From: Parasedimentitalea psychrophila
GTDB taxonomy: Bacteria; Pseudomonadota; Alphaproteobacteria; Rhodobacterales; Rhodobacteraceae
Assembly: GCF_030285785.1 (NCBI RefSeq)
Contig: NZ_CP127247.1
Coordinates: 806,001-870,000, forward strand
DNA length: 64,000 bases
Reading direction: 5' to 3'
The notes beneath the pieces are model-generated. The model ran no database searches. It worked only from the letters and a program-made list of their open reading frames with translations, and was not told the DNA's origin. The position numbers and the translations under genes are program-made. Positions 1 to 64,000 of the stretch are shown piece after piece; position 1 is the first letter of the stretch; every line of letters begins with the position of its first letter.

Positions 1-475
1 TTACGTCAAGAACGCCTCGGGCAAATGCACCTTCCTCTACAACTCTCACAAGAATGATTTCAGCGGCAACTGGTTTGAAGGCTGCGACATCGGCATCCAT
101 TTCACCGCCGGGTCCGACGACAACCGCATAGTTGGCAACAGCTTTGTCGGCAACCGTACCCAGGTGAAATACGTATCCTCCAAATGGGTCGAATGGTCCG
201 AACAGGGTCGCGGCAACTATTGGAGCGACTTTGCAGCCTTTGACGTCGATGGCAATGGCATTGCCGACGCGCCCTATCGCCCTAATGACAGCATGGATCA
301 CGTGTTGTGGACTCAACCCGCTGCCAAGCTATTGCTGGGCTCTCCCGCTGTGCAACTGGTGCGCTGGTCGCAGTCCGCCTTCCCGGCCCTGTTGCCGGGC
401 GGCGTGTTGGACAGCAATGCACTGATGGCCCCGGTTCGACCGGCGGCAAGCAAGAAGGTACTTCAGGATGGGTAA
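1..475 (+). CDS. nosD: NosD, periplasmic copper-binding/maturation protein (partial, C-terminal)
   Basis: The open frame runs from base 2 to a stop at 475 and has no start in the window, so about 157 C-terminal residues are present. NosD is a periplasmic right-handed beta-helix protein that works with the NosFY ABC transporter in assembling the copper centres of nitrous oxide reductase. The visible part has beta-helix-like repeats (GNWFEGCDIGIHF, DNRIVGNSF) followed by the typical NosD ending with GRGNYWSD, DVDGNGIADAPYRPND and SPAVQLVRWSQ. It overlaps nosF by 8 bases, as expected for translational coupling in a nosDFYLX operon. Identity is firm from both the sequence and the neighbours; the N-terminus lies outside the window. 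Confidence 0.93.
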   Translation, partial: YVKNASGKCTFLYNSHKNDFSGNWFEGCDIGIHFTAGSDDNRIVGNSFVGNRTQVKYVSSKWVEWSEQGRGNYWSDFAAFDVDGNGIADAPYRPNDSMDHVLWTQPAAKLLLGSPAVQLVRWSQSAFPALLPGGVLDSNALMAPVRPAASKKVLQDG

Positions 476-1361
476 CACCCTGACAATCAAGTCGGTCAGC
501 AAATTCCGTGGCAAAATCCAGATTCTGCAGGATGTAGATCTGGTGATCGCCCCGGGCGAGCGGCTGGCATTGCTGGGCCACAATGGCGCCGGTAAATCGA
601 CCTTGATCAAGACAATTCTGGGCCTGACGCCGGTGCATCAGGGCAGCATCCAGATTTGCGGCGCAACACCTGGCTCGGCTGAGGCACGCCGAACCACCGC
701 GTTTCTTCCGGAATCCGTCAGCTTTCACCCGGCGCTGACCGGCCGCGAGCAACTGGCCTTGTTTGCCCGCCTGTCCGGCGCAGGCGGCGATGTGGCGGGC
801 CTGCTGGACCGCGTCGGCCTGAGCGACGCGCTGGATCGCCGGATCGGAACCTATTCCAAGGGGATGCGGCAGCGGCTGGGGCTGGCGCAGGTCTTGCTGG
901 GGAGACCCAAACTGGCACTGCTGGACGAGCCGACCAGCGGGCTGGACCCGATTTCCCGGCAGGATCTCTATGCGATCATTGACGAGCTGGCGGCCCAGGG
1001 CACTGCCATTCTGATTGCCAGCCATGCCTTGACCGAGGTCGAAGCCCGCACCGACCGTATTGCCATCCTGCGCAAAGGTGTAAAAGTGGCCGATAATACG
1101 CTGGCAGCCCTGTCGCGAGCAGCCGATTTGCCAACCCATCTGCGCATCACCGCCCAAAGCGACCAGATCGAACAGCTGGCGGCCCAGATCGGCGGCAGAC
1201 GTATCAACGGGGCGGCGCTGGAAATCAGCTGTAGCGCCGACCAGAAAATGGATGAACTGCGCCGCATCGCGGCCATGGGCGACGCCATCGTCGATATTTC
1301 CATGACACCGCCGCGACTGGAAGACCTGTACCGCCACTTCTCCAAGGAAGACAGCCGATGA
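468..1361 (+). CDS. nosF: NosF, ABC transporter ATP-binding protein for N2OR maturation
   Basis: A 297-residue ABC ATPase. Walker A is GHNGAGKST around residues 37-45, the signature region reads YSKGMRQRLG in place of LSGGQ (usual for NosF), and Walker B is LALLDEPTSGLDP. NosF energises NosY at the inner membrane to supply what NosD needs for CuZ/CuA site assembly of NosZ. It begins inside the end of nosD and its stop overlaps the nosY start (ATGATG at 1358), so the three subunits are probably translated together. Nothing unusual was seen. Confidence 0.94.
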   Translation: MGNTLTIKSVSKFRGKIQILQDVDLVIAPGERLALLGHNGAGKSTLIKTILGLTPVHQGSIQICGATPGSAEARRTTAFLPESVSFHPALTGREQLALFARLSGAGGDVAGLLDRVGLSDALDRRIGTYSKGMRQRLGLAQVLLGRPKLALLDEPTSGLDPISRQDLYAIIDELAAQGTAILIASHALTEVEARTDRIAILRKGVKVADNTLAALSRAADLPTHLRITAQSDQIEQLAAQIGGRRINGAALEISCSADQKMDELRRIAAMGDAIVDISMTPPRLEDLYRHFSKEDSR

Positions 1362-2185
1362 TGATCCCGCGCGCCCTTGCTATTGCTCAATCCGAACTGC
1401 TGATCCTGCGCCGCAATCGCTGGCTGTTCATGGCGACGCTGATCATGGTGCTGTTTGCGCTGGCCCTGACCTTTGCCGGCAGTGCGCCAACCGGCAGTCT
1501 GGGCGTTGACATGCTGACCATCTCGGTCGCGTCGATGACAACCCTGTCGGTCTATCTGGCGCCGCTGCTGGCGCTGATGATGTCGTTTGATGCCATTTCC
1601 GGAGACCTTGATCGCGGCAGCCTGTCGCTGCTGCTGTCTTATCCGCCCAGCCGCGGTGAAATCCTTGTTGGCAAATTCCTGGCGCAGCTAGCAGCGCTGA
1701 GCTTTGCGATGATCGTCGGCTTTGGCACCGCAGGGGCGCTGGCGACCTGGTCCGGGGGCTCTGGCCCGGAAAGCCTGCTGGCCCTGGCCCGTCTCATCGC
1801 CACCTCGATCCTGCTTGGGGCGGTGTTCCTGTCTTTGGGATACATGGTCTCCGCCCTAGCGGGGAGCTCCACAGCGGCCGCAGGCATGTCAGCGGCACTT
1901 TGGCTGATCTTTGTGGTGCTGTTTGATCTTGGATTGCTGGGCGCTGTTGTGATGGATCAAAGTGGCTATTTCACCCAGACGATATTCCCCTGGCTGATGG
2001 TCGCCAATCCGGCTGATGCGTTCCGGGTGTGGAACATCGCGAGCTCGGATGCTGTGGCCCTTTCCAGTGGCATGACCGGCGCGGCGAGCGCGCTTCCTGG
2101 CTGGGCGGCCCCTGGTTCCCTGTTGCTTTGGCCAATCATCGGATTGACCCTGGCCCGCATTGCATTTGGACGGGTAGAACCATGA
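1358..2185 (+). CDS. nosY: NosY, ABC transporter permease for N2OR maturation
   Basis: A 275-residue integral membrane protein with about six hydrophobic segments (for example near residues 22-42, 55-75, 105-130, 145-165, 175-200 and 250-270). DAISGDLDRGSLSLLLSYPPSRGEILVGK is the conserved cytoplasmic stretch of ABC-2/NosY permeases, given here only to locate it: it starts near residue 75. It forms the membrane channel for NosF. The start overlaps the nosF stop by 4 bases and its stop overlaps the nosL start by 4 bases, which supports a single operon. Confidence 0.92.
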   Translation: MMIPRALAIAQSELLILRRNRWLFMATLIMVLFALALTFAGSAPTGSLGVDMLTISVASMTTLSVYLAPLLALMMSFDAISGDLDRGSLSLLLSYPPSRGEILVGKFLAQLAALSFAMIVGFGTAGALATWSGGSGPESLLALARLIATSILLGAVFLSLGYMVSALAGSSTAAAGMSAALWLIFVVLFDLGLLGAVVMDQSGYFTQTIFPWLMVANPADAFRVWNIASSDAVALSSGMTGAASALPGWAAPGSLLLWPIIGLTLARIAFGRVEP

Positions 2186-2703
2186 AGACAGCAGCCCTTA
2201 TTTTCGCCATCCTTGCGCTGGCCGCTTGCAAAGAGGAGGTCGCCAAGGCGCCGCCTCCGCCTATGGAGCTGAACACCGAGGCGCTGAGCTTTTTCTGTCA
2301 GATGAATGTTCTTGAACACGGCGGGCCAAAAGGACAAGTCCATCTGGAGGGCTACCCTGCCCCGTTGTTTTTCGCCCAGGTTCGCGACCTTGTCGCCTAT
2401 CTGAAAAGCCCCGAGCGTGACGCACGGATCACCGCAGTCTATGTCAGTGACATGGGCAAGGCCACCAGCTGGGATGATCTGGGCCAGAGCAATTGGATTT
2501 TGGCCAAAGATGCCCAGTTCATCGTCGGCGCCGATGTGGCAGGTGGTATGGGCGCGCCTGAAATTGTCCCGTTTGGCGACGCGGCCTCGGCCGCGCCGTT
2601 TCTCACCAAATACGGCGGACAGCTGCTGCCGTTCACCGAAATTCCAGATGACGCCGCTCTGGCCCCTGTCGATCTGTCACAACCTTTGGAAACCCCGTCA
2701 TGA
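2182..2703 (+). CDS. nosL: NosL, outer-membrane copper-binding lipoprotein
   Basis: A 173-residue lipoprotein. The frame is open further upstream, but the ATG at 2182 overlaps the nosY stop and begins a clean lipoprotein signal (MKTAALIFAILALAAC, lipobox LAAC), so that start was chosen. NosL binds Cu(I) and delivers it for NosZ metallation. Features of the family seen here are FFCQMNVLEHGGPKGQV near the N-terminus (the C-x-M copper site) and ATSWDDLGQSNWILAKDAQFIVG in the middle, starting near residue 94. It is followed by nosX with a 4-base overlap. Confidence 0.92.
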   Translation: MKTAALIFAILALAACKEEVAKAPPPPMELNTEALSFFCQMNVLEHGGPKGQVHLEGYPAPLFFAQVRDLVAYLKSPERDARITAVYVSDMGKATSWDDLGQSNWILAKDAQFIVGADVAGGMGAPEIVPFGDAASAAPFLTKYGGQLLPFTEIPDDAALAPVDLSQPLETPS

Positions 2704-3605
2704 AACATTTGAATCGCCGCCGGTTTCTGACCATTTCAGCCGCCGCCTGTAGCCTGCCAATGCAGGCCGCCGCCGCCCCGGCCCGCTGGCGCGGCATTGC
2801 CCTGGGCGCGCAGGCGACGCTGCAGCTTGCAGGTTTAACCCAGACCCAGGCTGATCCCATTTTCACGGCGGTTGAGAATGAACTGTCGCGCCTGGAGAAT
2901 ATTTTCAGCCTGTACCGAGAGACCTCTGAAATCAGGCGGTTGAATGGCGCCGGACATCTGTCTGCCCCGTCGCATGAACTGCTCGAAGTTCTCAGCATTT
3001 CAAACATGCTGAACAGTGCCACCGACGGCGCCTTCGATCCAACGGTTCAAACCCTCTGGCAGACCGCAGTGGGGGCAGACAGTGCCGGTGCTGCAACAGG
3101 ATGGACGCATTTGCAATACAACAGCCAACGGGTTGAATTCACCCACCCCGACGCTGCAAAAATGGGGCTTACCCTGAACGGAATTGCGCAGGGCTATATC
3201 ACTGACAAGATTGCCGACCTCCTGCGCCAAAAGGGCCTGATAAACGTGCTGGTAGACTTTGGCGAAGTCATGGCCAGCGGCCAGCGCAGCACCGGCCAAG
3301 ACTGGCGCGTTGGCATTGAGACCCCCGACGGTCAACGGGTCAAGCAGATGACCCTCACAGACCGCGCCCTTGCCACCTCGGCCCCGATCATGGCTACCTT
3401 TGACGGTGCCCGGTCAAACCCACATATTTTCCCGCCGAGCGCTCGTCACCAGCTGCGCCAGGGACTGGTGTCGGTATCGGCACCGACCGCAGCCATTGCG
3501 GATGGTCTTTCAACAGCTTGCTGCCTGCTGTCGGTGCATCAAATTCAAGTTGCGCTGGAGCAGATCCCCGGCACTCGGCTGGAAGCCCTGCAACCGCTCA
3601 TTTGA
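2700..3605 (+). CDS. nosX: NosX, ApbE-like flavin transferase
   Basis: A 301-residue protein with a twin-arginine type leader (RRRFLTISAAA at residues 6-16), so it is probably exported folded. It belongs to the ApbE family: FDPTVQTLW, LNGIAQGYITDKIADLL and VDFGEVMASGQ match conserved blocks. ApbE proteins attach FMN covalently to threonine; NosX is thought to flavinylate NosR, the membrane protein supporting N2O reduction. It is the last gene of the nos operon here, ending at a strong hairpin at 3611-3634. Confidence 0.9.
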   Translation: MKHLNRRRFLTISAAACSLPMQAAAAPARWRGIALGAQATLQLAGLTQTQADPIFTAVENELSRLENIFSLYRETSEIRRLNGAGHLSAPSHELLEVLSISNMLNSATDGAFDPTVQTLWQTAVGADSAGAATGWTHLQYNSQRVEFTHPDAAKMGLTLNGIAQGYITDKIADLLRQKGLINVLVDFGEVMASGQRSTGQDWRVGIETPDGQRVKQMTLTDRALATSAPIMATFDGARSNPHIFPPSARHQLRQGLVSVSAPTAAIADGLSTACCLLSVHQIQVALEQIPGTRLEALQPLI

Positions 3606-3610
3606 TGGTT

Positions 3611-3634
3611 TGCGACCCCTATGAAGGGGTCGCA
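3611..3634. terminator. Bidirectional terminator between nosX and ligB
   Basis: A perfect 10-bp stem (TGCGACCCCT / AGGGGTCGCA) with a 4-base loop lies between the convergent ends of nosX and ligB. There is no long T-run on either side, but the position and perfect pairing suggest it ends transcription from both directions. Confidence 0.75.
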
Positions 3635-3648
3635 GCCATATTTACCGG

Positions 3649-4494
3649 TCACTCACATTCAAGCAAAAGCGTGCCCGAAGCGGTGTTCGAGATCGGAATG
3701 TGGTAGTTGCGGGTGATCTCGGTGACGTTGTCGCCCAGCGCCCCACGCATCATCATCCACATCAGAAATTCGGTGCCCTGAGCGCCCGCTTTCTCCACCA
3801 GTTCCTGACGGGTGATTTTGGTCAACAGGTCTGGATTATGGGCGATATTTTCAAGGCAGTATTGGTCGAATTCCTTATTGATAAAGCCCGCACGTTCGCC
3901 TTCCAACTGGTGGCTAAGCCCGCCGGTTCCCAGCACCACGACCTTCAGATCTTCGGGAAAACTTTCAATGCCTTTACGTAGCGCCCGACCGAAATCCAGC
4001 GCCCGTTTCAGCGTCGGGATCGGGTGCTGCACGGTGTTGGCCGAGATCGGGATGGCCCGTGGCATGTCAGGATTATGCGGCGCACCTGGCCAGAACAGCT
4101 GCATCGGCACAACAAAGCCGTGATCGACCGCCAGTTCCTGACAGGATGTGATGTCGAATTCATCCGCCACCATGCTTTCAATGATGTGCCAGCTCATCTC
4201 TGGGTGGCCCGGGAACGGATCCAGCGACGGCAAGCCCCAGCCCTCGTCCTCGTTGCGATATTCATGCGCAGCGCCAATTGCGAAGGTCGGCATTTGATCG
4301 AGAAAGAAACCCAAGCCATGATCGTTGTAGATGTTGATGACAACATCCGGTTTGTTCTCTTTGATCCAGCTATGTATCTTTATGTAGCCGTCAAAAAACG
4401 GTTTCCAGTACGGATCATCATGCAGCTCATTCTTGACTGCGTGGCCCACGGCCGGAATGTGCGAGGTCGAGATACCACCGAGAATTTTCGCCAT
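3649..4494 (-). CDS. ligB: Protocatechuate 4,5-dioxygenase, beta (catalytic) subunit
   Basis: A 281-residue class III extradiol ring-cleavage dioxygenase subunit. The non-haem iron ligands of LigB are recognisable: His12 in GGISTSHIP, the second His in YNDHG near residue 59, and the Glu in GTEFLMWMMMRGAL near the C-terminus. With LigA it cleaves protocatechuate between C4 and C5 to 4-carboxy-2-hydroxymuconate semialdehyde. It is the last gene of the minus-strand lig operon, 10 bases behind ligA. Confidence 0.93.
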   Translation of the reverse strand: MAKILGGISTSHIPAVGHAVKNELHDDPYWKPFFDGYIKIHSWIKENKPDVVINIYNDHGLGFFLDQMPTFAIGAAHEYRNEDEGWGLPSLDPFPGHPEMSWHIIESMVADEFDITSCQELAVDHGFVVPMQLFWPGAPHNPDMPRAIPISANTVQHPIPTLKRALDFGRALRKGIESFPEDLKVVVLGTGGLSHQLEGERAGFINKEFDQYCLENIAHNPDLLTKITRQELVEKAGAQGTEFLMWMMMRGALGDNVTEITRNYHIPISNTASGTLLLECE

Positions 4495-4504
4495 TTTCTT
4501 CTCC

Positions 4505-4861
4505 TTACGCCTGATCTAGCAAATATTGCTTGAATTCTTCGGTGGTCATGCCGGTTTGCATGCCGCCCACGTCCTGAACAGACAGTTTGAAAATTCCGGT
4601 CAATTTGGCCAGGTAGTAGATGTTGCCGCCTGCCGCGATCATCGCCAGAATATCGCGATCGCGGATCGCCTGTTTATGAGCCTCGTTGAGGCCATAACTT
4701 TCCATAAAGGCCTCTTCGTCGGCCGCAAATGCGTCGCGGTTTACTTCCTTGTTGAAGGCGTAGCACATCTTGTTCAGCGCATAGCCCTTCATGGCCTGTT
4801 TGCCGTCAAAAAGTGTCGTCCCTGGAATGTCGATGTGATAGTCGAAGCCCGGTTGATCCAT
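4505..4861 (-). CDS. ligA: Protocatechuate 4,5-dioxygenase, alpha subunit
   Basis: A 118-residue helical subunit of the LigAB dioxygenase; GYALNKMCYAFN and DILAMIAAGGNIYYLAKL are typical of LigA. The frame is open for 16 more codons upstream, but the ATG at 4861 has a GGAG eight bases ahead and begins MDQPGFDYHIDIPGT, matching the family length, so it is preferred. LigA covers the active site of LigB. It lies 51 bases behind ligI and 10 bases ahead of ligB. In some relatives the two subunits are fused; here they are separate. Confidence 0.93.
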   Translation of the reverse strand: MDQPGFDYHIDIPGTTLFDGKQAMKGYALNKMCYAFNKEVNRDAFAADEEAFMESYGLNEAHKQAIRDRDILAMIAAGGNIYYLAKLTGIFKLSVQDVGGMQTGMTTEEFKQYLLDQA

Positions 4862-4912
4862 CGGGGGTACTCCGTTTTTGTAACGCGCCTGTTGGTCAGG
4901 CGGATGCAATGT

Positions 4913-5800
4913 TCACGCCCAGTAAAGGCGCATGGGATTGTCTACCAGCAACTGCTGCTGCAGCGCCTTGGATGGTGCAATTTTCGGGATGAAATCAACC
5001 AGAGCCCCGTCGTCAGGCATGTGCGATTTCATATTCGGATGTGGCCAATCCGTGCCCCACAACACGCGATCCGGGAACCGCGCGACGATTTCGGCGCAAT
5101 AGGCCACCACATCGTCGTAGGGCGGCCCTTGCTTTGACAGGCGTTCGGGGCAGGTCACTTTTGACCAGATGTTCGTGTTGTCTTCCATCAGCTGGATGAA
5201 ACGCTGAAAGTCGGGATGATCGACCCCCTTGGAGACATCCGGGCGGCCCATATGATCCACCACAACAGTGGTGGGCAGCTGCTTCAGGAACGGTTCAATC
5301 TCTTCCAGATCCTGAGCCTCAAAGTAGACAACGATGTGCCAGCCAAAATGCTTGATCTTGTTGGCGATGGCCAGGAACACCTCTTTGGGGGTGTCATCCA
5401 CCAGACGTTTGACAAAGTTAAAGCGCACTCCGCGCACCCCGGCCGCGTGCATTTCCCGGATTTCAGCCTCGGTAATGTCACCCCGAACCGAGGCAATCCC
5501 CCGTGCCAGATCACCACCCGAGCGGCAGGCATCCATCATGGCGCGATTGTCGTTGCCGTGACAGGTGGCCTGCACAATGACATTGCGGGTAAAGCCTAGA
5601 TGGTCGCGCAGAGCGTATAGTTCAACCTTGCCCGCATCGCAGGGGGTGTATTTGCGTTCCGGCGCAAAAGGAAACTCGGCAGCCGGGCCAAAAACATGGC
5701 AATGCGCGTCCACCGCCCCTTTGGGCAGCTGGAAATCCGGCAGCTTTGGAGCGGGGTGGAACACCAGCCAATCCGGATCCATTTTTTGTAGCTCGGTCAT
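4913..5800 (-). CDS. ligI: 2-pyrone-4,6-dicarboxylate hydrolase
   Basis: A 295-residue amidohydrolase-superfamily protein that opens the lactone 2-pyrone-4,6-dicarboxylate (PDC) to 4-oxalomesaconate. It shows the N-terminal DAHCHVFGP motif (residues 30-38), VDHMGRPD in the middle, and the catalytic Asp region WGTDWPHPN near the C-terminus. Substrate-binding motifs QATCHGNDNR and GVRFNFVKR also fit LigI. Its start overlaps the galD stop by 4 bases, placing it in the pathway operon. Confidence 0.93.
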   Translation of the reverse strand: MTELQKMDPDWLVFHPAPKLPDFQLPKGAVDAHCHVFGPAAEFPFAPERKYTPCDAGKVELYALRDHLGFTRNVIVQATCHGNDNRAMMDACRSGGDLARGIASVRGDITEAEIREMHAAGVRGVRFNFVKRLVDDTPKEVFLAIANKIKHFGWHIVVYFEAQDLEEIEPFLKQLPTTVVVDHMGRPDVSKGVDHPDFQRFIQLMEDNTNIWSKVTCPERLSKQGPPYDDVVAYCAEIVARFPDRVLWGTDWPHPNMKSHMPDDGALVDFIPKIAPSKALQQQLLVDNPMRLYWA

Positions 5801-6852
5801 GGGTAGACTTCTCCGTCCATCAGTTTGCGGGCGGTCCTGAGGATCGCGGTAGAGGTGACGCCGCCTGCTTGGTCCAATTTGGCCACAACAGTCATCTCAC
5901 CAGCGGGATGTTCAACCGGCAATGTTCGGGTTAGGCTCTGGCCGGTATTAGCCAGCTTTTGCGCCGGTGTTCCCTCGATCAGGCAGGCGGTGGCGACACT
6001 GACCGCCCCCAATACGCCGATTGTCTTGTGACAGCGGTGCGGAATAAAGGTGCGCGTGGAAATGGCCCCACCATTGCGCGGGGCGCTGATCATGGTCATT
6101 TTTGGCACCGTTTTTGTGGTGACATCGCCCAGGTTCATCAAGGGGCCGCAGGTCAGGCGGATCGCTTCCAGCTTTGCACGCAAGGCCACGTTAGACTCTA
6201 GCTCTTCCGGGCTTTCGAGACCAGTTATCCCCATGTCCGATGCCCGCATCACCACGCAGGGCATGCCATTGTCGATCATCGTCAACTCAACGCCGTCGAC
6301 CACGTCAACCACATGTCCGGTTGGCAACAGGGCCCCACAACTGGACCCCGCAGTGTCCTTGAATTCGATCGGTACGGGGGCCGAGGTGCCGGGCACGCCG
6401 TCAATCTGCGCGTCGCCCATATAGCTGACTTTGCCGCCGGGTGTCTGGACCTGCGCCACAGCAATCTGGCCGGTGTTTTCCATATAGATGGTGACCGGGG
6501 TTTCCCCGTCTTGCGCCGCCACCAACCCGCGCTCAACGGCGAAAGGCGCGACACCAGCCAGCATGTTACCGCAGTTTTGCGCATCCGAGACGAGGGGCCG
6601 ATCGACAAAAACCTGCAAAAACAGGTAATCGACATCGACGCCCGCGCGATGGGACTTGCGCACCACTGCAACCTTTGAGGTCAATGGATCAGCGCCTCCC
6701 ATTCCGTTGATTTGGCGGCTGTCAGGCGATCCCATGATCCCGAGCAAGAGCGCATCGCGTGCCTTGGCACTGTCAGGAAGGTCCTGGCCCAGGAAAAACC
6801 CACCCTTGGAGGTGCCGCCCCGCATCCACATTGCCCGGATGCCGTCAGACAT
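5797..6852 (-). CDS. galD: 4-oxalomesaconate tautomerase (PrpF family)
   Basis: A 351-residue protein of the PrpF/diaminopimelate-epimerase-like fold. The start [20 protein letters not shown] and [13 protein letters not shown] are characteristic. GalD interconverts keto and enol forms of 4-oxalomesaconate so that the hydratase can act. PrpF relatives isomerise aconitate instead, but its location between ligK and ligI supports the GalD role. It overlaps ligK by 8 bases and ligI by 4. Confidence 0.88.
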
Positions 6853-7537
6853 ATTTCAGCCCCTTTTCAGCCAGACGCCCGCGCATATCGTAGATATCAA
6901 GCCCCAGCTCTCCGGCCTCAAAGCGGGCGCGCTTGGCCGTCTCATTGGCTTCACGGGCCCGGGCCTTCTCCAGCACCTCGGCGGCCTCTTCGCGGCGCAC
7001 CACACAGACGCCGTCATCATCCGCAACGATGACATCGCCCGGATTTATCAGCGCATCCGCACAGACCACCGGCACATTGACCGAGCCAAGGGTCTCTTTG
7101 ATGGTGCCCTGGGCAAAAACCGCCTTGGACCAGACCGGGAAATCCATCTCAGCCAAATCGCGCAGATCGCGCACTCCGGCGTCAATGATCAGACCCTTGC
7201 AGCCATGTGCCTTGGCCGAGGATGCCAACAGGTCGCCAAAGTAGCCGGCAATGCTGGGTGAGGTCGGTGCAAGCACCATGATATCGCCCGCCTGCAACTG
7301 TTCGATGGCCACGTGCAGCATCCAGTTATCACAAGGCGGCGCCGAGATGGTCACCGCGCTGCCAGCAACCCGCGCTCCGGTATAAATCGGCCGCATATAG
7401 GCCGCCAACAGCCCCTTGCGCCCCTGGACCTCATGCACCGTCGCCACACCACAGCTCGCGAGCCCGTCGATGACGGATTGATCGGCGCGTTCGATATTTT
7501 GAACAACGATGCCTTGGGTTCCGACTGGATAGCTCAT
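6845..7537 (-). CDS. ligK: 4-carboxy-4-hydroxy-2-oxoadipate aldolase
   Basis: A 230-residue class II pyruvate aldolase of the RraA-like family (LigK/GalC/ProA). [20 protein letters not shown] contains the Arg and Asp used for substrate and metal binding and starts near residue 119; [15 protein letters not shown] is the conserved C-terminal block. It splits 4-carboxy-4-hydroxy-2-oxoadipate into pyruvate and oxaloacetate, the last step of the pathway. It overlaps galB by 4 bases and galD by 8. Confidence 0.92.
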
Positions 7538-8271
7538 GCCAATTCATCCACGGTCTGCGGAAAGATCATCTCGAAACCTTCAGCGTATTCCGACTTGCGC
7601 CCCCCGGCCATCCCGCCCGAATTCCGGCGGAAGTGGTTGCCACGGTTTTCGGCCACGTTGGTATAGAAATCCCACAGGTGTTCCTGGCCCTGCATGCATT
7701 CAATCGCCGCGCGTTTCTTGTCCCAGACCGGGGTGATGTCGAGAAAGACATTCGGCTTCCAGCCCATCTGTTCGGTCTGGTGCGGCTCAAACAGGTAGAG
7801 CTGCGGTGCGCCGAGCACTTTTTCGCCCGGGTTGTGACCCCAGGCTTGGGCAATCATCCGGCATTCCAGCGCAAACTGCGTCGTGTTCATGTGGTCGGTG
7901 TTGTAGGGGTCCCACCTGGAGTGGCTCATCATCCATTTGGGCTGAACTTCGCGGATGATATCAACCATCTGGTCCTGCGCATCCCGGTCCAGACGCAGCG
8001 GATAGTCTCCCAGATCCAGAAACCGGATGTCATTGACCCCCAGCGCATCGGCGGCCGCCTGCGCTTCTTCTTGACGGACCTTCTTGACCCTATCCAGCGT
8101 CATACCGTCCTGCTTCCACAGCTTGGCGCTTTCGCCGCGCTCGCCGTAAGACAGGCAGGCGACGGTCACGTCATAGCCCAGTTCCTGATGCAGCGCGATC
8201 GCACCGCCACAGCGCCAAACGAAGTCAGCCGCATGTGCGGAAATTACCAAAGCGGTTTTTTTGTCAGCCAT
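7534..8271 (-). CDS. galB: 4-oxalomesaconate hydratase, zinc-dependent PIG-L type
   Basis: A 245-residue protein of the PIG-L/LmbE deacetylase fold: [15 protein letters not shown] near the N-terminus carries the AHxxD zinc motif, and [15 protein letters not shown] carries the later His ligand. This matches GalB, which hydrates 4-oxalomesaconate, and not the unrelated amidohydrolase LigJ that does the same step in sphingomonads. It is the first gene of the minus-strand operon and is divergent from the LysR gene across only 58 bases, so the regulator probably acts there. Confidence 0.9.
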
Positions 8272-8329
8272 TGTCTACGTCTTCCACGGTTTCTGCAGGT
8301 TGCCCAAAATGTAATAAGGACACCCCATC

Positions 8330-9616
8330 ATGGCCACTTTGAATCCTGACAAGCACATTTGTTTTTGTTACAAAGTGAAAAAGAGGTCGATTGAACCGAT
8401 GCCTGTCTTCCCCCATATCCGGTATCTCTACGTTGTCAGAGAAGTGTACCGCCATCACCGCATCAGCGCCGCCGCCGATATCGTTCACATATCACAGCCG
8501 GCCGCCACTCAGTCTTTGGCCAGGGTCGAGGAGCAATTGGGAGCGCAATTGTTCAAGCGCCAGCCAAAGGGCATGTTTCCCACCGAGATCGGCAAGATAT
8601 TTGAAGGGCGATTGAACCGTATTCTTGAACATCTTCGCCGGGGTGACAGCCAGGCTAGAAAGAAGGCGGCCCGAAACGACGGCGCGGCCCCACGACAAGC
8701 GTTCCACAGGTTCTGCTCGCCGGTGCAGCTACGGGCCTTGATCGCCATCGCAAAGACAGGCAGCTTCAGTCAAGCGGCCTATGAGCTGGGCGTCAGCCAG
8801 CCAGGGATTCACCGCGCCTTGCGCGAGCTGGCCTCGTTGTCGGGGCTGACATTGTTTGATCAAGCCCGCGGTGGCGTTGAATTGACCGCCGCGGCCGAGG
8901 TTTTCACCCATCAGGTCAGGTTGGCCATGAGCGAATTCCAACAGGCGGCATTTGAAATCAATGAACATCTTGGCCGCGATGTCACCCGCATCAACCTGGG
9001 ATCCTTGCCATTGTCACGCACCGCGATTCTTCCTGCTGCAATTGATGATTTGCTAAAGGAAGTTGGGGTGCGCGTTCAGATCAATTGTGTGGATGCACGA
9101 TATCATGCCTTGCTCAGGGATCTGCGGTTTGGCGAATTGGACTTCCTGCTGGGGGCGCTGCGTCATCCGCAGCCCGCCAACGATGTTGTGCAGGAAGAGT
9201 TATTTGTCGATCGTCTTGCAGTGGTGGTGGCCCCCGACCACCCGCTGACCAGAAAGACGAGTGTTACCCTGCAGGATACGCTGGCCTTTCCCTGGATCGC
9301 CCCGCCGCGCGAGACGCCTTCAGGGGCCTATCTGGCCGAGCGTCTGCGCATCCAGGATATGGCGCAAACCCCGGTGCGCATCGTGTCCAGCTCGATGGTA
9401 TTGCTGCGCGGGTTGCTGTCACGCGGCGACTACATCTCCATTGCCTCCAGACGCCAGATCGAAGCCGAAGAGCAATACGGGACCCTGGTCCAGTTGCCGA
9501 TAGAGCTGCCCGAATCTGAGCGGCCGATTGGACTGACATTCAGATCCGGATGGACCCCAACGCCGGTTCAGCAACGCTTTCTTGAAATCATTCGCCAGAA
9601 GGCCGCATCCGGGTGA
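8330..9616 (+). CDS. LysR-type regulator with two tandem N-terminal HTH domains
   Basis: A 428-residue regulator, about 120 residues longer than an ordinary LysR protein. It has one LysR HTH at about residues 29-86 (ISAAADIVHISQPAATQSL) and a second at about 132-189 (SFSQAAYELGVSQPGIHRAL), separated by a basic linker, then a LysR substrate-binding domain from about 217 to 425. The ATG at 8330 is preceded by AAGGA nine bases upstream; an internal ATG at 8399 would still keep both HTHs. Divergent to galB and upstream of ligC, it most likely controls the protocatechuate genes in response to a pathway intermediate (inference). Confidence 0.9.
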   Translation: MATLNPDKHICFCYKVKKRSIEPMPVFPHIRYLYVVREVYRHHRISAAADIVHISQPAATQSLARVEEQLGAQLFKRQPKGMFPTEIGKIFEGRLNRILEHLRRGDSQARKKAARNDGAAPRQAFHRFCSPVQLRALIAIAKTGSFSQAAYELGVSQPGIHRALRELASLSGLTLFDQARGGVELTAAAEVFTHQVRLAMSEFQQAAFEINEHLGRDVTRINLGSLPLSRTAILPAAIDDLLKEVGVRVQINCVDARYHALLRDLRFGELDFLLGALRHPQPANDVVQEELFVDRLAVVVAPDHPLTRKTSVTLQDTLAFPWIAPPRETPSGAYLAERLRIQDMAQTPVRIVSSSMVLLRGLLSRGDYISIASRRQIEAEEQYGTLVQLPIELPESERPIGLTFRSGWTPTPVQQRFLEIIRQKAASG

Positions 9617-9772
9617 ATTTTGGCGCCGAGACTAACAAAATCAAATGTCGTTGATTGCATTCAAATTCCATAACTGGTGGCCAAGGTGATATAGGTTGGG
9701 CCAACTGTCATATGACTCTTGCTGCCGCGCTGTCGCCCCAAGAGGCTCAATATCAACATGGGGAAACCAGAT

Positions 9773-10717
9773 ATGAGAATTTGCGTAGCAGGCGCCTACG
9801 GCGCGTTTGGATTGAAACATCTGGACGCCTTGGCCAATATCGAAGGTGTCGAAGTGACCTCGGTCATGGGGCCGACCAAAGCCAAGATCGAGGCGCTGGC
9901 AGCCGCGCGCGGCATTGGTCACGCCAGCACCACCCTTGAGGACTGTCTTGCACGCGATGATGTTGATGCGGTGATCCTGTCAACGCCGACCCAGATGCAT
10001 GCCGCCCAAGCCATTGCCTGCATGGAGGCCGGCAAACACGTTCTGGTCGAAATCCCAATGGCCGACAGCCTCGAAGACAGCCTGGCTGTGGTTGCCAAGC
10101 AGAAAGAGACCGGTCTGGTTGCCATGGCCGGTCAGGTGCGCCGCTTTAATCCAAGCCACCAGTGGATCAAGAACAAGATCGACGCCGGCGAGCTGAAAAT
10201 CCAGCAGATGGATGTGCAGACCTATTTCTTCCGCCGCACCAATACCAATGCCAAGGGCGATCCACGCTCCTGGACCGATCACCTGCTGTGGCACCACGCC
10301 TGCCATACGGTTGACCTGTTCCAGTATCAGACTGGCGGCAAAGCGGTTGCTGCCTTTGGCCTTCAGGGTCCGGCGCATCCCGATCTGGGAATTGCCATGG
10401 ACATGGCGATTGGGTTGAAATCCGAAGACGGCGCGATTTGCAGCCTGTCGCTGTCTTTCAACAACGACGGACCATTTGGCACCTTCTTCCGTTATATTTG
10501 CGACAAAGGCACTTATCTTGCCCGCTATGATGATCTTTATGACGGTAACGACAACAAGATCGACCTGACTGGCGTTGCCGTCTCCAGCAACGGAATTGAA
10601 CTCATCGACCGCGAATTTATCTCGGCGATCCAGGAAGGTCGCGCCCCCAATGGCTGTGTGACAGACGTTCTGGCGGCGATGGAAACGCTTGATCGGATTG
10701 AGCAGACGATGACGTAA
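9773..10717 (+). CDS. ligC: 4-carboxy-2-hydroxymuconate-6-semialdehyde dehydrogenase
   Basis: A 314-residue Gfo/Idh/MocA-type NADP-dependent dehydrogenase. The Rossmann start MRICVAGAYGAFGLKH led to choosing ATG 9773 over the longer open frame; an ATG at 9758 is the alternative. HVLVEIPMADS, MDVQTYFFRR, SWTDHLLWHHACHTVDLF and SFNNDGPFGTFFRYI are strongly typical of LigC. It oxidises the ring-cleavage product hemiacetal to 2-pyrone-4,6-dicarboxylate, the substrate of LigI. It is on the opposite strand from the other lig genes and is followed by a terminator. Confidence 0.93.
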   Translation: MRICVAGAYGAFGLKHLDALANIEGVEVTSVMGPTKAKIEALAAARGIGHASTTLEDCLARDDVDAVILSTPTQMHAAQAIACMEAGKHVLVEIPMADSLEDSLAVVAKQKETGLVAMAGQVRRFNPSHQWIKNKIDAGELKIQQMDVQTYFFRRTNTNAKGDPRSWTDHLLWHHACHTVDLFQYQTGGKAVAAFGLQGPAHPDLGIAMDMAIGLKSEDGAICSLSLSFNNDGPFGTFFRYICDKGTYLARYDDLYDGNDNKIDLTGVAVSSNGIELIDREFISAIQEGRAPNGCVTDVLAAMETLDRIEQTMT

Positions 10718-10722
10718 TCAGA

Positions 10723-10745
10723 AGGCCCGCTGCAAGGCGGGCTTT
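10723..10745 (+). terminator. Rho-independent-like terminator after ligC
   Basis: GGCCCGC and GCGGGCTTT form a GC-rich stem-loop just after the ligC stop and before the convergent end of pobR; A and T runs flank the stem on the two sides, so it may serve both genes. Confidence 0.7.
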
Positions 10746-10762
10746 GCTGATGCGATTGCGTC

Positions 10763-12874
<2,112 letters not shown>

Positions 12875-12887
12875 TCTCCAAAATTGG

Positions 12888-12916
12888 ATGGGATGGCGCC
12901 AACGAAGCCATCCCAT
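12888..12916 (+). terminator. Stem-loop terminator after pobA
   Basis: ATGGGATGGC and GCCATCCCAT pair perfectly over 10 bases around a 9-base loop, 13 bases after the pobA stop. Confidence 0.7.
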
Positions 12917-13475
12917 TCAGCCCCCTTAAAGAACACCTAAGCAGCCTCGGCATCCTGAAAAGTGAGCGGCCTGAGAAACATGAAGCCGCCGTGCAGAGCG
13001 CATGTGAACTAAAAATTAGCGATATTGCCCTGATACTTGGCTATGCGCCTCTGAGCTCTTCGGAAATTCAGGCGCACTCGAAACGCTATTGCCGTGGCGC
13101 AGATGCGACCAGCGCCGTGCGGTTTCATCACCGGCTGAGGGGCTTGATCTGCCATGTATCTATCAGTGAAAACCGCCGCAAAGCTCCGCCGACCACCGGT
13201 CACGCCAAAATCTGCCTGTGCCTGCTATGGCAACCGGATCACCCGCCGCATGTGCCGCGCTCAACAGCCAGCCAAGCCCACCGCGCAAATCCTGCATCGC
13301 GCTGCCCGGCGGCCCCCCAGCGTAGACATTCGGGCGCTCCGTGACCTTTTCATATGACCGAGGGGGGGGTAACTGCCCTAAAGTAAGTCGACAATATCAT
13401 TAGATTGCGCTTAGTGCGTCTCTCACGTCTAACCCCGTTCACACCCCAAATCGTCCCATTGAAAAGTCACCGGCA
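12917..13475 (+). pseudogene. Gene-poor stretch with a probable AraC-type HTH remnant
   Basis: No intact gene fits here. On the plus strand, about 12991-13100, the translation contains ELKISDIALILGYAPLSS followed by KRYCRG, which resembles the second helix-turn-helix of AraC-type regulators (I.DIAL.LGY...S.F..A..R). The reading carries on only into proline/arginine-rich nonsense, so this looks like a decayed regulator fragment. A run of seven or more G residues occurs near 13362-13370. The rest holds the upstream region of the histidine kinase; no promoter motif was clear. Confidence 0.4.
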
Positions 13476-15389
13476 ATGCAAAATTTCATTTCCTCGATTG
13501 TTTCCTTTCTTCCGTTGGACAATGATCTGATAGTAATGGGGGTGCTGGTGGGCATTTTTGCTGCCACCCGCTGGCGCCGTATTCAGCGCTCTGGTGCGGC
13601 GCCAGGTGTGGTGCTTTTTGTCACGGCAATCCTGATCAATGGCGCTCTTCGGTTTGAGTGGGTTTCCGAGTTCCTGTCCTCCATCGGCCCTGACACGCCA
13701 GCAAATTTCGGCCGCGAAAATGACGAAAGCTGGCAGGTCTTCACCGTGGACATGTTTGCCACAGTTCTGTTGGCCGCAGGGACATTGGTGTTCATCCAAA
13801 GGGTTATCTCTTTTTACGAAAAGCAATCTGACCTGTTAAACGAAGCCACTCTGCGAGAGGACCGCCTGAAGGATGCGGTCAAACTGGCAAAGCTGGGGTT
13901 TTATATTTACGATCCAAAGGCCGAAAATCTGCTTTATTGCACCGAACAACATGCCCTGTCGCATGGCATGTCGCTTGAAGACTATCAGGGGCGTTGCTTC
14001 GGGCTCGGCGCCAGTACGCTGCCAATTCATCCCGATGATCAGCAGATGATGGTCGAAAAATTCAATGACGTTCGTGCTGGCAAAGTCACTGAGATGGAAT
14101 ATCGGGTGCTCACACCCTCCGGTGAAAAGCGTGTATATAAAGTCACTACGCCAGTGATTGGGCCCAATGGTGACGTCATCCGGGAGGTCGGAACGTCGCA
14201 GGACGTCACTGAGCAACGCAAGCATGAAATGGTGGCACGGCAAAGTGTCAAAATGGAAGCGATTGGCAATTTGACCGGTGGTTTCGCCCATGATTTCAAT
14301 AATCTACTGGCAATTATCATGGGGAGCCTTGAACTGGCGACTGAACACCCGGACAACTTGGACGACCTGCTGGAGCAGGCGTTGGCCGCAACCAACAGGG
14401 GGGCCGATTTGACAAAAAGCATGCTGAGCTTTGCGCGCCGCGCGCCGCTGGAACCAACGGATTTGAACCTGAACCAGCTTGTCCGTGACACCATGAACAT
14501 GGCCAGGCGCGCGTTGCCATCGACAGTTGAAGTGGAGGCATCGTTATTGGCTGGGCTTCGGACCATCAAGGCCGACCGGTCCTCCACCGAAAGCGCCCTG
14601 CTGAACCTGATATTGAATGCGCGGGATGCAATAGGTACCAAGGGTCACATTACCCTGGTGACCGAAAACCTGCGGATCGACGACAGCTCGACCGACAGTA
14701 GGCTCGATGATCTTGCACCGGGGTGTTATGTGATGCTGGCCGTCAGGGATACCGGCACAGGGATTGCGCCGGACGTCCTTGATCAGATATTTGACCCGTT
14801 TTTCACCACCAAAGAGCCTGGCAAAGGAACAGGGCTTGGCCTGTCGATGATCCAGGGGTTCATGACGCAATCCGAAGGCACCATCCGCGTGCACTCGGAA
14901 CTGGGCCGTGGAACGACGTTCAAACTATTATTCCCTGCCGTGACCCCGCACTCAGACCACAGGGCGGACAGCGAAGAGAACACCCTGGTTTCAGCCGCCC
15001 CGGGCAGGCCCGTTATTCTTCTCGCCGAGGATGAGGACGCGGTGAGGGCCGTCTTGCGGCAGACGCTGAAAGATGCAGGCTATGAGGTGATCGCAACGCC
15101 CAACGGCGATGACGCGCTTGCCCGGTTTCAAGCTGCCGAAAAAATTGACTTGGTGCTGACTGATATCGTTATGCCCGGCTCGCTACCGGGGCCCGCGCTG
15201 GTCCAGGCAATACGTGAACTTGCCCCGTCAATCCCTGCGATTTTCATGTCCGGCTACGCCAGAGACGCCAGGGTTCAGAGCAATGGTTCCCAGCCGCAAG
15301 ACATCCGCTTGATGAAACCGGTCAGTCGAAAGATTTTGCTGGCAGCGATCGAGCAGGCTTTGGCTGCCGCCAGAATCTCTGACTGTTGA
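13476..15389 (+). CDS. Hybrid sensor histidine kinase with PAS and receiver domains
   Basis: A 637-residue protein. Two or three hydrophobic segments lie near residues 18-30, 42-55 and 92-108, a PAS-like sensor domain spans about 130-245, and the HisKA phospho-acceptor is His272 in GGFAHDFNNLL. The ATPase domain shows NLILNARDA, VRDTGTGI and KGTGLGLS (about 375-485). A C-terminal receiver has the phospho-Asp at 563 in LVLTDIVMPG and the conserved Lys in LMKPVS. The arrangement resembles blue-light or PAS-type hybrid kinases of Rhodobacterales. No cognate response regulator lies beside it, and the signal sensed cannot be told. Confidence 0.9.
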   Translation: MQNFISSIVSFLPLDNDLIVMGVLVGIFAATRWRRIQRSGAAPGVVLFVTAILINGALRFEWVSEFLSSIGPDTPANFGRENDESWQVFTVDMFATVLLAAGTLVFIQRVISFYEKQSDLLNEATLREDRLKDAVKLAKLGFYIYDPKAENLLYCTEQHALSHGMSLEDYQGRCFGLGASTLPIHPDDQQMMVEKFNDVRAGKVTEMEYRVLTPSGEKRVYKVTTPVIGPNGDVIREVGTSQDVTEQRKHEMVARQSVKMEAIGNLTGGFAHDFNNLLAIIMGSLELATEHPDNLDDLLEQALAATNRGADLTKSMLSFARRAPLEPTDLNLNQLVRDTMNMARRALPSTVEVEASLLAGLRTIKADRSSTESALLNLILNARDAIGTKGHITLVTENLRIDDSSTDSRLDDLAPGCYVMLAVRDTGTGIAPDVLDQIFDPFFTTKEPGKGTGLGLSMIQGFMTQSEGTIRVHSELGRGTTFKLLFPAVTPHSDHRADSEENTLVSAAPGRPVILLAEDEDAVRAVLRQTLKDAGYEVIATPNGDDALARFQAAEKIDLVLTDIVMPGSLPGPALVQAIRELAPSIPAIFMSGYARDARVQSNGSQPQDIRLMKPVSRKILLAAIEQALAAARISDC

Positions 15390-15748
15390 GGCCCGCCCCA
15401 GAGCCTCGCGACAGCGACAACGACAACGACAGCGACAACGAAAATGGGGCGGCGAGAACGGGCCCAGTGTCAGTACCAGATGAATACGCCCCAAAAGTGC
15501 CCCGTTAAAACCCACCCGTTTTGAGCGCCGGGGAGCCCTGATTTAAAAAGACAGAGCCTGAGCCTCAGCGCGATTGCGCGCAAGCTGGGGGCCGACAGAC
15601 AGACAATTCGCAAGGATTTGAAGACCGGGCTTGAGGCACCGGCTTAGGGCCCACGCGCCGCACCGGCAAAGAGCAACAGGCCCAGAGAGGCAAACAGGGC
15701 AACAACCAGTATGACAATACGCCGGGATCAGAAGCCCGGATGTCCGAA
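15390..15748. other. Intergenic region with hexanucleotide repeat and IS21 remnant
   Basis: A (CGACAR) hexamer is repeated five times at 15409-15438, ending in a degenerate sixth unit. From 15558 to 15647 the plus strand encodes LSLSAIARKLGADRQTIRKD and then GLEAPA before a stop where IS21 IstA proteins usually have a Tyr (GLEAPxYGPR). This is a broken N-terminal HTH of an IS21-type transposase. Nothing else was recognised. Confidence 0.6.
15558..15647 (+). pseudogene. IS21-family transposase IstA remnant
   Basis: Twenty-nine codons match the N-terminal HTH of IstA proteins (AIARKLG, RQTIRKDL, GLEAPA); the next codon is TAG in place of an expected Tyr codon. There is no start in a plausible position and no downstream catalytic domain, so only a fragment of the element remains. 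Confidence 0.6.
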
Positions 15749-16168
15749 CTACCCCTTGGTTAAAGCATAGGCCCCGGCAAGGAAGGCGTTCTTCAAATAG
15801 ACCAGCAGTTTCTCAGGGTACTCCTTGACTTCTTTTTTGGCAAAGTGAGAGAGCGCGACTGGATTGACGAACTTGGTGTCACATCCCTCTACGAGTTGGA
15901 TCAAGGTCTCAATTTTGAAGGACACGGCCCCACCAGCCATCTTGCCCTTTCTTGCTCGCGATTTGATTGCAAACGTCTCTACGTCATTGTCACGAGCAAA
16001 CTCATGAAGTGAAGCCAGAAAAGATCTCAGATCCGCTTCAGATGTGTCGTCCTTGAGTTCAATTCGTGTGATTTTTAGTGGCAGTTTCAAAATTTTGCCT
16101 TCGTCGTCAAAGTAGACGACAGCCAGCCTCACTTCTTGAGCTGAAATCTCACATCCGCAAACTCTCAT
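15749..16168 (-). CDS. DUF3010 family protein
   Basis: A 139-residue protein matching the DUF3010 family pattern: start MRVCGCEIS, a central basic block KSRARKGKMAGGAVSFKIETLIQL and a C-terminal AFLAGAYALTKG. The function of the family is unknown; the fold has been compared to RNase H-like proteins, which I cannot verify here. ATG 16168 is chosen over an in-frame TTG six bases earlier. It sits alone between an IS21 remnant and the cytochrome gene, so its neighbours give no clue. Confidence 0.75.
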   Translation of the reverse strand: MRVCGCEISAQEVRLAVVYFDDEGKILKLPLKITRIELKDDTSEADLRSFLASLHEFARDNDVETFAIKSRARKGKMAGGAVSFKIETLIQLVEGCDTKFVNPVALSHFAKKEVKEYPEKLLVYLKNAFLAGAYALTKG

Positions 16169-16476
16169 TTGCAACTTTTCTTTTCCAACAGGAAGCCCCG
16201 CGGCATCTGCAAGGTTGGTCGGTCACATGTCATCTTAATATCCTCCAGATCATTCTTTCAGCTTGTCTGCTTGGCACTCGATAGCGACTATCAAGCCACC
16301 CAGATGGAAAATTCCTGTTTGGGTTCAGGTATCCTCTCCCATTTAGGCGGCCCTTCTTTCGAATGCCAAGGGGCTATATTACCTCGAGAGGGATGCCGCC
16401 TTCCGGGATTGCAAAGGCGTGTACCGGAGTTCAATCAGCGTCCGGCAAACCCAGTGCGGTCCAGACATAAACAGTT
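16169..16476. other. Intergenic region, nothing recognised
   Basis: About 308 bases between the divergent-side start of the DUF3010 gene and the end of the octaheme cytochrome gene. I saw no credible small gene, hairpin or IS end. Long open frames on the plus strand here continue antisense into the cytochrome gene and are shadows. Confidence 0.4.
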
Positions 16477-18423
16477 TCAATCGTCGGAGATGCTGCTCCT
16501 TAGTGAAAGCAGCGTATCATTGCCTGGAAGGCTTTTCAGCGCCTCGGCCAACACCGCACGGGTGGCCTCTTCTCCGTCCATTGCGGCGGCAATCCTTGTC
16601 AGCATGACCCAGGCTTCCACGTGTTGCGGATCAAGCCGGACCACCTCGCGGAACGCACCTTCGGCTGCGGGAATGTTGCGCATGGTCAAGGCCATACCGC
16701 CAAGCACCATATGTGTTTCCGGAAAGTCGATGCGGGACGCCAGCGACAACTGCCATTCGCCCATCGCGCTGCGCATCTGTTCCGCTATGCGCGATGGCAG
16801 ACGTGCAATTGGCGCGTTGAGCATGGACTTGGCTGCCGCGATGCGAACCATCCTGACGGGGTCCTCCAGCAACCCCACGACACGCTGGACCTTGGCCTGC
16901 GGATTGGCGCGCGCCTGCACCCCGATCGCGGCGGCCCTGACCAAGGGGTCTTGGTCCTCGAGCAGCGGCGCAACCCGCTCGGTCATCTCTTCGTCCGCGC
17001 CCTGCGACAGCAGCCAAAGTGCCGTCGCGCGTACCAGCCCCGCATGGTCTGGGCTTTGGGCAAGTCCGGCCAAATCTATCTGTGCCCCAACTGGATCGGC
17101 GCGGCCCTGCGCCAGTATTGCGCCATAATGAGGTTCGCGATTGGCAGCCTCGGGGTGGCGTTTGGCAATCTCGGCAGATGCCCAAGATGCATCTTGATCA
17201 CCATGGCAGTCTGCGCAAGCGTAAGGGCTGCCAGTTTGATCAGCGAGATCTGGCCTTGGGATGCGGAAACTGTGATCGCGCCGACCATCAACCCCCATAT
17301 AGACGCGTTCGACCATATGGCAATTTGTGCACTGAGCCCCTTTGCTTTCGGGGTCATGGAAATGGTGCGAGGGGGCGTCGTAAACCTTAAGGGGAAGGCT
17401 CGGGAAATCCGGGTTGCCAGCGGGAGAATGGCACTGGCTGCAGAGCGCGTTGCCTTCTGCCTTTAGATTGGCCGTATGCGCGTCGTGACAGTTCAGGCAG
17501 CCGACACCCTTGGCATACATCTTTGATTGCAGGAACGAACCATAGACATAGACCTCGTCCTGGATTTGGCCGTCAGCGTGATAGAGGCCGGGGCGCAGCA
17601 GCGCCAGCGTATAGGCGTCACCGAATGCCGTGCCCGGCACAGGGTTGCCATCACTCAACGGTTCGCGCCGAGCATGGCAACTGGCGCATTGCTGGATAGT
17701 AGCCTCGGTTCCGGCAGTGGCAAAATCCATCGAAAAGCCATATCCGGTGGGTGGCGCACTGGGGGTCGAAGCATTGCTATCGGCCCAGCTTACATGGCGC
17801 GATCCCGGTCCGTGGCAGGCCTCGCAACCGACACCAATTTCGGCCTGAGTGGACGCGTATGTCTGCGCAGCGGCGTCAAAGTTCTTCTCAAATCCGGTAG
17901 CGTGGCATTCAGCGCAACGTCCATTCCAGTTTTTGTACGGGCCGGTCCAGTGCAATCCGTCATCGGGCGGCAGTTTCTGGTCAGGGTAGAGGTGGAACCA
18001 GCGCTTTTCGACCGTGTCCCAGACAATATCGAAGCTTTGCAACTGGCCCGGCTCGGTCTCAATGATGTATTGTTGCAGCGGTTCGATCCCGGCGACGGAA
18101 TGCACGACGAAGGCCTTCTTGGTTCCATCGGCCTCAGTCACGTCGATGTTATAGCTGTCTCCGTCACGTGAAAAATCTGTCAAAACGCCGTCATGCAAGA
18201 ACGAGCTGTTGTTGAAATCCGCGACAATGGTCTCTTCCGAAGGCGCAGTCCAAGCCAAGGCATGATGCGATCCAGACCATTTGGCGCTCATCCCATCGTG
18301 GCAGCCAGCACAGACCTGCGAGCCAACATAAGCCGCATCATCTGTTGCGGATTGTTGGGCCAAGGCAGGCAAGGAAAAATACGTCGAGAAGGCGAAGAGG
18401 ATTGTAAGCAGGCGGATCATCAA
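16477..18423 (-). CDS. Octaheme c-type cytochrome with HEAT and TPR repeats
   Basis: A 648-residue exported protein with a signal peptide (cleavage near LPALA-QQ, residue 22). Eight CxxCH haem sites are visible, starting at residues 38, 170, 200, 246, 309, 328, 365 and 403. The haem region is followed by HEAT-like repeats (about 450-545, for example DHAGLVRATALWLLSQ and DPLVRAAAIG) and a TPR segment (about 560-640, PAAEGAFREVVRLDPQHVEAW). It resembles multihaem cytochromes of the cytochrome c554/nitrite-reductase-like superfamily fused to repeats. It is the last gene of the MoxR/VWA operon, 28 bases after the BatD-like gene, suggesting a periplasmic redox role linked to that system (inference). 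Confidence 0.88.
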   Translation of the reverse strand: MMIRLLTILFAFSTYFSLPALAQQSATDDAAYVGSQVCAGCHDGMSAKWSGSHHALAWTAPSEETIVADFNNSSFLHDGVLTDFSRDGDSYNIDVTEADGTKKAFVVHSVAGIEPLQQYIIETEPGQLQSFDIVWDTVEKRWFHLYPDQKLPPDDGLHWTGPYKNWNGRCAECHATGFEKNFDAAAQTYASTQAEIGVGCEACHGPGSRHVSWADSNASTPSAPPTGYGFSMDFATAGTEATIQQCASCHARREPLSDGNPVPGTAFGDAYTLALLRPGLYHADGQIQDEVYVYGSFLQSKMYAKGVGCLNCHDAHTANLKAEGNALCSQCHSPAGNPDFPSLPLKVYDAPSHHFHDPESKGAQCTNCHMVERVYMGVDGRRDHSFRIPRPDLADQTGSPYACADCHGDQDASWASAEIAKRHPEAANREPHYGAILAQGRADPVGAQIDLAGLAQSPDHAGLVRATALWLLSQGADEEMTERVAPLLEDQDPLVRAAAIGVQARANPQAKVQRVVGLLEDPVRMVRIAAAKSMLNAPIARLPSRIAEQMRSAMGEWQLSLASRIDFPETHMVLGGMALTMRNIPAAEGAFREVVRLDPQHVEAWVMLTRIAAAMDGEEATRAVLAEALKSLPGNDTLLSLRSSISDD

Positions 18424-18451
18424 TTGCTCCTGATGGGCGTCGGCGGTTGCG

Positions 18452-19726
18452 TTACCGGGTGACTGCCGGGTTGAGAGGGGGGAGTGTTTGTTTTCGCTGC
18501 TTTTCGGAACCGGTTTTGGAGAGCGCGCGAAGCGCTGACTCCATTTTGTGCCACCCGTCTACCTCTGACGCGGAACCGTGACCGTAGCGGGCAGCACCAA
18601 GTGCGGTCAATGCCGCATGGAGCGAGGGATCGTTTCGCGGATCGTCTTGTGGCAGCCGTTTCGCCCAGATGTCCAGGGCGCGCAGGGCGCCATCAAGATC
18701 ACGTTGGCGCACCGCCTGGTGGACCTGTTTGCGCGCCCATGTTGCTGAGTCAAGATAACGTCGGTGCCGCGCGGCCCGGGCTTGGGACCATCGCGCCCAG
18801 AGCGGGCGACCGACAAATACGGCGATCAGCACCAGCGCCAGCATCGCCGCGCCTGCTAGTCCCAATTCCCTCAACGACACCTCCGAAGGCCTATGTGCCA
18901 GGGGGGCATCAACTGTCAGCAAAAACCCGTCCACTGAAGCGGTTTCAACCTTGCCGGTTTTCACGTTGAACCAGTCGAGAGTAACGGAACCGGCAGCGCC
19001 GTCGCCACCGCTTTGGGCAAGGTAGGTGACGGATTCGATGCGGCTGCCGGTGATTTTGCCGCGTTGCGTTTCTTCGCTCAGGATCGGTTCCGCAGGATAC
19101 TGGGCGATGCCCTCGAGTGGTTCAAGGTCAAGTAAGTGTGGCAGAAACATCGGCGCTGTGCCTTTGACGCTGGCAGTGACTGTGCGCGTGATACTGTCAC
19201 CAGGGCGCAGCGGAGCCTCGGTGCCGCTGAGCGTCTGGCTGAGGGTGATCTGCTCGGCGGCGATGAAGGGATCAAGCCCCTTGGCACCGTCTGGCAGGAC
19301 GCCGGTCAGGGAAACCCCATCCATCGAAATGACATCCCGGCGGGGCTGATTGGTTTCCGGGTCGACCCAGGTCACAATCAACTCTTGCGGCGGAATGTAA
19401 AAACGGCCCGGCACCATCGGCGTGATGCGGAAGTGACGCGACACGCCTGACCAGCTGTCGCCGCCAATGCCTTCGCTGACCGGTGTGGTGGCGCGCTCAG
19501 GCAGGCGCACAATGAGGTCCGGGCCTTCGAGACTGGGAAATACGACGGGTTTGGTCATCCAGGTAGGCACCAGAACGGTGATCCGAAGGCTGAGCGGTTG
19601 CCCCGGAATGGTCTCGGTCTCATCGAAGGTGACTGTGAGCCTGGGGCCGAGGGATTCTTGCGCCGCCGCCGCACCAGCCAGAAGGCAGAGCACCACGAAA
19701 ACAAGGGAACGTCGGATAAATGTCAT
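18452..19726 (-). CDS. BatD-like oxygen-tolerance/aerotolerance protein
   Basis: A 424-residue protein with an N-terminal signal peptide (AGAAAAQES near residue 20), a large periplasmic part with beta-rich Ig-like segments (IPGQPLSLRITVLVPTW, RPGDSITRTVTASVKG) and one membrane span near residues 290-312 before a cytoplasmic tail. This is the BatD layout. Its start overlaps the preceding VWA-TPR gene by 4 bases. BatD proteins accompany MoxR and VWA proteins in envelope stress or enzyme-maturation systems. Confidence 0.78.
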   Translation of the reverse strand: MTFIRRSLVFVVLCLLAGAAAAQESLGPRLTVTFDETETIPGQPLSLRITVLVPTWMTKPVVFPSLEGPDLIVRLPERATTPVSEGIGGDSWSGVSRHFRITPMVPGRFYIPPQELIVTWVDPETNQPRRDVISMDGVSLTGVLPDGAKGLDPFIAAEQITLSQTLSGTEAPLRPGDSITRTVTASVKGTAPMFLPHLLDLEPLEGIAQYPAEPILSEETQRGKITGSRIESVTYLAQSGGDGAAGSVTLDWFNVKTGKVETASVDGFLLTVDAPLAHRPSEVSLRELGLAGAAMLALVLIAVFVGRPLWARWSQARAARHRRYLDSATWARKQVHQAVRQRDLDGALRALDIWAKRLPQDDPRNDPSLHAALTALGAARYGHGSASEVDGWHKMESALRALSKTGSEKQRKQTLPPLNPAVTR

Positions 19727-21267
19727 GGCGATGACCTCGCCGCTTCGATCTGAAACCGCAGGCGCAGAAAGTCACTGGTGCGGGTATCGACGGTATTCAT
19801 CCATTGCTCGGTGGTCAGGATGGCTTCATCGCCCCGCGGTTGGCGGTCCGTCTCGGTGTCGGCGCCGCGATTGGCCTCGTTATCATAGACCACGTCATCG
19901 GCGCCAATTCCGGTTTCTTCCCCGGTATCAGAGGCTTCGCGGGCTGCTTCGATATACTCCACGATCTCTTGCGCCACCTTCAGGTTCTGCGCCGCACCCG
20001 GAAAGTCGGGGTCGCGTTGCAAGGTGGTCTCAAAGGCCCGCACCCCGTCACGATACTGCCGATTTTTGATATGGGCGAGGCCCTGGGTGAACGACGCTTC
20101 GGGCGTTTCCTGCCGGAGCAGCAGCTCAATCGCCTCCACATACTGCCCCGAGCGATAGAGCGCATGCCCCTGCCACATCGGATCCTGGAACAACTCGGCG
20201 GCCCGGAAGAAATCGTTGTTCTGGTAGGCGCGCCAGCCCTGTTGATCCGGCGTCAGGAACCAGTCGGCGATCCCGTCGGCACGCGCCACTCCGGGCGGTG
20301 CTAACGTCAGTCCCAGCCCCAACAGGATCGCGGCCCAACGCATTGTCCAGCCCTGACGATACCAGATCAGACAGAGCAGCGCGGCGGGCACCGCCAGCCA
20401 CCAACCGCGATCCTCCCACGGCTGATTGTCGTTCTCCAACAGCGCCCGCCGGTAATCCACATTCAGAATCCGGTCGATGCGCGCAACATCGGCATTGTCT
20501 GCACTGACCCTTACAACCGGTACATTGCGCAACTGATCCAGCCCGCGATCCGCCTGCCCTTCGGGCAGCATGGCCATCACGGTAATCGCATTGCCCGCCG
20601 CCGCATTCAGGGCCCTGGCGTCCTGTAGATCAAGACTGTCGAGGACAAACAGAATGCCGCCGGGCGTCTCCTCGGCCGCCAAGAGATCAGAGGCTATTTG
20701 CAGTGCCTTTGTGGCATTGGCGCCGGCTTGGGGCATGACCTCGGGGGCGAGCCCGTCAAGATAGGGCACCATCACCTGTGCGTCCTCTGTGAAAGGCAGA
20801 ACCCGATGGGCAGACCCGGCATAGGCCACCAACGCGGTGCGGGCACCAGCCCGCAGGTCAAGCAGGTCGCGGATCTTGTATTGCGCCCGTTCCAGTCGGG
20901 TGGGGGCAATGTCGGTGCCGGTCATTGAGGGCGTGACCTTCAGAACCACGACCAGCGGCCCGGTCTGGGCCAGAAAGGGATCGACCTGCCGCGTCCAAAC
21001 TGGCCCAGAGGCGCCGATTGTGACCAACATCAATACCAGCGCGACGGTGTCGATCGGCAGGATACGGTTTCGGGACTGCCCGCCCAGTGTCAACGCCGCC
21101 CGCAGATGCGGTGCCAATCCGTCGACCGGCAAACTTATCCGTGTCGCGGCACGCCGATTGAGCCACCACAGCCCAGCCACCGGCACCAGCAGCAATAGCC
21201 ATAGGGGTCGCAGCAGGTGGAAGGCTTCAATGCTTAGCATTAGATCGGTGAGGAATAGATCGCTCAT
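19723..21267 (-). CDS. VWA-TPR protein (BatB/BatC-like fusion) with degenerate MIDAS
   Basis: A 514-residue protein. Two N-terminal membrane spans (about 14-32 and 65-80) frame a VWA domain, a third span lies near 300-340, and a TPR region follows (AYQNNDFFRAAELFQDP, GQYVEAIELLL, DGVRAFETTLQRDPDFPGA). So BatB- and BatC-like parts are joined. The VWA metal site normally reads DxSxS; here the equivalent segment is VVVLKVTPSMTGTD, lacking the first Asp, so metal binding is doubtful. The start at 21267 overlaps the BatA-like stop (ATGA), which is why the longer open frame was rejected. Confidence 0.82.
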   Translation of the reverse strand: MSDLFLTDLMLSIEAFHLLRPLWLLLLVPVAGLWWLNRRAATRISLPVDGLAPHLRAALTLGGQSRNRILPIDTVALVLMLVTIGASGPVWTRQVDPFLAQTGPLVVVLKVTPSMTGTDIAPTRLERAQYKIRDLLDLRAGARTALVAYAGSAHRVLPFTEDAQVMVPYLDGLAPEVMPQAGANATKALQIASDLLAAEETPGGILFVLDSLDLQDARALNAAAGNAITVMAMLPEGQADRGLDQLRNVPVVRVSADNADVARIDRILNVDYRRALLENDNQPWEDRGWWLAVPAALLCLIWYRQGWTMRWAAILLGLGLTLAPPGVARADGIADWFLTPDQQGWRAYQNNDFFRAAELFQDPMWQGHALYRSGQYVEAIELLLRQETPEASFTQGLAHIKNRQYRDGVRAFETTLQRDPDFPGAAQNLKVAQEIVEYIEAAREASDTGEETGIGADDVVYDNEANRGADTETDRQPRGDEAILTTEQWMNTVDTRTSDFLRLRFQIEAARSSP

Positions 21268-22247
21268 TGCCGCGCTCTCCATGCCTTGCGGCCACTCAGA
21301 AGCGACAGCGAAAAGATGCCTAAAAGCGCAGCCAGACCAAGGCAATACTGCGCAAAGGGGGTGCGCGGGCGATAGGACAGTTCTTCGACCAGACGCGGCA
21401 CCATTTCATCTATCCTTGCATAGGTTTCGCTAAGCCCCAAAACGTCCGAAGCAAAAAAGCTTATCCCACCCGTGCGGCTGGATATCTCCGCCAGAGCACG
21501 CGTATCAACGCGATTGTCCCCGCCAGCTTCTGGATCACCAACCGCAATCGTGTGGATTTCGACACCGCGCGACCGGGCAATTTCTGCAGCGTTCACCGGG
21601 CTCATCCGGCTGCCTGTGTCGGCGCCGTCCGACAGCAGGATCATCAGGCGCTGTTCGACGTCGCTCGCCTCAAAGGTGCGGATGGCAAGGCCGATGGCAT
21701 CGCCAATTGCCGTGTGCGGACCGGCCATGCCGACTTCTGTCTGATCCACGAGGTCGATGATGGTGGCCAGATCCTCGGTCAGCGGCGCCTGCAGATAGGC
21801 CTGGGTGCCAAAGACGATCAGGGCAATGCGGTCGCCGTCCCGCTCGGCGACAAAATCGCGTACCACTTGACGCACCGCGGCCAGTCTCTGGATGCGACCG
21901 CCGTCGGGGGTGGCAAAATCGACGATGTCCATCGAACCCGAAATGTCGATGGCCAGCACAACATCGCGTGCCGAGCGCGTGATCTCAATGGGCGGGCCCA
22001 GCCGTTCTGGGCGGGCGAGTGCGAGGACCAGCAGGATCCAGATCGCGATGGCGGTGATAATCTGGACCCGGTTCCGGCGCAGAATGACTGCTCCGGGGCC
22101 TGATTTGGCTTCGGCTACGGAAACTATGCGGCGAAAGAACGGAAAGCGCACCGCCGGCACCTGTTGCCGGTGTGGCGGCAGTAAGCGCCATATTACCCAT
22201 GGCAATGGCAGTGCAATCAATGCCCAAGGAAATGCCAGCGAGATCAT
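21264..22247 (-). CDS. VWA domain protein (BatA-like)
   Basis: A 327-residue protein with an N-terminal membrane span (MISLAFPWALIALPLPW), a second near residue 65, a VWA domain and a C-terminal span. The MIDAS motif is intact: DISGSMDIVDF plus the later Asp in LSDGADTGSRM. The frame is open to 22421, but ATG 22247 overlaps the stop of the DUF4381 gene by 4 bases and starts a membrane segment at once. VWA proteins of this kind are thought to act as chaperone partners of MoxR ATPases. Confidence 0.85.
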   Translation of the reverse strand: MISLAFPWALIALPLPWVIWRLLPPHRQQVPAVRFPFFRRIVSVAEAKSGPGAVILRRNRVQIITAIAIWILLVLALARPERLGPPIEITRSARDVVLAIDISGSMDIVDFATPDGGRIQRLAAVRQVVRDFVAERDGDRIALIVFGTQAYLQAPLTEDLATIIDLVDQTEVGMAGPHTAIGDAIGLAIRTFEASDVEQRLMILLSDGADTGSRMSPVNAAEIARSRGVEIHTIAVGDPEAGGDNRVDTRALAEISSRTGGISFFASDVLGLSETYARIDEMVPRLVEELSYRPRTPFAQYCLGLAALLGIFSLSLLSGRKAWRARQ

Positions 22248-22726
22248 GACGCGGCCTCGCGGCGATGGTGGCGGATCCATTGGGTGGCCAGATCGCGCAG
22301 AGCAACCGAGCCGACCAATCCGGGGTGATAGGGGGCTTCGGCAACGATCCGCCCCTGCCCTTCGCGAAATGCTGTCCCGCCCACCGTTGCATCGAGAAAC
22401 CCAAGCCAGTCCGCACCGCAAAGAGCGGCTACCTCTGTTCGGGGATAGGCCGTCAGCGCTGTCCTGCGGAGGATTTCAGCAATCGCGACCGGGTCAGAGC
22501 CAACCCGGTCCAGCTCGGCCAGCGCCGCGCGACGATATGCATTCGCTTTATGGTGACGGTGCCAACGCCAAAGGGACAGCCCCGCGATTGAAGCCAAACC
22601 CACAGCAAGCACGATCCAGCCTGCGGTCTGCGGCACCATCGAAATGGCTGGCGGTTCGCTAGGCGACACCAGTTGTTCGATCAGATCTACAAGGTTGACC
22701 GGCTCTGTCGTGGCGCCCTCTGTCAT
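22244..22726 (-). CDS. DUF4381 family membrane protein
   Basis: A 160-residue protein with one membrane span near residues 35-53 (TAGWIVLAVGLASIAGLSLW) and a soluble C-terminal part (AEILRRTALTAYPRTEVAALCGADWLGFLD). This fits DUF4381, a regular companion of MoxR/DUF58/VWA operons. The start at 22726 overlaps the stop of the DUF58 gene by 4 bases, so the longer open frame back to 22819 is rejected. Confidence 0.8.
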   Translation of the reverse strand: MTEGATTEPVNLVDLIEQLVSPSEPPAISMVPQTAGWIVLAVGLASIAGLSLWRWHRHHKANAYRRAALAELDRVGSDPVAIAEILRRTALTAYPRTEVAALCGADWLGFLDATVGGTAFREGQGRIVAEAPYHPGLVGSVALRDLATQWIRHHRREAAS

Positions 22727-23706
22727 CTCGGACCAAGCCCCATCAGACGCCGCATCTGGGTCAGACTGTCTTCGGCAGAGGAGAGCGGCAGAACTGGCAC
22801 GCCCAGAGTGCGCTGCCAATCCAGAACTTCGGCCAGCCGCCCCTGGGACATCTCGCGCAGGTCGCGGTGCACCGTCTTGTTGCCGGTGTGGATCTCGGCC
22901 TGAAACTGGCCATCGGAAATGACCAAATGCAGATCTTCGGGCAGGTCATCAGCCATCGGGTCGGACACTAACCCCAGCACCAGATCATTGTGACGTGACA
23001 GACCGCTGACCAGTTTCCGAGTTAGGTCGGTGATCACGTCAAAATCAGAAAACACAAGGATCAGGTGGTTGCGTGGCGCGATGCGGGATACGGATTTCAA
23101 CACGCGATCCAGCCCCATTGGCGCGACATTGGGCGCGTCGGCCCGCAACTGACTGTTGGCATCGGCAATCGCGGTTAAAAAGCGATTGAGCGCGGCCCGG
23201 CTGCGCTGTGGGCGAATTTCAGCGATGGTTTCGTCGCCAAACACGATGCCACCAACCCGGTCTCCTTGATCCAGGATGCGAAATGCAGCCAAAGCGGCGC
23301 ATTCCGCGGCGGTTACTGATTTCATGTTCAGAACCGAGCCAAAGAACATGGACATACGTTGATCGACCACGATCAGGGTCGGGCGGTCACGTTCCTCGGT
23401 GAAGACACGCACATAGGGCTTTCCGGTCCGCGCCGTGACTTTCCAGTCGATCGACCGGACATCATCAGACGGTAAATAATCGCGCAGTTCTTCGAAGTTC
23501 AATCCGCGTCCGCGCATCCGCGAGGCAAAACGACCATTGAGTGCACTGCGGCTCGGTTGACGGGGCAGGAAATTAAGGGATTTGGCGCGGCCTTCCAGTT
23601 TCCGTAAATGAGCCAAGTCAACGGACACGCGTGGATCCGCCGCGTCAGGCGCCTCGCGGGCGGGTGGCAGCGTGCCGGTGCGTATTCGGGCGGCTTTGTC
23701 AAACAT
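22723..23706 (-). CDS. DUF58 domain protein
   Basis: A 327-residue soluble protein. The DUF58 signature is clear: RGLNFEELRDYLPSDDVRSIDWKVTAR begins near residue 66 and TLIVVDQRMSMFFGS lies just after, in a VWA-like fold. DUF58 proteins pair with MoxR ATPases and are presumed to help deliver or modify client enzymes. It starts 10 bases after the moxR stop. Confidence 0.87.
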   Translation of the reverse strand: MFDKAARIRTGTLPPAREAPDAADPRVSVDLAHLRKLEGRAKSLNFLPRQPSRSALNGRFASRMRGRGLNFEELRDYLPSDDVRSIDWKVTARTGKPYVRVFTEERDRPTLIVVDQRMSMFFGSVLNMKSVTAAECAALAAFRILDQGDRVGGIVFGDETIAEIRPQRSRAALNRFLTAIADANSQLRADAPNVAPMGLDRVLKSVSRIAPRNHLILVFSDFDVITDLTRKLVSGLSRHNDLVLGLVSDPMADDLPEDLHLVISDGQFQAEIHTGNKTVHRDLREMSQGRLAEVLDWQRTLGVPVLPLSSAEDSLTQMRRLMGLGPR

Positions 23707-23716
23707 CAGCTGGTCC

Positions 23717-24712
23717 TCAGGTCAGCGCGACCTGCGCGATTATTTCCTCAATCACCCTGTCTGGCGTCACTCCTTCGCCCTGCGCCTCATAGCTAAGCCG
23801 TAGCCGGTGGCGGAGTACATTGGCGGCAATGGCGCGCACATCGATTGGATCTACATAGTCCCGGCCATTCAGCCAGGCATGGGTGCGGCTGCATTTATCC
23901 AGTGCCAGAGATGCACGCGGGCTGGCCCCGATCTCGATCCAGCGGCCAAGGTCAGGGCCGAACTGCTGCGGCACGCGGGTCGCATGTACGAGATCTACCA
24001 TGTAGCGCTCGATTGTGTCAGAGGCATGAATGTCTACGATTTCCCGGCGGGCCTGAAACACCGAAGCTTGCGGAATAGCCGGGATCGCCTCCTTGGGCGC
24101 TTTATCCTTGGGCGCGTTGGTGGCGGCCTCTTCTCTGCGGACAAGGTGGATAACCTTTACCTCGTCTTCGACCGGCGGATAGGTAATTACCACATGCATC
24201 AGGAAACGGTCCATTTGTGCCTCGGGCAGTGGATAGGTGCCTTCCTGCTCGATCGGATTCTGAGTGGCCATGACCATGAACAAAGGCGGCATCTTATGAG
24301 TGGTTCCGGCCACTGTGACCTGCCGCTCTTCCATCGCCTCAAGAAGCGCCGCCTGAACCTTGGCTGGGGCGCGGTTGATCTCGTCCGCCAATACGATATT
24401 TGCAAAGATCGGGCCCTGTTTAAACCGGAATTCCGAGCCTTTTTCGGTCTGATAGTAGATTTCGCTACCAGTGACATCGGACGGCAAAAGATCTGGTGTG
24501 AACTGGATCCGGCTGAAATCACATTCAAGGTTTTTGGCCAGTGCCTTGACCGCGCGCGTCTTGGCCAGCCCGGGCAGGCCTTCGATCAAGAGATTGCCAT
24601 TGGCAAGAAGTCCTATCACCAGTCGCTCGACGACTTCGCTCTGCCCGATGATTGACTGGCCCATCCGGGCGATCAATTCTTCGATGTCTGCACGTGCCTG
24701 AGTGGTCGTCAT
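23717..24712 (-). CDS. MoxR-family AAA+ ATPase
   Basis: A 331-residue AAA+ protein: Walker A GLPGLAKTRA, Walker B IVLADEINRAP, sensor 1 MATQNPIEQEGTYPLPEAQMDRFL and a C-terminal lid with VDPIDVRAIAANVLRHRL. MoxR ATPases act with VWA proteins as chaperones in metal-centre insertion, or in envelope stress resistance. It begins 5 bases after the phosphatase stop, so it appears to be co-transcribed with it. The client protein is not obvious; the phosphatase, sulfatase or octaheme cytochrome in the same cluster are candidates (inference). Confidence 0.88.
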   Translation of the reverse strand: MTTTQARADIEELIARMGQSIIGQSEVVERLVIGLLANGNLLIEGLPGLAKTRAVKALAKNLECDFSRIQFTPDLLPSDVTGSEIYYQTEKGSEFRFKQGPIFANIVLADEINRAPAKVQAALLEAMEERQVTVAGTTHKMPPLFMVMATQNPIEQEGTYPLPEAQMDRFLMHVVITYPPVEDEVKVIHLVRREEAATNAPKDKAPKEAIPAIPQASVFQARREIVDIHASDTIERYMVDLVHATRVPQQFGPDLGRWIEIGASPRASLALDKCSRTHAWLNGRDYVDPIDVRAIAANVLRHRLRLSYEAQGEGVTPDRVIEEIIAQVALT

Positions 24713-24717
24713 GGGTG

Positions 24718-26427
24718 TTAGCGTCCCTTATCAAAAACTTCTACAAGCAGCGAGCCGACGGCACCACTGGGCGATTTGGTTCCAAGAAAAGCAGCAATCG
24801 TCGGTGCCACGTCGACGGTATGAACTTTTCGTGCAATCTGATCCGGTTTGATATCGGGGCCGACAAAAACAATCGGAACAAAGGTGTCATAGGCCCATGG
24901 TGAGCCGTGCGCAGAGGCGACGCTCAACCCATCAAAGTCAGCGACAAACCAATGCGGCTCAAAAACCACATAGATGTCACCAGACCGATCCGGGTGGAAA
25001 TTTGCCAGCACTGCACTGGTGATCTGCGTGTCCGGCACTGCGCCGGTTCGCAGCGCCTGGCTGCCAACCGCATATGCGATACCCGGCAGTTTTTGCAGTT
25101 CTTCGGCCACAGCAGCCTCCACTTTGGCCAGGTCCAAACCCATCTCGAGGATCGCGTCTTGGTTCAAGTACACATAGGGGTTGGTAAAACTATCAATGAG
25201 CGCCTCACCCAGACCAAATTGTTCCTTGAGCCGGGCCAGCCCCGGCTGGACATTGACGGTCTTGAAATTGAAATTCTGGGCTTCGATTCCCAGTGTCTTG
25301 AGATACCCAGCCGCTTCTGGCGCGCCGTGATCAGCCGAGAGCACGACCAGCGTATTGTCGAGCCCAACCTTGGCGTCCACATGGGCCAGAAGATCGGCAA
25401 TGGTACGATCCAATCGTTTGAGGTTATCTTCTGCCTCAAGGCTCGACGGGCCGAAAATATGGCCGATATAATCCGTCGAAGACAGGCTTACCGAAAGATA
25501 GTCTGGCACGCTATCTTGTCCAAGGCTCTCGGCGTCAAGAAGGGTCTTGGCAAAATCGACAGTAATCTCATCTCCGGCCGGGCTAAGGGTCAACAACGTC
25601 GTGTAATATTTGCTGCCTGCGGATCCGTAACTGTGCGGAAATATCTGACCCCAGCCGGGGAAATCTGTTTCCCAATCCTGGGCATCGCGATCAATAAAAG
25701 TATAGTCTTTGGGATCCAAAAGCAGGGTCCAGTCGGTATCGGCATAAGACGCGACCAAGCCCTTGGTCTCCCAGTCAGCCATCCAGGCCGGGTACTCCTG
25801 CCGGTAGAAAGTGCTGGTTACAAAACGACCTTCGGACTTTGAGAACCAGTAGGCGTCGCCCGCGTGGCCGGCCATTGAAATGGCCCCCCGATCCTTGACC
25901 GAAACACCAAAGATCTTGGCCTTTGGACCGAAATGCAACGCGATCTCGTCCCCTATGGTTGAGGTCAGGATGTTGCGGGGCGAACGACCATCCGTCGTCG
26001 CCGCACGTTGCGTCGGGTCGACCTCAGCGGATTGGTCAACACCCTCAGCCCCGACCAATGGAAAATCAGCGTCTTGCACATTGTAAAACTCTGTTCCGGT
26101 TTTCCTGTCGAACCAAAGGTTGGCGACCATGCCGTGAATGGCAGGATCAGTTCCGGTTGCCAGAGTCGTATGTCCAACAATTGTTTCGGTATTGGCATGG
26201 CGATGATGGGCATTGGTGAAGACCACGCCATTTTCCAGCAAATAGTTAAACCCACCTTCTCCAAAACCCTTGCCATAGCGGCTAATCAAATCCCCGCGCA
26301 ATTGATCCACGGTGATCTGCAGGACAAGTCGGGGCGGTTCGTTGCGCGGTTCTGCCCAGATCCATCCGGGGGTACAAAACATCAGCGAAGCACCGACCAA
26401 GGCGCGGGAAATGGTTGATGGCAACAT
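24718..26427 (-). CDS. PafA-like alkaline phosphatase superfamily enzyme (exported)
   Basis: A 569-residue phosphatase/phosphodiesterase of the alkaline phosphatase superfamily. The signal peptide ends near GWIWA-EPR. The sequence LVLQITVDQLRGDLISRYG, the nucleophile region ANTETIVGHTTLATG (Thr expected as nucleophile) and KDRGAISMAGH, with the Lys-x-Arg pair of PafA, place it near calcium-dependent PafA-type phosphomonoesterases. SADHGAPE and SAHGSPW supply metal ligands. ATG 26427 is preceded by AAGGA at a good distance; two further in-frame upstream ATGs lack one. It probably acts in the periplasm to release phosphate from organic esters. Confidence 0.83.
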   Translation of the reverse strand: MLPSTISRALVGASLMFCTPGWIWAEPRNEPPRLVLQITVDQLRGDLISRYGKGFGEGGFNYLLENGVVFTNAHHRHANTETIVGHTTLATGTDPAIHGMVANLWFDRKTGTEFYNVQDADFPLVGAEGVDQSAEVDPTQRAATTDGRSPRNILTSTIGDEIALHFGPKAKIFGVSVKDRGAISMAGHAGDAYWFSKSEGRFVTSTFYRQEYPAWMADWETKGLVASYADTDWTLLLDPKDYTFIDRDAQDWETDFPGWGQIFPHSYGSAGSKYYTTLLTLSPAGDEITVDFAKTLLDAESLGQDSVPDYLSVSLSSTDYIGHIFGPSSLEAEDNLKRLDRTIADLLAHVDAKVGLDNTLVVLSADHGAPEAAGYLKTLGIEAQNFNFKTVNVQPGLARLKEQFGLGEALIDSFTNPYVYLNQDAILEMGLDLAKVEAAVAEELQKLPGIAYAVGSQALRTGAVPDTQITSAVLANFHPDRSGDIYVVFEPHWFVADFDGLSVASAHGSPWAYDTFVPIVFVGPDIKPDQIARKVHTVDVAPTIAAFLGTKSPSGAVGSLLVEVFDKGR

Positions 26428-26609
26428 GACCGGATAGTCCTTCATAACTCGCTGAGCATTTGAAATTGGGAACCGAGCCAACAGATCCATCTAAGCCTTC
26501 TACTGCTCGATCCACTTTGCCAAATTGTCAGGCACATTTTCAAAACAGGCGACAGAAAATCCAATAGGTGAGACCGGCAGGCAATATGCCCGCCAGTCTC
26601 AGACTTCAT
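26428..26609 (-). promoter_or_regulatory. Gap before the phosphatase-MoxR operon
   Basis: About 180 bases separate the arylsulfatase stop from the phosphatase start, the only sizeable gap in this run of minus-strand genes. It is the natural place for an operon promoter, but I could not identify convincing -35/-10 boxes, and a PHO box was not evident by eye. Confidence 0.3.
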
Positions 26610-28169
26610 TTAGTTCGATGTAGTATTGCTGCTCAGTTTTTCGAGCACGGCACCAAGATTGAAGCTTCCGGGTTTCTGACGCGGCGGGAAGTCGACATAT
26701 GTGGCAAGATGCTGCGAGACATAGGCCACGGCCGGCAAGATCAGGAACACACGCTCAAAACGCCACATGTCGTAATTCGCGGCCTCGTGATCCGCACGCT
26801 CGAACGGGTCGCCCAATAGGTCAAACAGCTTGGGCACACGAAGTTCCACAAAGGGTTCCTGCCACACGTCAAATCCATGCCCGCGCTGCTCAAGGAAGAC
26901 CATTTTCCAGCGATCGTAGCGTAGGTTTGCCAGATCACCATCGTCGGTCCAATAGAAGAACTCCTTGCGCGGACCTTCCTCAACCTCACCCTTGAAATAG
27001 GGCAGCATGTTGTACCCATCGAGATGGACCTTGTAGTCGCGTCCAATGGCCGAGTGTCCGTTCAGGAGTTTTTCCTTGATATCGTCTTCGCCAACAGCCG
27101 CCAAAATCGTCGGCAGCATGTCTTCGTGAGAGAAAATATCGTTATAGACCGAACCGGGCTCGATCACGCCAGGCCACTTGATCATGGTGGGGACGCGATA
27201 GCCGCCTTCCCAGTTCGAGTTCTTCTCGTTTCGGAACGGGGTCATGCCACCATCTGGCCAAGTGAAGACTTCGGCACCGTTGTCCGAGGAATACATGATA
27301 ATCGTGTTGTCAGAGACCCCCAGCTCGTCGACCTTGTCGAGCAGCTGGCCAACATGCAGATCATGCTCGGCCATTCCGTCGGCATATATGCCAAGTCCGG
27401 TCACGCCCTGAGACTCTTCTTTCAGCCGGGTAATAACATGCATTCGGGTGGTATTGTACCACAAGAAGAACGGCTTATTCGCCGCTACGGCGCGCTCCAT
27501 GAAGTCGATGGCGCTGGCGGTCACCTCGTCATCGACAGTTTCCATCCGCTTACGGGTCAGCGGCCCGGTATCCTCGATCTGACCGTCAGCAGACGACTTG
27601 ATTACGCCGCGAGGGCCGAATTTCTCGCGGAAAGCAGGATCCTTCGGATAATCCTCATGCTCGGGCTCTTCTTCGGCATTGAGGTGATAAAGGTTGCCAA
27701 AAAATTCGTCAAAACCGTGGTTGGTGGGCAGGTGCTTATCCAGGTCGCCAAGATGGTTTTTACCATACTGCGCGGTCATGTATCCGTGGTTCTTCAACAG
27801 ACCTGCTACGGTTGGATCTTGCTCAGACAGCCCTTCCTGGGCGCCTGGAAGACCAACTTTCAACAGACCGGTTCGAAACGGGCTCTGGCCGGTAACGAAG
27901 GCTGCTCGACCAGCGGTACAGCTTTGCTGTCCATACCAGTCGGTGAACAGCGCGCCCTCGCTGGCGATCCGGTCGATATTGGGCGTGCGATAGCCCATCA
28001 TGCCCCGGTTATAGGCGCTGGTATTCATCCAGCCGATATCGTCGCCCCAGATGATTAGAAAGTTGGGTTTCTCAGTCTCAGCCGTAACCTGGGTTGCGAT
28101 CACCGTCGCACATGCCAATGCGCATAGTCGGGGAAAAAGACCTAAAGGGATCCTGAATCGTGTCTTCAT
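26610..28169 (-). CDS. Arylsulfatase (type I, exported)
   Basis: A 519-residue sulfatase with a signal peptide (cleavage near TQVTA-ETE). The formylglycine motif reads SCTAGRAAFVTGQ, i.e. Cys-x-Ala-x-Arg, with the Cys to be oxidised by a sulfatase-maturating enzyme. NFLIIWGDDIGW gives the N-terminal metal Asp pair, SSDNGAE the later metal Asp/Asn, and YGKNHLGD the active-site Lys/His. RBS AGGAG six bases ahead of ATG 28169 decides the start. It is probably periplasmic and cleaves sulfate esters from organic compounds; the substrate cannot be read from the sequence. Confidence 0.87.
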   Translation of the reverse strand: MKTRFRIPLGLFPRLCALACATVIATQVTAETEKPNFLIIWGDDIGWMNTSAYNRGMMGYRTPNIDRIASEGALFTDWYGQQSCTAGRAAFVTGQSPFRTGLLKVGLPGAQEGLSEQDPTVAGLLKNHGYMTAQYGKNHLGDLDKHLPTNHGFDEFFGNLYHLNAEEEPEHEDYPKDPAFREKFGPRGVIKSSADGQIEDTGPLTRKRMETVDDEVTASAIDFMERAVAANKPFFLWYNTTRMHVITRLKEESQGVTGLGIYADGMAEHDLHVGQLLDKVDELGVSDNTIIMYSSDNGAEVFTWPDGGMTPFRNEKNSNWEGGYRVPTMIKWPGVIEPGSVYNDIFSHEDMLPTILAAVGEDDIKEKLLNGHSAIGRDYKVHLDGYNMLPYFKGEVEEGPRKEFFYWTDDGDLANLRYDRWKMVFLEQRGHGFDVWQEPFVELRVPKLFDLLGDPFERADHEAANYDMWRFERVFLILPAVAYVSQHLATYVDFPPRQKPGSFNLGAVLEKLSSNTTSN

Positions 28170-28591
28170 AACCGTCTCCTGAAAAATATTCCGCAAATTG
28201 CCTGCTAGAATTACTCAATATATCTACATCAGCCATTCTCACCATTGGCCAATAGCTGTCAACTCCGGCCTTCAAGAAAGCCCACAAGCTGGCAGCATAA
28301 TCAGGTGTCACGGCCTGTGATCACCGGAGACAAAATGGCAATTGATCTTCACGAAGACCTCATCCCGGTGCTATTTCTAACTCGATTACGCAGTCAGGCC
28401 GACTGGCGCTCCACTTAGGGGCCAACTGGCGCTCCACTTAGGGAATGTCGGTTTAGAGGCGCATTCAGATGACAACAGTCGTCATGACGCACAAAGTTGG
28501 AAACATGGAGACTTGGCGCAAAGCGAAGAAGAGGAAAACGGATTTTAACGGCAGGTGCAGTGGGTTCTGGGCATCCCCGCACGGCGTTCTC
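28170..28591. other. Intergenic region with a 23-bp tandem repeat
   Basis: No intact gene is recognised. ACTGGCGCTCCACTTAGGG occurs twice in tandem (28402-28420 and 28425-28443), the copies separated by GCCA. Terminal tandem repeats of this sort occur in some insertion sequences such as IS21, but no transposase is adjacent. A 27-codon frame starting at 28335 (MAIDLHEDLIPVLFL) ends inside the first repeat and may be a gene scrap. Confidence 0.5.
28402..28443. repeat. Tandem direct repeat, 19 bp identical, period 23
   Basis: ACTGGCGCTCCACTTAGGG is present twice with a period of 23 bases. It may be an IS end relic or an operator pair; nothing in the neighbourhood decides between them. Confidence 0.7.
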
Positions 28592-29806
28592 TTATTTTAA
28601 AACCAAACGATACTGCGCGACACCGACCATCATCATGATTGTGGCAAATACGAAATAGATCGCGACCCAGAGATACTGGGTTTCAATCCCTACCCCAAGG
28701 TCAATGCCCAGCCCCGTGATACCGGGCCCGATGGCTGAGCCCAGCACCATGACCGCCGCCGCCATCGCCTTAATCGAGCCAAGATGCCGTGTGCCGAAGA
28801 ACTCAGCCCAAAAGGCATTGGGCAGGGTAGAGTTGGCCCCAGAGGTCAGCGCCAGAAAGAAAAAACCAAGCAGCATGGTCGAGTAGCTATCAGCATATGC
28901 AAAGGTGATGAAGGCCGCCACCATGGGCAGTTGATACCAAGGGATCAGCCGGTGCGTGCCGATCCTGTCTAATGCCCAGCCTGACAGAACCATCGCAATG
29001 ATGCCGACCATGATGTAGAAGGGGAACATTGCCACCAATTCAACATGGGTCATCTGTTTGATGGCCGCGAAATGTACCTGGTGGAAGAAAAATGCGGTTC
29101 CGAATGCCGACGGCCCCAACAGGGCGGGCACCATGAACCAAAAAAGAGGGTGGCGAAACGTCTGGTTGCGGGTCCAGTGCAAGGCTTGCATGCCCAGCGA
29201 CTGATCAGACTGCGTCATAGATTGTGGCGTTCGTTCTTTGCGCAAAAGCATCAGCAAAATGGGGACTCCGCACACCGCGAGGATCGCAGCACCGCCCCAA
29301 AGCAGACGCCAATCATAGATCGCCATGAGAGCGACAAAAACCAGTGGCAGCACAGCTTGGCCCGCAGCGAAGCCAAGCGTAGCGACAGACAAGGCCTTGC
29401 CACGCGTCGCAGTGAACCACCGCGACATAGCGACCAGGGCAATAAGACTGGCCATGCCTTGACCGGTGAACCGCAGGCAGAAGATGACCAGAGGCAAGAG
29501 CCACCACACCGGATTGAGTGCCATGAAAAGGCATGCGCCCGCCAGCATCACGAGGATGACTGCCCCAAGAGAGCGCACGCGAAAATGATCGGTCAGCCCC
29601 CCTGCCCAAACCATGACAGCGGCTGATGCGGTGGTGCCAACAGCATAGATGCCGCCCCACTGACCATGTGAGATCTGAAACACTTCGCGAATTTCTCCAG
29701 CGAAGATCGAAATGAAATACGTCTGCCCGAAGCTGCTGAGAAAGGTCAGCAGCATCCCGGCGCTGAGCCAGCGCGCGTTGTCACGAAGAAAGGCAAGAAT
29801 AGTCAT
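28592..29806 (-). CDS. MFS transporter
   Basis: A 404-residue membrane protein with about 12 hydrophobic segments. The family loop motif between TM2 and TM3 reads GGLTDHFRVRSLG, and a matching motif in the second half reads SGWALDRIGTHRL. A GAGGAG ribosome site precedes the ATG. It resembles roseobacter MFS permeases of the monocarboxylate/oxalate-formate type, but the substrate is not known. It is divergent from the carboxymuconolactone-decarboxylase remnant and the phzF gene. Confidence 0.85.
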   Translation of the reverse strand: MTILAFLRDNARWLSAGMLLTFLSSFGQTYFISIFAGEIREVFQISHGQWGGIYAVGTTASAAVMVWAGGLTDHFRVRSLGAVILVMLAGACLFMALNPVWWLLPLVIFCLRFTGQGMASLIALVAMSRWFTATRGKALSVATLGFAAGQAVLPLVFVALMAIYDWRLLWGGAAILAVCGVPILLMLLRKERTPQSMTQSDQSLGMQALHWTRNQTFRHPLFWFMVPALLGPSAFGTAFFFHQVHFAAIKQMTHVELVAMFPFYIMVGIIAMVLSGWALDRIGTHRLIPWYQLPMVAAFITFAYADSYSTMLLGFFFLALTSGANSTLPNAFWAEFFGTRHLGSIKAMAAAVMVLGSAIGPGITGLGIDLGVGIETQYLWVAIYFVFATIMMMVGVAQYRLVLK

Positions 29807-29815
29807 GCTCCTCTG

Positions 29816-30148
29816 TTGCGTGTATTAAACCCAATAGGAAGCAATTTATTATCAGGCACACGGCGTGATCCAAATCGGAAGAATGCAACGCCCTGGGCTT
29901 TCGCCGCACTCGCGACCTTTACCGCTCGGGTCTTTACCTCGCGTGGAATGATCACCAAAGCCGAGGCCGCCGCCTTTGTCGCGGCTGGTTTCAGCGAGAA
30001 GCAGATCCTGGATGTGGTCTTGGCGGTCGCAGTAAAGACCCTGAGAAATATCTCGAACCACATCTTCCACAATGACCTGGACGAGGCGGTTGCGCCTTAC
30101 CGGGTCGCAGTTAAATTGGCACCAGTCGTCGCGCTCGCCAACGAATAA
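29816..30148 (+). pseudogene. Carboxymuconolactone decarboxylase-like remnant (C-terminal half)
   Basis: About 90 residues from roughly 29858 match the C-terminal half of carboxymuconolactone decarboxylase/AhpD-like proteins (AALATFTARVFTSRGMITKAEAA begins it, then FVAAGFSEKQILDVVL and KTLRNISNHI). The first half, with the usual Cys-x-x-Cys or its equivalent, is missing and the frame opens with unrelated residues immediately after the divergent MFS start. This looks like a 5'-truncated gene, perhaps still translated. Confidence 0.6.
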
Positions 30149-30172
30149 GGGCCCTTGGTATCGGAGTTGAAC

Positions 30173-31099
30173 ATGCCGCATGAAATTCATGAAGTCTCCG
30201 CGCAGATTGTGAATGGGTTTGTAGCACCCGATGCAAAAGGCGAGGCAACTACAAGCATCGGCGGTAACCCCGCCGGTGTTGTTCTGGACGCCGACGACCT
30301 CAGCGAAAAAGATATGCTGGCGATTGCCGGAAAAATCGGGCTCTCCGAAACGGTCTTTGTTTCGCAGTCCGAGACCGAAGGCTTTAAGTTGGATTTCTTC
30401 ACGCCAAACCGCCGAATTGCCCATTGCGGCCACGCCACAATTGCCAGTTTCTCTTATCTCTCGGCGCTGGGTCGGGTGGCCGAGGGCGAGACATCGAAGG
30501 AAACCGTGGATGGCCCCAGGAAAATCATCATCAAGGACGGTGCCGCATATATGGAGCAACTGGCCCCCAGCTATCGCAACCCTGAGGCTTGGGCCGCTGA
30601 AGCTGTTTCCCAGGACGATGTGCTCAACTCACTGGGCCTGACACTGTCAGACCTCGCCACAGGGAGCCCGCCGACCCTGGTCAATACTGGCAATAGTTTT
30701 GTCATTATCGGTGTTGCAAATGCCAAGACGCTGCGCCAGATCCGGCCCGATTTCGCGGCGATAAGCCGGATCAGCGAGAGCCTGGATCTAATCGGTTATT
30801 ATGTGTTCACCACGGATCCAAAGTTCACCCGCAAGGCTGCAACAACCCGCATGTTCGCGCCGCGCTATGGCATTGACGAAGAATCGGCCACCGGCACGGC
30901 GGCTGGACCGCTGGCTTGTTATTTGCATGATGTGCTTGGCGTACGGAATCCGCAGATCACCATTGAACAAGGCCATTTCATGGAACCGGCATCACCGAGC
31001 CTCATCACCGTTGATCTGATCACCAAAAACGGCAAGATCACCAGCCTGATGGCCGGTGGCCGAGGCGTTGCGATGAAACGTCTCATGATCCGATATTGA
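30173..31099 (+). CDS. PhzF family isomerase/epimerase-like protein
   Basis: A 308-residue PhzF-family protein: GGNPAGVVLDADDL near the N-terminus, LSETVFVSQSE with the catalytic Glu, FFTPNRRIAHCGHATIA in the first half, and RMFAPRYGIDEESATGTAAGPLACYL in the second. Members carry out diaminopimelate-epimerase-type proton shifts; PhzF itself acts in phenazine synthesis, but most family members have unknown substrates. ATG 30173 has GGAG six bases ahead, so it is preferred over the GTG-like longer frame. It ends at a hairpin shared with the convergent tetR gene. Confidence 0.82.
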   Translation: MPHEIHEVSAQIVNGFVAPDAKGEATTSIGGNPAGVVLDADDLSEKDMLAIAGKIGLSETVFVSQSETEGFKLDFFTPNRRIAHCGHATIASFSYLSALGRVAEGETSKETVDGPRKIIIKDGAAYMEQLAPSYRNPEAWAAEAVSQDDVLNSLGLTLSDLATGSPPTLVNTGNSFVIIGVANAKTLRQIRPDFAAISRISESLDLIGYYVFTTDPKFTRKAATTRMFAPRYGIDEESATGTAAGPLACYLHDVLGVRNPQITIEQGHFMEPASPSLITVDLITKNGKITSLMAGGRGVAMKRLMIRY

Positions 31100-31142
31100 A
31101 AACGATCCGGCCAAAAGAGAAAGCTTGATGTCTGGATAGGCG

Positions 31143-31166
31143 GTCCAGTGCTCCAAGGCACTGGAC
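31143..31166. terminator. Bidirectional stem-loop between phzF-like and tetR-like genes
   Basis: GTCCAGTGC and GCACTGGAC form a perfect 9-bp stem around a 6-base loop, at the convergent ends of the two genes; it overlaps the last base of the TetR stop codon. Confidence 0.7.
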
Positions 31167-31729
31167 TAACCGGAGTGGGCTGCAATCAACGTCTCAGCCG
31201 CAGACTTGGCATCCCGGGCTGGATGATCGCTGTGGCCCATGACCGCCATGATGATGGCGCCTTCTTTCAGGATCATCAGTTGCCGGGTCAGTTCCTCGGG
31301 GTCGCGCGCGATGACAGATCGGGCGATTTTCAGAAAATGATCGCCCAGCAGGCGTTTGTGCTCGGCTGACTGAGTGTGGATCGGATGGTCGGATTCCTGG
31401 AACTCGGCGCTGGCCTTGATGAACATGCAGCCCCGAAACTCGGGCTTGGCAAACCACTCCTCCAGCGCATCAAACACCGCCAGAAGCTGCTCCTTGGGAG
31501 TATCGGCCATGGCTGCGACCCGGCGGTAGAGCCAGTTTCGGAAATTCTCGTCGCGCAGTCGCAGAGTGGCCAGGATGATGTCTTCCTTGGTGCGGAAATG
31601 CCTATACATCGAGGTCTTGGAAATGCCGGTTTCTTTGACCAGCAGGTCCATACCAGTGGCGTGAAATCCGTGGTGGTAAAACACATCTAACGCTTTGCGT
31701 ACGATCTCGTCCCGTTTGTTAGGGCGCAT
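31166..31729 (-). CDS. TetR/AcrR family transcriptional repressor
   Basis: A 187-residue TetR-family protein with an N-terminal HTH (GMDLLVKETGISKTSMYRHFRTKEDI) and a C-terminal ligand domain with GCMFIKASAEF, resembling the subfamily that senses reactive or electrophilic compounds. It is divergent from the isochorismatase operon, and the 226 bases between them contain several related palindromes, so it most likely represses that operon and itself (inference). Confidence 0.85.
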   Translation of the reverse strand: MRPNKRDEIVRKALDVFYHHGFHATGMDLLVKETGISKTSMYRHFRTKEDIILATLRLRDENFRNWLYRRVAAMADTPKEQLLAVFDALEEWFAKPEFRGCMFIKASAEFQESDHPIHTQSAEHKRLLGDHFLKIARSVIARDPEELTRQLMILKEGAIIMAVMGHSDHPARDAKSAAETLIAAHSG

Positions 31730-31743
31730 GATTCGATCCTTAT

Positions 31744-31762
31744 TGTTACAGATCAGTACTTA
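31744..31762. promoter_or_regulatory. Candidate operator near tetR start
   Basis: TGTTACAGATCAGTACTTA sits just upstream of the tetR ATG and resembles the palindromes at 31873 and 31909, consistent with autoregulation. Confidence 0.5.
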
Positions 31763-31864
31763 ATGCGCATTGCAGGCAGCTTCAAATGGCAAATTTTTCA
31801 CTTTTGATTACAGCGCCTTACCGCAATATCACGCAGCTCCTCTGAAAACTCTCAACGTGATCAA

Positions 31865-31920
31865 TTGACAAATGTAACCGTTCGGTACACTTATGGCCCT
31901 ACAAACGCTACCGATCAGTA
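31865..31920 (+). promoter_or_regulatory. Promoter and TetR-type operators of the isochorismatase operon
   Basis: TTGACA at 31865-31870 is a good -35 box, with TACACT 15 bases later or CACTTA 17 bases later as a weak -10. The spacer holds TGTAACCGTTCGGTACA (31873-31889), a near-perfect inverted repeat where a repressor would block polymerase. A related site, TACCGATCAGTA, lies at 31909-31920. The layout fits direct repression by the divergent TetR protein. Confidence 0.65.
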
Positions 31921-31955
31921 CCCTCACCGACTCGTTCTCAGAAAAGGTATTTACC

Positions 31956-32723
31956 ATGACACGTCTGCTTCCGTCGCTTCACTCCACCCTCTCCCCCCTT
32001 GTTCTTGCCGCAGCCATCGGTCTGGGTGGACTGGCCAAGGCCGACGACGGCCTGCCGCATCCGGGCTTTGAGATCACCGCCGGAAATACCGCACTGCTGG
32101 TCACCGACCCGCAGAATGATTTCCTGCATCCCGACGGCGTTGCCTGGGGCGTTGTTGGTAAAAACGTCATCGAAAACGGCACCGTCGAGCACATTGAAGA
32201 ACTGTTCGCCACCGCCCAGCAAACCGGCATGCCGGTGTTTGTTTCGCCGCATTACTATTACCCCCACGACCACGGTTGGAAGTTCGAGGGAACGCTGGAA
32301 AAGCTGATGCATACGATTGGCATGTTTGACCGCAAAGGCGCGCTGGATACGGCAGAATTTGAAGGCTCGGGTGCCGACTGGCTGGCGCGCTACAAACCCT
32401 ACATCAACGATGGCCACACTGTTGTCACCAGCCCGCACAAAGTGTTCGGCCCGGAAACCAACGATCTGGTCCTGCAGATGCGCAAACAGGGCATCGACAA
32501 GGTGATCATCGCCGGAATGTCGGCAAATCTGTGTACCGAATCCCACATGCGGGAACTGCAGGAGCAAGGGTTTGAGGTGATGGTGGTCAGCGACGCCACT
32601 GCTGCCGCTCAACTGCCCGGCCTGGATGGCTACGCCGCAGCAATGGTCAACTTCCGCATGATCGCCAGTGATGTGGCTGACACCGAAACCGTGACCGCCG
32701 CCATGCTGGCCGCCGTCAACTGA
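31956..32723 (+). CDS. Exported isochorismatase-family cysteine hydrolase
   Basis: A 255-residue protein with a signal peptide (cleavage near GGLAKA-DDG), unusual because most isochorismatase-like enzymes are cytosolic. The catalytic Asp lies in [10 protein letters not shown], the Lys in VTSPHKVFG, and the Cys in [10 protein letters not shown], preceded by the usual cis-peptide region. It hydrolyses an amide, imide or enol ether; the substrate is unknown. ATG 31956 is chosen because an AAAAGG lies ahead and the leader begins there. First gene of a four-gene operon. Confidence 0.85.
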
Positions 32724-32797
32724 CCCCAGCTGGCCCCTCGTACCCCGGCTTATGCTTGCCTGATTGCCGGGGTGCGATCCTACAAATGGAGAAAACA

Positions 32798-33262
32798 ATG
32801 ACCCGCCCACCGCTGCCGCCCTTTGATGACGCCTCTGCCCGCCAAAAAGTGCGCATGGCCGAAAACGCCTGGAACAGTCGCGACCCTGACACGGTGACAC
32901 AGGCCTATACCGAGACCAGCCAATGGCGCAATCGGAGTGAGTTCCTGACCGGCCATGCCGAAATCCACGCCTTTCTGACCCGCAAATGGGCGTCTGAGGC
33001 CGAGTATCGCCTGATCAAAGAGCTTTGGGCCACGGCCGCAAACCGCATCGCCGTGCGTTTTGCCTATGAAAGCTGCGACCACGAGGGAAATTGGACCCGA
33101 TCCTACGGCAATGAAAATTGGGAGTTTGCCGCTGATGGCCGCATGTCCCGCCGCATTGCCAGCATCAATGATCTGAAAATCACCGCAGATGAGCGCTTGT
33201 TTCACTGGCCACAAGGGATCCGCCCCGACGACCACCCCGGCCTCAGTGATCTTGGACTTTAA
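32798..33262 (+). CDS. DUF1348 (SnoaL/NTF2-like) protein
   Basis: A 154-residue NTF2-fold protein of the DUF1348 family, recognisable from [36 protein letters not shown] and [16 protein letters not shown]. Family members are small cytosolic proteins of unknown catalytic role, often in stress or xenobiotic operons. GGAG eight bases ahead of ATG 32798 fixes the start. Confidence 0.83.
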
Positions 33263-33282
33263 ACCTTAAAAGGAGACGACAG

Positions 33283-33894
33283 ATGGCACTCGCCTTTGCA
33301 GATATCGCATTTACCCCCTCCGTTCGGGCCGAACAGGACCGGCGCGGGTCCGCCAAGACCTATGGCAAATTCCTGTCGGATGAACGCTGGGGCGGCGACC
33401 GGATCGGCCCAGAAGAGGCCGCGTTCCTGACCGATCGTGACGGCTTCTTTCAGGCCAGCACATCGGAAACCGGCTGGCCCTATGTGCAGTTTCGAGGTGG
33501 CACGCCGGGTTTTGTCAAAATTCTGGACGACAAAACCATCGCCTATGCCGATTACCGCGGCAATCGCCAGTATATCAGCACCGGCAATCTGGCCCATTCC
33601 AACCGCATCTCGATCATCGCGATGGACTACCCCAACCAGCGGCGATTGAAGCTGTGGGGCGAGGTCGAGTTTATCGACCCCGAGGAAGACCCAGACCTGC
33701 TGGCCCAGTTGCACAGCGGCAAGGAAATTGTCGAACGCATCGTCAAGATCACCGTCTCGGCCTTTGACTGGAACTGCCCGCGCCACATCCCGCGCCGCTT
33801 CACCCTGGAAGAGCTGGAACCCGAACTCTCAACCCTGCGCGACCGTCTGGCCGAGCTGGAAGCCGAAAACGCCCAACTGAAGCGCCAGCACTGA
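33283..33894 (+). CDS. Pyridoxamine 5'-phosphate oxidase-like FMN-binding protein
   Basis: A 203-residue split-barrel flavoprotein. FFQASTSETGWPYVQFRGG is the start of the PNPOx-like core and ADYRGNRQYISTGNL the FMN-contact block; a coiled coil ends the protein (LSTLRDRLAELEAENAQLKRQ). It may reduce or oxidise small molecules; it is not expected to be the vitamin B6 enzyme itself. Third gene of the operon, with a strong AGGAG. Confidence 0.82.
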   Translation: MALAFADIAFTPSVRAEQDRRGSAKTYGKFLSDERWGGDRIGPEEAAFLTDRDGFFQASTSETGWPYVQFRGGTPGFVKILDDKTIAYADYRGNRQYISTGNLAHSNRISIIAMDYPNQRRLKLWGEVEFIDPEEDPDLLAQLHSGKEIVERIVKITVSAFDWNCPRHIPRRFTLEELEPELSTLRDRLAELEAENAQLKRQH

Positions 33895-33933
33895 ACACAC
33901 CTGCCAAAACATCCCGTTAGAAAGGAATTCCCA

Positions 33934-34887
33934 ATGAAACCCTCAATACTGAAACTTGCAGCCCCGGCCCTTGTCGCCGCAGCACTCGCCCTGCCCACCG
34001 CGTCAATTGCGGCAAACCCTGCGACCACAGGCACTCAGTTCAAGTCAGCCGAAATCGACGGGTTGAACATCGCCTACCGCGAGGCGGGTGACCCCTCTAA
34101 GCCAACCGTTCTGCTGCTGCACGGCTTTCCCACCTCGTCGCATATGTTCCGCAACCTGATCCCGGAACTGGCCGAAAACTACCATGTGATCGCGCCGGAT
34201 TACCCTGGCTTTGGCGCCTCGGACATGCCCGACGCCGCCGAGTATGAGTATTCTTTTGCCAATACCGCCGCATTGATGACCGGGTTGTTGGATCACAAAG
34301 GCGTCGACAAATACGCCGTCTACCTGATGGATTATGGCGCACCGGTTGGCTATCGCATGTTTGCACAAAACCCCGAGCGCGTCAGCGGTTTCATCATCCA
34401 GAACGGCAACGCCTACGAGGAAGGTTTGCGCGAATTCTGGGACCCGATCAAAGCTTACTGGGCCGACCCGTCGGTGGCAAACGGCGATGCATTGCGGGGC
34501 TTTCTAAAGCTGGACGCCACCAAATGGCAGTTCACCCACGGGGTACAAGATCCGACCTCGATCAGCCCCGACAATTTCTGGCATGTGCAATACCTGCTGG
34601 ATCGCCCGGGCAACCAAGAGGTGCAGCTGGAGATGTTCCTGGACTACGGTACCAACGTCGGTGAATACCCCAAATGGCAGGCGCTGTTTCGCGAGCACCA
34701 ACCCCCAGCTCTGCTGATGTGGGGCGGCAATGACGTGATCTTCCCCGAGGAAGGTGCCCACCCCTACAAACAGGACCTCAACGATCTTGAATTCCACATC
34801 CTCAACACTGGGCACTTTGCGCTGGAAGAATACGGCGATGAGATCGCAGCCGAAATGAAAGAGTTCCTTGGCCGCGTCGCCGAGTAA
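33934..34887 (+). CDS. Exported alpha/beta hydrolase with Asp nucleophile
   Basis: A 317-residue alpha/beta hydrolase with a signal peptide (cleavage near TASIAA-NPA). HGFPTSSHMFRNL holds the oxyanion-hole region, and the nucleophile elbow is LMDYGAPVGYR, so the nucleophile is Asp, as in epoxide hydrolases and haloalkane dehalogenases rather than esterases. GHFALEEYGDEIA gives the catalytic His. Its location behind an exported isochorismatase and a TetR regulator suggests periplasmic detoxification of an epoxide or halogenated compound (inference). Last gene of the operon; no clear terminator. Confidence 0.86.
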   Translation: MKPSILKLAAPALVAAALALPTASIAANPATTGTQFKSAEIDGLNIAYREAGDPSKPTVLLLHGFPTSSHMFRNLIPELAENYHVIAPDYPGFGASDMPDAAEYEYSFANTAALMTGLLDHKGVDKYAVYLMDYGAPVGYRMFAQNPERVSGFIIQNGNAYEEGLREFWDPIKAYWADPSVANGDALRGFLKLDATKWQFTHGVQDPTSISPDNFWHVQYLLDRPGNQEVQLEMFLDYGTNVGEYPKWQALFREHQPPALLMWGGNDVIFPEEGAHPYKQDLNDLEFHILNTGHFALEEYGDEIAAEMKEFLGRVAE

Positions 34888-35103
34888 TCAACTGAGGACA
34901 CACGCGTCTTCAGAATGCGGTGGGACCCCGGTTGGGGTATAGTGGAGTGTTCTCTCTTGGGTCAAAATTCGTCAGCTTGCCTAAATGAGAGAACCTTCCA
35001 ACCGCCCGCCCGCAGCAAAATAGTCTATTTCGGCCTGGCTTGGGCCATAATAGGTGCGACATTTCAGGATGATGGAACGAACATCTTTGTTTTTGTGACC
35101 TGG

Positions 35104-36024
35104 CTACTCTGACGATGACAGAAATTTGCGGCCCAGGCTGTAAATGAGCAAGGCCCCGGCAGGCCAGAGCACCCAAGGGTAGCCGTTCCAGCTGAATAAA
35201 TTCACCAGGGTGAGAGCGGTGATGATCACCAGCAATTGTGCTGGAACGATTGCGCTGAAACGTGCTGGGATCAGCGTCTGGGCCCGCTTTAACCCGCCGA
35301 TCGTTGCGACGGCCAAGATGGGCCAATGTGCCCAGATTGACCCGCCCGTGACCAAGTTAATCAATAAAAACGCGCCGCAAAGAAAGGCTGCGAGCATGGC
35401 AGTGCGTGACAGTGGAAGCTGCTGACGAGGGGCGGAGGTTTTGGCTTTGGTTTTGTCGGTGTCAGGCCTATGGGCGGCGACTGTTGGTTTCTGTTTCCAA
35501 CGGCTGATCAAGCCCGGCTTGGACATCGCGATACGATAAATCGGAATATCAGCCGACAGGTTGCGTGGGCGCTTTTCCCCCAGGTATTCAAACCCGATGG
35601 TAAGCTTGCTGTGAACCTGGTCATAGACCTGCTGCGAGATCAGCACACCGCCGGGTTCAGCCATGCTTTGCAGGCGGGCGGCCAGGTTCACGCCTTCGCC
35701 AATCAGGTCATCTCCGTCGACGATCACATCCCCGAGATGGACACCGATCCTAAACTTCAGGCTTCCATCACTGGCGCCAAGTTCAAGTTGTGCTTCGATA
35801 GCGCATTGTGTCGCTTCAACTGTAGACGGAAAATCGGCAATGAAACCGTCGCCGGCGGTATTGACGATGCGACCACCGTGACGTGTGATCAGCTTGCCAA
35901 AAATATCGCGGGCAGCATGCAGGTCGGCATAGGTACCCACCTCATCAACTTGCATCGAGCTGCTGAAACCTGCAGCATCGGCCGCAAGAATTGTGGTGAG
36001 TTTTCGCGTGACATTAACAGACAT
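35104..36024 (-). CDS. Class III adenylate/guanylate cyclase with C-terminal 2TM domain
   Basis: A 306-residue protein. The cyclase catalytic domain lies first (about 1-175), with metal Asp16 in LAADAAGF and Asp59 in NTAGDGFIADF, and GEGVNLAARLQSMAEPGG near residue 117. A linker leads to a C-terminal pair of membrane-span groups (about 210-300) like the small 2TM domain. The start at 36024 (MSVNVTRKLTTI) has AGAGG ahead; the longer frame runs through IS-like sequence. It makes a cyclic nucleotide, probably cAMP, at the membrane. Confidence 0.83.
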   Translation of the reverse strand: MSVNVTRKLTTILAADAAGFSSSMQVDEVGTYADLHAARDIFGKLITRHGGRIVNTAGDGFIADFPSTVEATQCAIEAQLELGASDGSLKFRIGVHLGDVIVDGDDLIGEGVNLAARLQSMAEPGGVLISQQVYDQVHSKLTIGFEYLGEKRPRNLSADIPIYRIAMSKPGLISRWKQKPTVAAHRPDTDKTKAKTSAPRQQLPLSRTAMLAAFLCGAFLLINLVTGGSIWAHWPILAVATIGGLKRAQTLIPARFSAIVPAQLLVIITALTLVNLFSWNGYPWVLWPAGALLIYSLGRKFLSSSE

Positions 36025-36408
36025 TACGCGCCTCTTCTCTTGGTTCAGGTGCAACATGGACCCCAGAAGGCATGCTTGCAAGGCCAGCAACCGAGGGGCA
36101 AGGAAATCAGCAGAAATTTGCATTTGGGTGTCGAAATACGCGCAAAAGCAGGACCACTTCACGACGACGAAATCGCAACGAATTTAGCCCAACCATCTTA
36201 TGGAGCACCAGAAAATCCTCGGCATGTCGGTGTGACTTGCAAGCCTTGATCCAGCGATCAAGGAGCCCGCGGATGACGTTTGTCTCTCTTGCCCATAGCT
36301 CCAAGAAGAAGGTGATATGGAGCGAAGAGTTTCCGCTGGTTCGGGCAGATTGATTGCCTGCATCCGGCAAGGGCAGGCTATCAGCTGCGGCAACAGTGAA
36401 TTTTTAGA
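36025..36408. other. Intergenic region with a solo IS end
   Basis: An 18-base stretch at 36144-36161 is identical to the end of the IS3 remnant at 45194-45211. No transposase accompanies it here, so it is probably an IS end left after loss of the element. An open frame on the minus strand across this region is not recognised as a protein. No gene is called. Confidence 0.5.
36144..36161 (-). repeat. 18-bp repeat, probable IS terminal sequence
   Basis: AAAAGCAGGACCACTTCA is shared exactly with 45194-45211, directly after the IS3 transposase remnant. Such sequence at both places suggests an inverted-repeat end of the same IS type. Confidence 0.6.
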
Positions 36409-37038
36409 TCATTGGGGTTTGCCCTCACGATGACGACTTAGAAAGTCGTCAATCTCCTGTTGGGTCGGACGTTCGCCTGCAAAAACCTCAACATAATGGC
36501 ACCCTGCTTGTGCGCGATCCATCCGGGTCTCGACGACTTGTTTCGAGTAGTACCCGCTTTGCGTCAAGATAGTCGTCAGTGCCCTATAGTTCGCGGCTTC
36601 AGATGGCATACCAAAACGAAGAAATATTGCCCGAACTGCGTCCAATCGGGCCTCGTCCGAGGTCTCCACCAATTTTTGCAGCTTTACATCGTTTCGGGCC
36701 CAGTTGTGGATTGCCAGGTCAAGCGGCGCATCAAAAAGCTCAGGATCAATCCAACAATCAGTCAGCTGGAATAACGCGGAACACAGACTATCCGCAGGAC
36801 CAGCGCAGCGTTCAAGTATGATGCCGGTATTGCGGTCTTGCCAGATATCGACAAGCGCGTTGTGCAACTCTGCCAAATCTTTGAAGTGCCAGTAAAACCC
36901 GGTTCTGGTTAGGTTCAGTTTCTTCGCAAGCGGCATGATTTTGACGGCTTCGATGCCCTCCTGCACCAACAGATCATAGGCAGCGCCAAGCCAAACGTCT
37001 CGGGTTGCACGTGCACGGGGTTGTGGGGTGGTTTCCAT
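36409..37038 (-). CDS. TetR family transcriptional regulator
   Basis: A 209-residue TetR-family protein with HTH region IMPLAKKLNLTRTGFYWHFKDLAELHNAL and a C-terminal TetR-like ligand domain (NWARNDVKLQKLVE). It is divergent from a DgcA-like oxidoreductase, with two palindromic sites in the 102-base gap. It probably represses both genes until a methylated amine or related inducer appears (inference). Confidence 0.86.
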   Translation of the reverse strand: METTPQPRARATRDVWLGAAYDLLVQEGIEAVKIMPLAKKLNLTRTGFYWHFKDLAELHNALVDIWQDRNTGIILERCAGPADSLCSALFQLTDCWIDPELFDAPLDLAIHNWARNDVKLQKLVETSDEARLDAVRAIFLRFGMPSEAANYRALTTILTQSGYYSKQVVETRMDRAQAGCHYVEVFAGERPTQQEIDDFLSRHREGKPQ

Positions 37039-37056
37039 GGCGTGATTCTATTTAAC

Positions 37057-37103
37057 TTGACAGATGTGTCAATTGCAGAAAACATGAACTGACACATGTG
37101 TCA
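37057..37103. promoter_or_regulatory. Twin palindromic operators between TetR and DgcA-like genes
   Basis: TTGACAGATGTGTCAA (37057-37072) and TGACACATGTGTCA (37090-37103) share the core TGACA-N4-TGTCA. Their centres are 32 bases apart, close to three helical turns, so two dimers could bind on one face. TTGACA within the first copy could also be a -35 box. Confidence 0.75.
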
Positions 37104-37140
37104 TGTTCTGTGTTTCCGTTACCGCCCCCGAGGATGCCCT

Positions 37141-39186
37141 ATGTCAAACGACCCTTTGCTTCAGCCATTTCAACTAAAGCACCTAACCCTGCGCAACCGG
37201 ATCATGACAACCAGCCATGAACCCGCCTATCCTGAAGACGGGATGCCAAAGGAGCGCTACGCGGCCTACCATGCGGAACGCGCCAAAGCCGGTGTGGCCC
37301 TGGTTATGACGGCAGGGTCAGCAGCGGTCAGCAAAGACAGCCCGCCGGTCTTCAACAATATCCTCGCCTATCGTGACGACGTGGTGCCTTGGATTCAGAA
37401 CCTGACAGATGCGGTGCATGAGCACGGCTGTGCTGCGATGATACAGTTGACCCACCTCGGACGGCGCACCACCTGGAACAAAGGCCATTGGCTGCCATCA
37501 GTGTCCTCATCCAGACATCGCGAACCCGCACACCGCGCTTTTCCGAAATTGATCGAAGACTGGGATATCGAGCGGATCATTAGTGATTTCGCAGACGCGG
37601 CAGAGCGTATGCAGGCAGGCGGCATGGACGGCATTGAATTGCAGGTCTATGGCCACCTGCTGGATCAGTTCTGGTCTCCGCTGACCAATGATCTAACCGG
37701 CCCGTATGGGGCCGACACGCTGGAAAACCGCATGCGCTTCCCGATGGATGTCATGGAGGCTATTCGCAAGCGCGTCGGGGTCGATTTCATCGTCGGCCTG
37801 CGTTACACGGCTGATGAAGCGCAAAAGGGCGGCATCTCCCCTGAAGAAGGGTTGGAGATTTCCAAACGGCTCGCAGCAACCGGTAAAATCGACTTTCTCA
37901 ACGTGATCCGGGGCCGCATCCATACCGATCCCGCCATGACCGATGTGATCCCGGTTCAGGGCATGAAAGGCGCACCGCATCTTGATTTTGCAGGCGAAGT
38001 GAAAAAAGCAACCGGCATGCCGACGTTTCATGCGGCCAAGATCCCCGATGTTGCCACCGCCCGTCATGCGGTGCAGGCCGGGTTGCTGGATATGGTCGGG
38101 ATGACCCGGGCGCATATGGCGGATCCTCATATCGTGCGCAAAATAATAGAGGGGCGTGAGGAGGACATCCGCCCCTGTGTTGGGGCCACTTACTGTCTCG
38201 ACCGCATCTATCAGGCTGGCGATGCGCTTTGCATTCACAACGCCGCCACCGGTCGCGAGCTATCCATGCCGCATGAGATTGCCCCGGCCGATGCCAGCAA
38301 GAAAATCGTGATTATCGGCGCCGGCCCGGCCGGATTGGAGGCGGCGCGCGTCGCGGCAGAGCGCGGCCATGAGGTCACGGTTTTTGAGGCCGCAGCCGAG
38401 CCCGGAGGACAAATTCGTCTGACTGCGCAGAACCCGCGACGACGCGAGATGATCTCGATCATCGACTGGCGCATGGCCCAATGCGCGGCCCGCGATGTTG
38501 CGTTTCAGTTCAACACCTGGGCCGAGGTTGAAGACGTCACTGCGCTTGACCCCGATGTGGTGATCGTTGCGACCGGAGGCATGCCCAACACCGCGCTGTT
38601 TGAACAGGCCGGCGAGCAGCCCAATGTGGTGACAACCTGGGATATCATTTCGGGCGATGTGAAGCCTGCGGGGACTGTCCTGATTTATGACGAAAGCGGC
38701 GATCACCCGGCGTTGCAAGCGGCAGAGGTTGCAGCCAATGCCGAGGCTGTGGTCGAAATTATGACACCTGATCGCACCTTTGCACCCGATGTGATGGCCA
38801 TGAACCTGGTGCCCTACATGCGGTCTCTGCAAGACAAGGACGTGACCTTCACCCTCGCCCGTCGCCTGCTTGACGTGAAACGCGATGGCAACAGGCTGAT
38901 TGCGACGGTGGGCACAGACTATAGTGACCACACATATGAGGCGGAGTTTGAACAGATTGTGGTCAACTACGGCACCTTGCCACTGGACGATCTCTATTTT
39001 GATCTCAAGCCACTGTCTTCAAACGAAGGCGCGGTGGATCACGAAGCTCTCATCGCTGGCAATCCGCAAACGCTCACGCGCAACACAAACGGGCAGTTCC
39101 AGCTGTTCCGCATTGGCGATGCGGTTTCGGCCCGCAACACACATGCCGCGATTTATGACGCGTTGCGTCTGATGAAGGATATCTGA
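37141..39186 (+). CDS. DgcA-like FMN/[4Fe-4S]/FAD oxidoreductase (old yellow enzyme fused to reductase)
   Basis: A 681-residue multidomain flavoprotein. The N-terminal TIM barrel (about 1-340) is of the 2,4-dienoyl-CoA reductase/trimethylamine dehydrogenase type, a cysteine cluster follows (CVGATYC ... ALCIHN), and the C-terminal part has FAD- and NAD-binding folds (IVIIGAGPAGLEAARVA, VIVATGG). The closest functional relatives I recall are DgcA and N-methylproline demethylases acting on methylated amines; that substrate class is inference. GAGG eight bases ahead of ATG 37141 marks the start. Confidence 0.82.
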   Translation: MSNDPLLQPFQLKHLTLRNRIMTTSHEPAYPEDGMPKERYAAYHAERAKAGVALVMTAGSAAVSKDSPPVFNNILAYRDDVVPWIQNLTDAVHEHGCAAMIQLTHLGRRTTWNKGHWLPSVSSSRHREPAHRAFPKLIEDWDIERIISDFADAAERMQAGGMDGIELQVYGHLLDQFWSPLTNDLTGPYGADTLENRMRFPMDVMEAIRKRVGVDFIVGLRYTADEAQKGGISPEEGLEISKRLAATGKIDFLNVIRGRIHTDPAMTDVIPVQGMKGAPHLDFAGEVKKATGMPTFHAAKIPDVATARHAVQAGLLDMVGMTRAHMADPHIVRKIIEGREEDIRPCVGATYCLDRIYQAGDALCIHNAATGRELSMPHEIAPADASKKIVIIGAGPAGLEAARVAAERGHEVTVFEAAAEPGGQIRLTAQNPRRREMISIIDWRMAQCAARDVAFQFNTWAEVEDVTALDPDVVIVATGGMPNTALFEQAGEQPNVVTTWDIISGDVKPAGTVLIYDESGDHPALQAAEVAANAEAVVEIMTPDRTFAPDVMAMNLVPYMRSLQDKDVTFTLARRLLDVKRDGNRLIATVGTDYSDHTYEAEFEQIVVNYGTLPLDDLYFDLKPLSSNEGAVDHEALIAGNPQTLTRNTNGQFQLFRIGDAVSARNTHAAIYDALRLMKDI

Positions 39187-39397
39187 CATTTGAAGCACAA
39201 CAACCAGCCATGTGATTTAGAGGTGGTCGCCGGAATTCGGACCCGTGGTTAAGGTGGATCACCTTGTGAGAGAGGTGATCCGAAATGATGAAACGAAAGA
39301 TCCATTCGTCCCGCTGCCCGGAAGTCGTTTGCTTGCGAACGATGACAGGGGAAGATCGGATGACGGTCGAGACCGACAGGAACCGAGGCGCTTAACC
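39187..39397 (+). pseudogene. Probable IS orfA remnant carrying a double-hairpin element
   Basis: The sequence before 39285, with a promoter-like GGTGATCCGAA and then ATGATGAAACGAAAGATCC, resembles the beginning of IS3-type orfA genes (MMKRK..HS). The reading is broken straight afterwards by the 41-bp hairpin element at 39311-39351. What follows has no further transposase similarity that I can support, so the host identity is uncertain. Confidence 0.4.
39311..39351 (-). repeat. Double-hairpin element, copy 1
   Basis: 41 bp beginning CCGCTGCC and ending GACAGGGG. Hairpin B has arms TCGTTTGC and GCGAACGA (one G-T pair) around a TT loop; hairpin A (CTGCCCGGAAG) is imperfect. It shares ends and layout with the copies at 44836, 44974, 46319 and 55676. 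Strand is given relative to the 46319 copy. Confidence 0.7.
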
Positions 39398-39727
39398 TTA
39401 GGGGCCAAATTCCTCGATCCGGGTCAGCACTGTGTAATCGGATTCAAACATCATGATCGCCATGAACATCAAAATGGCCAGGGGTGGTAGCAGAATGGCA
39501 TAGCTGAGCGCCAGACGTTCCCAGGCCATATGCATGAACACAGCGACAATAAGCCCGGCCTTTAGCACCATGAAAATCAGGATCAGGCTCCAGCGAAGCA
39601 GGCCCTGCAACTGCATATAGTCGATCATGTAAGACCCGGCGCTAAGCACGAACAAAAATCCCCAACACACAAAATAGATCCGCAAGGGATGCTGTTGGTG
39701 GTCTTCATGAACTTCAGATTGTGTCAT
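39398..39727 (-). CDS. Cytochrome c oxidase subunit IV-like protein
   Basis: A 109-residue protein with three membrane spans (about 18-36, 44-62 and 77-95), typical of the prokaryotic subunit IV family (CtaF/CoxD-like), with LKAGLIVAVFMHMAWER as the conserved middle. A small accessory subunit of the oxidase, at the 3' end of the operon, 9 bases after the subunit III gene. Confidence 0.8.
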   Translation of the reverse strand: MTQSEVHEDHQQHPLRIYFVCWGFLFVLSAGSYMIDYMQLQGLLRWSLILIFMVLKAGLIVAVFMHMAWERLALSYAILLPPLAILMFMAIMMFESDYTVLTRIEEFGP

Positions 39728-39736
39728 ATCGGCCTC

Positions 39737-40453
39737 CTACCACAGATAGAAAAATGCAAAGATGAACACCCAGACCAGATCAACAAAGTGCCAGTACAGG
39801 CCCATGATCTCGACGGCCTCGTAATCGCCTTTGCCGCTGCACATCCAGCTGCGTTCGTCGCGATCAAATTCGCCTTTCCAGACTTTGCGCGCCACGATCA
39901 ACAGGAAAATCACCCCAATCGACACATGGGTGCCGTGAAAGCCGGTGATCATGAAAAAGCTGGCGCCAAACTGTTCAGCGCCAAACGGATTGGCCCAGGG
40001 CCGCACCCCTTCGTGGATCAGCTTGGACCATTCAAAGATCTGCATGCCGACAAAGGCAGCCCCCAGCGCCGCAGTGGCCACCATCAGCAACGCGGTTGGC
40101 TTGCGGGCGCGGCTATAGGCGCAGTTCACTGCCATCGCCATGGTGCCAGAGGATGAAATCAGCACAAAGGTCATGATGGCAATCAGGATCAGCGGAAATT
40201 CTGTGCCGCCTATGTGCAGGGCAAACACCTCGCTGGTGTTGGGCCACTCGGATACGGTGGAGCTGCGGGCGATCATATAGGCGATCAGAAAACAGCCAAA
40301 TACAAAAGTATCGCTGAGCAGGAAGATCCACATCATTGCCTTGCCCCAGGACACTTTCTTGAACGCCCGCTGATCCGAGCTCCAGTCCTCGACAAACCCT
40401 TGCAAGCCCGGCGTGGGGGGGCTCTGCGGCATTTTCAGGGGTGAGTCCTGCAT
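39737..40453 (-). CDS. Cytochrome c oxidase subunit III (paralogue 1)
   Basis: A 238-residue membrane protein with five to six spans. WGKAMMWIFLLSDTFVFGCFL, FFMITGFHGTHVSIGVIFLL and YWHFVDLVWVFIFAFFYLW are the typical subunit III helices; the last contains the conserved HFVD. It stabilises subunit I and its proton uptake. Ten bases behind the second subunit III-like gene. Confidence 0.88.
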   Translation of the reverse strand: MQDSPLKMPQSPPTPGLQGFVEDWSSDQRAFKKVSWGKAMMWIFLLSDTFVFGCFLIAYMIARSSTVSEWPNTSEVFALHIGGTEFPLILIAIMTFVLISSSGTMAMAVNCAYSRARKPTALLMVATAALGAAFVGMQIFEWSKLIHEGVRPWANPFGAEQFGASFFMITGFHGTHVSIGVIFLLIVARKVWKGEFDRDERSWMCSGKGDYEAVEIMGLYWHFVDLVWVFIFAFFYLW

Positions 40454-40463
40454 AGGGTTCTCC

Positions 40464-41150
40464 TTATGTCAGCGCGCTGCGGCACAACGCCAGAAATTCA
40501 TTTCCCAGCCCCGACAGCAGGGCCAGTAGCAGCAGCCAGATCACCAGCAACCCGTGCCAGTACAGCGCACACAGCGCGATGGGGGCCTGATTGGTTTTGG
40601 GGATGCCGGTTTGTGCCAGCTTGAACCAGACCAGCCCCAGCGCCACCAATCCGCCCAGGATATGCAGCCCATGCAGGCCGGTGATCAGGTAAAAGAAACT
40701 GGCGGCAGGGGCACCGGACAATCCGTAGCCATTGTGAGTAAGCGTGGTCCAGATCTGCAATTGCCCAGCCATGAAGCCCACGGCTGTCACGCTGCCCAAA
40801 GCCAGCCAGACATGGGTGCGATGCGCCGCGTCGCGGGATGCAAAGTGCAAGGCTAGGCTGCTGAGCATCAGCAGAGCAGTGTTGAACCAGACCAGTGCGG
40901 GCAGCGGCACCAACTGCCAGGGTGTCTCCTCGATCTGCATCACAAAGGCGCTGCCAAGCATGGCAAACAGCCCGCCGATCACCACCAGGAACACCGCCGT
41001 GCCCAACCGGTACGGCGGTGGCTGGGGGAATTCGGCCAGAGACAGCGCATCGCCACTCTCAAGCCAGGGTTTTGACATCAACCCTTGCCGTGACAACCAC
41101 CACCCCGCGGTCAGCGCAACAGCGGCCAGAAAGGTGAGGATGACGCTCAT
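40464..41150 (-). CDS. Cytochrome c oxidase subunit III-like protein (paralogue 2)
   Basis: A 228-residue, divergent subunit III-like protein: SFFYLITGLHGLHILGGLVALG and YWHGLLVIWLLLLALL correspond to the same helices as in paralogue 1, but the Asp of HFVD is replaced (YWHGLL). N-terminal spans are followed by PPPYRLGTAVFLVVIGGLFAMLG. Its start overlaps the subunit I stop by 4 bases, so it belongs to the same operon. Confidence 0.83.
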   Translation of the reverse strand: MSVILTFLAAVALTAGWWLSRQGLMSKPWLESGDALSLAEFPQPPPYRLGTAVFLVVIGGLFAMLGSAFVMQIEETPWQLVPLPALVWFNTALLMLSSLALHFASRDAAHRTHVWLALGSVTAVGFMAGQLQIWTTLTHNGYGLSGAPAASFFYLITGLHGLHILGGLVALGLVWFKLAQTGIPKTNQAPIALCALYWHGLLVIWLLLLALLSGLGNEFLALCRSALT

Positions 41151-42922
41151 AACGGCCCCACTTCTGGTGTCTTTGGCCCGGGGTCGGTCTGGGCAACAAA
41201 ATCCTCGGGTGCGCCGGGCAGGCTGTAATCATAGGCCCAGCGGTAAACCAGCGGCAACTCCTCGCCCCAGTTGCCATGCTCAGGCGGCACCACCGGGGTG
41301 AGCCATTCCAGCGTGGTGGCCCGCCAGGGGTTGGACCCTGCCAGGTGACCGTGACGCCTGCTCCAGTATAGGTTGAACAGGAACACAATCTGCGCCGCTC
41401 CGACGGTCAGGGCGGCCACTGTGATAAAGGCGTTCAAGCCCGCGACCGGTGCGGTCATAAAGGCGGGCTCTCCAATCTCGTAGTAGCGCCGGGGGACGCC
41501 AACCAAGCCGACATAATGCATCGGGAAAAAGATCGCATAGGCGCCCAGAAAGGTGATCCAGAAATGGATATGCCCCATGGTTTGGTTCAGCATCCGCCCT
41601 GTCGCCAGCGGGTACCAGTGATAGATGGCGCCGAGGATCACCATGATCGGCGCCACCCCCATTACCATATGGAAATGCGCCACCACAAACATGGTGTCCG
41701 ACAGCGGCACATCGACAACCACATTGCCGAGGAACAGCCCGGTCAAGCCGCCGTTAACAAAGGTGACAATGAACCCCAGCGCAAACAGCATCGGCAGGGT
41801 CAGGTGGATGTTGGCGCGCCACAGGGTGAGCACCCAATTATAGACCTTGATTGCGGTTGGCACCGCGATGATCAGCGTGGTGGTGGCAAAGAAGAAGCCG
41901 AAATAGGGATGCATGCCGCTGACATACATATGGTGGGCCCAGACGATAAAGCTGAGAGCGCCGATGCCGACAATGGCCCAGACCATCATCCGGTAGCCAA
42001 AGACGTTCTTGCGCGCGTGCACCGCCAGCAGATCGGAGACGATGCCAAAGGCAGGTAGGGCAACGATATAGACCTCGGGGTGGCCAAAGAACCAGAACAG
42101 GTGCTGAAAGGCAATTGGGCTGCCGCCACCGTAACTGAGATGCTCACCCAGCTCGACCAGGGTTGGCATAAAGAATGAGGTGCCCAGCAGGCGGTCAAAC
42201 AACATCATGATGCAGGCAACCAGCAGCGCCGGAAAGGCCAGCAGCGCCATCACCGTGGCAGTGAAAATGCCCCAGACCGTCAGCGGCAACCGCATCATTG
42301 TCATGCCTCGGGTGCGGGCCTGTAGCACGGTGACCACATAGTTCAGCCCCCCCATGGTAAAGCCGATGATAAACAGGATCAGCGACAGCAACATCAGCAC
42401 GATGCCAGCCGACTGCCCCCCCGGCGTGCCAGACAGGATGGCTTGGGGCGGGTACAGTGTCCAGCCGGCTCCCGTGGGGCCGCCGGGGACAAAGAAGCTG
42501 ATCACCAGAACCAGCACTGCGGCCAGGTAGATCCAGAAACTGAGCATATTGACGAAGGGGAACACCATGTCGCGGGCCCCGACCATCAGCGGGATCAGGT
42601 AGTTGCCGAAGCCGCCCAGGAATAGCGCCGTCAGCAGATAGACCACCATGATCATGCCATGCATGGTGACGAACTGGTAATAGGCATCCGGGGTGATGAA
42701 GTCGAAAAGGCCAGGAAATCCCAGCTGCAGCCGCATCATCCAAGACAGCACCAGCGCCACCAGCCCGATTGCGGTGGCGGTGCCGGCATATTGGATGGCG
42801 ATATATTTGGCGTCCTGCGAAAACACATAGTGTGACCACCAGCCGTGGGCGTGGGGCGGCATAACATCCGCGACCTCGGCGGGCGGCAGTTTGGGGTCCG
42901 TGTCATGGGGCAGTTCGGCCAT
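41147..42922 (-). CDS. Cytochrome c oxidase subunit I
   Basis: A 591-residue, 12-span haem-copper oxidase subunit I. CuB and haem ligands are visible in GHPEVYIVALPAFGI (His, Glu and the cross-linked Tyr), VWAHHMYVSG (two CuB His) and FVVAHFHMVMG (haem ligands). The D-channel Asp and Asn are present in RDMVFPFVNML, and the Glu of HPEV is kept, which points to an A1-type aa3 oxidase. A GGAGGAA site precedes the ATG. It reduces oxygen to water at the inner membrane. Confidence 0.93.
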   Translation of the reverse strand: MAELPHDTDPKLPPAEVADVMPPHAHGWWSHYVFSQDAKYIAIQYAGTATAIGLVALVLSWMMRLQLGFPGLFDFITPDAYYQFVTMHGMIMVVYLLTALFLGGFGNYLIPLMVGARDMVFPFVNMLSFWIYLAAVLVLVISFFVPGGPTGAGWTLYPPQAILSGTPGGQSAGIVLMLLSLILFIIGFTMGGLNYVVTVLQARTRGMTMMRLPLTVWGIFTATVMALLAFPALLVACIMMLFDRLLGTSFFMPTLVELGEHLSYGGGSPIAFQHLFWFFGHPEVYIVALPAFGIVSDLLAVHARKNVFGYRMMVWAIVGIGALSFIVWAHHMYVSGMHPYFGFFFATTTLIIAVPTAIKVYNWVLTLWRANIHLTLPMLFALGFIVTFVNGGLTGLFLGNVVVDVPLSDTMFVVAHFHMVMGVAPIMVILGAIYHWYPLATGRMLNQTMGHIHFWITFLGAYAIFFPMHYVGLVGVPRRYYEIGEPAFMTAPVAGLNAFITVAALTVGAAQIVFLFNLYWSRRHGHLAGSNPWRATTLEWLTPVVPPEHGNWGEELPLVYRWAYDYSLPGAPEDFVAQTDPGPKTPEVGPL

Positions 42923-42996
42923 TCTGTTCCTCCTGTGTCACCTCACCCGGTGCAGTGATGGTGGTGATGGTCCTGTGTCCTCAATTCCACCCCCCC

Positions 42997-43836
42997 TCAG
43001 GGCTGGCGGTTCTGTGCGATTTGCGTGTCGTGTTTTGCCTCGGCAGCCGCGGCGTAATCGGCAAAGGTCTCCTGCTCCTGCAACCAGACCTGATAGTCCT
43101 CGGGGCTCACCACATAGACATCGCCGCGCATATAGCCGTGGGCGGTGCCGCAATATTCGGCGCAGAGCACCTCGAAATCGCCGACCCGGGTGGGGGTGAA
43201 CCAGTAGTAGGTGACCATGCCCGGCACCATATCCATCTTGGCGCGGAACTCGGGCACGTAATAGTTATGCAGCACGTCGATGGAGCGCAGCACCATCTTT
43301 ACCGGCTGCCCCATCTCCAGGTACAGATCACCGCCATCGACGATGACATCATCTTTGCCAAAACGGTCATAGGGGTTGATGCCCAGCGGGTTGTCATCAT
43401 TGATCAGCTCCGCCGCCGAGGTGCCAAGCCGCCCGTCTTCACCGGGAAGCCGATAGCTCCACCTCCATTGCTGGGCAAAGACCTCTACTTCGATGGCGTC
43501 GTCAGGCACCGTAACAAATTGCTTCCACACAAACAGCCCCGGCACCAGCAGCGCTGCGACGCCAATGGTAGTGAGCACCGTCAGTATGATCTCAAGCCGC
43601 TTGTTTTCGGGATCGAATATCGCCTTGTGGCCTTCCCGATGGCGAAAGGCAAAGACGCAATAGGCGAGGAACAGTATCACCATCACAAAGACGATGCCGG
43701 TGATCCAGAAGGTGATGATCAATGTGGTGTCGATATAACCCCAGTTTGAGGCAATCGGGGTCCACCACCACGGGCTGAGCATGTGAAACGCAACCGAACC
43801 CACAACTATAAGAACCAGAACAATCGCAATGATCAT
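42997..43836 (-). CDS. Cytochrome c oxidase subunit II
   Basis: A 279-residue protein with two or three N-terminal membrane spans (about 3-20, 38-62 and 82-105) and a periplasmic cupredoxin domain. The CuA site is complete: His in DVLHNYYVPEF, and CAEYCGTAHGYM with both Cys, the His and the Met. No haem c domain is fused. First gene of the oxidase operon, 74 bases before subunit I. No assembly genes (ctaB, ctaG) are beside it. Confidence 0.92.
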   Translation of the reverse strand: MIIAIVLVLIVVGSVAFHMLSPWWWTPIASNWGYIDTTLIITFWITGIVFVMVILFLAYCVFAFRHREGHKAIFDPENKRLEIILTVLTTIGVAALLVPGLFVWKQFVTVPDDAIEVEVFAQQWRWSYRLPGEDGRLGTSAAELINDDNPLGINPYDRFGKDDVIVDGGDLYLEMGQPVKMVLRSIDVLHNYYVPEFRAKMDMVPGMVTYYWFTPTRVGDFEVLCAEYCGTAHGYMRGDVYVVSPEDYQVWLQEQETFADYAAAAEAKHDTQIAQNRQP

Positions 43837-44006
43837 ATCTTAAATATCCCGCCTGTCCGCGCCGATCCATAGCGATTGGTTCGCCTAAGCAATCGACAAT
43901 TGGGGACAATGGTAGGGGGCGGAGGGGTGAAATCCAGTTTCCGACCGTTAAATTACCGTATAAAATCTGATCGAGCAGCACCCTCAGTTTTGGTCCATGG
44001 ATCACT

Positions 44007-44510
44007 GTGGCCAACCCGCTTTTTTTGCAAGCCAGTGCACAGATGCGCTCGGTCGGCGTCATATTGGTAGTGCTGGGTGGCCTGCAACTCTTCCATGCCG
44101 AAATTTGGATCCAGCCCGCCTCCGTCGCGCCCTGGTACTCCCGCGCCATCGATGTCCAACTGACCGATGATCCCTATGATGTTTCTGAACGCCTGCTGGG
44201 CGGCGGTGCCTCAGCTCGGCTACAGCGGACCCTGATCAATGTGCAGCTTGAGAGCCTTCTGGAGGCGTTTCTTGAACGGTCCCCACATCTGCGAGAACTG
44301 TTGTTCAAGGACCATGGCACCAAGCTGATGAACCTGGACGGTCGGATATCAGAGTGGGTTCACCGCCTTTTCTCGGATCAGGGTGTTCCTGCCTTGTCGG
44401 TACATGATAGCTACTTGATCGATTGCACTAGGGTGAGTGAGCTGAAGCGGGTGATGGCTGTCGCCAACGATTTTTTGGCCAGAAAGCTCAAATCCTGGAC
44501 AGGCAAGTGA
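44007..44510 (+). CDS. Hypothetical protein, possibly truncated
   Basis: A 167-residue frame of unknown function. The C-terminal part (GRISEWVHRLFSDQGVPALSVHDSYLID, starting near residue 111) recalls a histidine-aspartate-serine region seen in some plasmid and phage hypothetical proteins, but the N-terminal third looks unlike coding sequence, so the gene may be a 5'-truncated remnant. It ends 8 bases before the IS3 remnant. The start is uncertain; ATG 44040 is an alternative. Confidence 0.35.
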   Translation: MANPLFLQASAQMRSVGVILVVLGGLQLFHAEIWIQPASVAPWYSRAIDVQLTDDPYDVSERLLGGGASARLQRTLINVQLESLLEAFLERSPHLRELLFKDHGTKLMNLDGRISEWVHRLFSDQGVPALSVHDSYLIDCTRVSELKRVMAVANDFLARKLKSWTGK

Positions 44511-44689
44511 GGCGCTAGATGATTGAGCCGCGCCTGCCAGCTCTGTCGGTGAAAAAACAATGCGCCCTGCTGTCGATCTCCCGTTCGTCGTTCTGCTCTG
44601 AGCCAAAAGGTGAGACTGAGATGAACCTCGATCTGATGCGGGTGATCGACAAGCCGTTGTTGGAGACCCCGTTTTATGGCGTTCGCCAG

Positions 44690-44731
44690 CCTGTCGGGAC
44701 ATTGCTGCGCAGGTGCCCTGTCGGCCGGTGG
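44690..44731 (+). repeat. 42-bp in-frame insertion in IS3 OrfB, with 15-bp inverted copy of adjacent sequence
   Basis: OrfB should read YGxRQMTxHL; here 42 bases (14 codons) lie between RQ and MT. The insert contains CGCAGGTGCCCTGTC, the exact reverse complement of GACAGGGCACCTGCG 12 bases downstream in the host gene. Ends (CCTGTC, GGTGG) partly resemble the double-hairpin family, but a template-switch duplication explains it equally well. Confidence 0.6.
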
Positions 44732-44835
44732 ATGACAGGGCACCTGCGGAATGAAGAAAACCTGGTCAATGAGAAACGGATCAGACGTTTGATGCGGCTG
44801 ATGGGCCTCATGCCGATCTACCAAAAGCCGAACAG

Positions 44836-44875
44836 CCGTTGCCCGGCAACACATGCTTGCATGTGCGAGAGGGGG
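44836..44875 (-). repeat. Double-hairpin element, copy 2
   Basis: About 40 bp starting CCGTTGCC and ending GAGAGGGG. Hairpin A: TTGC / GCAA around CCG. Hairpin B: CACATGC / GCATGTG around TT. It interrupts OrfB between QKPNS and KPAKSHK and shifts the frame. Orientation is opposite to the copies at 44974, 46319 and 55676. Confidence 0.85.
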
Positions 44876-44973
44876 CAAACCCGCAAAGAGCCATAAGATT
44901 TATCCCTACTTGCTGCGTGGCCTGCGGGTGGGTCGGCCCAATCAAGTTTGGTGTGCCGACATCACCTATCTAC

Positions 44974-45016
44974 CCCCTCTCGGCAGATTGCGTTGCAATC
45001 GCCTGCCGGGCAATGG
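44974..45016 (+). repeat. Double-hairpin element, copy 3
   Basis: 43 bp starting CCCCTCTC and ending GGCAATGG. Hairpin B has arms GATTGC and GCAATC around GTT, extended by GGC/GCC with one bulged A; hairpin A is TGCC-G-GGCA. It sits just after ITYLP of OrfB, exactly where the core of the transposase is missing. Confidence 0.75.
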
Positions 45017-45193
45017 ACGGTTTCCAAGCAAAACGGATCATTGATAACTGGATCGGGTTCTACAACTCCGAGCGCCCTCACACTGCCCTTGATAAGCGCA
45101 CGCCCAACATCGCATACTTCGACCAAGCGGAGATACGAAAAGCAGCATGACCACAAACCCGATGCATCTTAGCTAAGCCGCGATACTGTCCTA

Positions 45194-45211
45194 AAAAGCA
45201 GGACCACTTCA
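45194..45211 (+). repeat. Probable right end of the IS3 remnant
   Basis: AAAAGCAGGACCACTTCA lies 41 bases after the OrfB stop and recurs exactly at 36144-36161; the position suits a terminal inverted repeat. The partner left end was not found. Confidence 0.55.
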
Positions 45212-45522
45212 AGTCTTGGTCACAACCGTTGGCCGACAGAGAAAACATAACGTCTGAAGTTTTTGCTGAGCGACCAAAATACCACCTACGCTTGCGCAAG
45301 GTTCGATATCATCAGGTGTGTCTATTGGGTAACAGATGGGGTGTTGATTACTTCTACAACCTTGAGGGTCGTATATGTTTTGGCATGGCAAACGTTGAAT
45401 GTGAACCGGGGGCATAAATGCCTTTGGTTTATGATATGACAATGCTTATCCAGCGCTCGTTACTGGAAACCACTAAACCAGAAGCCACGAAGAGGTATTC
45501 ATCAAAGAAATTCTCCTATTAA
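45212..45522. other. Gap between IS3 remnant and lipoprotein gene
   Basis: About 310 bases, more AT-rich than the surroundings. A 62-codon plus-strand frame (45229-45417) has no family I recognise and no ribosome site. I call no gene here. Confidence 0.4.
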
Positions 45523-45789
45523 ATGCAAAGATTGACTGTGAAACCTTTTATTATTATTTCAATAACTGCACTTAGCCTCACGGCTTGTGATGGTATTGAC
45601 TATTCGTCTAGTGATATTGATCATGTACCGCCAATTGATTACTCCAGCACCTGCTTCAACAATTGCGGTTACAATGGCACCAACATGACGGCAGAGAAAT
45701 ATTTTGCATGTAATCATGAGCATTACAACCGTGAAGCGTCAAGCGGTTGTACGCAATCCATGATCGATGCCAATTCACTTTATTGCTGA
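45523..45789 (+). CDS. Small putative lipoprotein
   Basis: An 88-residue protein with a lipoprotein leader (MQRLTVKPFIIISITALSL, lipobox LTAC, Cys22). The mature part is short and Asn/Ser/Tyr-rich with five further Cys (STCFNNCGYNGTN, YFACNHEH, SGCTQS, SLYC), which could form disulfides in the envelope. No family is recognised. The lower GC content than its neighbours suggests acquired DNA. Confidence 0.55.
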   Translation: MQRLTVKPFIIISITALSLTACDGIDYSSSDIDHVPPIDYSSTCFNNCGYNGTNMTAEKYFACNHEHYNREASSGCTQSMIDANSLYC

Positions 45790-45925
45790 TAGGTATTGAG
45801 TAACAAATTTGAATTCTCATGTCATCCCACATAAGCCCCTGTGAGAGTGCCTAGGCTCAGGACCCATTAATCTGCTTGAGGCTGTCTGTTCTGCATGATT
45901 CAAGTCCCCAAATTACGGGGGTTTT

Positions 45926-46721
45926 ATGAGTAATCTTTTCTGGCTGAGCGAAGATCAGATGGCTCGGCTTCGGCCCTATTTTCCGAAGAGTCATGGCGTG
46001 CCACGGGTCGATGATTGTCGAGTGTTAAGTGGTATTATTTTCATCAATCGCAATGGGTTGCGTTGGTGTGATGCGCCCAAGGAGTATGGTCCACACAAGA
46101 CGCTCTACAACCGCTGGAAACGGTGGAGCGACATGGGGGTGTTCGCGCGGATTATGATGGGGCTGGCAGCCGAGGTTCCTGACAACAAGACGATCTCAAT
46201 TGACGCAACTTACCTCAAGGCACATCGCACGGCCTCCAGCCTGCGGGTAAAAAAAGGGGGCGTGGACGTCTGATCGGACGTACCAAGGGCGGTATGAACA
46301 CGAAGTTGCATGCCGTGACCCCTCTCATGGTTTGCAGGCAAACCACTGCCGGGCAGTGGACGCGATTGGGCGGCCGATCCAGTTCTTCCTGACCGCCGGT
46401 CAGGTTAGCGATTACACTGGGGCAAGAGCTCTGGTGAATAGTCTGCCAGCGGCCGACTGGCTATTGGGAGATCGCGGATATGACGCGGATTGGTTCCGAG
46501 AGGCCCTTGTAGATATGGGAATATCGCCCTGCATCCCTGGACGAAAGTCGCGAGACAAAACCATCAAGTACGACAAGCGTCGTTACAAAAGACGTAACCG
46601 GATTGAGATCATGTTTGGTCGCCTGAAAGACTGGCGGCGCGTGGCTACCCGTTATGACCGATGCCCGAAGGTCTTCCTGTCCGCCATCGCTCTCGCAGCA
46701 ACCGTGATCTTCTGGTTATGA
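45926..46721 (+). pseudogene. IS5-family transposase, frameshifted by a hairpin element
   Basis: The N-terminal frame (45926-46273) has LSEDQMARLRPYFPKSHG and NRNGLRWCDAPKEYGP, with DATYLKAHR holding the first DDE Asp. After the A7G5 slippage site the frame shift to KLHAVT is normal for the group. The remainder (DAIGRPIQFFLTAGQ, LLGDRGYDADW, RRNRIEIMFGRLKDWRR) is in a further frame because of the 38-bp net insertion between T and D of HAVT-DA. So this copy cannot make full transposase unless two frameshifts occur. Confidence 0.88.
46319..46359 (+). repeat. Double-hairpin element, copy 4 (in IS5 transposase)
   Basis: 41 bp starting CCCCTCTC and ending GGCAGTGG. Hairpin B arms TGGTTTGC and GCAAACCA around AG; hairpin A CTGCC-G-GGCAG. 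The uninterrupted transposase would read GTGACC-GACGCG across the site, so the net gain is 38 bp. Confidence 0.88.
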
Positions 46722-46734
46722 GTCCTGAGCCTAG

Positions 46735-47212
46735 GACTGAGGACCTCCAGCTCTTTAAGTTCCTGTGTTAATCCCTCAAGAAACCCATCCTCAGAAGATG
46801 AAGCATTCGTTTGGAGCAGAGATTTCGCGCTTGCCTTAGCGTAGTCGAATTGCTCTGAAATTTGGTCGACCCTAGCCCTTATCGCCTCAAGATCTGGTTG
46901 ACCTGCCTGTGTCAAAATAACGGATTCTAGATCTTCGGCATTGACCTCTTTCCACGTGCCGCAACTATCTTGGCCACCAAAAATATCATCCGGCCCCAAT
47001 TCCACGCTAAAATGCGCGCCGGGTGGAGGTACTTCATGGTTGGAATAATAGACATTGGCCTGGTATCCCAACTATGAGCCGGACCAAGCCTTACCTACCT
47101 CAGAGGCATTCTTTCCCAGCGCCTTGAGCTTGGCGTCTTCGCCGGACCCAGTGAAGCCAGATGCTTCGGCGTCCATTTGGGCTGCCAATTCAAACAGTTC
47201 ACACGAGTTCAT
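46735..47212 (-). pseudogene. Hypothetical gene broken by an amber codon and by IS5
   Basis: The minus-strand frame starts at ATG 47212 (GGAG five bases ahead) and encodes 46 residues ending KAWSGS before TAG (47072-47074). The same frame continues straight on with LGYQANVYYSNHEVPPPGAHFSVE until it enters the IS5 right end at 46734. The second part has only a TTG immediately after the stop and no ribosome site of its own. I recall similar hypothetical proteins with Trp at the stop position (SWSGSWLGY), so TGG to TAG is likely. The family's function is unknown to me. Confidence 0.7.
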
Positions 47213-47593
47213 CGTTTCTCCAATACGGTTTTCGTCAACTTGGATGCTCCTGCCGGAATTCGCAACCGGTTAGCCTACCCGGTTTAACCGGTCGGCATAT
47301 ATGACGTACAGAAACGCGGCATCGTCGATCAGATCCGGTTGCCGACGTGACTGTCCCGGACATAGACGCGTTCGAAGAGAGGGCCGCTGAAGATCTGGCT
47401 GCAAGAGCGCAAGGGTTTGCCAACTCTGAAGAATACTGGCGGTGGCCGGCTGAAAATGTGTTGACCCGGAAAGTCCCATGAACCGAACCTCGGCTGGCTC
47501 TCGCTGGCCGGGGGGACCACTTTTTTATCTCAGAGAAAGTTCACCTTCGCTGCGAGTGGGCGGGTGTCTGGGAAGCGGAAAACAACAGTGACC
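47213..47593 (+). other. Gene-poor stretch with a possible 3' gene remnant
   Basis: The plus strand from about 47347 to 47481 reads DVTVPDIDAFEERAAEDLAA and on to EEYWRWPAENVLTRKVP before a stop. It looks like the end of a real protein but has no start, opening straight after a stop codon. No family is recognised. AACCGGTT and CCGGTTTAACCGG palindromes lie at 47265-47290. Nothing else is called. Confidence 0.35.
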
Positions 47594-48301
47594 CTAATAT
47601 TCGGAGTTCCACCACCTATTCATCCCATCCCACGATTGCGTAGCTCCGTTTGCTGAATATGCCCACCAATCCTCAGCACTTTTAGCTGTCGACGCCCAGT
47701 ATTCATCCCAATCAATGTCCGGAATTTCTATAGATTGCAGCTCTTCCAGCGTTGGTGTCAACTCAGCTGCCGCCTCCCAAGCTTGTGCTGGTGAGATCTT
47801 GGCGGCCTCCCATAATTCCTGCCTCGTCGGTACGCGCATTGCACAGACTCTTGCTTCACGTTCATCGGGCTCAGCACCCGGTTCAAACACTCGCTTCAAG
47901 GCATTCATGTCCCTAATTGTTTGACAAAGATCACTTAATTCCATGGCAGTGACACCGACGATGACCGCAGTCCCAAAATAGGGAACGGCTTTAGCTACCA
48001 TGGCCCTGGTTCCTCGAGTTGCCATCGTCTTGGCTCGATCCGATATTACTGCGGCGGTTGCTCTAACAGCGGCCTTCTGCACTGCAACGTGGGCTCCAAG
48101 CTCTACAATTTCGCTACGCAGTTCGCGATTAAGACGCCGCTCACCCACTAATCCAGTTGAAAGATCAGATACTTCTCCAGTTCGCTCGCGTTTCAGCCTG
48201 CGTTCATCAGCCAGTTCAATACTGAGATTGACTATTTCATCTGCATACCGAGTTGCTACTGACCGGGAGCCGGTCACAGCCTCATACGCCGAAGATGCCA
48301 T
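47594..48301 (-). CDS. Hypothetical protein with a central membrane segment
   Basis: A 235-residue protein. The N-terminal half is predicted coiled coil or helical (YADEIVNLSIELADERRLKRERTGEVSDL begins near residue 19), then AKAVPYFGTAVIVGVTAMEL forms one hydrophobic segment, followed by an acidic, Trp-rich C-terminus (DWDEYWAS, DWWAYS, NRWWNSEY). ATG 48301 is taken; the track of open codons goes back to a TTG at 48340. No family is recognised. It neighbours the caspase-like gene but no overlap suggests co-translation. Confidence 0.55.
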   Translation of the reverse strand: MASSAYEAVTGSRSVATRYADEIVNLSIELADERRLKRERTGEVSDLSTGLVGERRLNRELRSEIVELGAHVAVQKAAVRATAAVISDRAKTMATRGTRAMVAKAVPYFGTAVIVGVTAMELSDLCQTIRDMNALKRVFEPGAEPDEREARVCAMRVPTRQELWEAAKISPAQAWEAAAELTPTLEELQSIEIPDIDWDEYWASTAKSAEDWWAYSANGATQSWDGMNRWWNSEY

Positions 48302-48389
48302 CCTGAAAGCCAACGCTGAGCAGTATGGTCTCAGGGTCAACTAATGCTCCTAAACTGGAATGCAATAGAGTTATCCGGCCAACGGGCGT

Positions 48390-50759
48390 TCAGAACAGAT
48401 CCTGACGTATGGGGTTCAGTGCCCAATGAATCTGGGCCGCAAATCTAAGCCGGTCAATGGCATTCTCCGGTGTCTTGGGTGGCAATCCTGCTTTGATCGC
48501 CGCGTTGTTTAGACCCCGGCGTGAGGCGGGTCCAAATTGCCCGTCTCGGGTGACATTGATCCCTAGGCTCTGCAATATCGCCTGGGTTCCGGCATTGATG
48601 TCACTTTCAGTCAGTTCGCCCAGCAATTGTTGGGCCGCAGCGACCGCCTCAGGATTGTTGAGCGCAAGAACCTTGCCTGCGCGGGCAACCGCGGAGCTGG
48701 TTGGAATACGTGAGGATAGTTGATTGAGGGCAATCCATGCTCCATTGGCTCCGGCCCAAGCATCACCCCGCTGCAATCCCATATCATTCCAGGTCAGCGC
48801 CTCAACCGCATCGCTGTCGGGCAGATCGCCCTGCATGATCATTCTGGCAATCTCGGCAGGCGCAGTAGGGTGGCCCAGTTCGGCGGCCTGAGCAAAGAGA
48901 TTTTTGGCCGCAGCGGGATCTTTGCTCAGACCGGCGATACCATCACGATGCACATAGCCCAGATTTGCCATGCCGTAGATGTCGCCGCGTTCGGCCGAGG
49001 CGTTGAGGTAGGATAATCCGCGTTTTGGCTGGGTCAGTTCTTTCGGCCCCCACAAATAGAAAACACCCAATTCGTTCAGAGAATAGGTATGACCCAATTC
49101 AACCGCGCGGCTGAGCAATTCGAACCCGCGTCTGCGGTCATCGAGGCTGGTGGAGCTGTTTAGCAGCCGCTTTCCGCGTGCGTGCATCGAAAAGGGGTCG
49201 CCCGCGGTGATACCCTTGTCCCACAAGTCGTTGGCCAATTTCTGGTCAAACGGAATAGCAATGACGTCGCGGTCAAGGTTGGGTGCAATCATGAGGTAGG
49301 CCAAGGCGTTATAGGCACGTACATGGCCCAGATCGGCGGCCGTTTGAAAAGCGGCAAAGGCCGCGACCAACCGCCCCTGACCCTGAAAAGCCCGGCCCAG
49401 TTGATAATGAAACCTGCCTATTTGGGGGGCTTGCACAGTGGCCTCGCGACAGGCCGTTTCTGCTGCCGCTACATCGACTTCATTTGGGAACCGATACAGC
49501 CCGACGCCTTGCAAATCCAACAGATCTCCGGCCTCCAGATCGCAAGCTGACGCAACCATTTCCAAATTTAGGGTGATATTTCTTTCGATTTCGCCCTGCG
49601 TCAATCGCAAGACCATACTGTCCACACGGTTCACATCTTGGGTGTTCCGTGATGAGATTTCGGCCAGTTTCGGAGTGTAGCTTAGGCTGAGCGCCTCACC
49701 GGTGGATTGCTCTATTGAGGAGACCCCGGATTGCGGGCGCGTCGTGATCGAAACTTCCGTTCCGGGCGACAGGAAGGGCAGAATTTCCGGGGCCAGCTCC
49801 AAGGACCGTCCCAGAGGTGCGGAAATTTTCAAAAATTCTGGAGTTTTAGCCAAAGACAGGCCACGGTGACCGCCTTCATTTGGCTGAACCTCAACGGCTT
49901 GAGTGCTGGGGCGCACAAACAGCTTCTCGGTCAAGGTTGAGCTTTCCCAAGTGACCTGTTCGTTGTCGGTTAGCCTGTATACCTCTCCGCGTACAGCCGA
50001 CAAGATTGTGATTGCATCGTCTTGAGGACGCGCGGGAAACTGCCGGATGACTGAGGCCGTGTAGGGGCTGTTGAAACCCGGTTCACCGTCCAGAGCGGTG
50101 GCACCGGGAGAGGTTGAGAAGGCCACTAAAGTGTTCAGCGGCGGGCGAAAGACATCAAATCCTTCACGGGCCTCAAACAGCTCAGCCCCTATTTCCGCGG
50201 TGACCTTGATATCCGGTACCGGGTTGTCGCGGCAGGAATCTAGCATCAAGATCTGACTGTTGGCTTTGCCACCCAGAATGGCTGACACTCGGTCCAGAGT
50301 GACCGACTGGAACGGCAGGTCGTGAAGGTCCGTCAGCGCAGCATCGCTGGTCAGCAGATAGTTACGCCGCCCCAGCTGAATGCCGTGGCCAGCGTAATAG
50401 AAGAACACCTGTCCACCAACCCGGATGTTTAGCGCGGCCTGACGCAGCAGTGTTTCAAAACCGCGTTTGTCCAAGTCATAGCCTTCGTAAACTGTGTAGC
50501 CGAAGGATTTGAGCATGGCAGAAATTGCCTGCGCGTCCTTTAGCGTGTTGGTCAGGTCGGATATATGGCTATAGTTCTGGATTCCAACAACAACGGCAAT
50601 TCCCGTTGCACCAGTTGATTTTGGCTTTTCAAATGCTGTCGTTGATAGAGCGGGTGCTGTGGTGTCGGCCGTTGCTGCAAGACCGTGAAACGATATTGCT
50701 AATACTATTGCTGCCAGCTTGAGTGCTAAGAATGTGGATTGGTTGGGCCGACGAGTCAT
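48390..50759 (-). CDS. Caspase-family protease with Sel1-like repeats and peptidoglycan-binding-like end
   Basis: A 789-residue exported protein. A leader (LKLAAIVLAISFHGLAATA) precedes a caspase/metacaspase domain with catalytic His in FFYYAGHGIQLG (about residue 125) and Cys in LMLDSCRDNP (about 176). A beta-rich middle follows, then several Sel1/TPR repeats (KNLFAQAAELGHPTAPAEIARM), and a C-terminal peptidoglycan-binding-like segment (QSLGINVTRDGQFGPASRRGL). ATG 50759 overlaps the lipoprotein stop (ATGA), which favours it over TTG 50765. The role is unknown: envelope stress, signalling or defence are possible. Confidence 0.82.
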   Translation of the reverse strand: MTRRPNQSTFLALKLAAIVLAISFHGLAATADTTAPALSTTAFEKPKSTGATGIAVVVGIQNYSHISDLTNTLKDAQAISAMLKSFGYTVYEGYDLDKRGFETLLRQAALNIRVGGQVFFYYAGHGIQLGRRNYLLTSDAALTDLHDLPFQSVTLDRVSAILGGKANSQILMLDSCRDNPVPDIKVTAEIGAELFEAREGFDVFRPPLNTLVAFSTSPGATALDGEPGFNSPYTASVIRQFPARPQDDAITILSAVRGEVYRLTDNEQVTWESSTLTEKLFVRPSTQAVEVQPNEGGHRGLSLAKTPEFLKISAPLGRSLELAPEILPFLSPGTEVSITTRPQSGVSSIEQSTGEALSLSYTPKLAEISSRNTQDVNRVDSMVLRLTQGEIERNITLNLEMVASACDLEAGDLLDLQGVGLYRFPNEVDVAAAETACREATVQAPQIGRFHYQLGRAFQGQGRLVAAFAAFQTAADLGHVRAYNALAYLMIAPNLDRDVIAIPFDQKLANDLWDKGITAGDPFSMHARGKRLLNSSTSLDDRRRGFELLSRAVELGHTYSLNELGVFYLWGPKELTQPKRGLSYLNASAERGDIYGMANLGYVHRDGIAGLSKDPAAAKNLFAQAAELGHPTAPAEIARMIMQGDLPDSDAVEALTWNDMGLQRGDAWAGANGAWIALNQLSSRIPTSSAVARAGKVLALNNPEAVAAAQQLLGELTESDINAGTQAILQSLGINVTRDGQFGPASRRGLNNAAIKAGLPPKTPENAIDRLRFAAQIHWALNPIRQDLF

Positions 50760-51040
50760 CCCCAACTGCCTCCACCACCGCCTCCGTCACCACCGCCGCC
50801 ACCGCCACCGCCGCCGCCACCACCGCCGTCGCCTCCACCACCGCCGTCGCCTCCACCGCCGTCACCATAGGAATAGCCACTAGCCTCGCCAGAGCCGGTG
50901 GATCCACTGTTTGAAATGCTGTTGGATACTTCTGGAGGGGCCGGTGACGGGTCTGAATTCACCCCATAGTTTTCAATCGGCGGGCATCCACCAAGTAAAG
51001 CTGTTGTAGAGATTAGAAAAATTACCTTTGAAACACGCAT
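50756..51040 (-). CDS. Glycine-rich putative lipoprotein
   Basis: A 94-residue protein with a lipoprotein signal (MRVSKVIFLISTTALLGGC, lipobox LGGC, Cys19), a Pro/Ser/Asn-rich stretch, and a C-terminal tract of Gly with interspersed Asp (GGGGDGGGGG pattern) ending SWG. GGAGG nine bases ahead of ATG 51040 fixes the start. Its stop overlaps the caspase start by 4 bases, so the two are translationally coupled. It may tether or act as substrate for the caspase (inference). The CCN-type repeat in the DNA is prone to slippage. Confidence 0.65.
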   Translation of the reverse strand: MRVSKVIFLISTTALLGGCPPIENYGVNSDPSPAPPEVSNSISNSGSTGSGEASGYSYGDGGGGDGGGGGDGGGGGGGGGGGGGDGGGGGGSWG

Positions 51041-51849
51041 GAGCGATTCCCTCCGGGTTAAAACCAACTACCATGTAAACTAGGACTAAAAGTTTAGACG
51101 ATTGGGGGGATTTTGGCAAATCTCAGCTTTATTTTGTGAACCAGTCTATTACCGGGGAACAATGTCAGGGCTGTTCAGTCGTGAACTAAGCCGCCATTCC
51201 ACAAGTAGAATGCCTTCTCCCGCATGTTGAGGTTGTATTGGGGCAGCCTTCGGCTTCGGCCCCCGACATCTGGTCACTCGGCAGGTACCCGTCCCAGATC
51301 CGATCACATAGCTGAGCCTCCTGAGGATGGTCCGACCAGCGGTGAACGTCGATGGGGCGGGAGTGCCAGGGGTTCTCAATGTCTCCCATAGGTCACCTTT
51401 CTGGGGGGGGAAGGAAGAACCAGGGGTCTCTCCCCTCCGCCTTCTATTCATTACTTATACCTATTCCCAGCACCTTTGCCTGTCCCTCCCAAGAAGCAAG
51501 GGAGTTAGAGAACCCCGAGGGAGACAGTACAGGTACATCATCCAATAGGAGCTGCTAGAGACCCGTCAGCGCGCTCAGGCAGTAGTGTAATGTGGGAGAC
51601 CCAACTGGGGCATTACTGGGGGCATTCTGAGCCAGTCAGGGCCAGAACCTCGGTCGCTGTTCTATGTAAGGAAGTACTGGCTGGGGTGGTAGCAGCCATC
51701 TTAAAGTTCTCGAATATCCATTGCCATTTGGTAAGATCCTGCCTTAAATATAAAATATCACCAAGTTACGTTCAACAAAGTCCAAAGCGTTCCAACCAGT
51801 TCCCACGTTAACTGTGGGAACGATAGTGGGAACGACTGACGAGGTTGCT
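51041..51849. other. Long intergenic region before the integrase
   Basis: About 800 bases with no recognised gene. ACTGGGGCATT and ACTGGGGGCATT lie in tandem at 51604-51626. Just before the integrase, GTTCCCAC and GTGGGAAC pair across a 7-base loop (51799-51821), and GTGGGAAC recurs at 51826-51833. These could be integrase or excisionase binding sites. No tRNA gene was found, so the att site is not located. Confidence 0.45.
51799..51833. promoter_or_regulatory. Inverted and direct GTGGGAAC repeats upstream of integrase
   Basis: One inverted pair (GTTCCCAC / GTGGGAAC) and a further direct copy, 17-51 bases ahead of the integrase ATG; spacing suits protein binding and possible autoregulation or arm sites. 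Confidence 0.5.
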
Positions 51850-53046
51850 ATGGCAAAGAGATTGACGGTGAAGACAGTGGAGGCGTCAGAGCCAGGGCGC
51901 TACAGCGACGGAGGCGGACACGGTCTGATGTTGCTAGTGAAAGACACCGGGAGCCGCTTCTGGGTCCAGCGCCTAACAATTCGCGGGCGTCGCCGTGATA
52001 TCGGGCTAGGGTCATTTCCGGTGGTTAGCTTGGCCGAAGCACGGAACCGGGCATTAGAAAACAAGCGCGCCGCCCTGCGCGGAGAAGACCCGTTGTCGGA
52101 CAAGCGACGCGCCAAGGTCGAAGTCGCCAAGCGGAAGTCTTTCGCCGAAGCCGCCCAATTGGCTTGTGACGAGTTAGCAAGCGGGTGGAAAAGCCAGAAG
52201 GAACCAAAGGCATTTATGTCTTCCCTGAAGACCCATGTGTTCCCACACTTCGGTCTCATGGATGTCGGAGAGGTGACGAGCGCCGAAATCCGTCGCGCGG
52301 TTCTGAAATGTCGCAAAAAGGTACCGAACTTGGCGACCAAAGTGCAGCACCGGGTTCTGTCCGTATTCAAGTTTGCCGTTGCCGAGGGCCTGCGAGCCGA
52401 CAACCCGGCGACCGCTGAAGCACTGGCGCTACCCAAGGCAGAAAAACACACCAAGAACAACCGCGCGCTTCCCTATTCTGAGGTCACTTGTGCCGTGGAA
52501 ACCGTTAAGGCATCGGCCGCGTGGATCTCAACTAAGTGGGCGCTGGAATTCGCGGTGCTTACCGCTGGCCGTTCTGGAGAGGTTCGCGGGGCAAGGTGGG
52601 ATGAAATAGACTTGGCAACCGCCACGTGGATTATCCCCAGCGCGCGGATGAAGATGGGTAGGGAACACAAGGTTCCTCTCAGCTCGGCTGCAGTGGCGGT
52701 TCTGAACAAAGCCGGCGCCCAGCGCGACGGCGGCGGCCTTGTATTCCCTTCAGTCATGGGCAAGGAGCTGTCAGACAGCACCCTGAGTAAGCTGCTGCGA
52801 GAATTGGGTGTGGCCAGCACAGTGCACGGCTTCCGCGCCTCCTTCCGTACTTGGGCACAGGAACAAGCCAACGTCCCCGAAGAGGTAGCCGAGGCCGCGC
52901 TGGCCCATGTCAAAGGCGACAAAACCGTGGCCGCCTATGCCCGCTCCAACCTGCTCGACAAGCGCCGAGGCCTAATGGACGCGTGGGCTGCATATCTGGG
53001 CGAAGACCGGGTCGGCAACGTGGTCGAACTTGGGGTTCGGGTATGA
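51850..53046 (+). CDS. Tyrosine-type integrase (DUF4102 arm-binding type)
   Basis: A 398-residue site-specific recombinase of the P4/CTX-integrase type. The N-terminal arm-binding domain has YSDGGGHGLMLLVKDTGSRFW, and the catalytic domain has the first Arg in TAGRSGEVRGARWDEI, HGFRASFRTW (His-x-x-Arg), ALAHVKGDKTVAAYAR with the last His and the nucleophile Tyr. GAGG five bases ahead of ATG 51850 sets the start. It appears intact and marks an integrative element, although most nearby cargo is decayed. Confidence 0.9.
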   Translation: MAKRLTVKTVEASEPGRYSDGGGHGLMLLVKDTGSRFWVQRLTIRGRRRDIGLGSFPVVSLAEARNRALENKRAALRGEDPLSDKRRAKVEVAKRKSFAEAAQLACDELASGWKSQKEPKAFMSSLKTHVFPHFGLMDVGEVTSAEIRRAVLKCRKKVPNLATKVQHRVLSVFKFAVAEGLRADNPATAEALALPKAEKHTKNNRALPYSEVTCAVETVKASAAWISTKWALEFAVLTAGRSGEVRGARWDEIDLATATWIIPSARMKMGREHKVPLSSAAVAVLNKAGAQRDGGGLVFPSVMGKELSDSTLSKLLRELGVASTVHGFRASFRTWAQEQANVPEEVAEAALAHVKGDKTVAAYARSNLLDKRRGLMDAWAAYLGEDRVGNVVELGVRV

Positions 53047-53223
53047 AGCCTGGATCATCCGCGCCAAAGCTCCGATCTCACCGCCGCCGTCGCCAAAACG
53101 GCGCGGACGCCCTACAAAAAAGGGGCAACGATCAAACCCTACGACTGATCACCAAACCAGAAAACTGGGGAATTTTACTTCGGCACTTCTTGGAAAATTC
53201 TCCGTGACGTCGACAAGCACGCA

Positions 53224-54303
53224 TCAACGGAGAGGCGGCATGTCCGCCACCGGCATCCGGGCAAAGCCGTCGCTGTCCAGCGTCATCACATAAAACTGGT
53301 CACCGACCATCTTGCCGCCCGTGGTAATGCCCAAGGTACCATTCGGGTCCTGCAGGGTCCGCAGAATGCGCCCCTCGCCGTCGATTTGCACCAGCATGCC
53401 ACGATGGATCGGCGCGGGCCGTACCTTGGGGCCCAACCGCCAGATCACCTTGCGCAGGAACGGATAGGGCATCAGCGCCTCGGCAGGCACCCGCGGGCTG
53501 GCAAAAGCCAGCCAATAGGTGCCATCACCCTGTGCCTCCAGATTATCGGGGTATCCGGGCAGATTATCCAGAAACACCTCGCGTTCTCCTGCCTTGGGGC
53601 CGCTTAGCCACAGCCGATGCACCCGTGCGCGGCCGGTTTCATTGATCAGCAGAAAGTCCTCATCCGGCGAAAGGGCCACGCCGTTAACATAGACGAACCC
53701 TGTGGCGATTTTCTCGACTGTCCCGTCGGGCTGGCGTCGTGCCACATAGCCAGTGTCGGACTGCTCCCAGATGGTCATCACCGAAGTCAGCTTGGTGCCG
53801 CCCAAAGTCTCGGGATCAAAGCGGTCAGTGGAGTTGGAGAAATAAATGGTGCCGTCCCGCGCCACATCTAGCTGGTTGGCATAGATTACTGGTGCCCCGT
53901 CGATTTCGCTCACAACAGATTCGAGTGTCCCCACTCCGGTCCAGCGCATCACACCGCGAAAACTGTCGGCAATATACAGTGCCCCGTCCGGCCCCGCCTT
54001 CAACCCCAGAGGTCTGCCGCCTAGCTGATCGACCACAACCGGTGACTCGCCATCGATGCGGTAAAGCCGCCCTGTCTGATCGGTAGTGTAGACGGCGCCG
54101 TCCGGCATTACTGCCAGATCCTCGGGCCCAATTGCACCGTCTGGCAGGGTAATCTTCACGGCCTTCTCCAGCGCGTGATTTGGAGCGTATTCGCCAGCAA
54201 AGCCGAAGGTCTTGAGAGGTTCATAGGCAACTGGCGCAACCGGCACTGGCCAGAACAGCAGATAGCCTAGGCCGACAACAACCAGTCCTATTGCAATACG
54301 CAT
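53224..54303 (-). CDS. SMP-30/strictosidine synthase-like beta-propeller protein
   Basis: A 359-residue protein with an N-terminal membrane anchor (MRIAIGLVVVGLGYLLFWPV) and a six-bladed propeller: LPDGAIGPEDLAVMPDG begins near residue 52, then GPDGALYIADSFRG, FVYVNGVALSPDEDFLLINET, and a DNLEAQGDGTYWLAFASPR block. These are the family's metal-binding and blade motifs. Members are lactonases or strictosidine-synthase-like proteins; the substrate is not known. It lies between the integrase and a decayed stretch and may be cargo of the element. Confidence 0.8.
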   Translation of the reverse strand: MRIAIGLVVVGLGYLLFWPVPVAPVAYEPLKTFGFAGEYAPNHALEKAVKITLPDGAIGPEDLAVMPDGAVYTTDQTGRLYRIDGESPVVVDQLGGRPLGLKAGPDGALYIADSFRGVMRWTGVGTLESVVSEIDGAPVIYANQLDVARDGTIYFSNSTDRFDPETLGGTKLTSVMTIWEQSDTGYVARRQPDGTVEKIATGFVYVNGVALSPDEDFLLINETGRARVHRLWLSGPKAGEREVFLDNLPGYPDNLEAQGDGTYWLAFASPRVPAEALMPYPFLRKVIWRLGPKVRPAPIHRGMLVQIDGEGRILRTLQDPNGTLGITTGGKMVGDQFYVMTLDSDGFARMPVADMPPLR

Positions 54304-55275
54304 TTGAAGTTCCCAAAATTTTTCACTCTGCGCGCTCCTCCATTGGTCAGGTAAGACCTATAGCAACAACTCTGATCCGACATTTCCAAAGTAGATCGTC
54401 TTCTTTTGCAAGTAGTAGCTGCTTTGAATCCCAATCAAGGCTCTTGTGCAAATTGTACCGTGCTCCGGGCATTTGTCACTTGAATTTGACCCCGCATTTG
54501 GTCTGATCGACACCTGTTTGGACAGACCCATTGAGCCGCGTTTCTTCAGGTTTTGCCATTGACGTAGTTGTGTCGAAGCCGACGGCGCGCGCGACCGATG
54601 GATAATCGCCAAAACGCGGTTGAACAGATCGCCGCTACCTGACGGGATTTCCCAGACACCTTGCCCAAGGTCCAGTTCCGAACAGGTCATATGCGAGACC
54701 TCAGCGCGGAGTTGCCCGGTGGCGATGACACACACACCAAGAGCGGACCAACGCCTGTCGCACATTTCGTCCAAAGCGTTCAGGCATGCGCTGCGTGAGC
54801 AGCGTGACGCCATGGCATGAGCTCGTGGAGACTAGTGACTTTGTGAGCTGCTATGCGGGAGAGGACCCATCAGCGTTGACGTCAGACAATCCTTAGAATT
54901 AATTTTACAACTCACATATTTTTATATGTATTTTCTGATATTGACAATATCATACCACAGAAAATACCACAGGACGTTAGCCGAACGGCCTAACTACCGC
55001 GCCAAGACACTTAGAACCGGCACACGCTACCTTTTATCCAATTCACGCCAATCAAAAAAGGTAATCATGCCTCAAATGGATATCCACGCCATATGGCTTG
55101 GCTGTTCGGGAGATCAGTGCCCGGCCAACAGAGTATCGGTGCCCTTGGCGCAAGTTGACATCTTCTGTCGCCTGCGAGTATTCGCGTAAATCGGCATCGA
55201 ATTAATGCGGGTGACCCGAAACAAGCACCAAAGGCCCAACATCGACATTCCCTTCAAGATATACCTCCAAATTTG
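54304..55275. other. Decayed stretch with integrase fragment and twin ATACCACAG
   Basis: The only recognisable coding trace is the integrase fragment at 54583-54741. Around 54900 the DNA turns AT-rich; ATACCACAG occurs twice with a 12-base period (54952-54960 and 54964-54972), reminiscent of recombinase or repressor sites. No intact gene or RNA was recognised. Confidence 0.45.
54583..54741 (-). pseudogene. Tyrosine integrase fragment
   Basis: On the minus strand the sequence LGVCVIATGQLRAEVSHM and SELDLGQGVWEIPSGSG resembles the region of phage integrases around the first catalytic Arg (usually LTGQRRGEV..MRWSEIDL), but the Arg is changed to Leu (GQLRAEV) or shifted, and both flanks are lost. 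A second, dead integrase next to the intact one suggests repeated integration at this locus. Confidence 0.55.
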
Positions 55276-55441
55276 CTATGTCAGCTTGCGGGTGAACACC
55301 TGGTTCAGCGCATAGGTTAGGGCCGCCAGTACCGGCATCAGCAGCACAATACGATCAATGTCGGCACTGTCGCTGCCTTCCCAAGGGGCATTGCATGATG
55401 ATGACGCCGACAAAGCCAACCGGCACCGCTCCCAGCGGTGC
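55276..55441 (-). pseudogene. EamA/DMT-type transporter fragment
   Basis: Minus-strand pieces APLGAVPVGFVGVIIM and, in another frame, RIVLLMPVLAALTYALNQVFTRKL resemble the end of one EamA half and the start of the next. The frame breaks between them, and the rest of the gene is missing. Possibly truncated by the adjacent IS6 element. Confidence 0.5.
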
Positions 55442-55675
55442 TGTCAGAACAGTTCGAACTGGTCTCTGCAAGGACTATATGACTGTCCTTTATGCCGCGC
55501 CAAGTAGGCGCCACTCAGCGAGAGCGGCGGTGCGGTTGAGCTTGCAATTTTCGCGTGAATAAAGGTGACGTTACTGGTTGAAGTGATTGTAAACCGAGGC
55601 GTGTACGGAGACGAACTTCTGCAAACTTCGCATTCGGCGGAAGCGCAGCATGGCTCGCTCTCGTCGTCGAAATGG

Positions 55676-55717
55676 CCCCTTCTCGTGGTTTGCTGGCAAA
55701 CCACTGCTAGGCAGCGG
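55676..55717 (+). repeat. Double-hairpin element, copy 5 (in IS6 transposase)
   Basis: 42 bp starting CCCCTTCTC and ending GGCAGCGG. Hairpin B arms GTGGTTTGC and GCAAACCAC around TG; hairpin A CTGC-TAG-GCAG. In IS6 relatives the site reads NRAENSHQPFRRR, so the net gain is 39 bp, in frame. Confidence 0.88.
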
Positions 55718-56079
55718 ATGAGAATTCTCAGCCCGGTTATTCAACCTACGGTCGGTTTCTTGTTTGTCAGCATTGCCGATGACCTTCATCGCGGCGCCGT
55801 AAGACCGAAGTAGATCGGTCGCGATGACATGTGGTGGGCCAAAGCGCTTCATTGTTTTTCTGAGGAATTTCAGTGCCACTTTGCGGTCACGGCGCTTGGT
55901 GACATGCCTTTCAAGCACCTCGCCCTCGTGATCCACAGCCCGCCAGAGGTAATGAGTTTCACAGTTGATTTTTACGAACACCTCGTCCAAATGCCATTTC
56001 CAATTCGAATAAGCACCAAGTTGCTGCGCCCGTTTTCCTCGAGTCTCCGCTGTGAACAACGGCCCAAAGCGATTCCACC

Positions 56080-56111
56080 AAAATCGCACGGTCTCAAAAT
56101 CGCACAGTCTC
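56080..56111. repeat. 16-bp tandem duplication in IS6 transposase
   Basis: AAAATCGCACGGTCTC is followed at once by AAAATCGCACAGTCTC (15 of 16 identical); the duplication shifts the transposase frame. Confidence 0.85.
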
Positions 56112-56357
56112 ATGGCCGATTTCGATCCCGCGCTCATGCAGAAAATCCTCCACATTTCGGAGCAACAGGGGGAACCGGACGTACAACATCACCGCAAGGC
56201 GGATGATGTCGGGACTGGTCTTGAAATACCGAAATGGGCTGTGTTTTATCATGCCGAGAAGCTAAATCGCCGCCCTGCCCTTCACAACCGAGTTTATTCT
56301 GACAAGACCCGCTGGATTTGTTCCTCAGGGGCTGTTGATAAATCAGCAACCGTTTGA

Positions 56358-57014
56358 TCAGCAGCTAAAGGCCAGGACTCTACTGATCTCGTTCAGCCCT
56401 CGGCCGGATTGATCCATCCATGTATTAAAGGCTCTCTGAACTGCCCTCATCGCGGTTTTTGAGGTCGCGGTTTTATCGATCACGCCTTCGGCAATCAACC
56501 GTGCGGTGACATCGCGTGACAGGATGAAAGCGTCTCTGCCGGCAAAGCGCATGGCATATTGACCGGTCATCGCGCCCAACCGGCTCCCGCGCTTCTTCAG
56601 CATTTCCAGCAACTCGTTGTAGTCGTCCGAAGGCCAGCCGCCCAGTACCTGACCGACGCCGCCCTCATCTCTCAATTCGAGCAAAAAGGCGGCATTGTCC
56701 CGGACCGTAGCAATCTTGGCGCCATTGCGCACAATGCTTTTGTCTCCCAGCAGGGCGTCGAATTTCTCGTCATCCATAAAGGCGCAGCGACCGACGTCGA
56801 AACCGTCGAAAGCCGTCTCGAACCCGTCCCATTTTGCCTCAACGACTTTCCAATTGAACCCTGCCTGAAAGACGCATTTGGTCAGAGTGGACAGCCAACG
56901 ATCTTCAGGTAGAGCAGTGATGTCGGGGGCGGGTTTCACTAGCTTGGCTTCGAGTGCAGCTGCGCCACCGTGACGGTCGGCTGAAATGGCATAGATTTCG
57001 TCAAATGTGCGCAT
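56358..57014 (-). CDS. DNA-3-methyladenine glycosylase I-like (Tag family) protein
   Basis: A 218-residue protein of the Tag-like glycosylase group: FDEIYAISADRHGGAAALEA, LSTLTKCVFQAGFNWKVVEAKW (the helix-hairpin region) and FDALLGDKSIVRNGAKIATVRDNA. It probably excises alkylated adenine from DNA, although the zinc-binding residues of classical Tag are not evident, so this is a divergent member. It lies alone between the IS6 element and the urea transporter operon. Confidence 0.75.
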   Translation of the reverse strand: MRTFDEIYAISADRHGGAAALEAKLVKPAPDITALPEDRWLSTLTKCVFQAGFNWKVVEAKWDGFETAFDGFDVGRCAFMDDEKFDALLGDKSIVRNGAKIATVRDNAAFLLELRDEGGVGQVLGGWPSDDYNELLEMLKKRGSRLGAMTGQYAMRFAGRDAFILSRDVTARLIAEGVIDKTATSKTAMRAVQRAFNTWMDQSGRGLNEISRVLAFSC

Positions 57015-57184
57015 GAAAGGGTCCCTGTTTTGCTGCAGTTTAGCGCGGGACGGGGCGCAGCTCTACCAGCGATTTACCCACACCGAACGGTGCAGCAAAA
57101 CAAACTACCCGGATCGCCAGCGGGGGGATGAGCTGAGCGTTCAGATCGCGGAGGCTGCATGGTTAACAAAAAGGAAGCGAGATT
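57015..57184. terminator. Gap after urtE with an 11-bp inverted repeat
   Basis: GTTTTGCTGCA (about 57028-57038) and TGCAGCAAAAC (about 57091-57101) are perfect inverted repeats about 50 bases apart, just beyond the urtE stop. They may end the urt transcript, though the loop is long for an intrinsic terminator. Confidence 0.4.
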
Positions 57185-57880
57185 TTAGACCGAGACACCC
57201 GAAAGCAGAGTTTCTCGCGACAGCGTTTCCTTGGCCCCCTCCAGAATGATCTCGCCCCGGCGCAACACGATACATTGGTCGGCCAGCCCATAGGCGAACT
57301 CAAAGAACTGCTCGACCAGAATGATCGCCATATCGCCCTGATCTCTCAGCATACGAATGACTTCACCAATTTGCTGAATGATATTGGGCTGAATGCCTTC
57401 GGTTGGTTCGTCCAGGATCAACAGCTTTGGCCGGGTGATCAGGGCACGGGCGATGGCCAGTTGCTGTTGCTGGCCACCGGACAGATCACCGCCGCGACGG
57501 TTGATCATATCGCGCAGCACCGGGAACAGATCAAAGATGTGGTCGGGGATTTCATGCTGATCGCGCCGCAGGCAGGCAAAGCCGGTTTCCAAATTTTCGC
57601 GGACGGTCAGCAGCGGAAAGATGTCACGCCCTTGTGGAACCGAGGCAATTCCGGCGCGGGCCAGCACATGGGCAGGTTCCATTCCCATCTCCTGGCCATC
57701 CAGCCACATCTGCCCCCCCGAGCGCAGATGAGTGCCGGTGATCGCCTTCATCAGGCTGGTTTTGCCAACGCCGTTACAGCCCATGACGCAGGTTATTTCA
57801 CCGGCGCGGGCCTCCATCGAGATGTCGCGCAGAATTTGCGAATGCCCGTAGTGCAGCGTGAGATCTTTGAGTTTCAACAT
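57185..57880 (-). CDS. urtE: Urea ABC transporter ATP-binding protein UrtE
   Basis: A 231-residue ABC ATPase of the branched-chain amino acid/urea class: Walker A GCNGVGKTS, signature LSGGQQQQLAIARAL, Walker B LLILDEPTEGIQPNII. DEPTEGIQP is characteristic of UrtE as opposed to LivF. Last gene of urtABCDE, 3 bases after urtD. Confidence 0.92.
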   Translation of the reverse strand: MLKLKDLTLHYGHSQILRDISMEARAGEITCVMGCNGVGKTSLMKAITGTHLRSGGQMWLDGQEMGMEPAHVLARAGIASVPQGRDIFPLLTVRENLETGFACLRRDQHEIPDHIFDLFPVLRDMINRRGGDLSGGQQQQLAIARALITRPKLLILDEPTEGIQPNIIQQIGEVIRMLRDQGDMAIILVEQFFEFAYGLADQCIVLRRGEIILEGAKETLSRETLLSGVSV

Positions 57881-57883
57881 TTC

Positions 57884-58624
57884 TTATCGCCCCAGATAGA
57901 CGTCGATGACTTGTGCGTTTGAGGTCACGTGATCCAGTGATCCTTCGGCCAGGACTGCGCCCTCGTGCAGCACAGTGACCTTGCAGCCAAGGCGGCGCAC
58001 AAATTCCATGTCGTGTTCCACCACCACCACCGCGCGGGTTTTGGCGGCTGCAACCAGCAGGGATGATGTGTGTTCGCGCTCTTCCGGGGTCATCCCCGCC
58101 GCCGGTTCATCGACCAGCAACAGGCGTGGTTCCTGTGCCAGCAACATGCCGATCTCCAGCCATTGTTTCTGACCGTGGCTCAGCTCGCCAGCCAGCCGCC
58201 CCAGTTCCGTCGCCAGCCCGACCTCTTCGGCCAATTCATCGATGCGCCCCAGATCTGCCTTGCTGGGACGATAAAACAGCACCGCAAGAAATCCCCGATC
58301 CTTTTTCAACGCCATCAAGAAGTTTTCCCGCACGCTTTGGTCCTCAAACACCGTGGGCTTCTGGAACTTGCGCCCGATCCCCTCCCGCGCGATCTGAGCC
58401 TCATTCATGCTCAGCAGCGAGATGGATTTGTCGCCCCAAATCACCCGACCCTCGTCGGGGCGGGTCTTGCCGGTGACAATATCCATGAATGTGGTCTTGC
58501 CAGCGCCGTTGGGGCCAATCACTGCGCGTAGCTCGCCCTCGGCAATCTGGAACGACAGGTTGTTGATCGCCTTGAACCCGTCAAAGCTGACCGAGACGCC
58601 CGAAACTTCGAGAAGCGCACTCAT
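57884..58624 (-). CDS. urtD: Urea ABC transporter ATP-binding protein UrtD
   Basis: A 246-residue ABC ATPase: Walker A GPNGAGKTTFMD, signature LSHGQKQWLEIGMLL, which is a UrtD hallmark, and Walker B LLLVDEPAAGMTPEE. It pairs with UrtE to power urea uptake. Its start overlaps the urtC stop by 4 bases. Confidence 0.93.
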   Translation of the reverse strand: MSALLEVSGVSVSFDGFKAINNLSFQIAEGELRAVIGPNGAGKTTFMDIVTGKTRPDEGRVIWGDKSISLLSMNEAQIAREGIGRKFQKPTVFEDQSVRENFLMALKKDRGFLAVLFYRPSKADLGRIDELAEEVGLATELGRLAGELSHGQKQWLEIGMLLAQEPRLLLVDEPAAGMTPEEREHTSSLLVAAAKTRAVVVVEHDMEFVRRLGCKVTVLHEGAVLAEGSLDHVTSNAQVIDVYLGR

Positions 58625-59787
58625 GTGTCGCCCTCCTTTTTAAAGAGGTCAAACAGCCCACCGATGCCCTTGGGGGCAAACAGGGTGACGGTGACAAAGG
58701 ACAGCCCTAGCAGCACCAGCCACCAATCCACCCATTTGATGGTGAAGAACCCAAGTGGAATGTCAGGGGCCTGACCGCCAGTGAACCAGCTTGAAATCAG
58801 GCTGACAAAGCCCGCGCCGATCACAGCGCCGTACAGGCGCCCCCTGCCCCCAATAGCAACCCAAACCGCCAAATAGATCGAGGCTATGGGCACGATTTCA
58901 GCCGGGTTGATGATACCCGCTTGCGGATAATACAGCGCGCCGGCAATCGCCGCGATGCAGGCTGTCAGGATGAACACCGCCAGTTTGAAACCCTCGACCG
59001 AGTAGCCCAGGAAGCGCACCCGTGTTTCATTGTCGCGAATGCCACGAATGACCGAGCCGAATTTGCCCGAGACAATCCAAGCCGCCAGCACATAACCCAG
59101 CGCCAGCGCCATGGCTGAGGCCAGGAAAAACCACATGGACACGATGGACTGCGGCGCCTCGACCCCCGGCAGGTTCTGCAAGCCGGACAAGCCGTTGTTG
59201 CCGCGCAACCCGCTGTCGTTCTGGAACAGGTACAGCGCCAGCGCCAGGGTCATCGCCTGCGTCAGGATCGACAGGTAAACCCCGGTCACCCGGCTGCGGA
59301 AGGCCAACCAGCCAAACACCAGCGCCAACAGGCCGGGCACCAGCAGCACCAGCAGCAGTTGAATGCCCAGACTGTCGGCAAAAGCCCAGACCAGCGGGAA
59401 GTCACTGCTGCCGACCACGCCAAAAATCTGGTTGCCGATGCCGTCGATGATCTCGGTATCGGTCGGCGGGATCTGCCCCTGCATCAGCGCCTCGGTCACG
59501 ATCAGGCGGGTGCGCTCATACATCAGCCACATGCCTATCATATAGCCGCCCATCCCGAAAAAGGCGAAGTGGCCAAGACTGAGGATGCCGGTATAACCCC
59601 AGATCAGATCCATGGCGACCGCGATCAGGCACAGGCACAACGTCTTGCCCAGCGTCTTGATAAAGCTGGTCGAGATTATGCCGATGCCAAAACCCTCAGA
59701 CAGGATGGTGACGGTGATAGTGAAGGCGGCCAGTGCCAGCAGAAAGATCAGCACCGACGGGTTTTTGGCGATAAAGGATGTCCGCAT
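58621..59787 (-). CDS. urtC: Urea ABC transporter permease UrtC
   Basis: A 388-residue membrane protein of the LivM-like class with about ten spans; YTGILSLGHFAFFGMGGYMIGMW and WVAIGGRGRLYGAVIGA are typical. It forms the urea channel with UrtB. Three bases separate it from urtB and it overlaps urtD by 4. Confidence 0.92.
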   Translation of the reverse strand: MRTSFIAKNPSVLIFLLALAAFTITVTILSEGFGIGIISTSFIKTLGKTLCLCLIAVAMDLIWGYTGILSLGHFAFFGMGGYMIGMWLMYERTRLIVTEALMQGQIPPTDTEIIDGIGNQIFGVVGSSDFPLVWAFADSLGIQLLLVLLVPGLLALVFGWLAFRSRVTGVYLSILTQAMTLALALYLFQNDSGLRGNNGLSGLQNLPGVEAPQSIVSMWFFLASAMALALGYVLAAWIVSGKFGSVIRGIRDNETRVRFLGYSVEGFKLAVFILTACIAAIAGALYYPQAGIINPAEIVPIASIYLAVWVAIGGRGRLYGAVIGAGFVSLISSWFTGGQAPDIPLGFFTIKWVDWWLVLLGLSFVTVTLFAPKGIGGLFDLFKKEGDT

Positions 59788-59790
59788 GGG

Positions 59791-61746
59791 TTAATCTCCT
59801 GCCGCACGACCCTTGAGCGCGATGATGCCGCGGGGTCTAAACTGGATGAAAATGATGATGAAGATGATCATGTAAGTCTGCGCTGCCAGCGTATTGGAGG
59901 GGTTCCCCCATTCGATGCCTTTTTGCAGGAAGCCGATCATGGTGGCGCCAGCCAGCGCACCCCAGATATTGCCGACACCACCAACCACCACGGTCATGAA
60001 GCTTTGCACGATATAATCGTTGCCCATTTCCGAGGTCACCTTGGCAAACAGCCCGATGGCCACGCCGGCCACACCTGCGATGCCCGATCCAAGGCCAAAG
60101 GTCAGCATATTGACGCGCTCAGGGTTGATCCCCATCGAGGCCGCCATGCGCGGGTTTTGGGTGACTGTACGGGTTTCCAACCCGAACCGGGTGCGCTTCA
60201 TGATAAACAGGAACACGCCCAGAAAGATCAGCGCCAGAATGAAGATGGCGATGCGGATGTAGCTGATCGACACCACGTCATTCATGACCCATGCGCCGTC
60301 CAGCCAGCCCGGTGCGGTCAGCGGACGTGCTTGGGTGCCAAAGATGTTCTTGGCCAACTGTTGCAGCGCAATCGAGATCCCGAAGGTGGCCAGCAGCGTT
60401 TCCAGTGGGCGGTTGTAGAGAAAGCGGATCACCAGCCGCTCCATCGCGACGCCAGCGGCAAAGGTCACCGCAAAGGCCAGTGGCAGCGCCACAAGGATGG
60501 AGATTGTGTGGTTGGGGATGACCTGTTGAACCACGTAGCCGGTATAGGCGCCCATCATGATAAACTCGCCATGGGCCATATTGATTACGCCCATCACGCC
60601 AAATGTGATGGCCAGACCGATGGCGGCAAGGAAGTAGATTGAGGCGAGTGAAATCGCGTCCAGCCCCAAATCCAGCGCTTGGTTCATACCGACCTTCAGC
60701 TCGATCTTAGTCAGAGCCTCGGTGGCGGCGTTGGTGACTATGGCCGAGGGCTCGGCATAGGTCTCGTAGAAAGTGTAATCGTTCAGTGTCTTGGTGATGT
60801 CATCCTCGCCAACAAAGGCGGGGGCCAGGGATTGTTCGGCAAGTTGGTCATAGGCCTGGCGTCGGATGACGGGATCCGAGAGTTGGTCAACAGACACCTT
60901 TTCAACCCGACCACCGTCTATATGTTCGACCAGAGCGGCGCGAATGTCGGTCGGTGTTGTTGGCGCAGGGGCGAGGTTACTGGCGACCAGCAGATCATAG
61001 GCCTGCACGCTATCTAGGTTGTCCGTTCCTGGCTTTAGAAGCCCCGCGATATTGACGTCGTCTGGCAAATCGCCTGCGGTCACATTCAGGGTTTTGGCCA
61101 CCAAGAGATTGAGCGTCGCCCTGACATCCACCCCCAGGTCACCGTCAAACGATTGGATCGCGCCGACGCGGGTGGCGGGGTCTGGATCAAAAGAGATGGT
61201 CAGCAGCCGTTCCAGCCGGGATTTTCGGGATTTCAAAACCGCGTCCACCTCATCCTCGATAGAGATTCGCAATGGGGCCAGTTGGTCAGCCGAAGGCGTG
61301 CGCTCCATAGCCAGTAGCGCCTCAGCCCGTTTGACGGGATCAGCATCACTCAATTGGAACTGCACCAAGGCCGTGGCGATAAGGGCCCGCACACCACTGT
61401 TGGGTTTGAGCTGCTTCAGGTCTTTCTTGGCAAGTTCGCCGACGGCATCGCCGCTGTCTGGATCACTAAGGGCGTACTGCCGCTTAGCCACTTCTGTGCC
61501 AACGAAGAACAACCCATCCGAGCGACGTTGCCAGACTTGCTTGCCGCCCCATGCCTCAAGAAAGCTCTGCGCCTGCTGCGAGTTACTGGCGGCGATTTCT
61601 TCGATCACTGGCCCGATGGTCTTGCGAGAAGATTTCTCGACCAGTGTTTTGTTCTCTCGCAGGATCTCCTGCAAAGTTATGCCTTGGGCAAGCCCGGCCT
61701 GGCACCAGCAGATCACTGCAAGGCACGCAATTAGTCTTCGTATCAT
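59791..61746 (-). CDS. urtB: Urea ABC transporter permease UrtB, long form
   Basis: A 651-residue protein. After a signal peptide (CQAGLAQ-GI near residue 21) comes a roughly 330-residue periplasmic, HEAT-like helical domain, and then the LivH-like permease with about eight spans (IYFLAAIGLAITFGVMGVINMAHGEFIMMGAYTG starts near residue 367). Proteobacterial UrtB proteins often carry this extension, whereas LivH lacks it. Its role is not known; it might contact UrtA. 63 bases, with a stem-loop, separate it from urtA. Confidence 0.91.
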   Translation of the reverse strand: MIRRLIACLAVICWCQAGLAQGITLQEILRENKTLVEKSSRKTIGPVIEEIAASNSQQAQSFLEAWGGKQVWQRRSDGLFFVGTEVAKRQYALSDPDSGDAVGELAKKDLKQLKPNSGVRALIATALVQFQLSDADPVKRAEALLAMERTPSADQLAPLRISIEDEVDAVLKSRKSRLERLLTISFDPDPATRVGAIQSFDGDLGVDVRATLNLLVAKTLNVTAGDLPDDVNIAGLLKPGTDNLDSVQAYDLLVASNLAPAPTTPTDIRAALVEHIDGGRVEKVSVDQLSDPVIRRQAYDQLAEQSLAPAFVGEDDITKTLNDYTFYETYAEPSAIVTNAATEALTKIELKVGMNQALDLGLDAISLASIYFLAAIGLAITFGVMGVINMAHGEFIMMGAYTGYVVQQVIPNHTISILVALPLAFAVTFAAGVAMERLVIRFLYNRPLETLLATFGISIALQQLAKNIFGTQARPLTAPGWLDGAWVMNDVVSISYIRIAIFILALIFLGVFLFIMKRTRFGLETRTVTQNPRMAASMGINPERVNMLTFGLGSGIAGVAGVAIGLFAKVTSEMGNDYIVQSFMTVVVGGVGNIWGALAGATMIGFLQKGIEWGNPSNTLAAQTYMIIFIIIFIQFRPRGIIALKGRAAGD

Positions 61747-61769
61747 GGTAATGAGTCCGCCCAGGGAGG

Positions 61770-61793
61770 GACGAGAGCCTGATGGCTCTCGTC
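61770..61793 (-). terminator. Stem-loop between urtA and urtB
   Basis: GACGAGAGCC and GGCTCTCGTC form a perfect 10-bp stem around a 4-base loop. Such hairpins behind binding-protein genes commonly stabilise the upstream message and reduce expression of the permease genes, giving excess binding protein. Confidence 0.7.
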
Positions 61794-61808
61794 ATAGTTT
61801 CTCGAACC

Positions 61809-63086
61809 TTAGTAGTTTGACAGTGTCTGAACGCAGGTCTTGGTTGTGGTGTTGTACATACCGCAACCCAGCTCTTTCCAATCCGAAACCAGAACAGAGG
61901 ATTCGGGCAGGAAGTCGGTCCAGGCATCGCCATTCACTTCGTCAGTCTGGCTGATGATGTCGAATTGGCCGTCCGCCTGGATTTCTCCAATCAGAACCGG
62001 CTTGGCCAGGTGGTGGTTGGGCAGCATCACGGCGGTACCGCCGGTCAAGTTACCGAACTCCTGGCCGTACATCGCGGTGCGTACGGCATCCACATCGGTG
62101 GTCTCAGCGGCGGTTGCGGCGTTGATCCACATGTTGAAGCCAATGTAGTGAGCCTCCATCGGGTCATTGGTCACCCGCTCTTCGCCCATGGTCGCTCTCC
62201 ATTTGGCGACAAAGGCTTCGTTCACCTCGGTGTCTGCCGACTGGAAGTAGTTCCAGGCTGCCAGGTGACCGATCAGGTTGGAGGTATCCAGACCCGACAG
62301 CTCTTCTTCACCAACCGAGAATGCAATAACCGGAATGTCATCCGCCGAGATGCCAGCCGCGGCCAGTTCCTTGTAGAAACCGATGTTTGCGTCACCGTTG
62401 ATAGTCGAGATCACGCCGACCTTTTTGCCGTCAGCGCCAAGGGCCACAACGTCTGCAACGATCTTGGACCAGTCCGAGTGGCCAAAGGGGGTGTAGTTGA
62501 CGAAAATATCACTATCGGCGATGCCTTTGTTCTTTAGGTAGGCCGCAAGAATGTTGTTGGTGGTGCGGGGGTAGACATAGTCGGTGCCCAGCAGCGCGAA
62601 CTTCTCGACGCCCAGCTCTTCCAGAAAGTAATCCGTGGCCGGGATCGCCTGTTGGTTTGGCGCAGCGCCGGTATAAAAGACGTTTCTGGAACTTTCTTCA
62701 CCTTCGTACTGAACGGGGTAGAACAGCAAGCCGTTCAGCTCTTCGATCACTGGCAGAACCGACTTGCGGCTGACGCTGGTCCAGTTGCCAAAAATCACGT
62801 CCACCTCATGCACGCTCAGCAATTCACGGGCTTTTTCAGCAAACAGCGGCCAGTCCGAGGCTGGATCGACCACCACAGCTTCCAGCTGTTTACCCAGCAG
62901 GCCGCCCTTGGCATTCTGCTCGTCGATCAGCATCAGCATGGTGTCTTTTAACGTTGTCTCAGAAATCGCCATTGTGCCGGACAGTGAATGCAGAACGCCA
63001 ACTTTGATGGTGTCACCAGCCAGTGCGGCCCCGGACATGACACTCAGCGCCAGCACACTTGCAGCGGTTTTCTTTAGAAACGACAT
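61809..63086 (-). CDS. urtA: Urea ABC transporter substrate-binding protein UrtA
   Basis: A 425-residue periplasmic binding protein with signal peptide (cleavage near SGAALA-GDT). IKVGVLHSLSGTMAISETTLKD, the strongly conserved N-terminal block of UrtA/FmdD proteins, begins near residue 26. LLFYPVQYEGEESSRNVFYTGA and the C-terminal block NHHLAKPVLIGEIQADGQF also fit. It captures urea or short amides. First gene of the operon, with AGGG(T) ahead. Confidence 0.93.
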   Translation of the reverse strand: MSFLKKTAASVLALSVMSGAALAGDTIKVGVLHSLSGTMAISETTLKDTMLMLIDEQNAKGGLLGKQLEAVVVDPASDWPLFAEKARELLSVHEVDVIFGNWTSVSRKSVLPVIEELNGLLFYPVQYEGEESSRNVFYTGAAPNQQAIPATDYFLEELGVEKFALLGTDYVYPRTTNNILAAYLKNKGIADSDIFVNYTPFGHSDWSKIVADVVALGADGKKVGVISTINGDANIGFYKELAAAGISADDIPVIAFSVGEEELSGLDTSNLIGHLAAWNYFQSADTEVNEAFVAKWRATMGEERVTNDPMEAHYIGFNMWINAATAAETTDVDAVRTAMYGQEFGNLTGGTAVMLPNHHLAKPVLIGEIQADGQFDIISQTDEVNGDAWTDFLPESSVLVSDWKELGCGMYNTTTKTCVQTLSNY

Positions 63087-63518
63087 AGTAACCCTCCAGG
63101 CAGGGTGCGCAGGAATGCTTGCCTTTTAACGGCTGCACTACTACGTCGACCCTGCAACGTTTGTTGCAAATCGTGTGGCGGCCGCATCGAGGTCCAATTC
63201 GTATGGTCGTCACACACCTAAATTTTCCTGAGATCGCAAAGTTGGTTGCCACCCAGTCGCACCAGAGGTTCTGCCTGGCAGGATGATTGGCAACCGCCGG
63301 AGCGGTAATTCAGAGGCCAAACCCTACACCTGATTAATTTGCAGGCGACTAATTGCAGCTACGCCCAATTATTAGCCATCCATTCTTTTGCAGGCCTTCA
63401 TTGCTGCCGGTTTTCTAGTTATCGCCGCTCTGCTGTGCTCAATATTCTGCCAAGCCAAGGGCATGTTGGGGAGACAGGCATCACAATTCGGCAGGACATA
63501 AGAAATGCGGCAGCAGTC
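63087..63518. promoter_or_regulatory. Divergent urt/ure intergenic region
   Basis: About 430 bases between urtA and the ureD frame. TGCAAC and GTTGCA form an inverted repeat at 63153-63168, near the urtA side, and could bind a regulator. No convincing -24/-12 promoter, as expected for NtrC control, was found by eye: the best candidate on the minus strand lacks the upstream GG. Confidence 0.4.
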
Positions 63519-64000
63519 GTGGATCAACCGCGCGCCGTTGGGGCTGCGCGGGTTTCTTCGCAGCTGAAGACTGGCAAAACCCGCCTGGCAAACCTGCGCC
63601 AGTCGGGATCTCTTAAGTTGCTGTTTCCACGCAAAACTTCGGGCCTTGAGGCGGTGATGATCAACACTGCCGGCGGCATAACCGGCGGCGATCGATTTTC
63701 AATTGCCGCCGAAGCCGGTGACAACAGTCAGATGACGCTGACCACCCAGGCTGCTGAACGGATCTATCGCGCACAGCCCGGTCAGATCGCACGGATGGAC
63801 ACCCGCCTGCGGGTTGGCGCGCACGCCCGCCTGAACTGGATGCCGCAGGAAACCATTCTGTATAATCGCTGCGCGTTCCAGCGCCGTTTGACAGCAGATC
63901 TGGCGGAGGATGCAGAATTGCTGGTGGTCGAGCCTTTGGTATTTGGCCGCATTGCCATGGGCGAGGTCCTGAGCCAGGCTCACTTCCTTGATCGCATTGA
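63519..64000 (+). CDS. ureD: Urease accessory protein UreD (partial)
   Basis: The frame contains QLKTGKTRLANLRQSGSLKLLFP and GLEAVMINTAGGITGGDRFS followed by AERIYRA and LNWMPQETILYNRC, all typical of UreD/UreH. UreD joins UreF and UreG in inserting nickel into urease. The start is uncertain: GTG 63519 is a guess with no good ribosome site, and the frame stays open upstream for some codons without an ATG. It runs off the window end. Its position facing urtABCDE links urea uptake with hydrolysis. Confidence 0.88.
   Translation, partial: MDQPRAVGAARVSSQLKTGKTRLANLRQSGSLKLLFPRKTSGLEAVMINTAGGITGGDRFSIAAEAGDNSQMTLTTQAAERIYRAQPGQIARMDTRLRVGAHARLNWMPQETILYNRCAFQRRLTADLAEDAELLVVEPLVFGRIAMGEVLSQAHFLDRI

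Follow-up and report, generated by a model that had tools for sequence, protein, structure and literature searches.

Small palindromes for which no transposase is known have long been puzzling in bacteria, and several described systems offer points of comparison for the one reported here. Systems of the IS200/IS605 and REP types insert next to a short target without duplicating it. Guide tetranucleotides, and cleavage beside the REP hairpin by TnpA-REP, have been described (PMC8266576). The CGTC-tagged REPs, which are chiefly alphaproteobacterial and have no known transposase, consist of one hairpin with a stem of 8-9 bp and a loop of 4-5 nt, a short tail, and a conserved tag; they are mostly intergenic, with some members inside genes, and the 2013 survey of these CGTC palindromes leaves their mode of movement open (PMC3733652). 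Rickettsia palindromic elements are about 150 bp long and lie in frame within metabolic genes (PMC10969869).

The element family that we describe shares features with each of these. Like IS200/IS605 and REP/TnpA-REP, it has hairpins and is inserted without duplication beside a short target, which here is GAYG-like and at the right; unlike them, its own genome is without a Y1 transposase, it has no GTAG and two unlike hairpins, and it lies inside insertion sequences (ISs) and not between genes. With the CGTC-tagged REPs it has in common a mostly alphaproteobacterial distribution, small size, palindromic structure, and the lack of a known transposase, and CGTC fits its CRTC target. Because CGTC falls within this target, the CGTC tag of those REPs may be a target remnant. 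The Rickettsia elements are likewise palindromes within genes, and some of the present copies are also in frame, but here the unit is ~40 bp, mostly frame-shifting, and found in transposase genes. Like MITEs, the family is nonautonomous and has many copies, but it differs from them in making no target duplications and in having ends, CCCTCTC and GGCARYG, that do not complement each other. No description of this element family was found in the open-access literature searched. The kind, a nonautonomous palindrome, is already known; what distinguishes the present family is its habitat, double hairpin, target, and lack of a known enzyme.

Five copies in one window and the anatomy of the element

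The window is a 64,000-nucleotide stretch of DNA from the marine bacterium Parasedimentitalea psychrophila (NZ_CP127247.1, positions 806,001 to 870,000). A covariance model was built from ten aligned copies of the element and then run on the window's genome. The five copies in the window and the sequences that hold them are as follows.

39218..39310, minus strand: 93-bp repeat joined to copy 1, which continues without the element in four other loci (L203-L206) and which we take to be the left end of an IS3-type element (from its translation only, with no family search)
39311..39351, minus strand: element copy 1, reading CCCCTGTC...GGCAGCGG on the minus strand and abutting the 93-bp repeat; model match at C1:845311-845350, 47.4 bits
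44519..45150, plus strand: remnant IS3-family transposase holding copies 2 and 3, with HTH_21 and rve_3 parts (Pfam)
44836..44875, minus strand: element copy 2, inside the IS3-family transposase remnant; model match at L129 1361-1398, 31.8 bits
44974..45016, plus strand: element copy 3, sharing its IS3 with copy 2 and apparently located at a deletion junction; model match at 850976
45880..46760, plus strand: IS5-family element holding copy 4, with orfA at 45926-46273 (DUF4096) and a DDE_Tnp_1 domain in orfB (Pfam)
46319..46359, plus strand: element copy 4, which adds a net 38 nt to orfB of the IS5-family element; model match at 852320
55571..56155, minus strand: IS6-family transposase frame reading through copy 5, with DDE_Tnp_IS240 (Pfam)
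55676..55717, plus strand: element copy 5, antisense and in frame within the IS6-family transposase reading frame; model match at 861678

The original prediction, made from sequence alone, had claimed these five segments as dispersed double-hairpin insertions of one plan, in unrelated IS families and in both orientations. The coordinates and the plan held, all five segments being model matches in their genomic place, and the reading as dispersed insertions is supported. The proposed outer end GGCARYGG held only in part: its last G belongs to the target, and the empty sites described below give CCCTCTC...GGCARYG, with the element's start one C shorter than CCCTCTC where it lies beside a run of C's. 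A loose regular expression (up to 5 mismatches) returned many weak matches in the window besides, which were taken for noise.

The individual copies differ in how much their surroundings reveal. A homologue of the IS3 from the same genome (L006, 76% alike) is without copy 2. The part of the IS3 that follows copy 3 matches only the end of rve_3 (profile positions 41-67 of 67, Pfam), and copy 3 probably occupies a deletion junction of its IS3, a judgment that rests partly on our own reading of the sequence; four sibling IS3 copies (L002-L005) have the same left flank as copy 3 and then a different element. Around copy 5, the IS6 sequence continues in frame on both sides, and the N terminus of the open reading frame looks degraded.

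The usual copy opens with CCCTCTC, followed by a short-looped stem of variable sequence; CTGCCGGGCAG, whose loop has 3 bases, comes next, and YG closes the copy. The end CCCTCTC is constant and the short hairpin, CTGC-CGG-GCAG, is near-invariant, while the longer hairpin varies in sequence with its pairing kept. Across 108 distinct aligned copies, standard pairs fill 86.8% of the pair cells versus 69.4% after shuffling, and the covariation score is 0.346 versus 0.101; neither value was reached by any of 500 shuffles. In the same copies each of the 8 long-helix pairs has changed on both sides, and the short helix is little varied (three pairs change on one side and one on both). The total of 9 pairs with a both-side change was matched by 62 of the 500 shuffles. 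Because it was fitted to the model, this alignment leans toward the structure. Permuting the arms of unfitted sequences within length classes also lowers pairing: the observed pairing was reached by 0 of 1,000 permutations in four of six classes, by 1 in another, and by 50 in the smallest. Folding of single copies was no better than that of shuffled sequences (z = 0.34 for the copy at 46319 and -1.33 for that at 44974). The elements are open in 5.17 of the 6 reading frames on average, versus 4.71 for shuffled sequences, for which the top of 30 shuffles was 4.87. An Rfam search of four loci gave a single match, below the cutoff (E = 0.91).

Copy number, spread, and habitat

At E ≤ 1, the window's genome yields 147 covariance-model matches. 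All lie on contig C1, and 3 of them (E of 0.17 to 0.87) were excluded when regions were chosen. None of the 147 lies on contigs C2-C4, which together make up ~166 kb. The exact 12-base 3' core, TGCCGGGCARYG, occurs 128 times in the genome versus once for the pattern read backwards, and a DNA search of the genome with window positions 44836-45016 gave 43 matches, many of them covering the element alone. Among seven congeners, the numbers of model matches (E ≤ 0.001) were 0, 1, 11, 1, 61, 18, and 96. Relatives had been named in the original prediction as a place to look for the element, and at one genome per genus, 40 of 100 family genomes, the window's own included, had at least one match at E ≤ 1e-5. 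The candidates scored per genome were limited (150 or 65 for the model, 40 for the DNA search), and therefore counts in copy-rich genomes should be read as "at least." An end test was failed by 15 of 194 script matches.

The element also occurs on plasmids. Two forms of the query matched 88 and 18 plasmid records, with some records common to both lists; the records named are mostly from roseobacters, with two from Shinella in the first list and one from Hoeflea in the second. Phage records searched for the element gave no match. The five segments are real members of a large element family spread through Rhodobacterales. No larger element with the same ends was seen among 27 of the 3' cores lying outside model matches, drawn from only part of the 128. 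At least 3 of those 27 cores (at 1925726, 1935679, and 2738342) are complete elements missed by the model, and to the eye most of the remainder resemble coding sequence. At one locus (L161, genomic 3731710-3732552), seven elements lie inside ~850 bp of a single IS-like relic.

The habitat of the element was assessed by translating its flanks. For 99 of 110 contexts in the window's genome, the flank translation resembles another fetched locus at E ≤ 1e-6. The same held for 2 of 17 control loci run against that database, which was assembled from element-bearing regions, IS5 relatives, and the surroundings of 3' cores; 11 of 121 contexts had been set aside by eye as poor or overlapping. Because this database is mostly made up of element-bearing regions, the count shows repeated IS-like DNA and is not proof of each IS. 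On plasmids, 18 of 19 contexts, which we chose from 58 rows, had at least one flank resembling the fetched set (E ≤ 1e-5), and the remaining one lies near TniB and TniQ genes. A partial Pfam search of eight further regions gave IstB in one, DDE_Tnp_1 in one, the end of an adjoining fliP gene in one, and no match in five. The host families identified by Pfam or from the record are IS3, IS5, IS6, IS110, IS21, and IS256; a further host we take to be IS30 from our own reading of translations. In related IS110-type copies, elements sit at matching places at 451777, 491142, and 4139687 of the window's genome and at a locus in another genus (L230), and these positions look like the noncoding end of the copies.

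Insertion junctions, target, and carrier insertion sequences

For 174 distinct contexts, the two flanks were joined and compared with every fetched locus, giving 50 usable junctions, or 41 after de-duplication, some of them at matching places of related IS copies. These 41 empty-site comparisons establish that the element is an insertion and not coding sequence. In three of them the empty site agrees with the flanks at 40 of 40 bases (CCAATC|CATGAG, AAACCAT|GACGAA, and TTTGTC|GATGAT). The 29 cleanest junctions remain when 12 are left out, 11 with the right end shifted by 1-4 bases and 1 with fewer than 32 of 40 matching bases. In these 29, the inserts are 36-41 bp long and lie just 5' of a GAYG-like target (equivalently, 3' of CRTC on the other strand), with G at position +1 and A at +2 (24 junctions each), T or C at +3 (25), and G at +4 (21). 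Target duplication is absent from 28 of the 29, the exception being a 2-base coincidence, and insert length is divisible by three in only 3. At most sites no target is lost, and insertion occurs in either orientation relative to the gene. With targets that end in C's, the C-run of the element is often shorter, which leaves its left end ambiguous by 1-3 bases.

When all 174 contexts are considered, decayed ones included, CRTC stands beside the element in 49 and NRTC in 72. CGTC is present in 12 of these contexts and CATC in 37, and the empty sites assign this tetranucleotide to the target. GAYG/CRTC is too short a target to account alone for the preference for IS DNA.

According to the original prediction, segments present at the same place in all full-length relatives of each transposase would be ordinary coding sequence. 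For the site at 46319, the relatives show the reverse: in a script scan of 80 IS5 relatives from other genomes, fetched by orfA, none carries the element there, and 2 have one at another place within the IS. Identical elements also recur at unrelated places, as 5 of 150 36-base cores each occur at two unrelated sites when keys are anchored at the right (left-anchored keys gave 1). Among 74 pairs of contexts with coincident junctions, 5 hold clearly different stems, all at two IS sites, and the flanks of one such pair are 96% alike. Exchange of the resident element is hinted at by L164 and L177, two IS copies 96% alike whose elements sit at one and the same nucleotide but differ in their stems. 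The site of the second element in the IS5 copies of the window's genome is also filled, by another stem, on the Dinoroseobacter shibae plasmid pDSHI04, on which six places match the element. Either a highly preferred target or exchange of resident elements is a possible cause of different stems at the same site.

Most inserts are frame-shifting, yet their carriers are multicopy, and the element is copied along when its host IS multiplies. All 8 close genomic copies of the window's IS5 (95-100% alike) carry the element at 46319, the next IS5 relatives listed in the genome being only 64-67% alike. The first element alone shifts the frame of orfB; 4 of the 8 copies also hold a second, antisense element, and in these four double copies the frame is reopened to 171-173 residues instead of 50. 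At an IS110 site, 5 occupied copies stand against 1 empty copy at 88% identity, with two more at 87% (partial) and 71%; at an IS30 site, 6 occupied copies stand against 2 empty at 94%, plus a partial one at 85%; and in a further IS, 4 are occupied versus 1 empty at 99%. The window's IS3 is occupied in 5 copies, with empty ones only at 76% and 70%. Where uninterrupted copies exist, supply of transposase in trans is the plain explanation for multiplication of the carriers. For the IS5 carriers, a lost helper, or arrival after insertion, has to be assumed.

The original prediction had found no copy in an intact gene of the window, and beyond the window this statement fails, as in-frame copies occur in open transposase frames of IS5, IS256, IS3, and IS6 type. 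They include an IS256 transposase of Sulfitobacter indolifex (416 amino acids, with Transposase_mut at 396.6 bits across the insert), an IS3 transposase of Pseudosulfitobacter pseudonitzschiae (351 amino acids), and IS5 transposases of Loktanella salsilacus and Leisingera methylohalidivorans, of 323 amino acids each, with the element at the same site; these two IS5 frames are 72% alike (dN = 0.18, dS = 1.36). An IS6-like frame of 218 residues near 504 kb of the window's own genome has, at the same site, an element similar to that of the window's IS6 copy, the two agreeing at 37 of 42 bases. These two IS6 frames are 74% alike, with 24, 15, and 78 changes at codon positions 1, 2, and 3, respectively (dN = 0.12, dS not computable). 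Unusual bases that are shared make common descent of this insertion likely, though not certain. The frames were compared for purifying selection on carriers; because independent insertion at the same site cannot be excluded, we do not claim that the carriers are functional.

Proposed mechanism and rival explanations

Results presented above show a discrete unit, inserted without duplication, in a preferred orientation relative to GAYG, and almost always within IS-like DNA. On balance we lean toward regarding it as a nonautonomous mobile palindromic element of ~36-41 bp that lives in ISs and is moved by an unidentified enzyme making no duplications. The steps of this mechanism are inferred. The element would move as a folded single strand, although there is no direct support for a single-strand step; cutting would take place next to the short target tetranucleotide (CRTC), with the hairpins as recognition marks. 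By analogy, an unidentified transposase that makes no duplications, perhaps IS200/IS605- or REP-like, may handle it in trans, but no such enzyme was found. ISs would provide both habitat and vehicle, being expendable, amplified, and passed between cells.

A bolder reading, which we consider less likely than not, is that these are hyperparasitic ~40-bp hairpins repeatedly recruited to the transposase genes of unrelated ISs by an undiscovered enzyme with CRTC as its target, and that the "tag" ascribed to CGTC palindromes is this very motif. If this were true, the unexplained mobility of CGTC palindromes across the alphaproteobacteria would share the same basis. Parasites nested in transposons would also have a bearing on IS decay and on whether nonautonomous passengers limit ISs.

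Among the rival explanations, the one that survives best, though we consider it unlikely, is that the family belongs with the CGTC-tagged REPs or the Rickettsia palindromic elements, the "tag" really being an insertion target. In its favor, CGTC fits the CRTC target, the CGTC-tagged group likewise has no known transposase and has members inside genes (PMC3733652), in-frame copies exist, and the elements are open in more frames than shuffled sequences. Against it, the rule of an 8-9-bp stem and a 4-5-nt loop is not met: 8 fits beside CGTC were found in 395,604 bp (with some double counting), and 3 of these are present elements read across their hairpin. Moreover, the present element has two hairpins, and its flanking tetranucleotide varies.

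There is little to recommend the view that the copies are REP sequences mobilized by a Y1-type RAYT (REP-associated tyrosine transposase). Such sequences are small, many-copy hairpins that make no duplications, and Y1_Tnp (PF01797) is commoner in element-bearing genomes: of the 12 family genomes in 100 that have it, 9 are among the 40 with the element versus 3 among the 60 without (hand count). However, the GTAG tag is missing, the ends being CCCTCTC and GGCARYG, and Y1_Tnp is absent both from the window's genome with its 147 matches and from genomes G020, G074, and G082, which have 20, 29, and 19 element matches, respectively. One Y1 gene lies near an element (L230). It is the only Y1 match of its genome, where that element has a second copy (L231) without a neighboring Y1.

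It is also improbable that the element is skipped or removed after transcription, by ribosome hopping or splicing, such that interrupted transposases still work. That all 8 close copies of the frame-shifted IS5 carry the element speaks for this idea. Against it, both orientations are found in genes, the uninterrupted siblings of the IS110 (88%) and IS30 (94%) could act in trans, and the second element that reopens the frame in 4 of the 8 IS5 copies would be needless if the first were skipped.

Scars of repair or template switching, as opposed to a mobile element, are all but excluded: the apparent deletion junction at 44974, the 11 of 41 junctions whose right end is off by 1-4 bases, and the overlap of the left C-run with target C's in some junctions would suit scars, but they are contradicted by the covarying stems, the uniformity of the ends, the lengths of 36-41 bp, the recurrence of identical cores at unrelated sites, and the clean empty sites. 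That the segments are ordinary coding sequence of transposases is refuted, despite a few copies that read in frame, by the 80 IS5 relatives empty at the 46319 site and the three empty sites that match in full.

To return to the mobile element that we favor, its target, ends, and polarity are directly readable because there are many near-perfect empty sites, and copy-rich and copy-poor congeners are available for finding the enzyme. Y2_Tnp (IS91-type), present in 7 of 13 chosen genomes and in three open copies in the window's own, has a point in its favor because within the genus it tracks copy number: three copy-rich genomes have it (the window's own, G005, and, as a broken piece, G007), and three with 0 or 1 match do not. 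As a mobilizer it was nevertheless rejected, being missing from the copy-rich genomes G020, G071, and G082. Reverse transcriptase, present in 8 of the 13, was rejected likewise, being absent from the window's genome and from G002, G004, G005, and G007, of which G005 and G007 are copy-rich. No Y1, Y2, or reverse-transcriptase family was common to all copy-rich genomes tested.

A 134-bp composite of the element and the 93 bp adjoining copy 1 was considered as a master copy and rejected, as in relatives the 93 bp runs into an IS3-type reading frame. In two species, one of them a congener, a composite of an IS3-type end and the element lies just after a gene that we read as uvrA (L154 and L215), and in the congener a perfect hairpin replaces the element's long stem, as if the composite had been adopted as a terminator.
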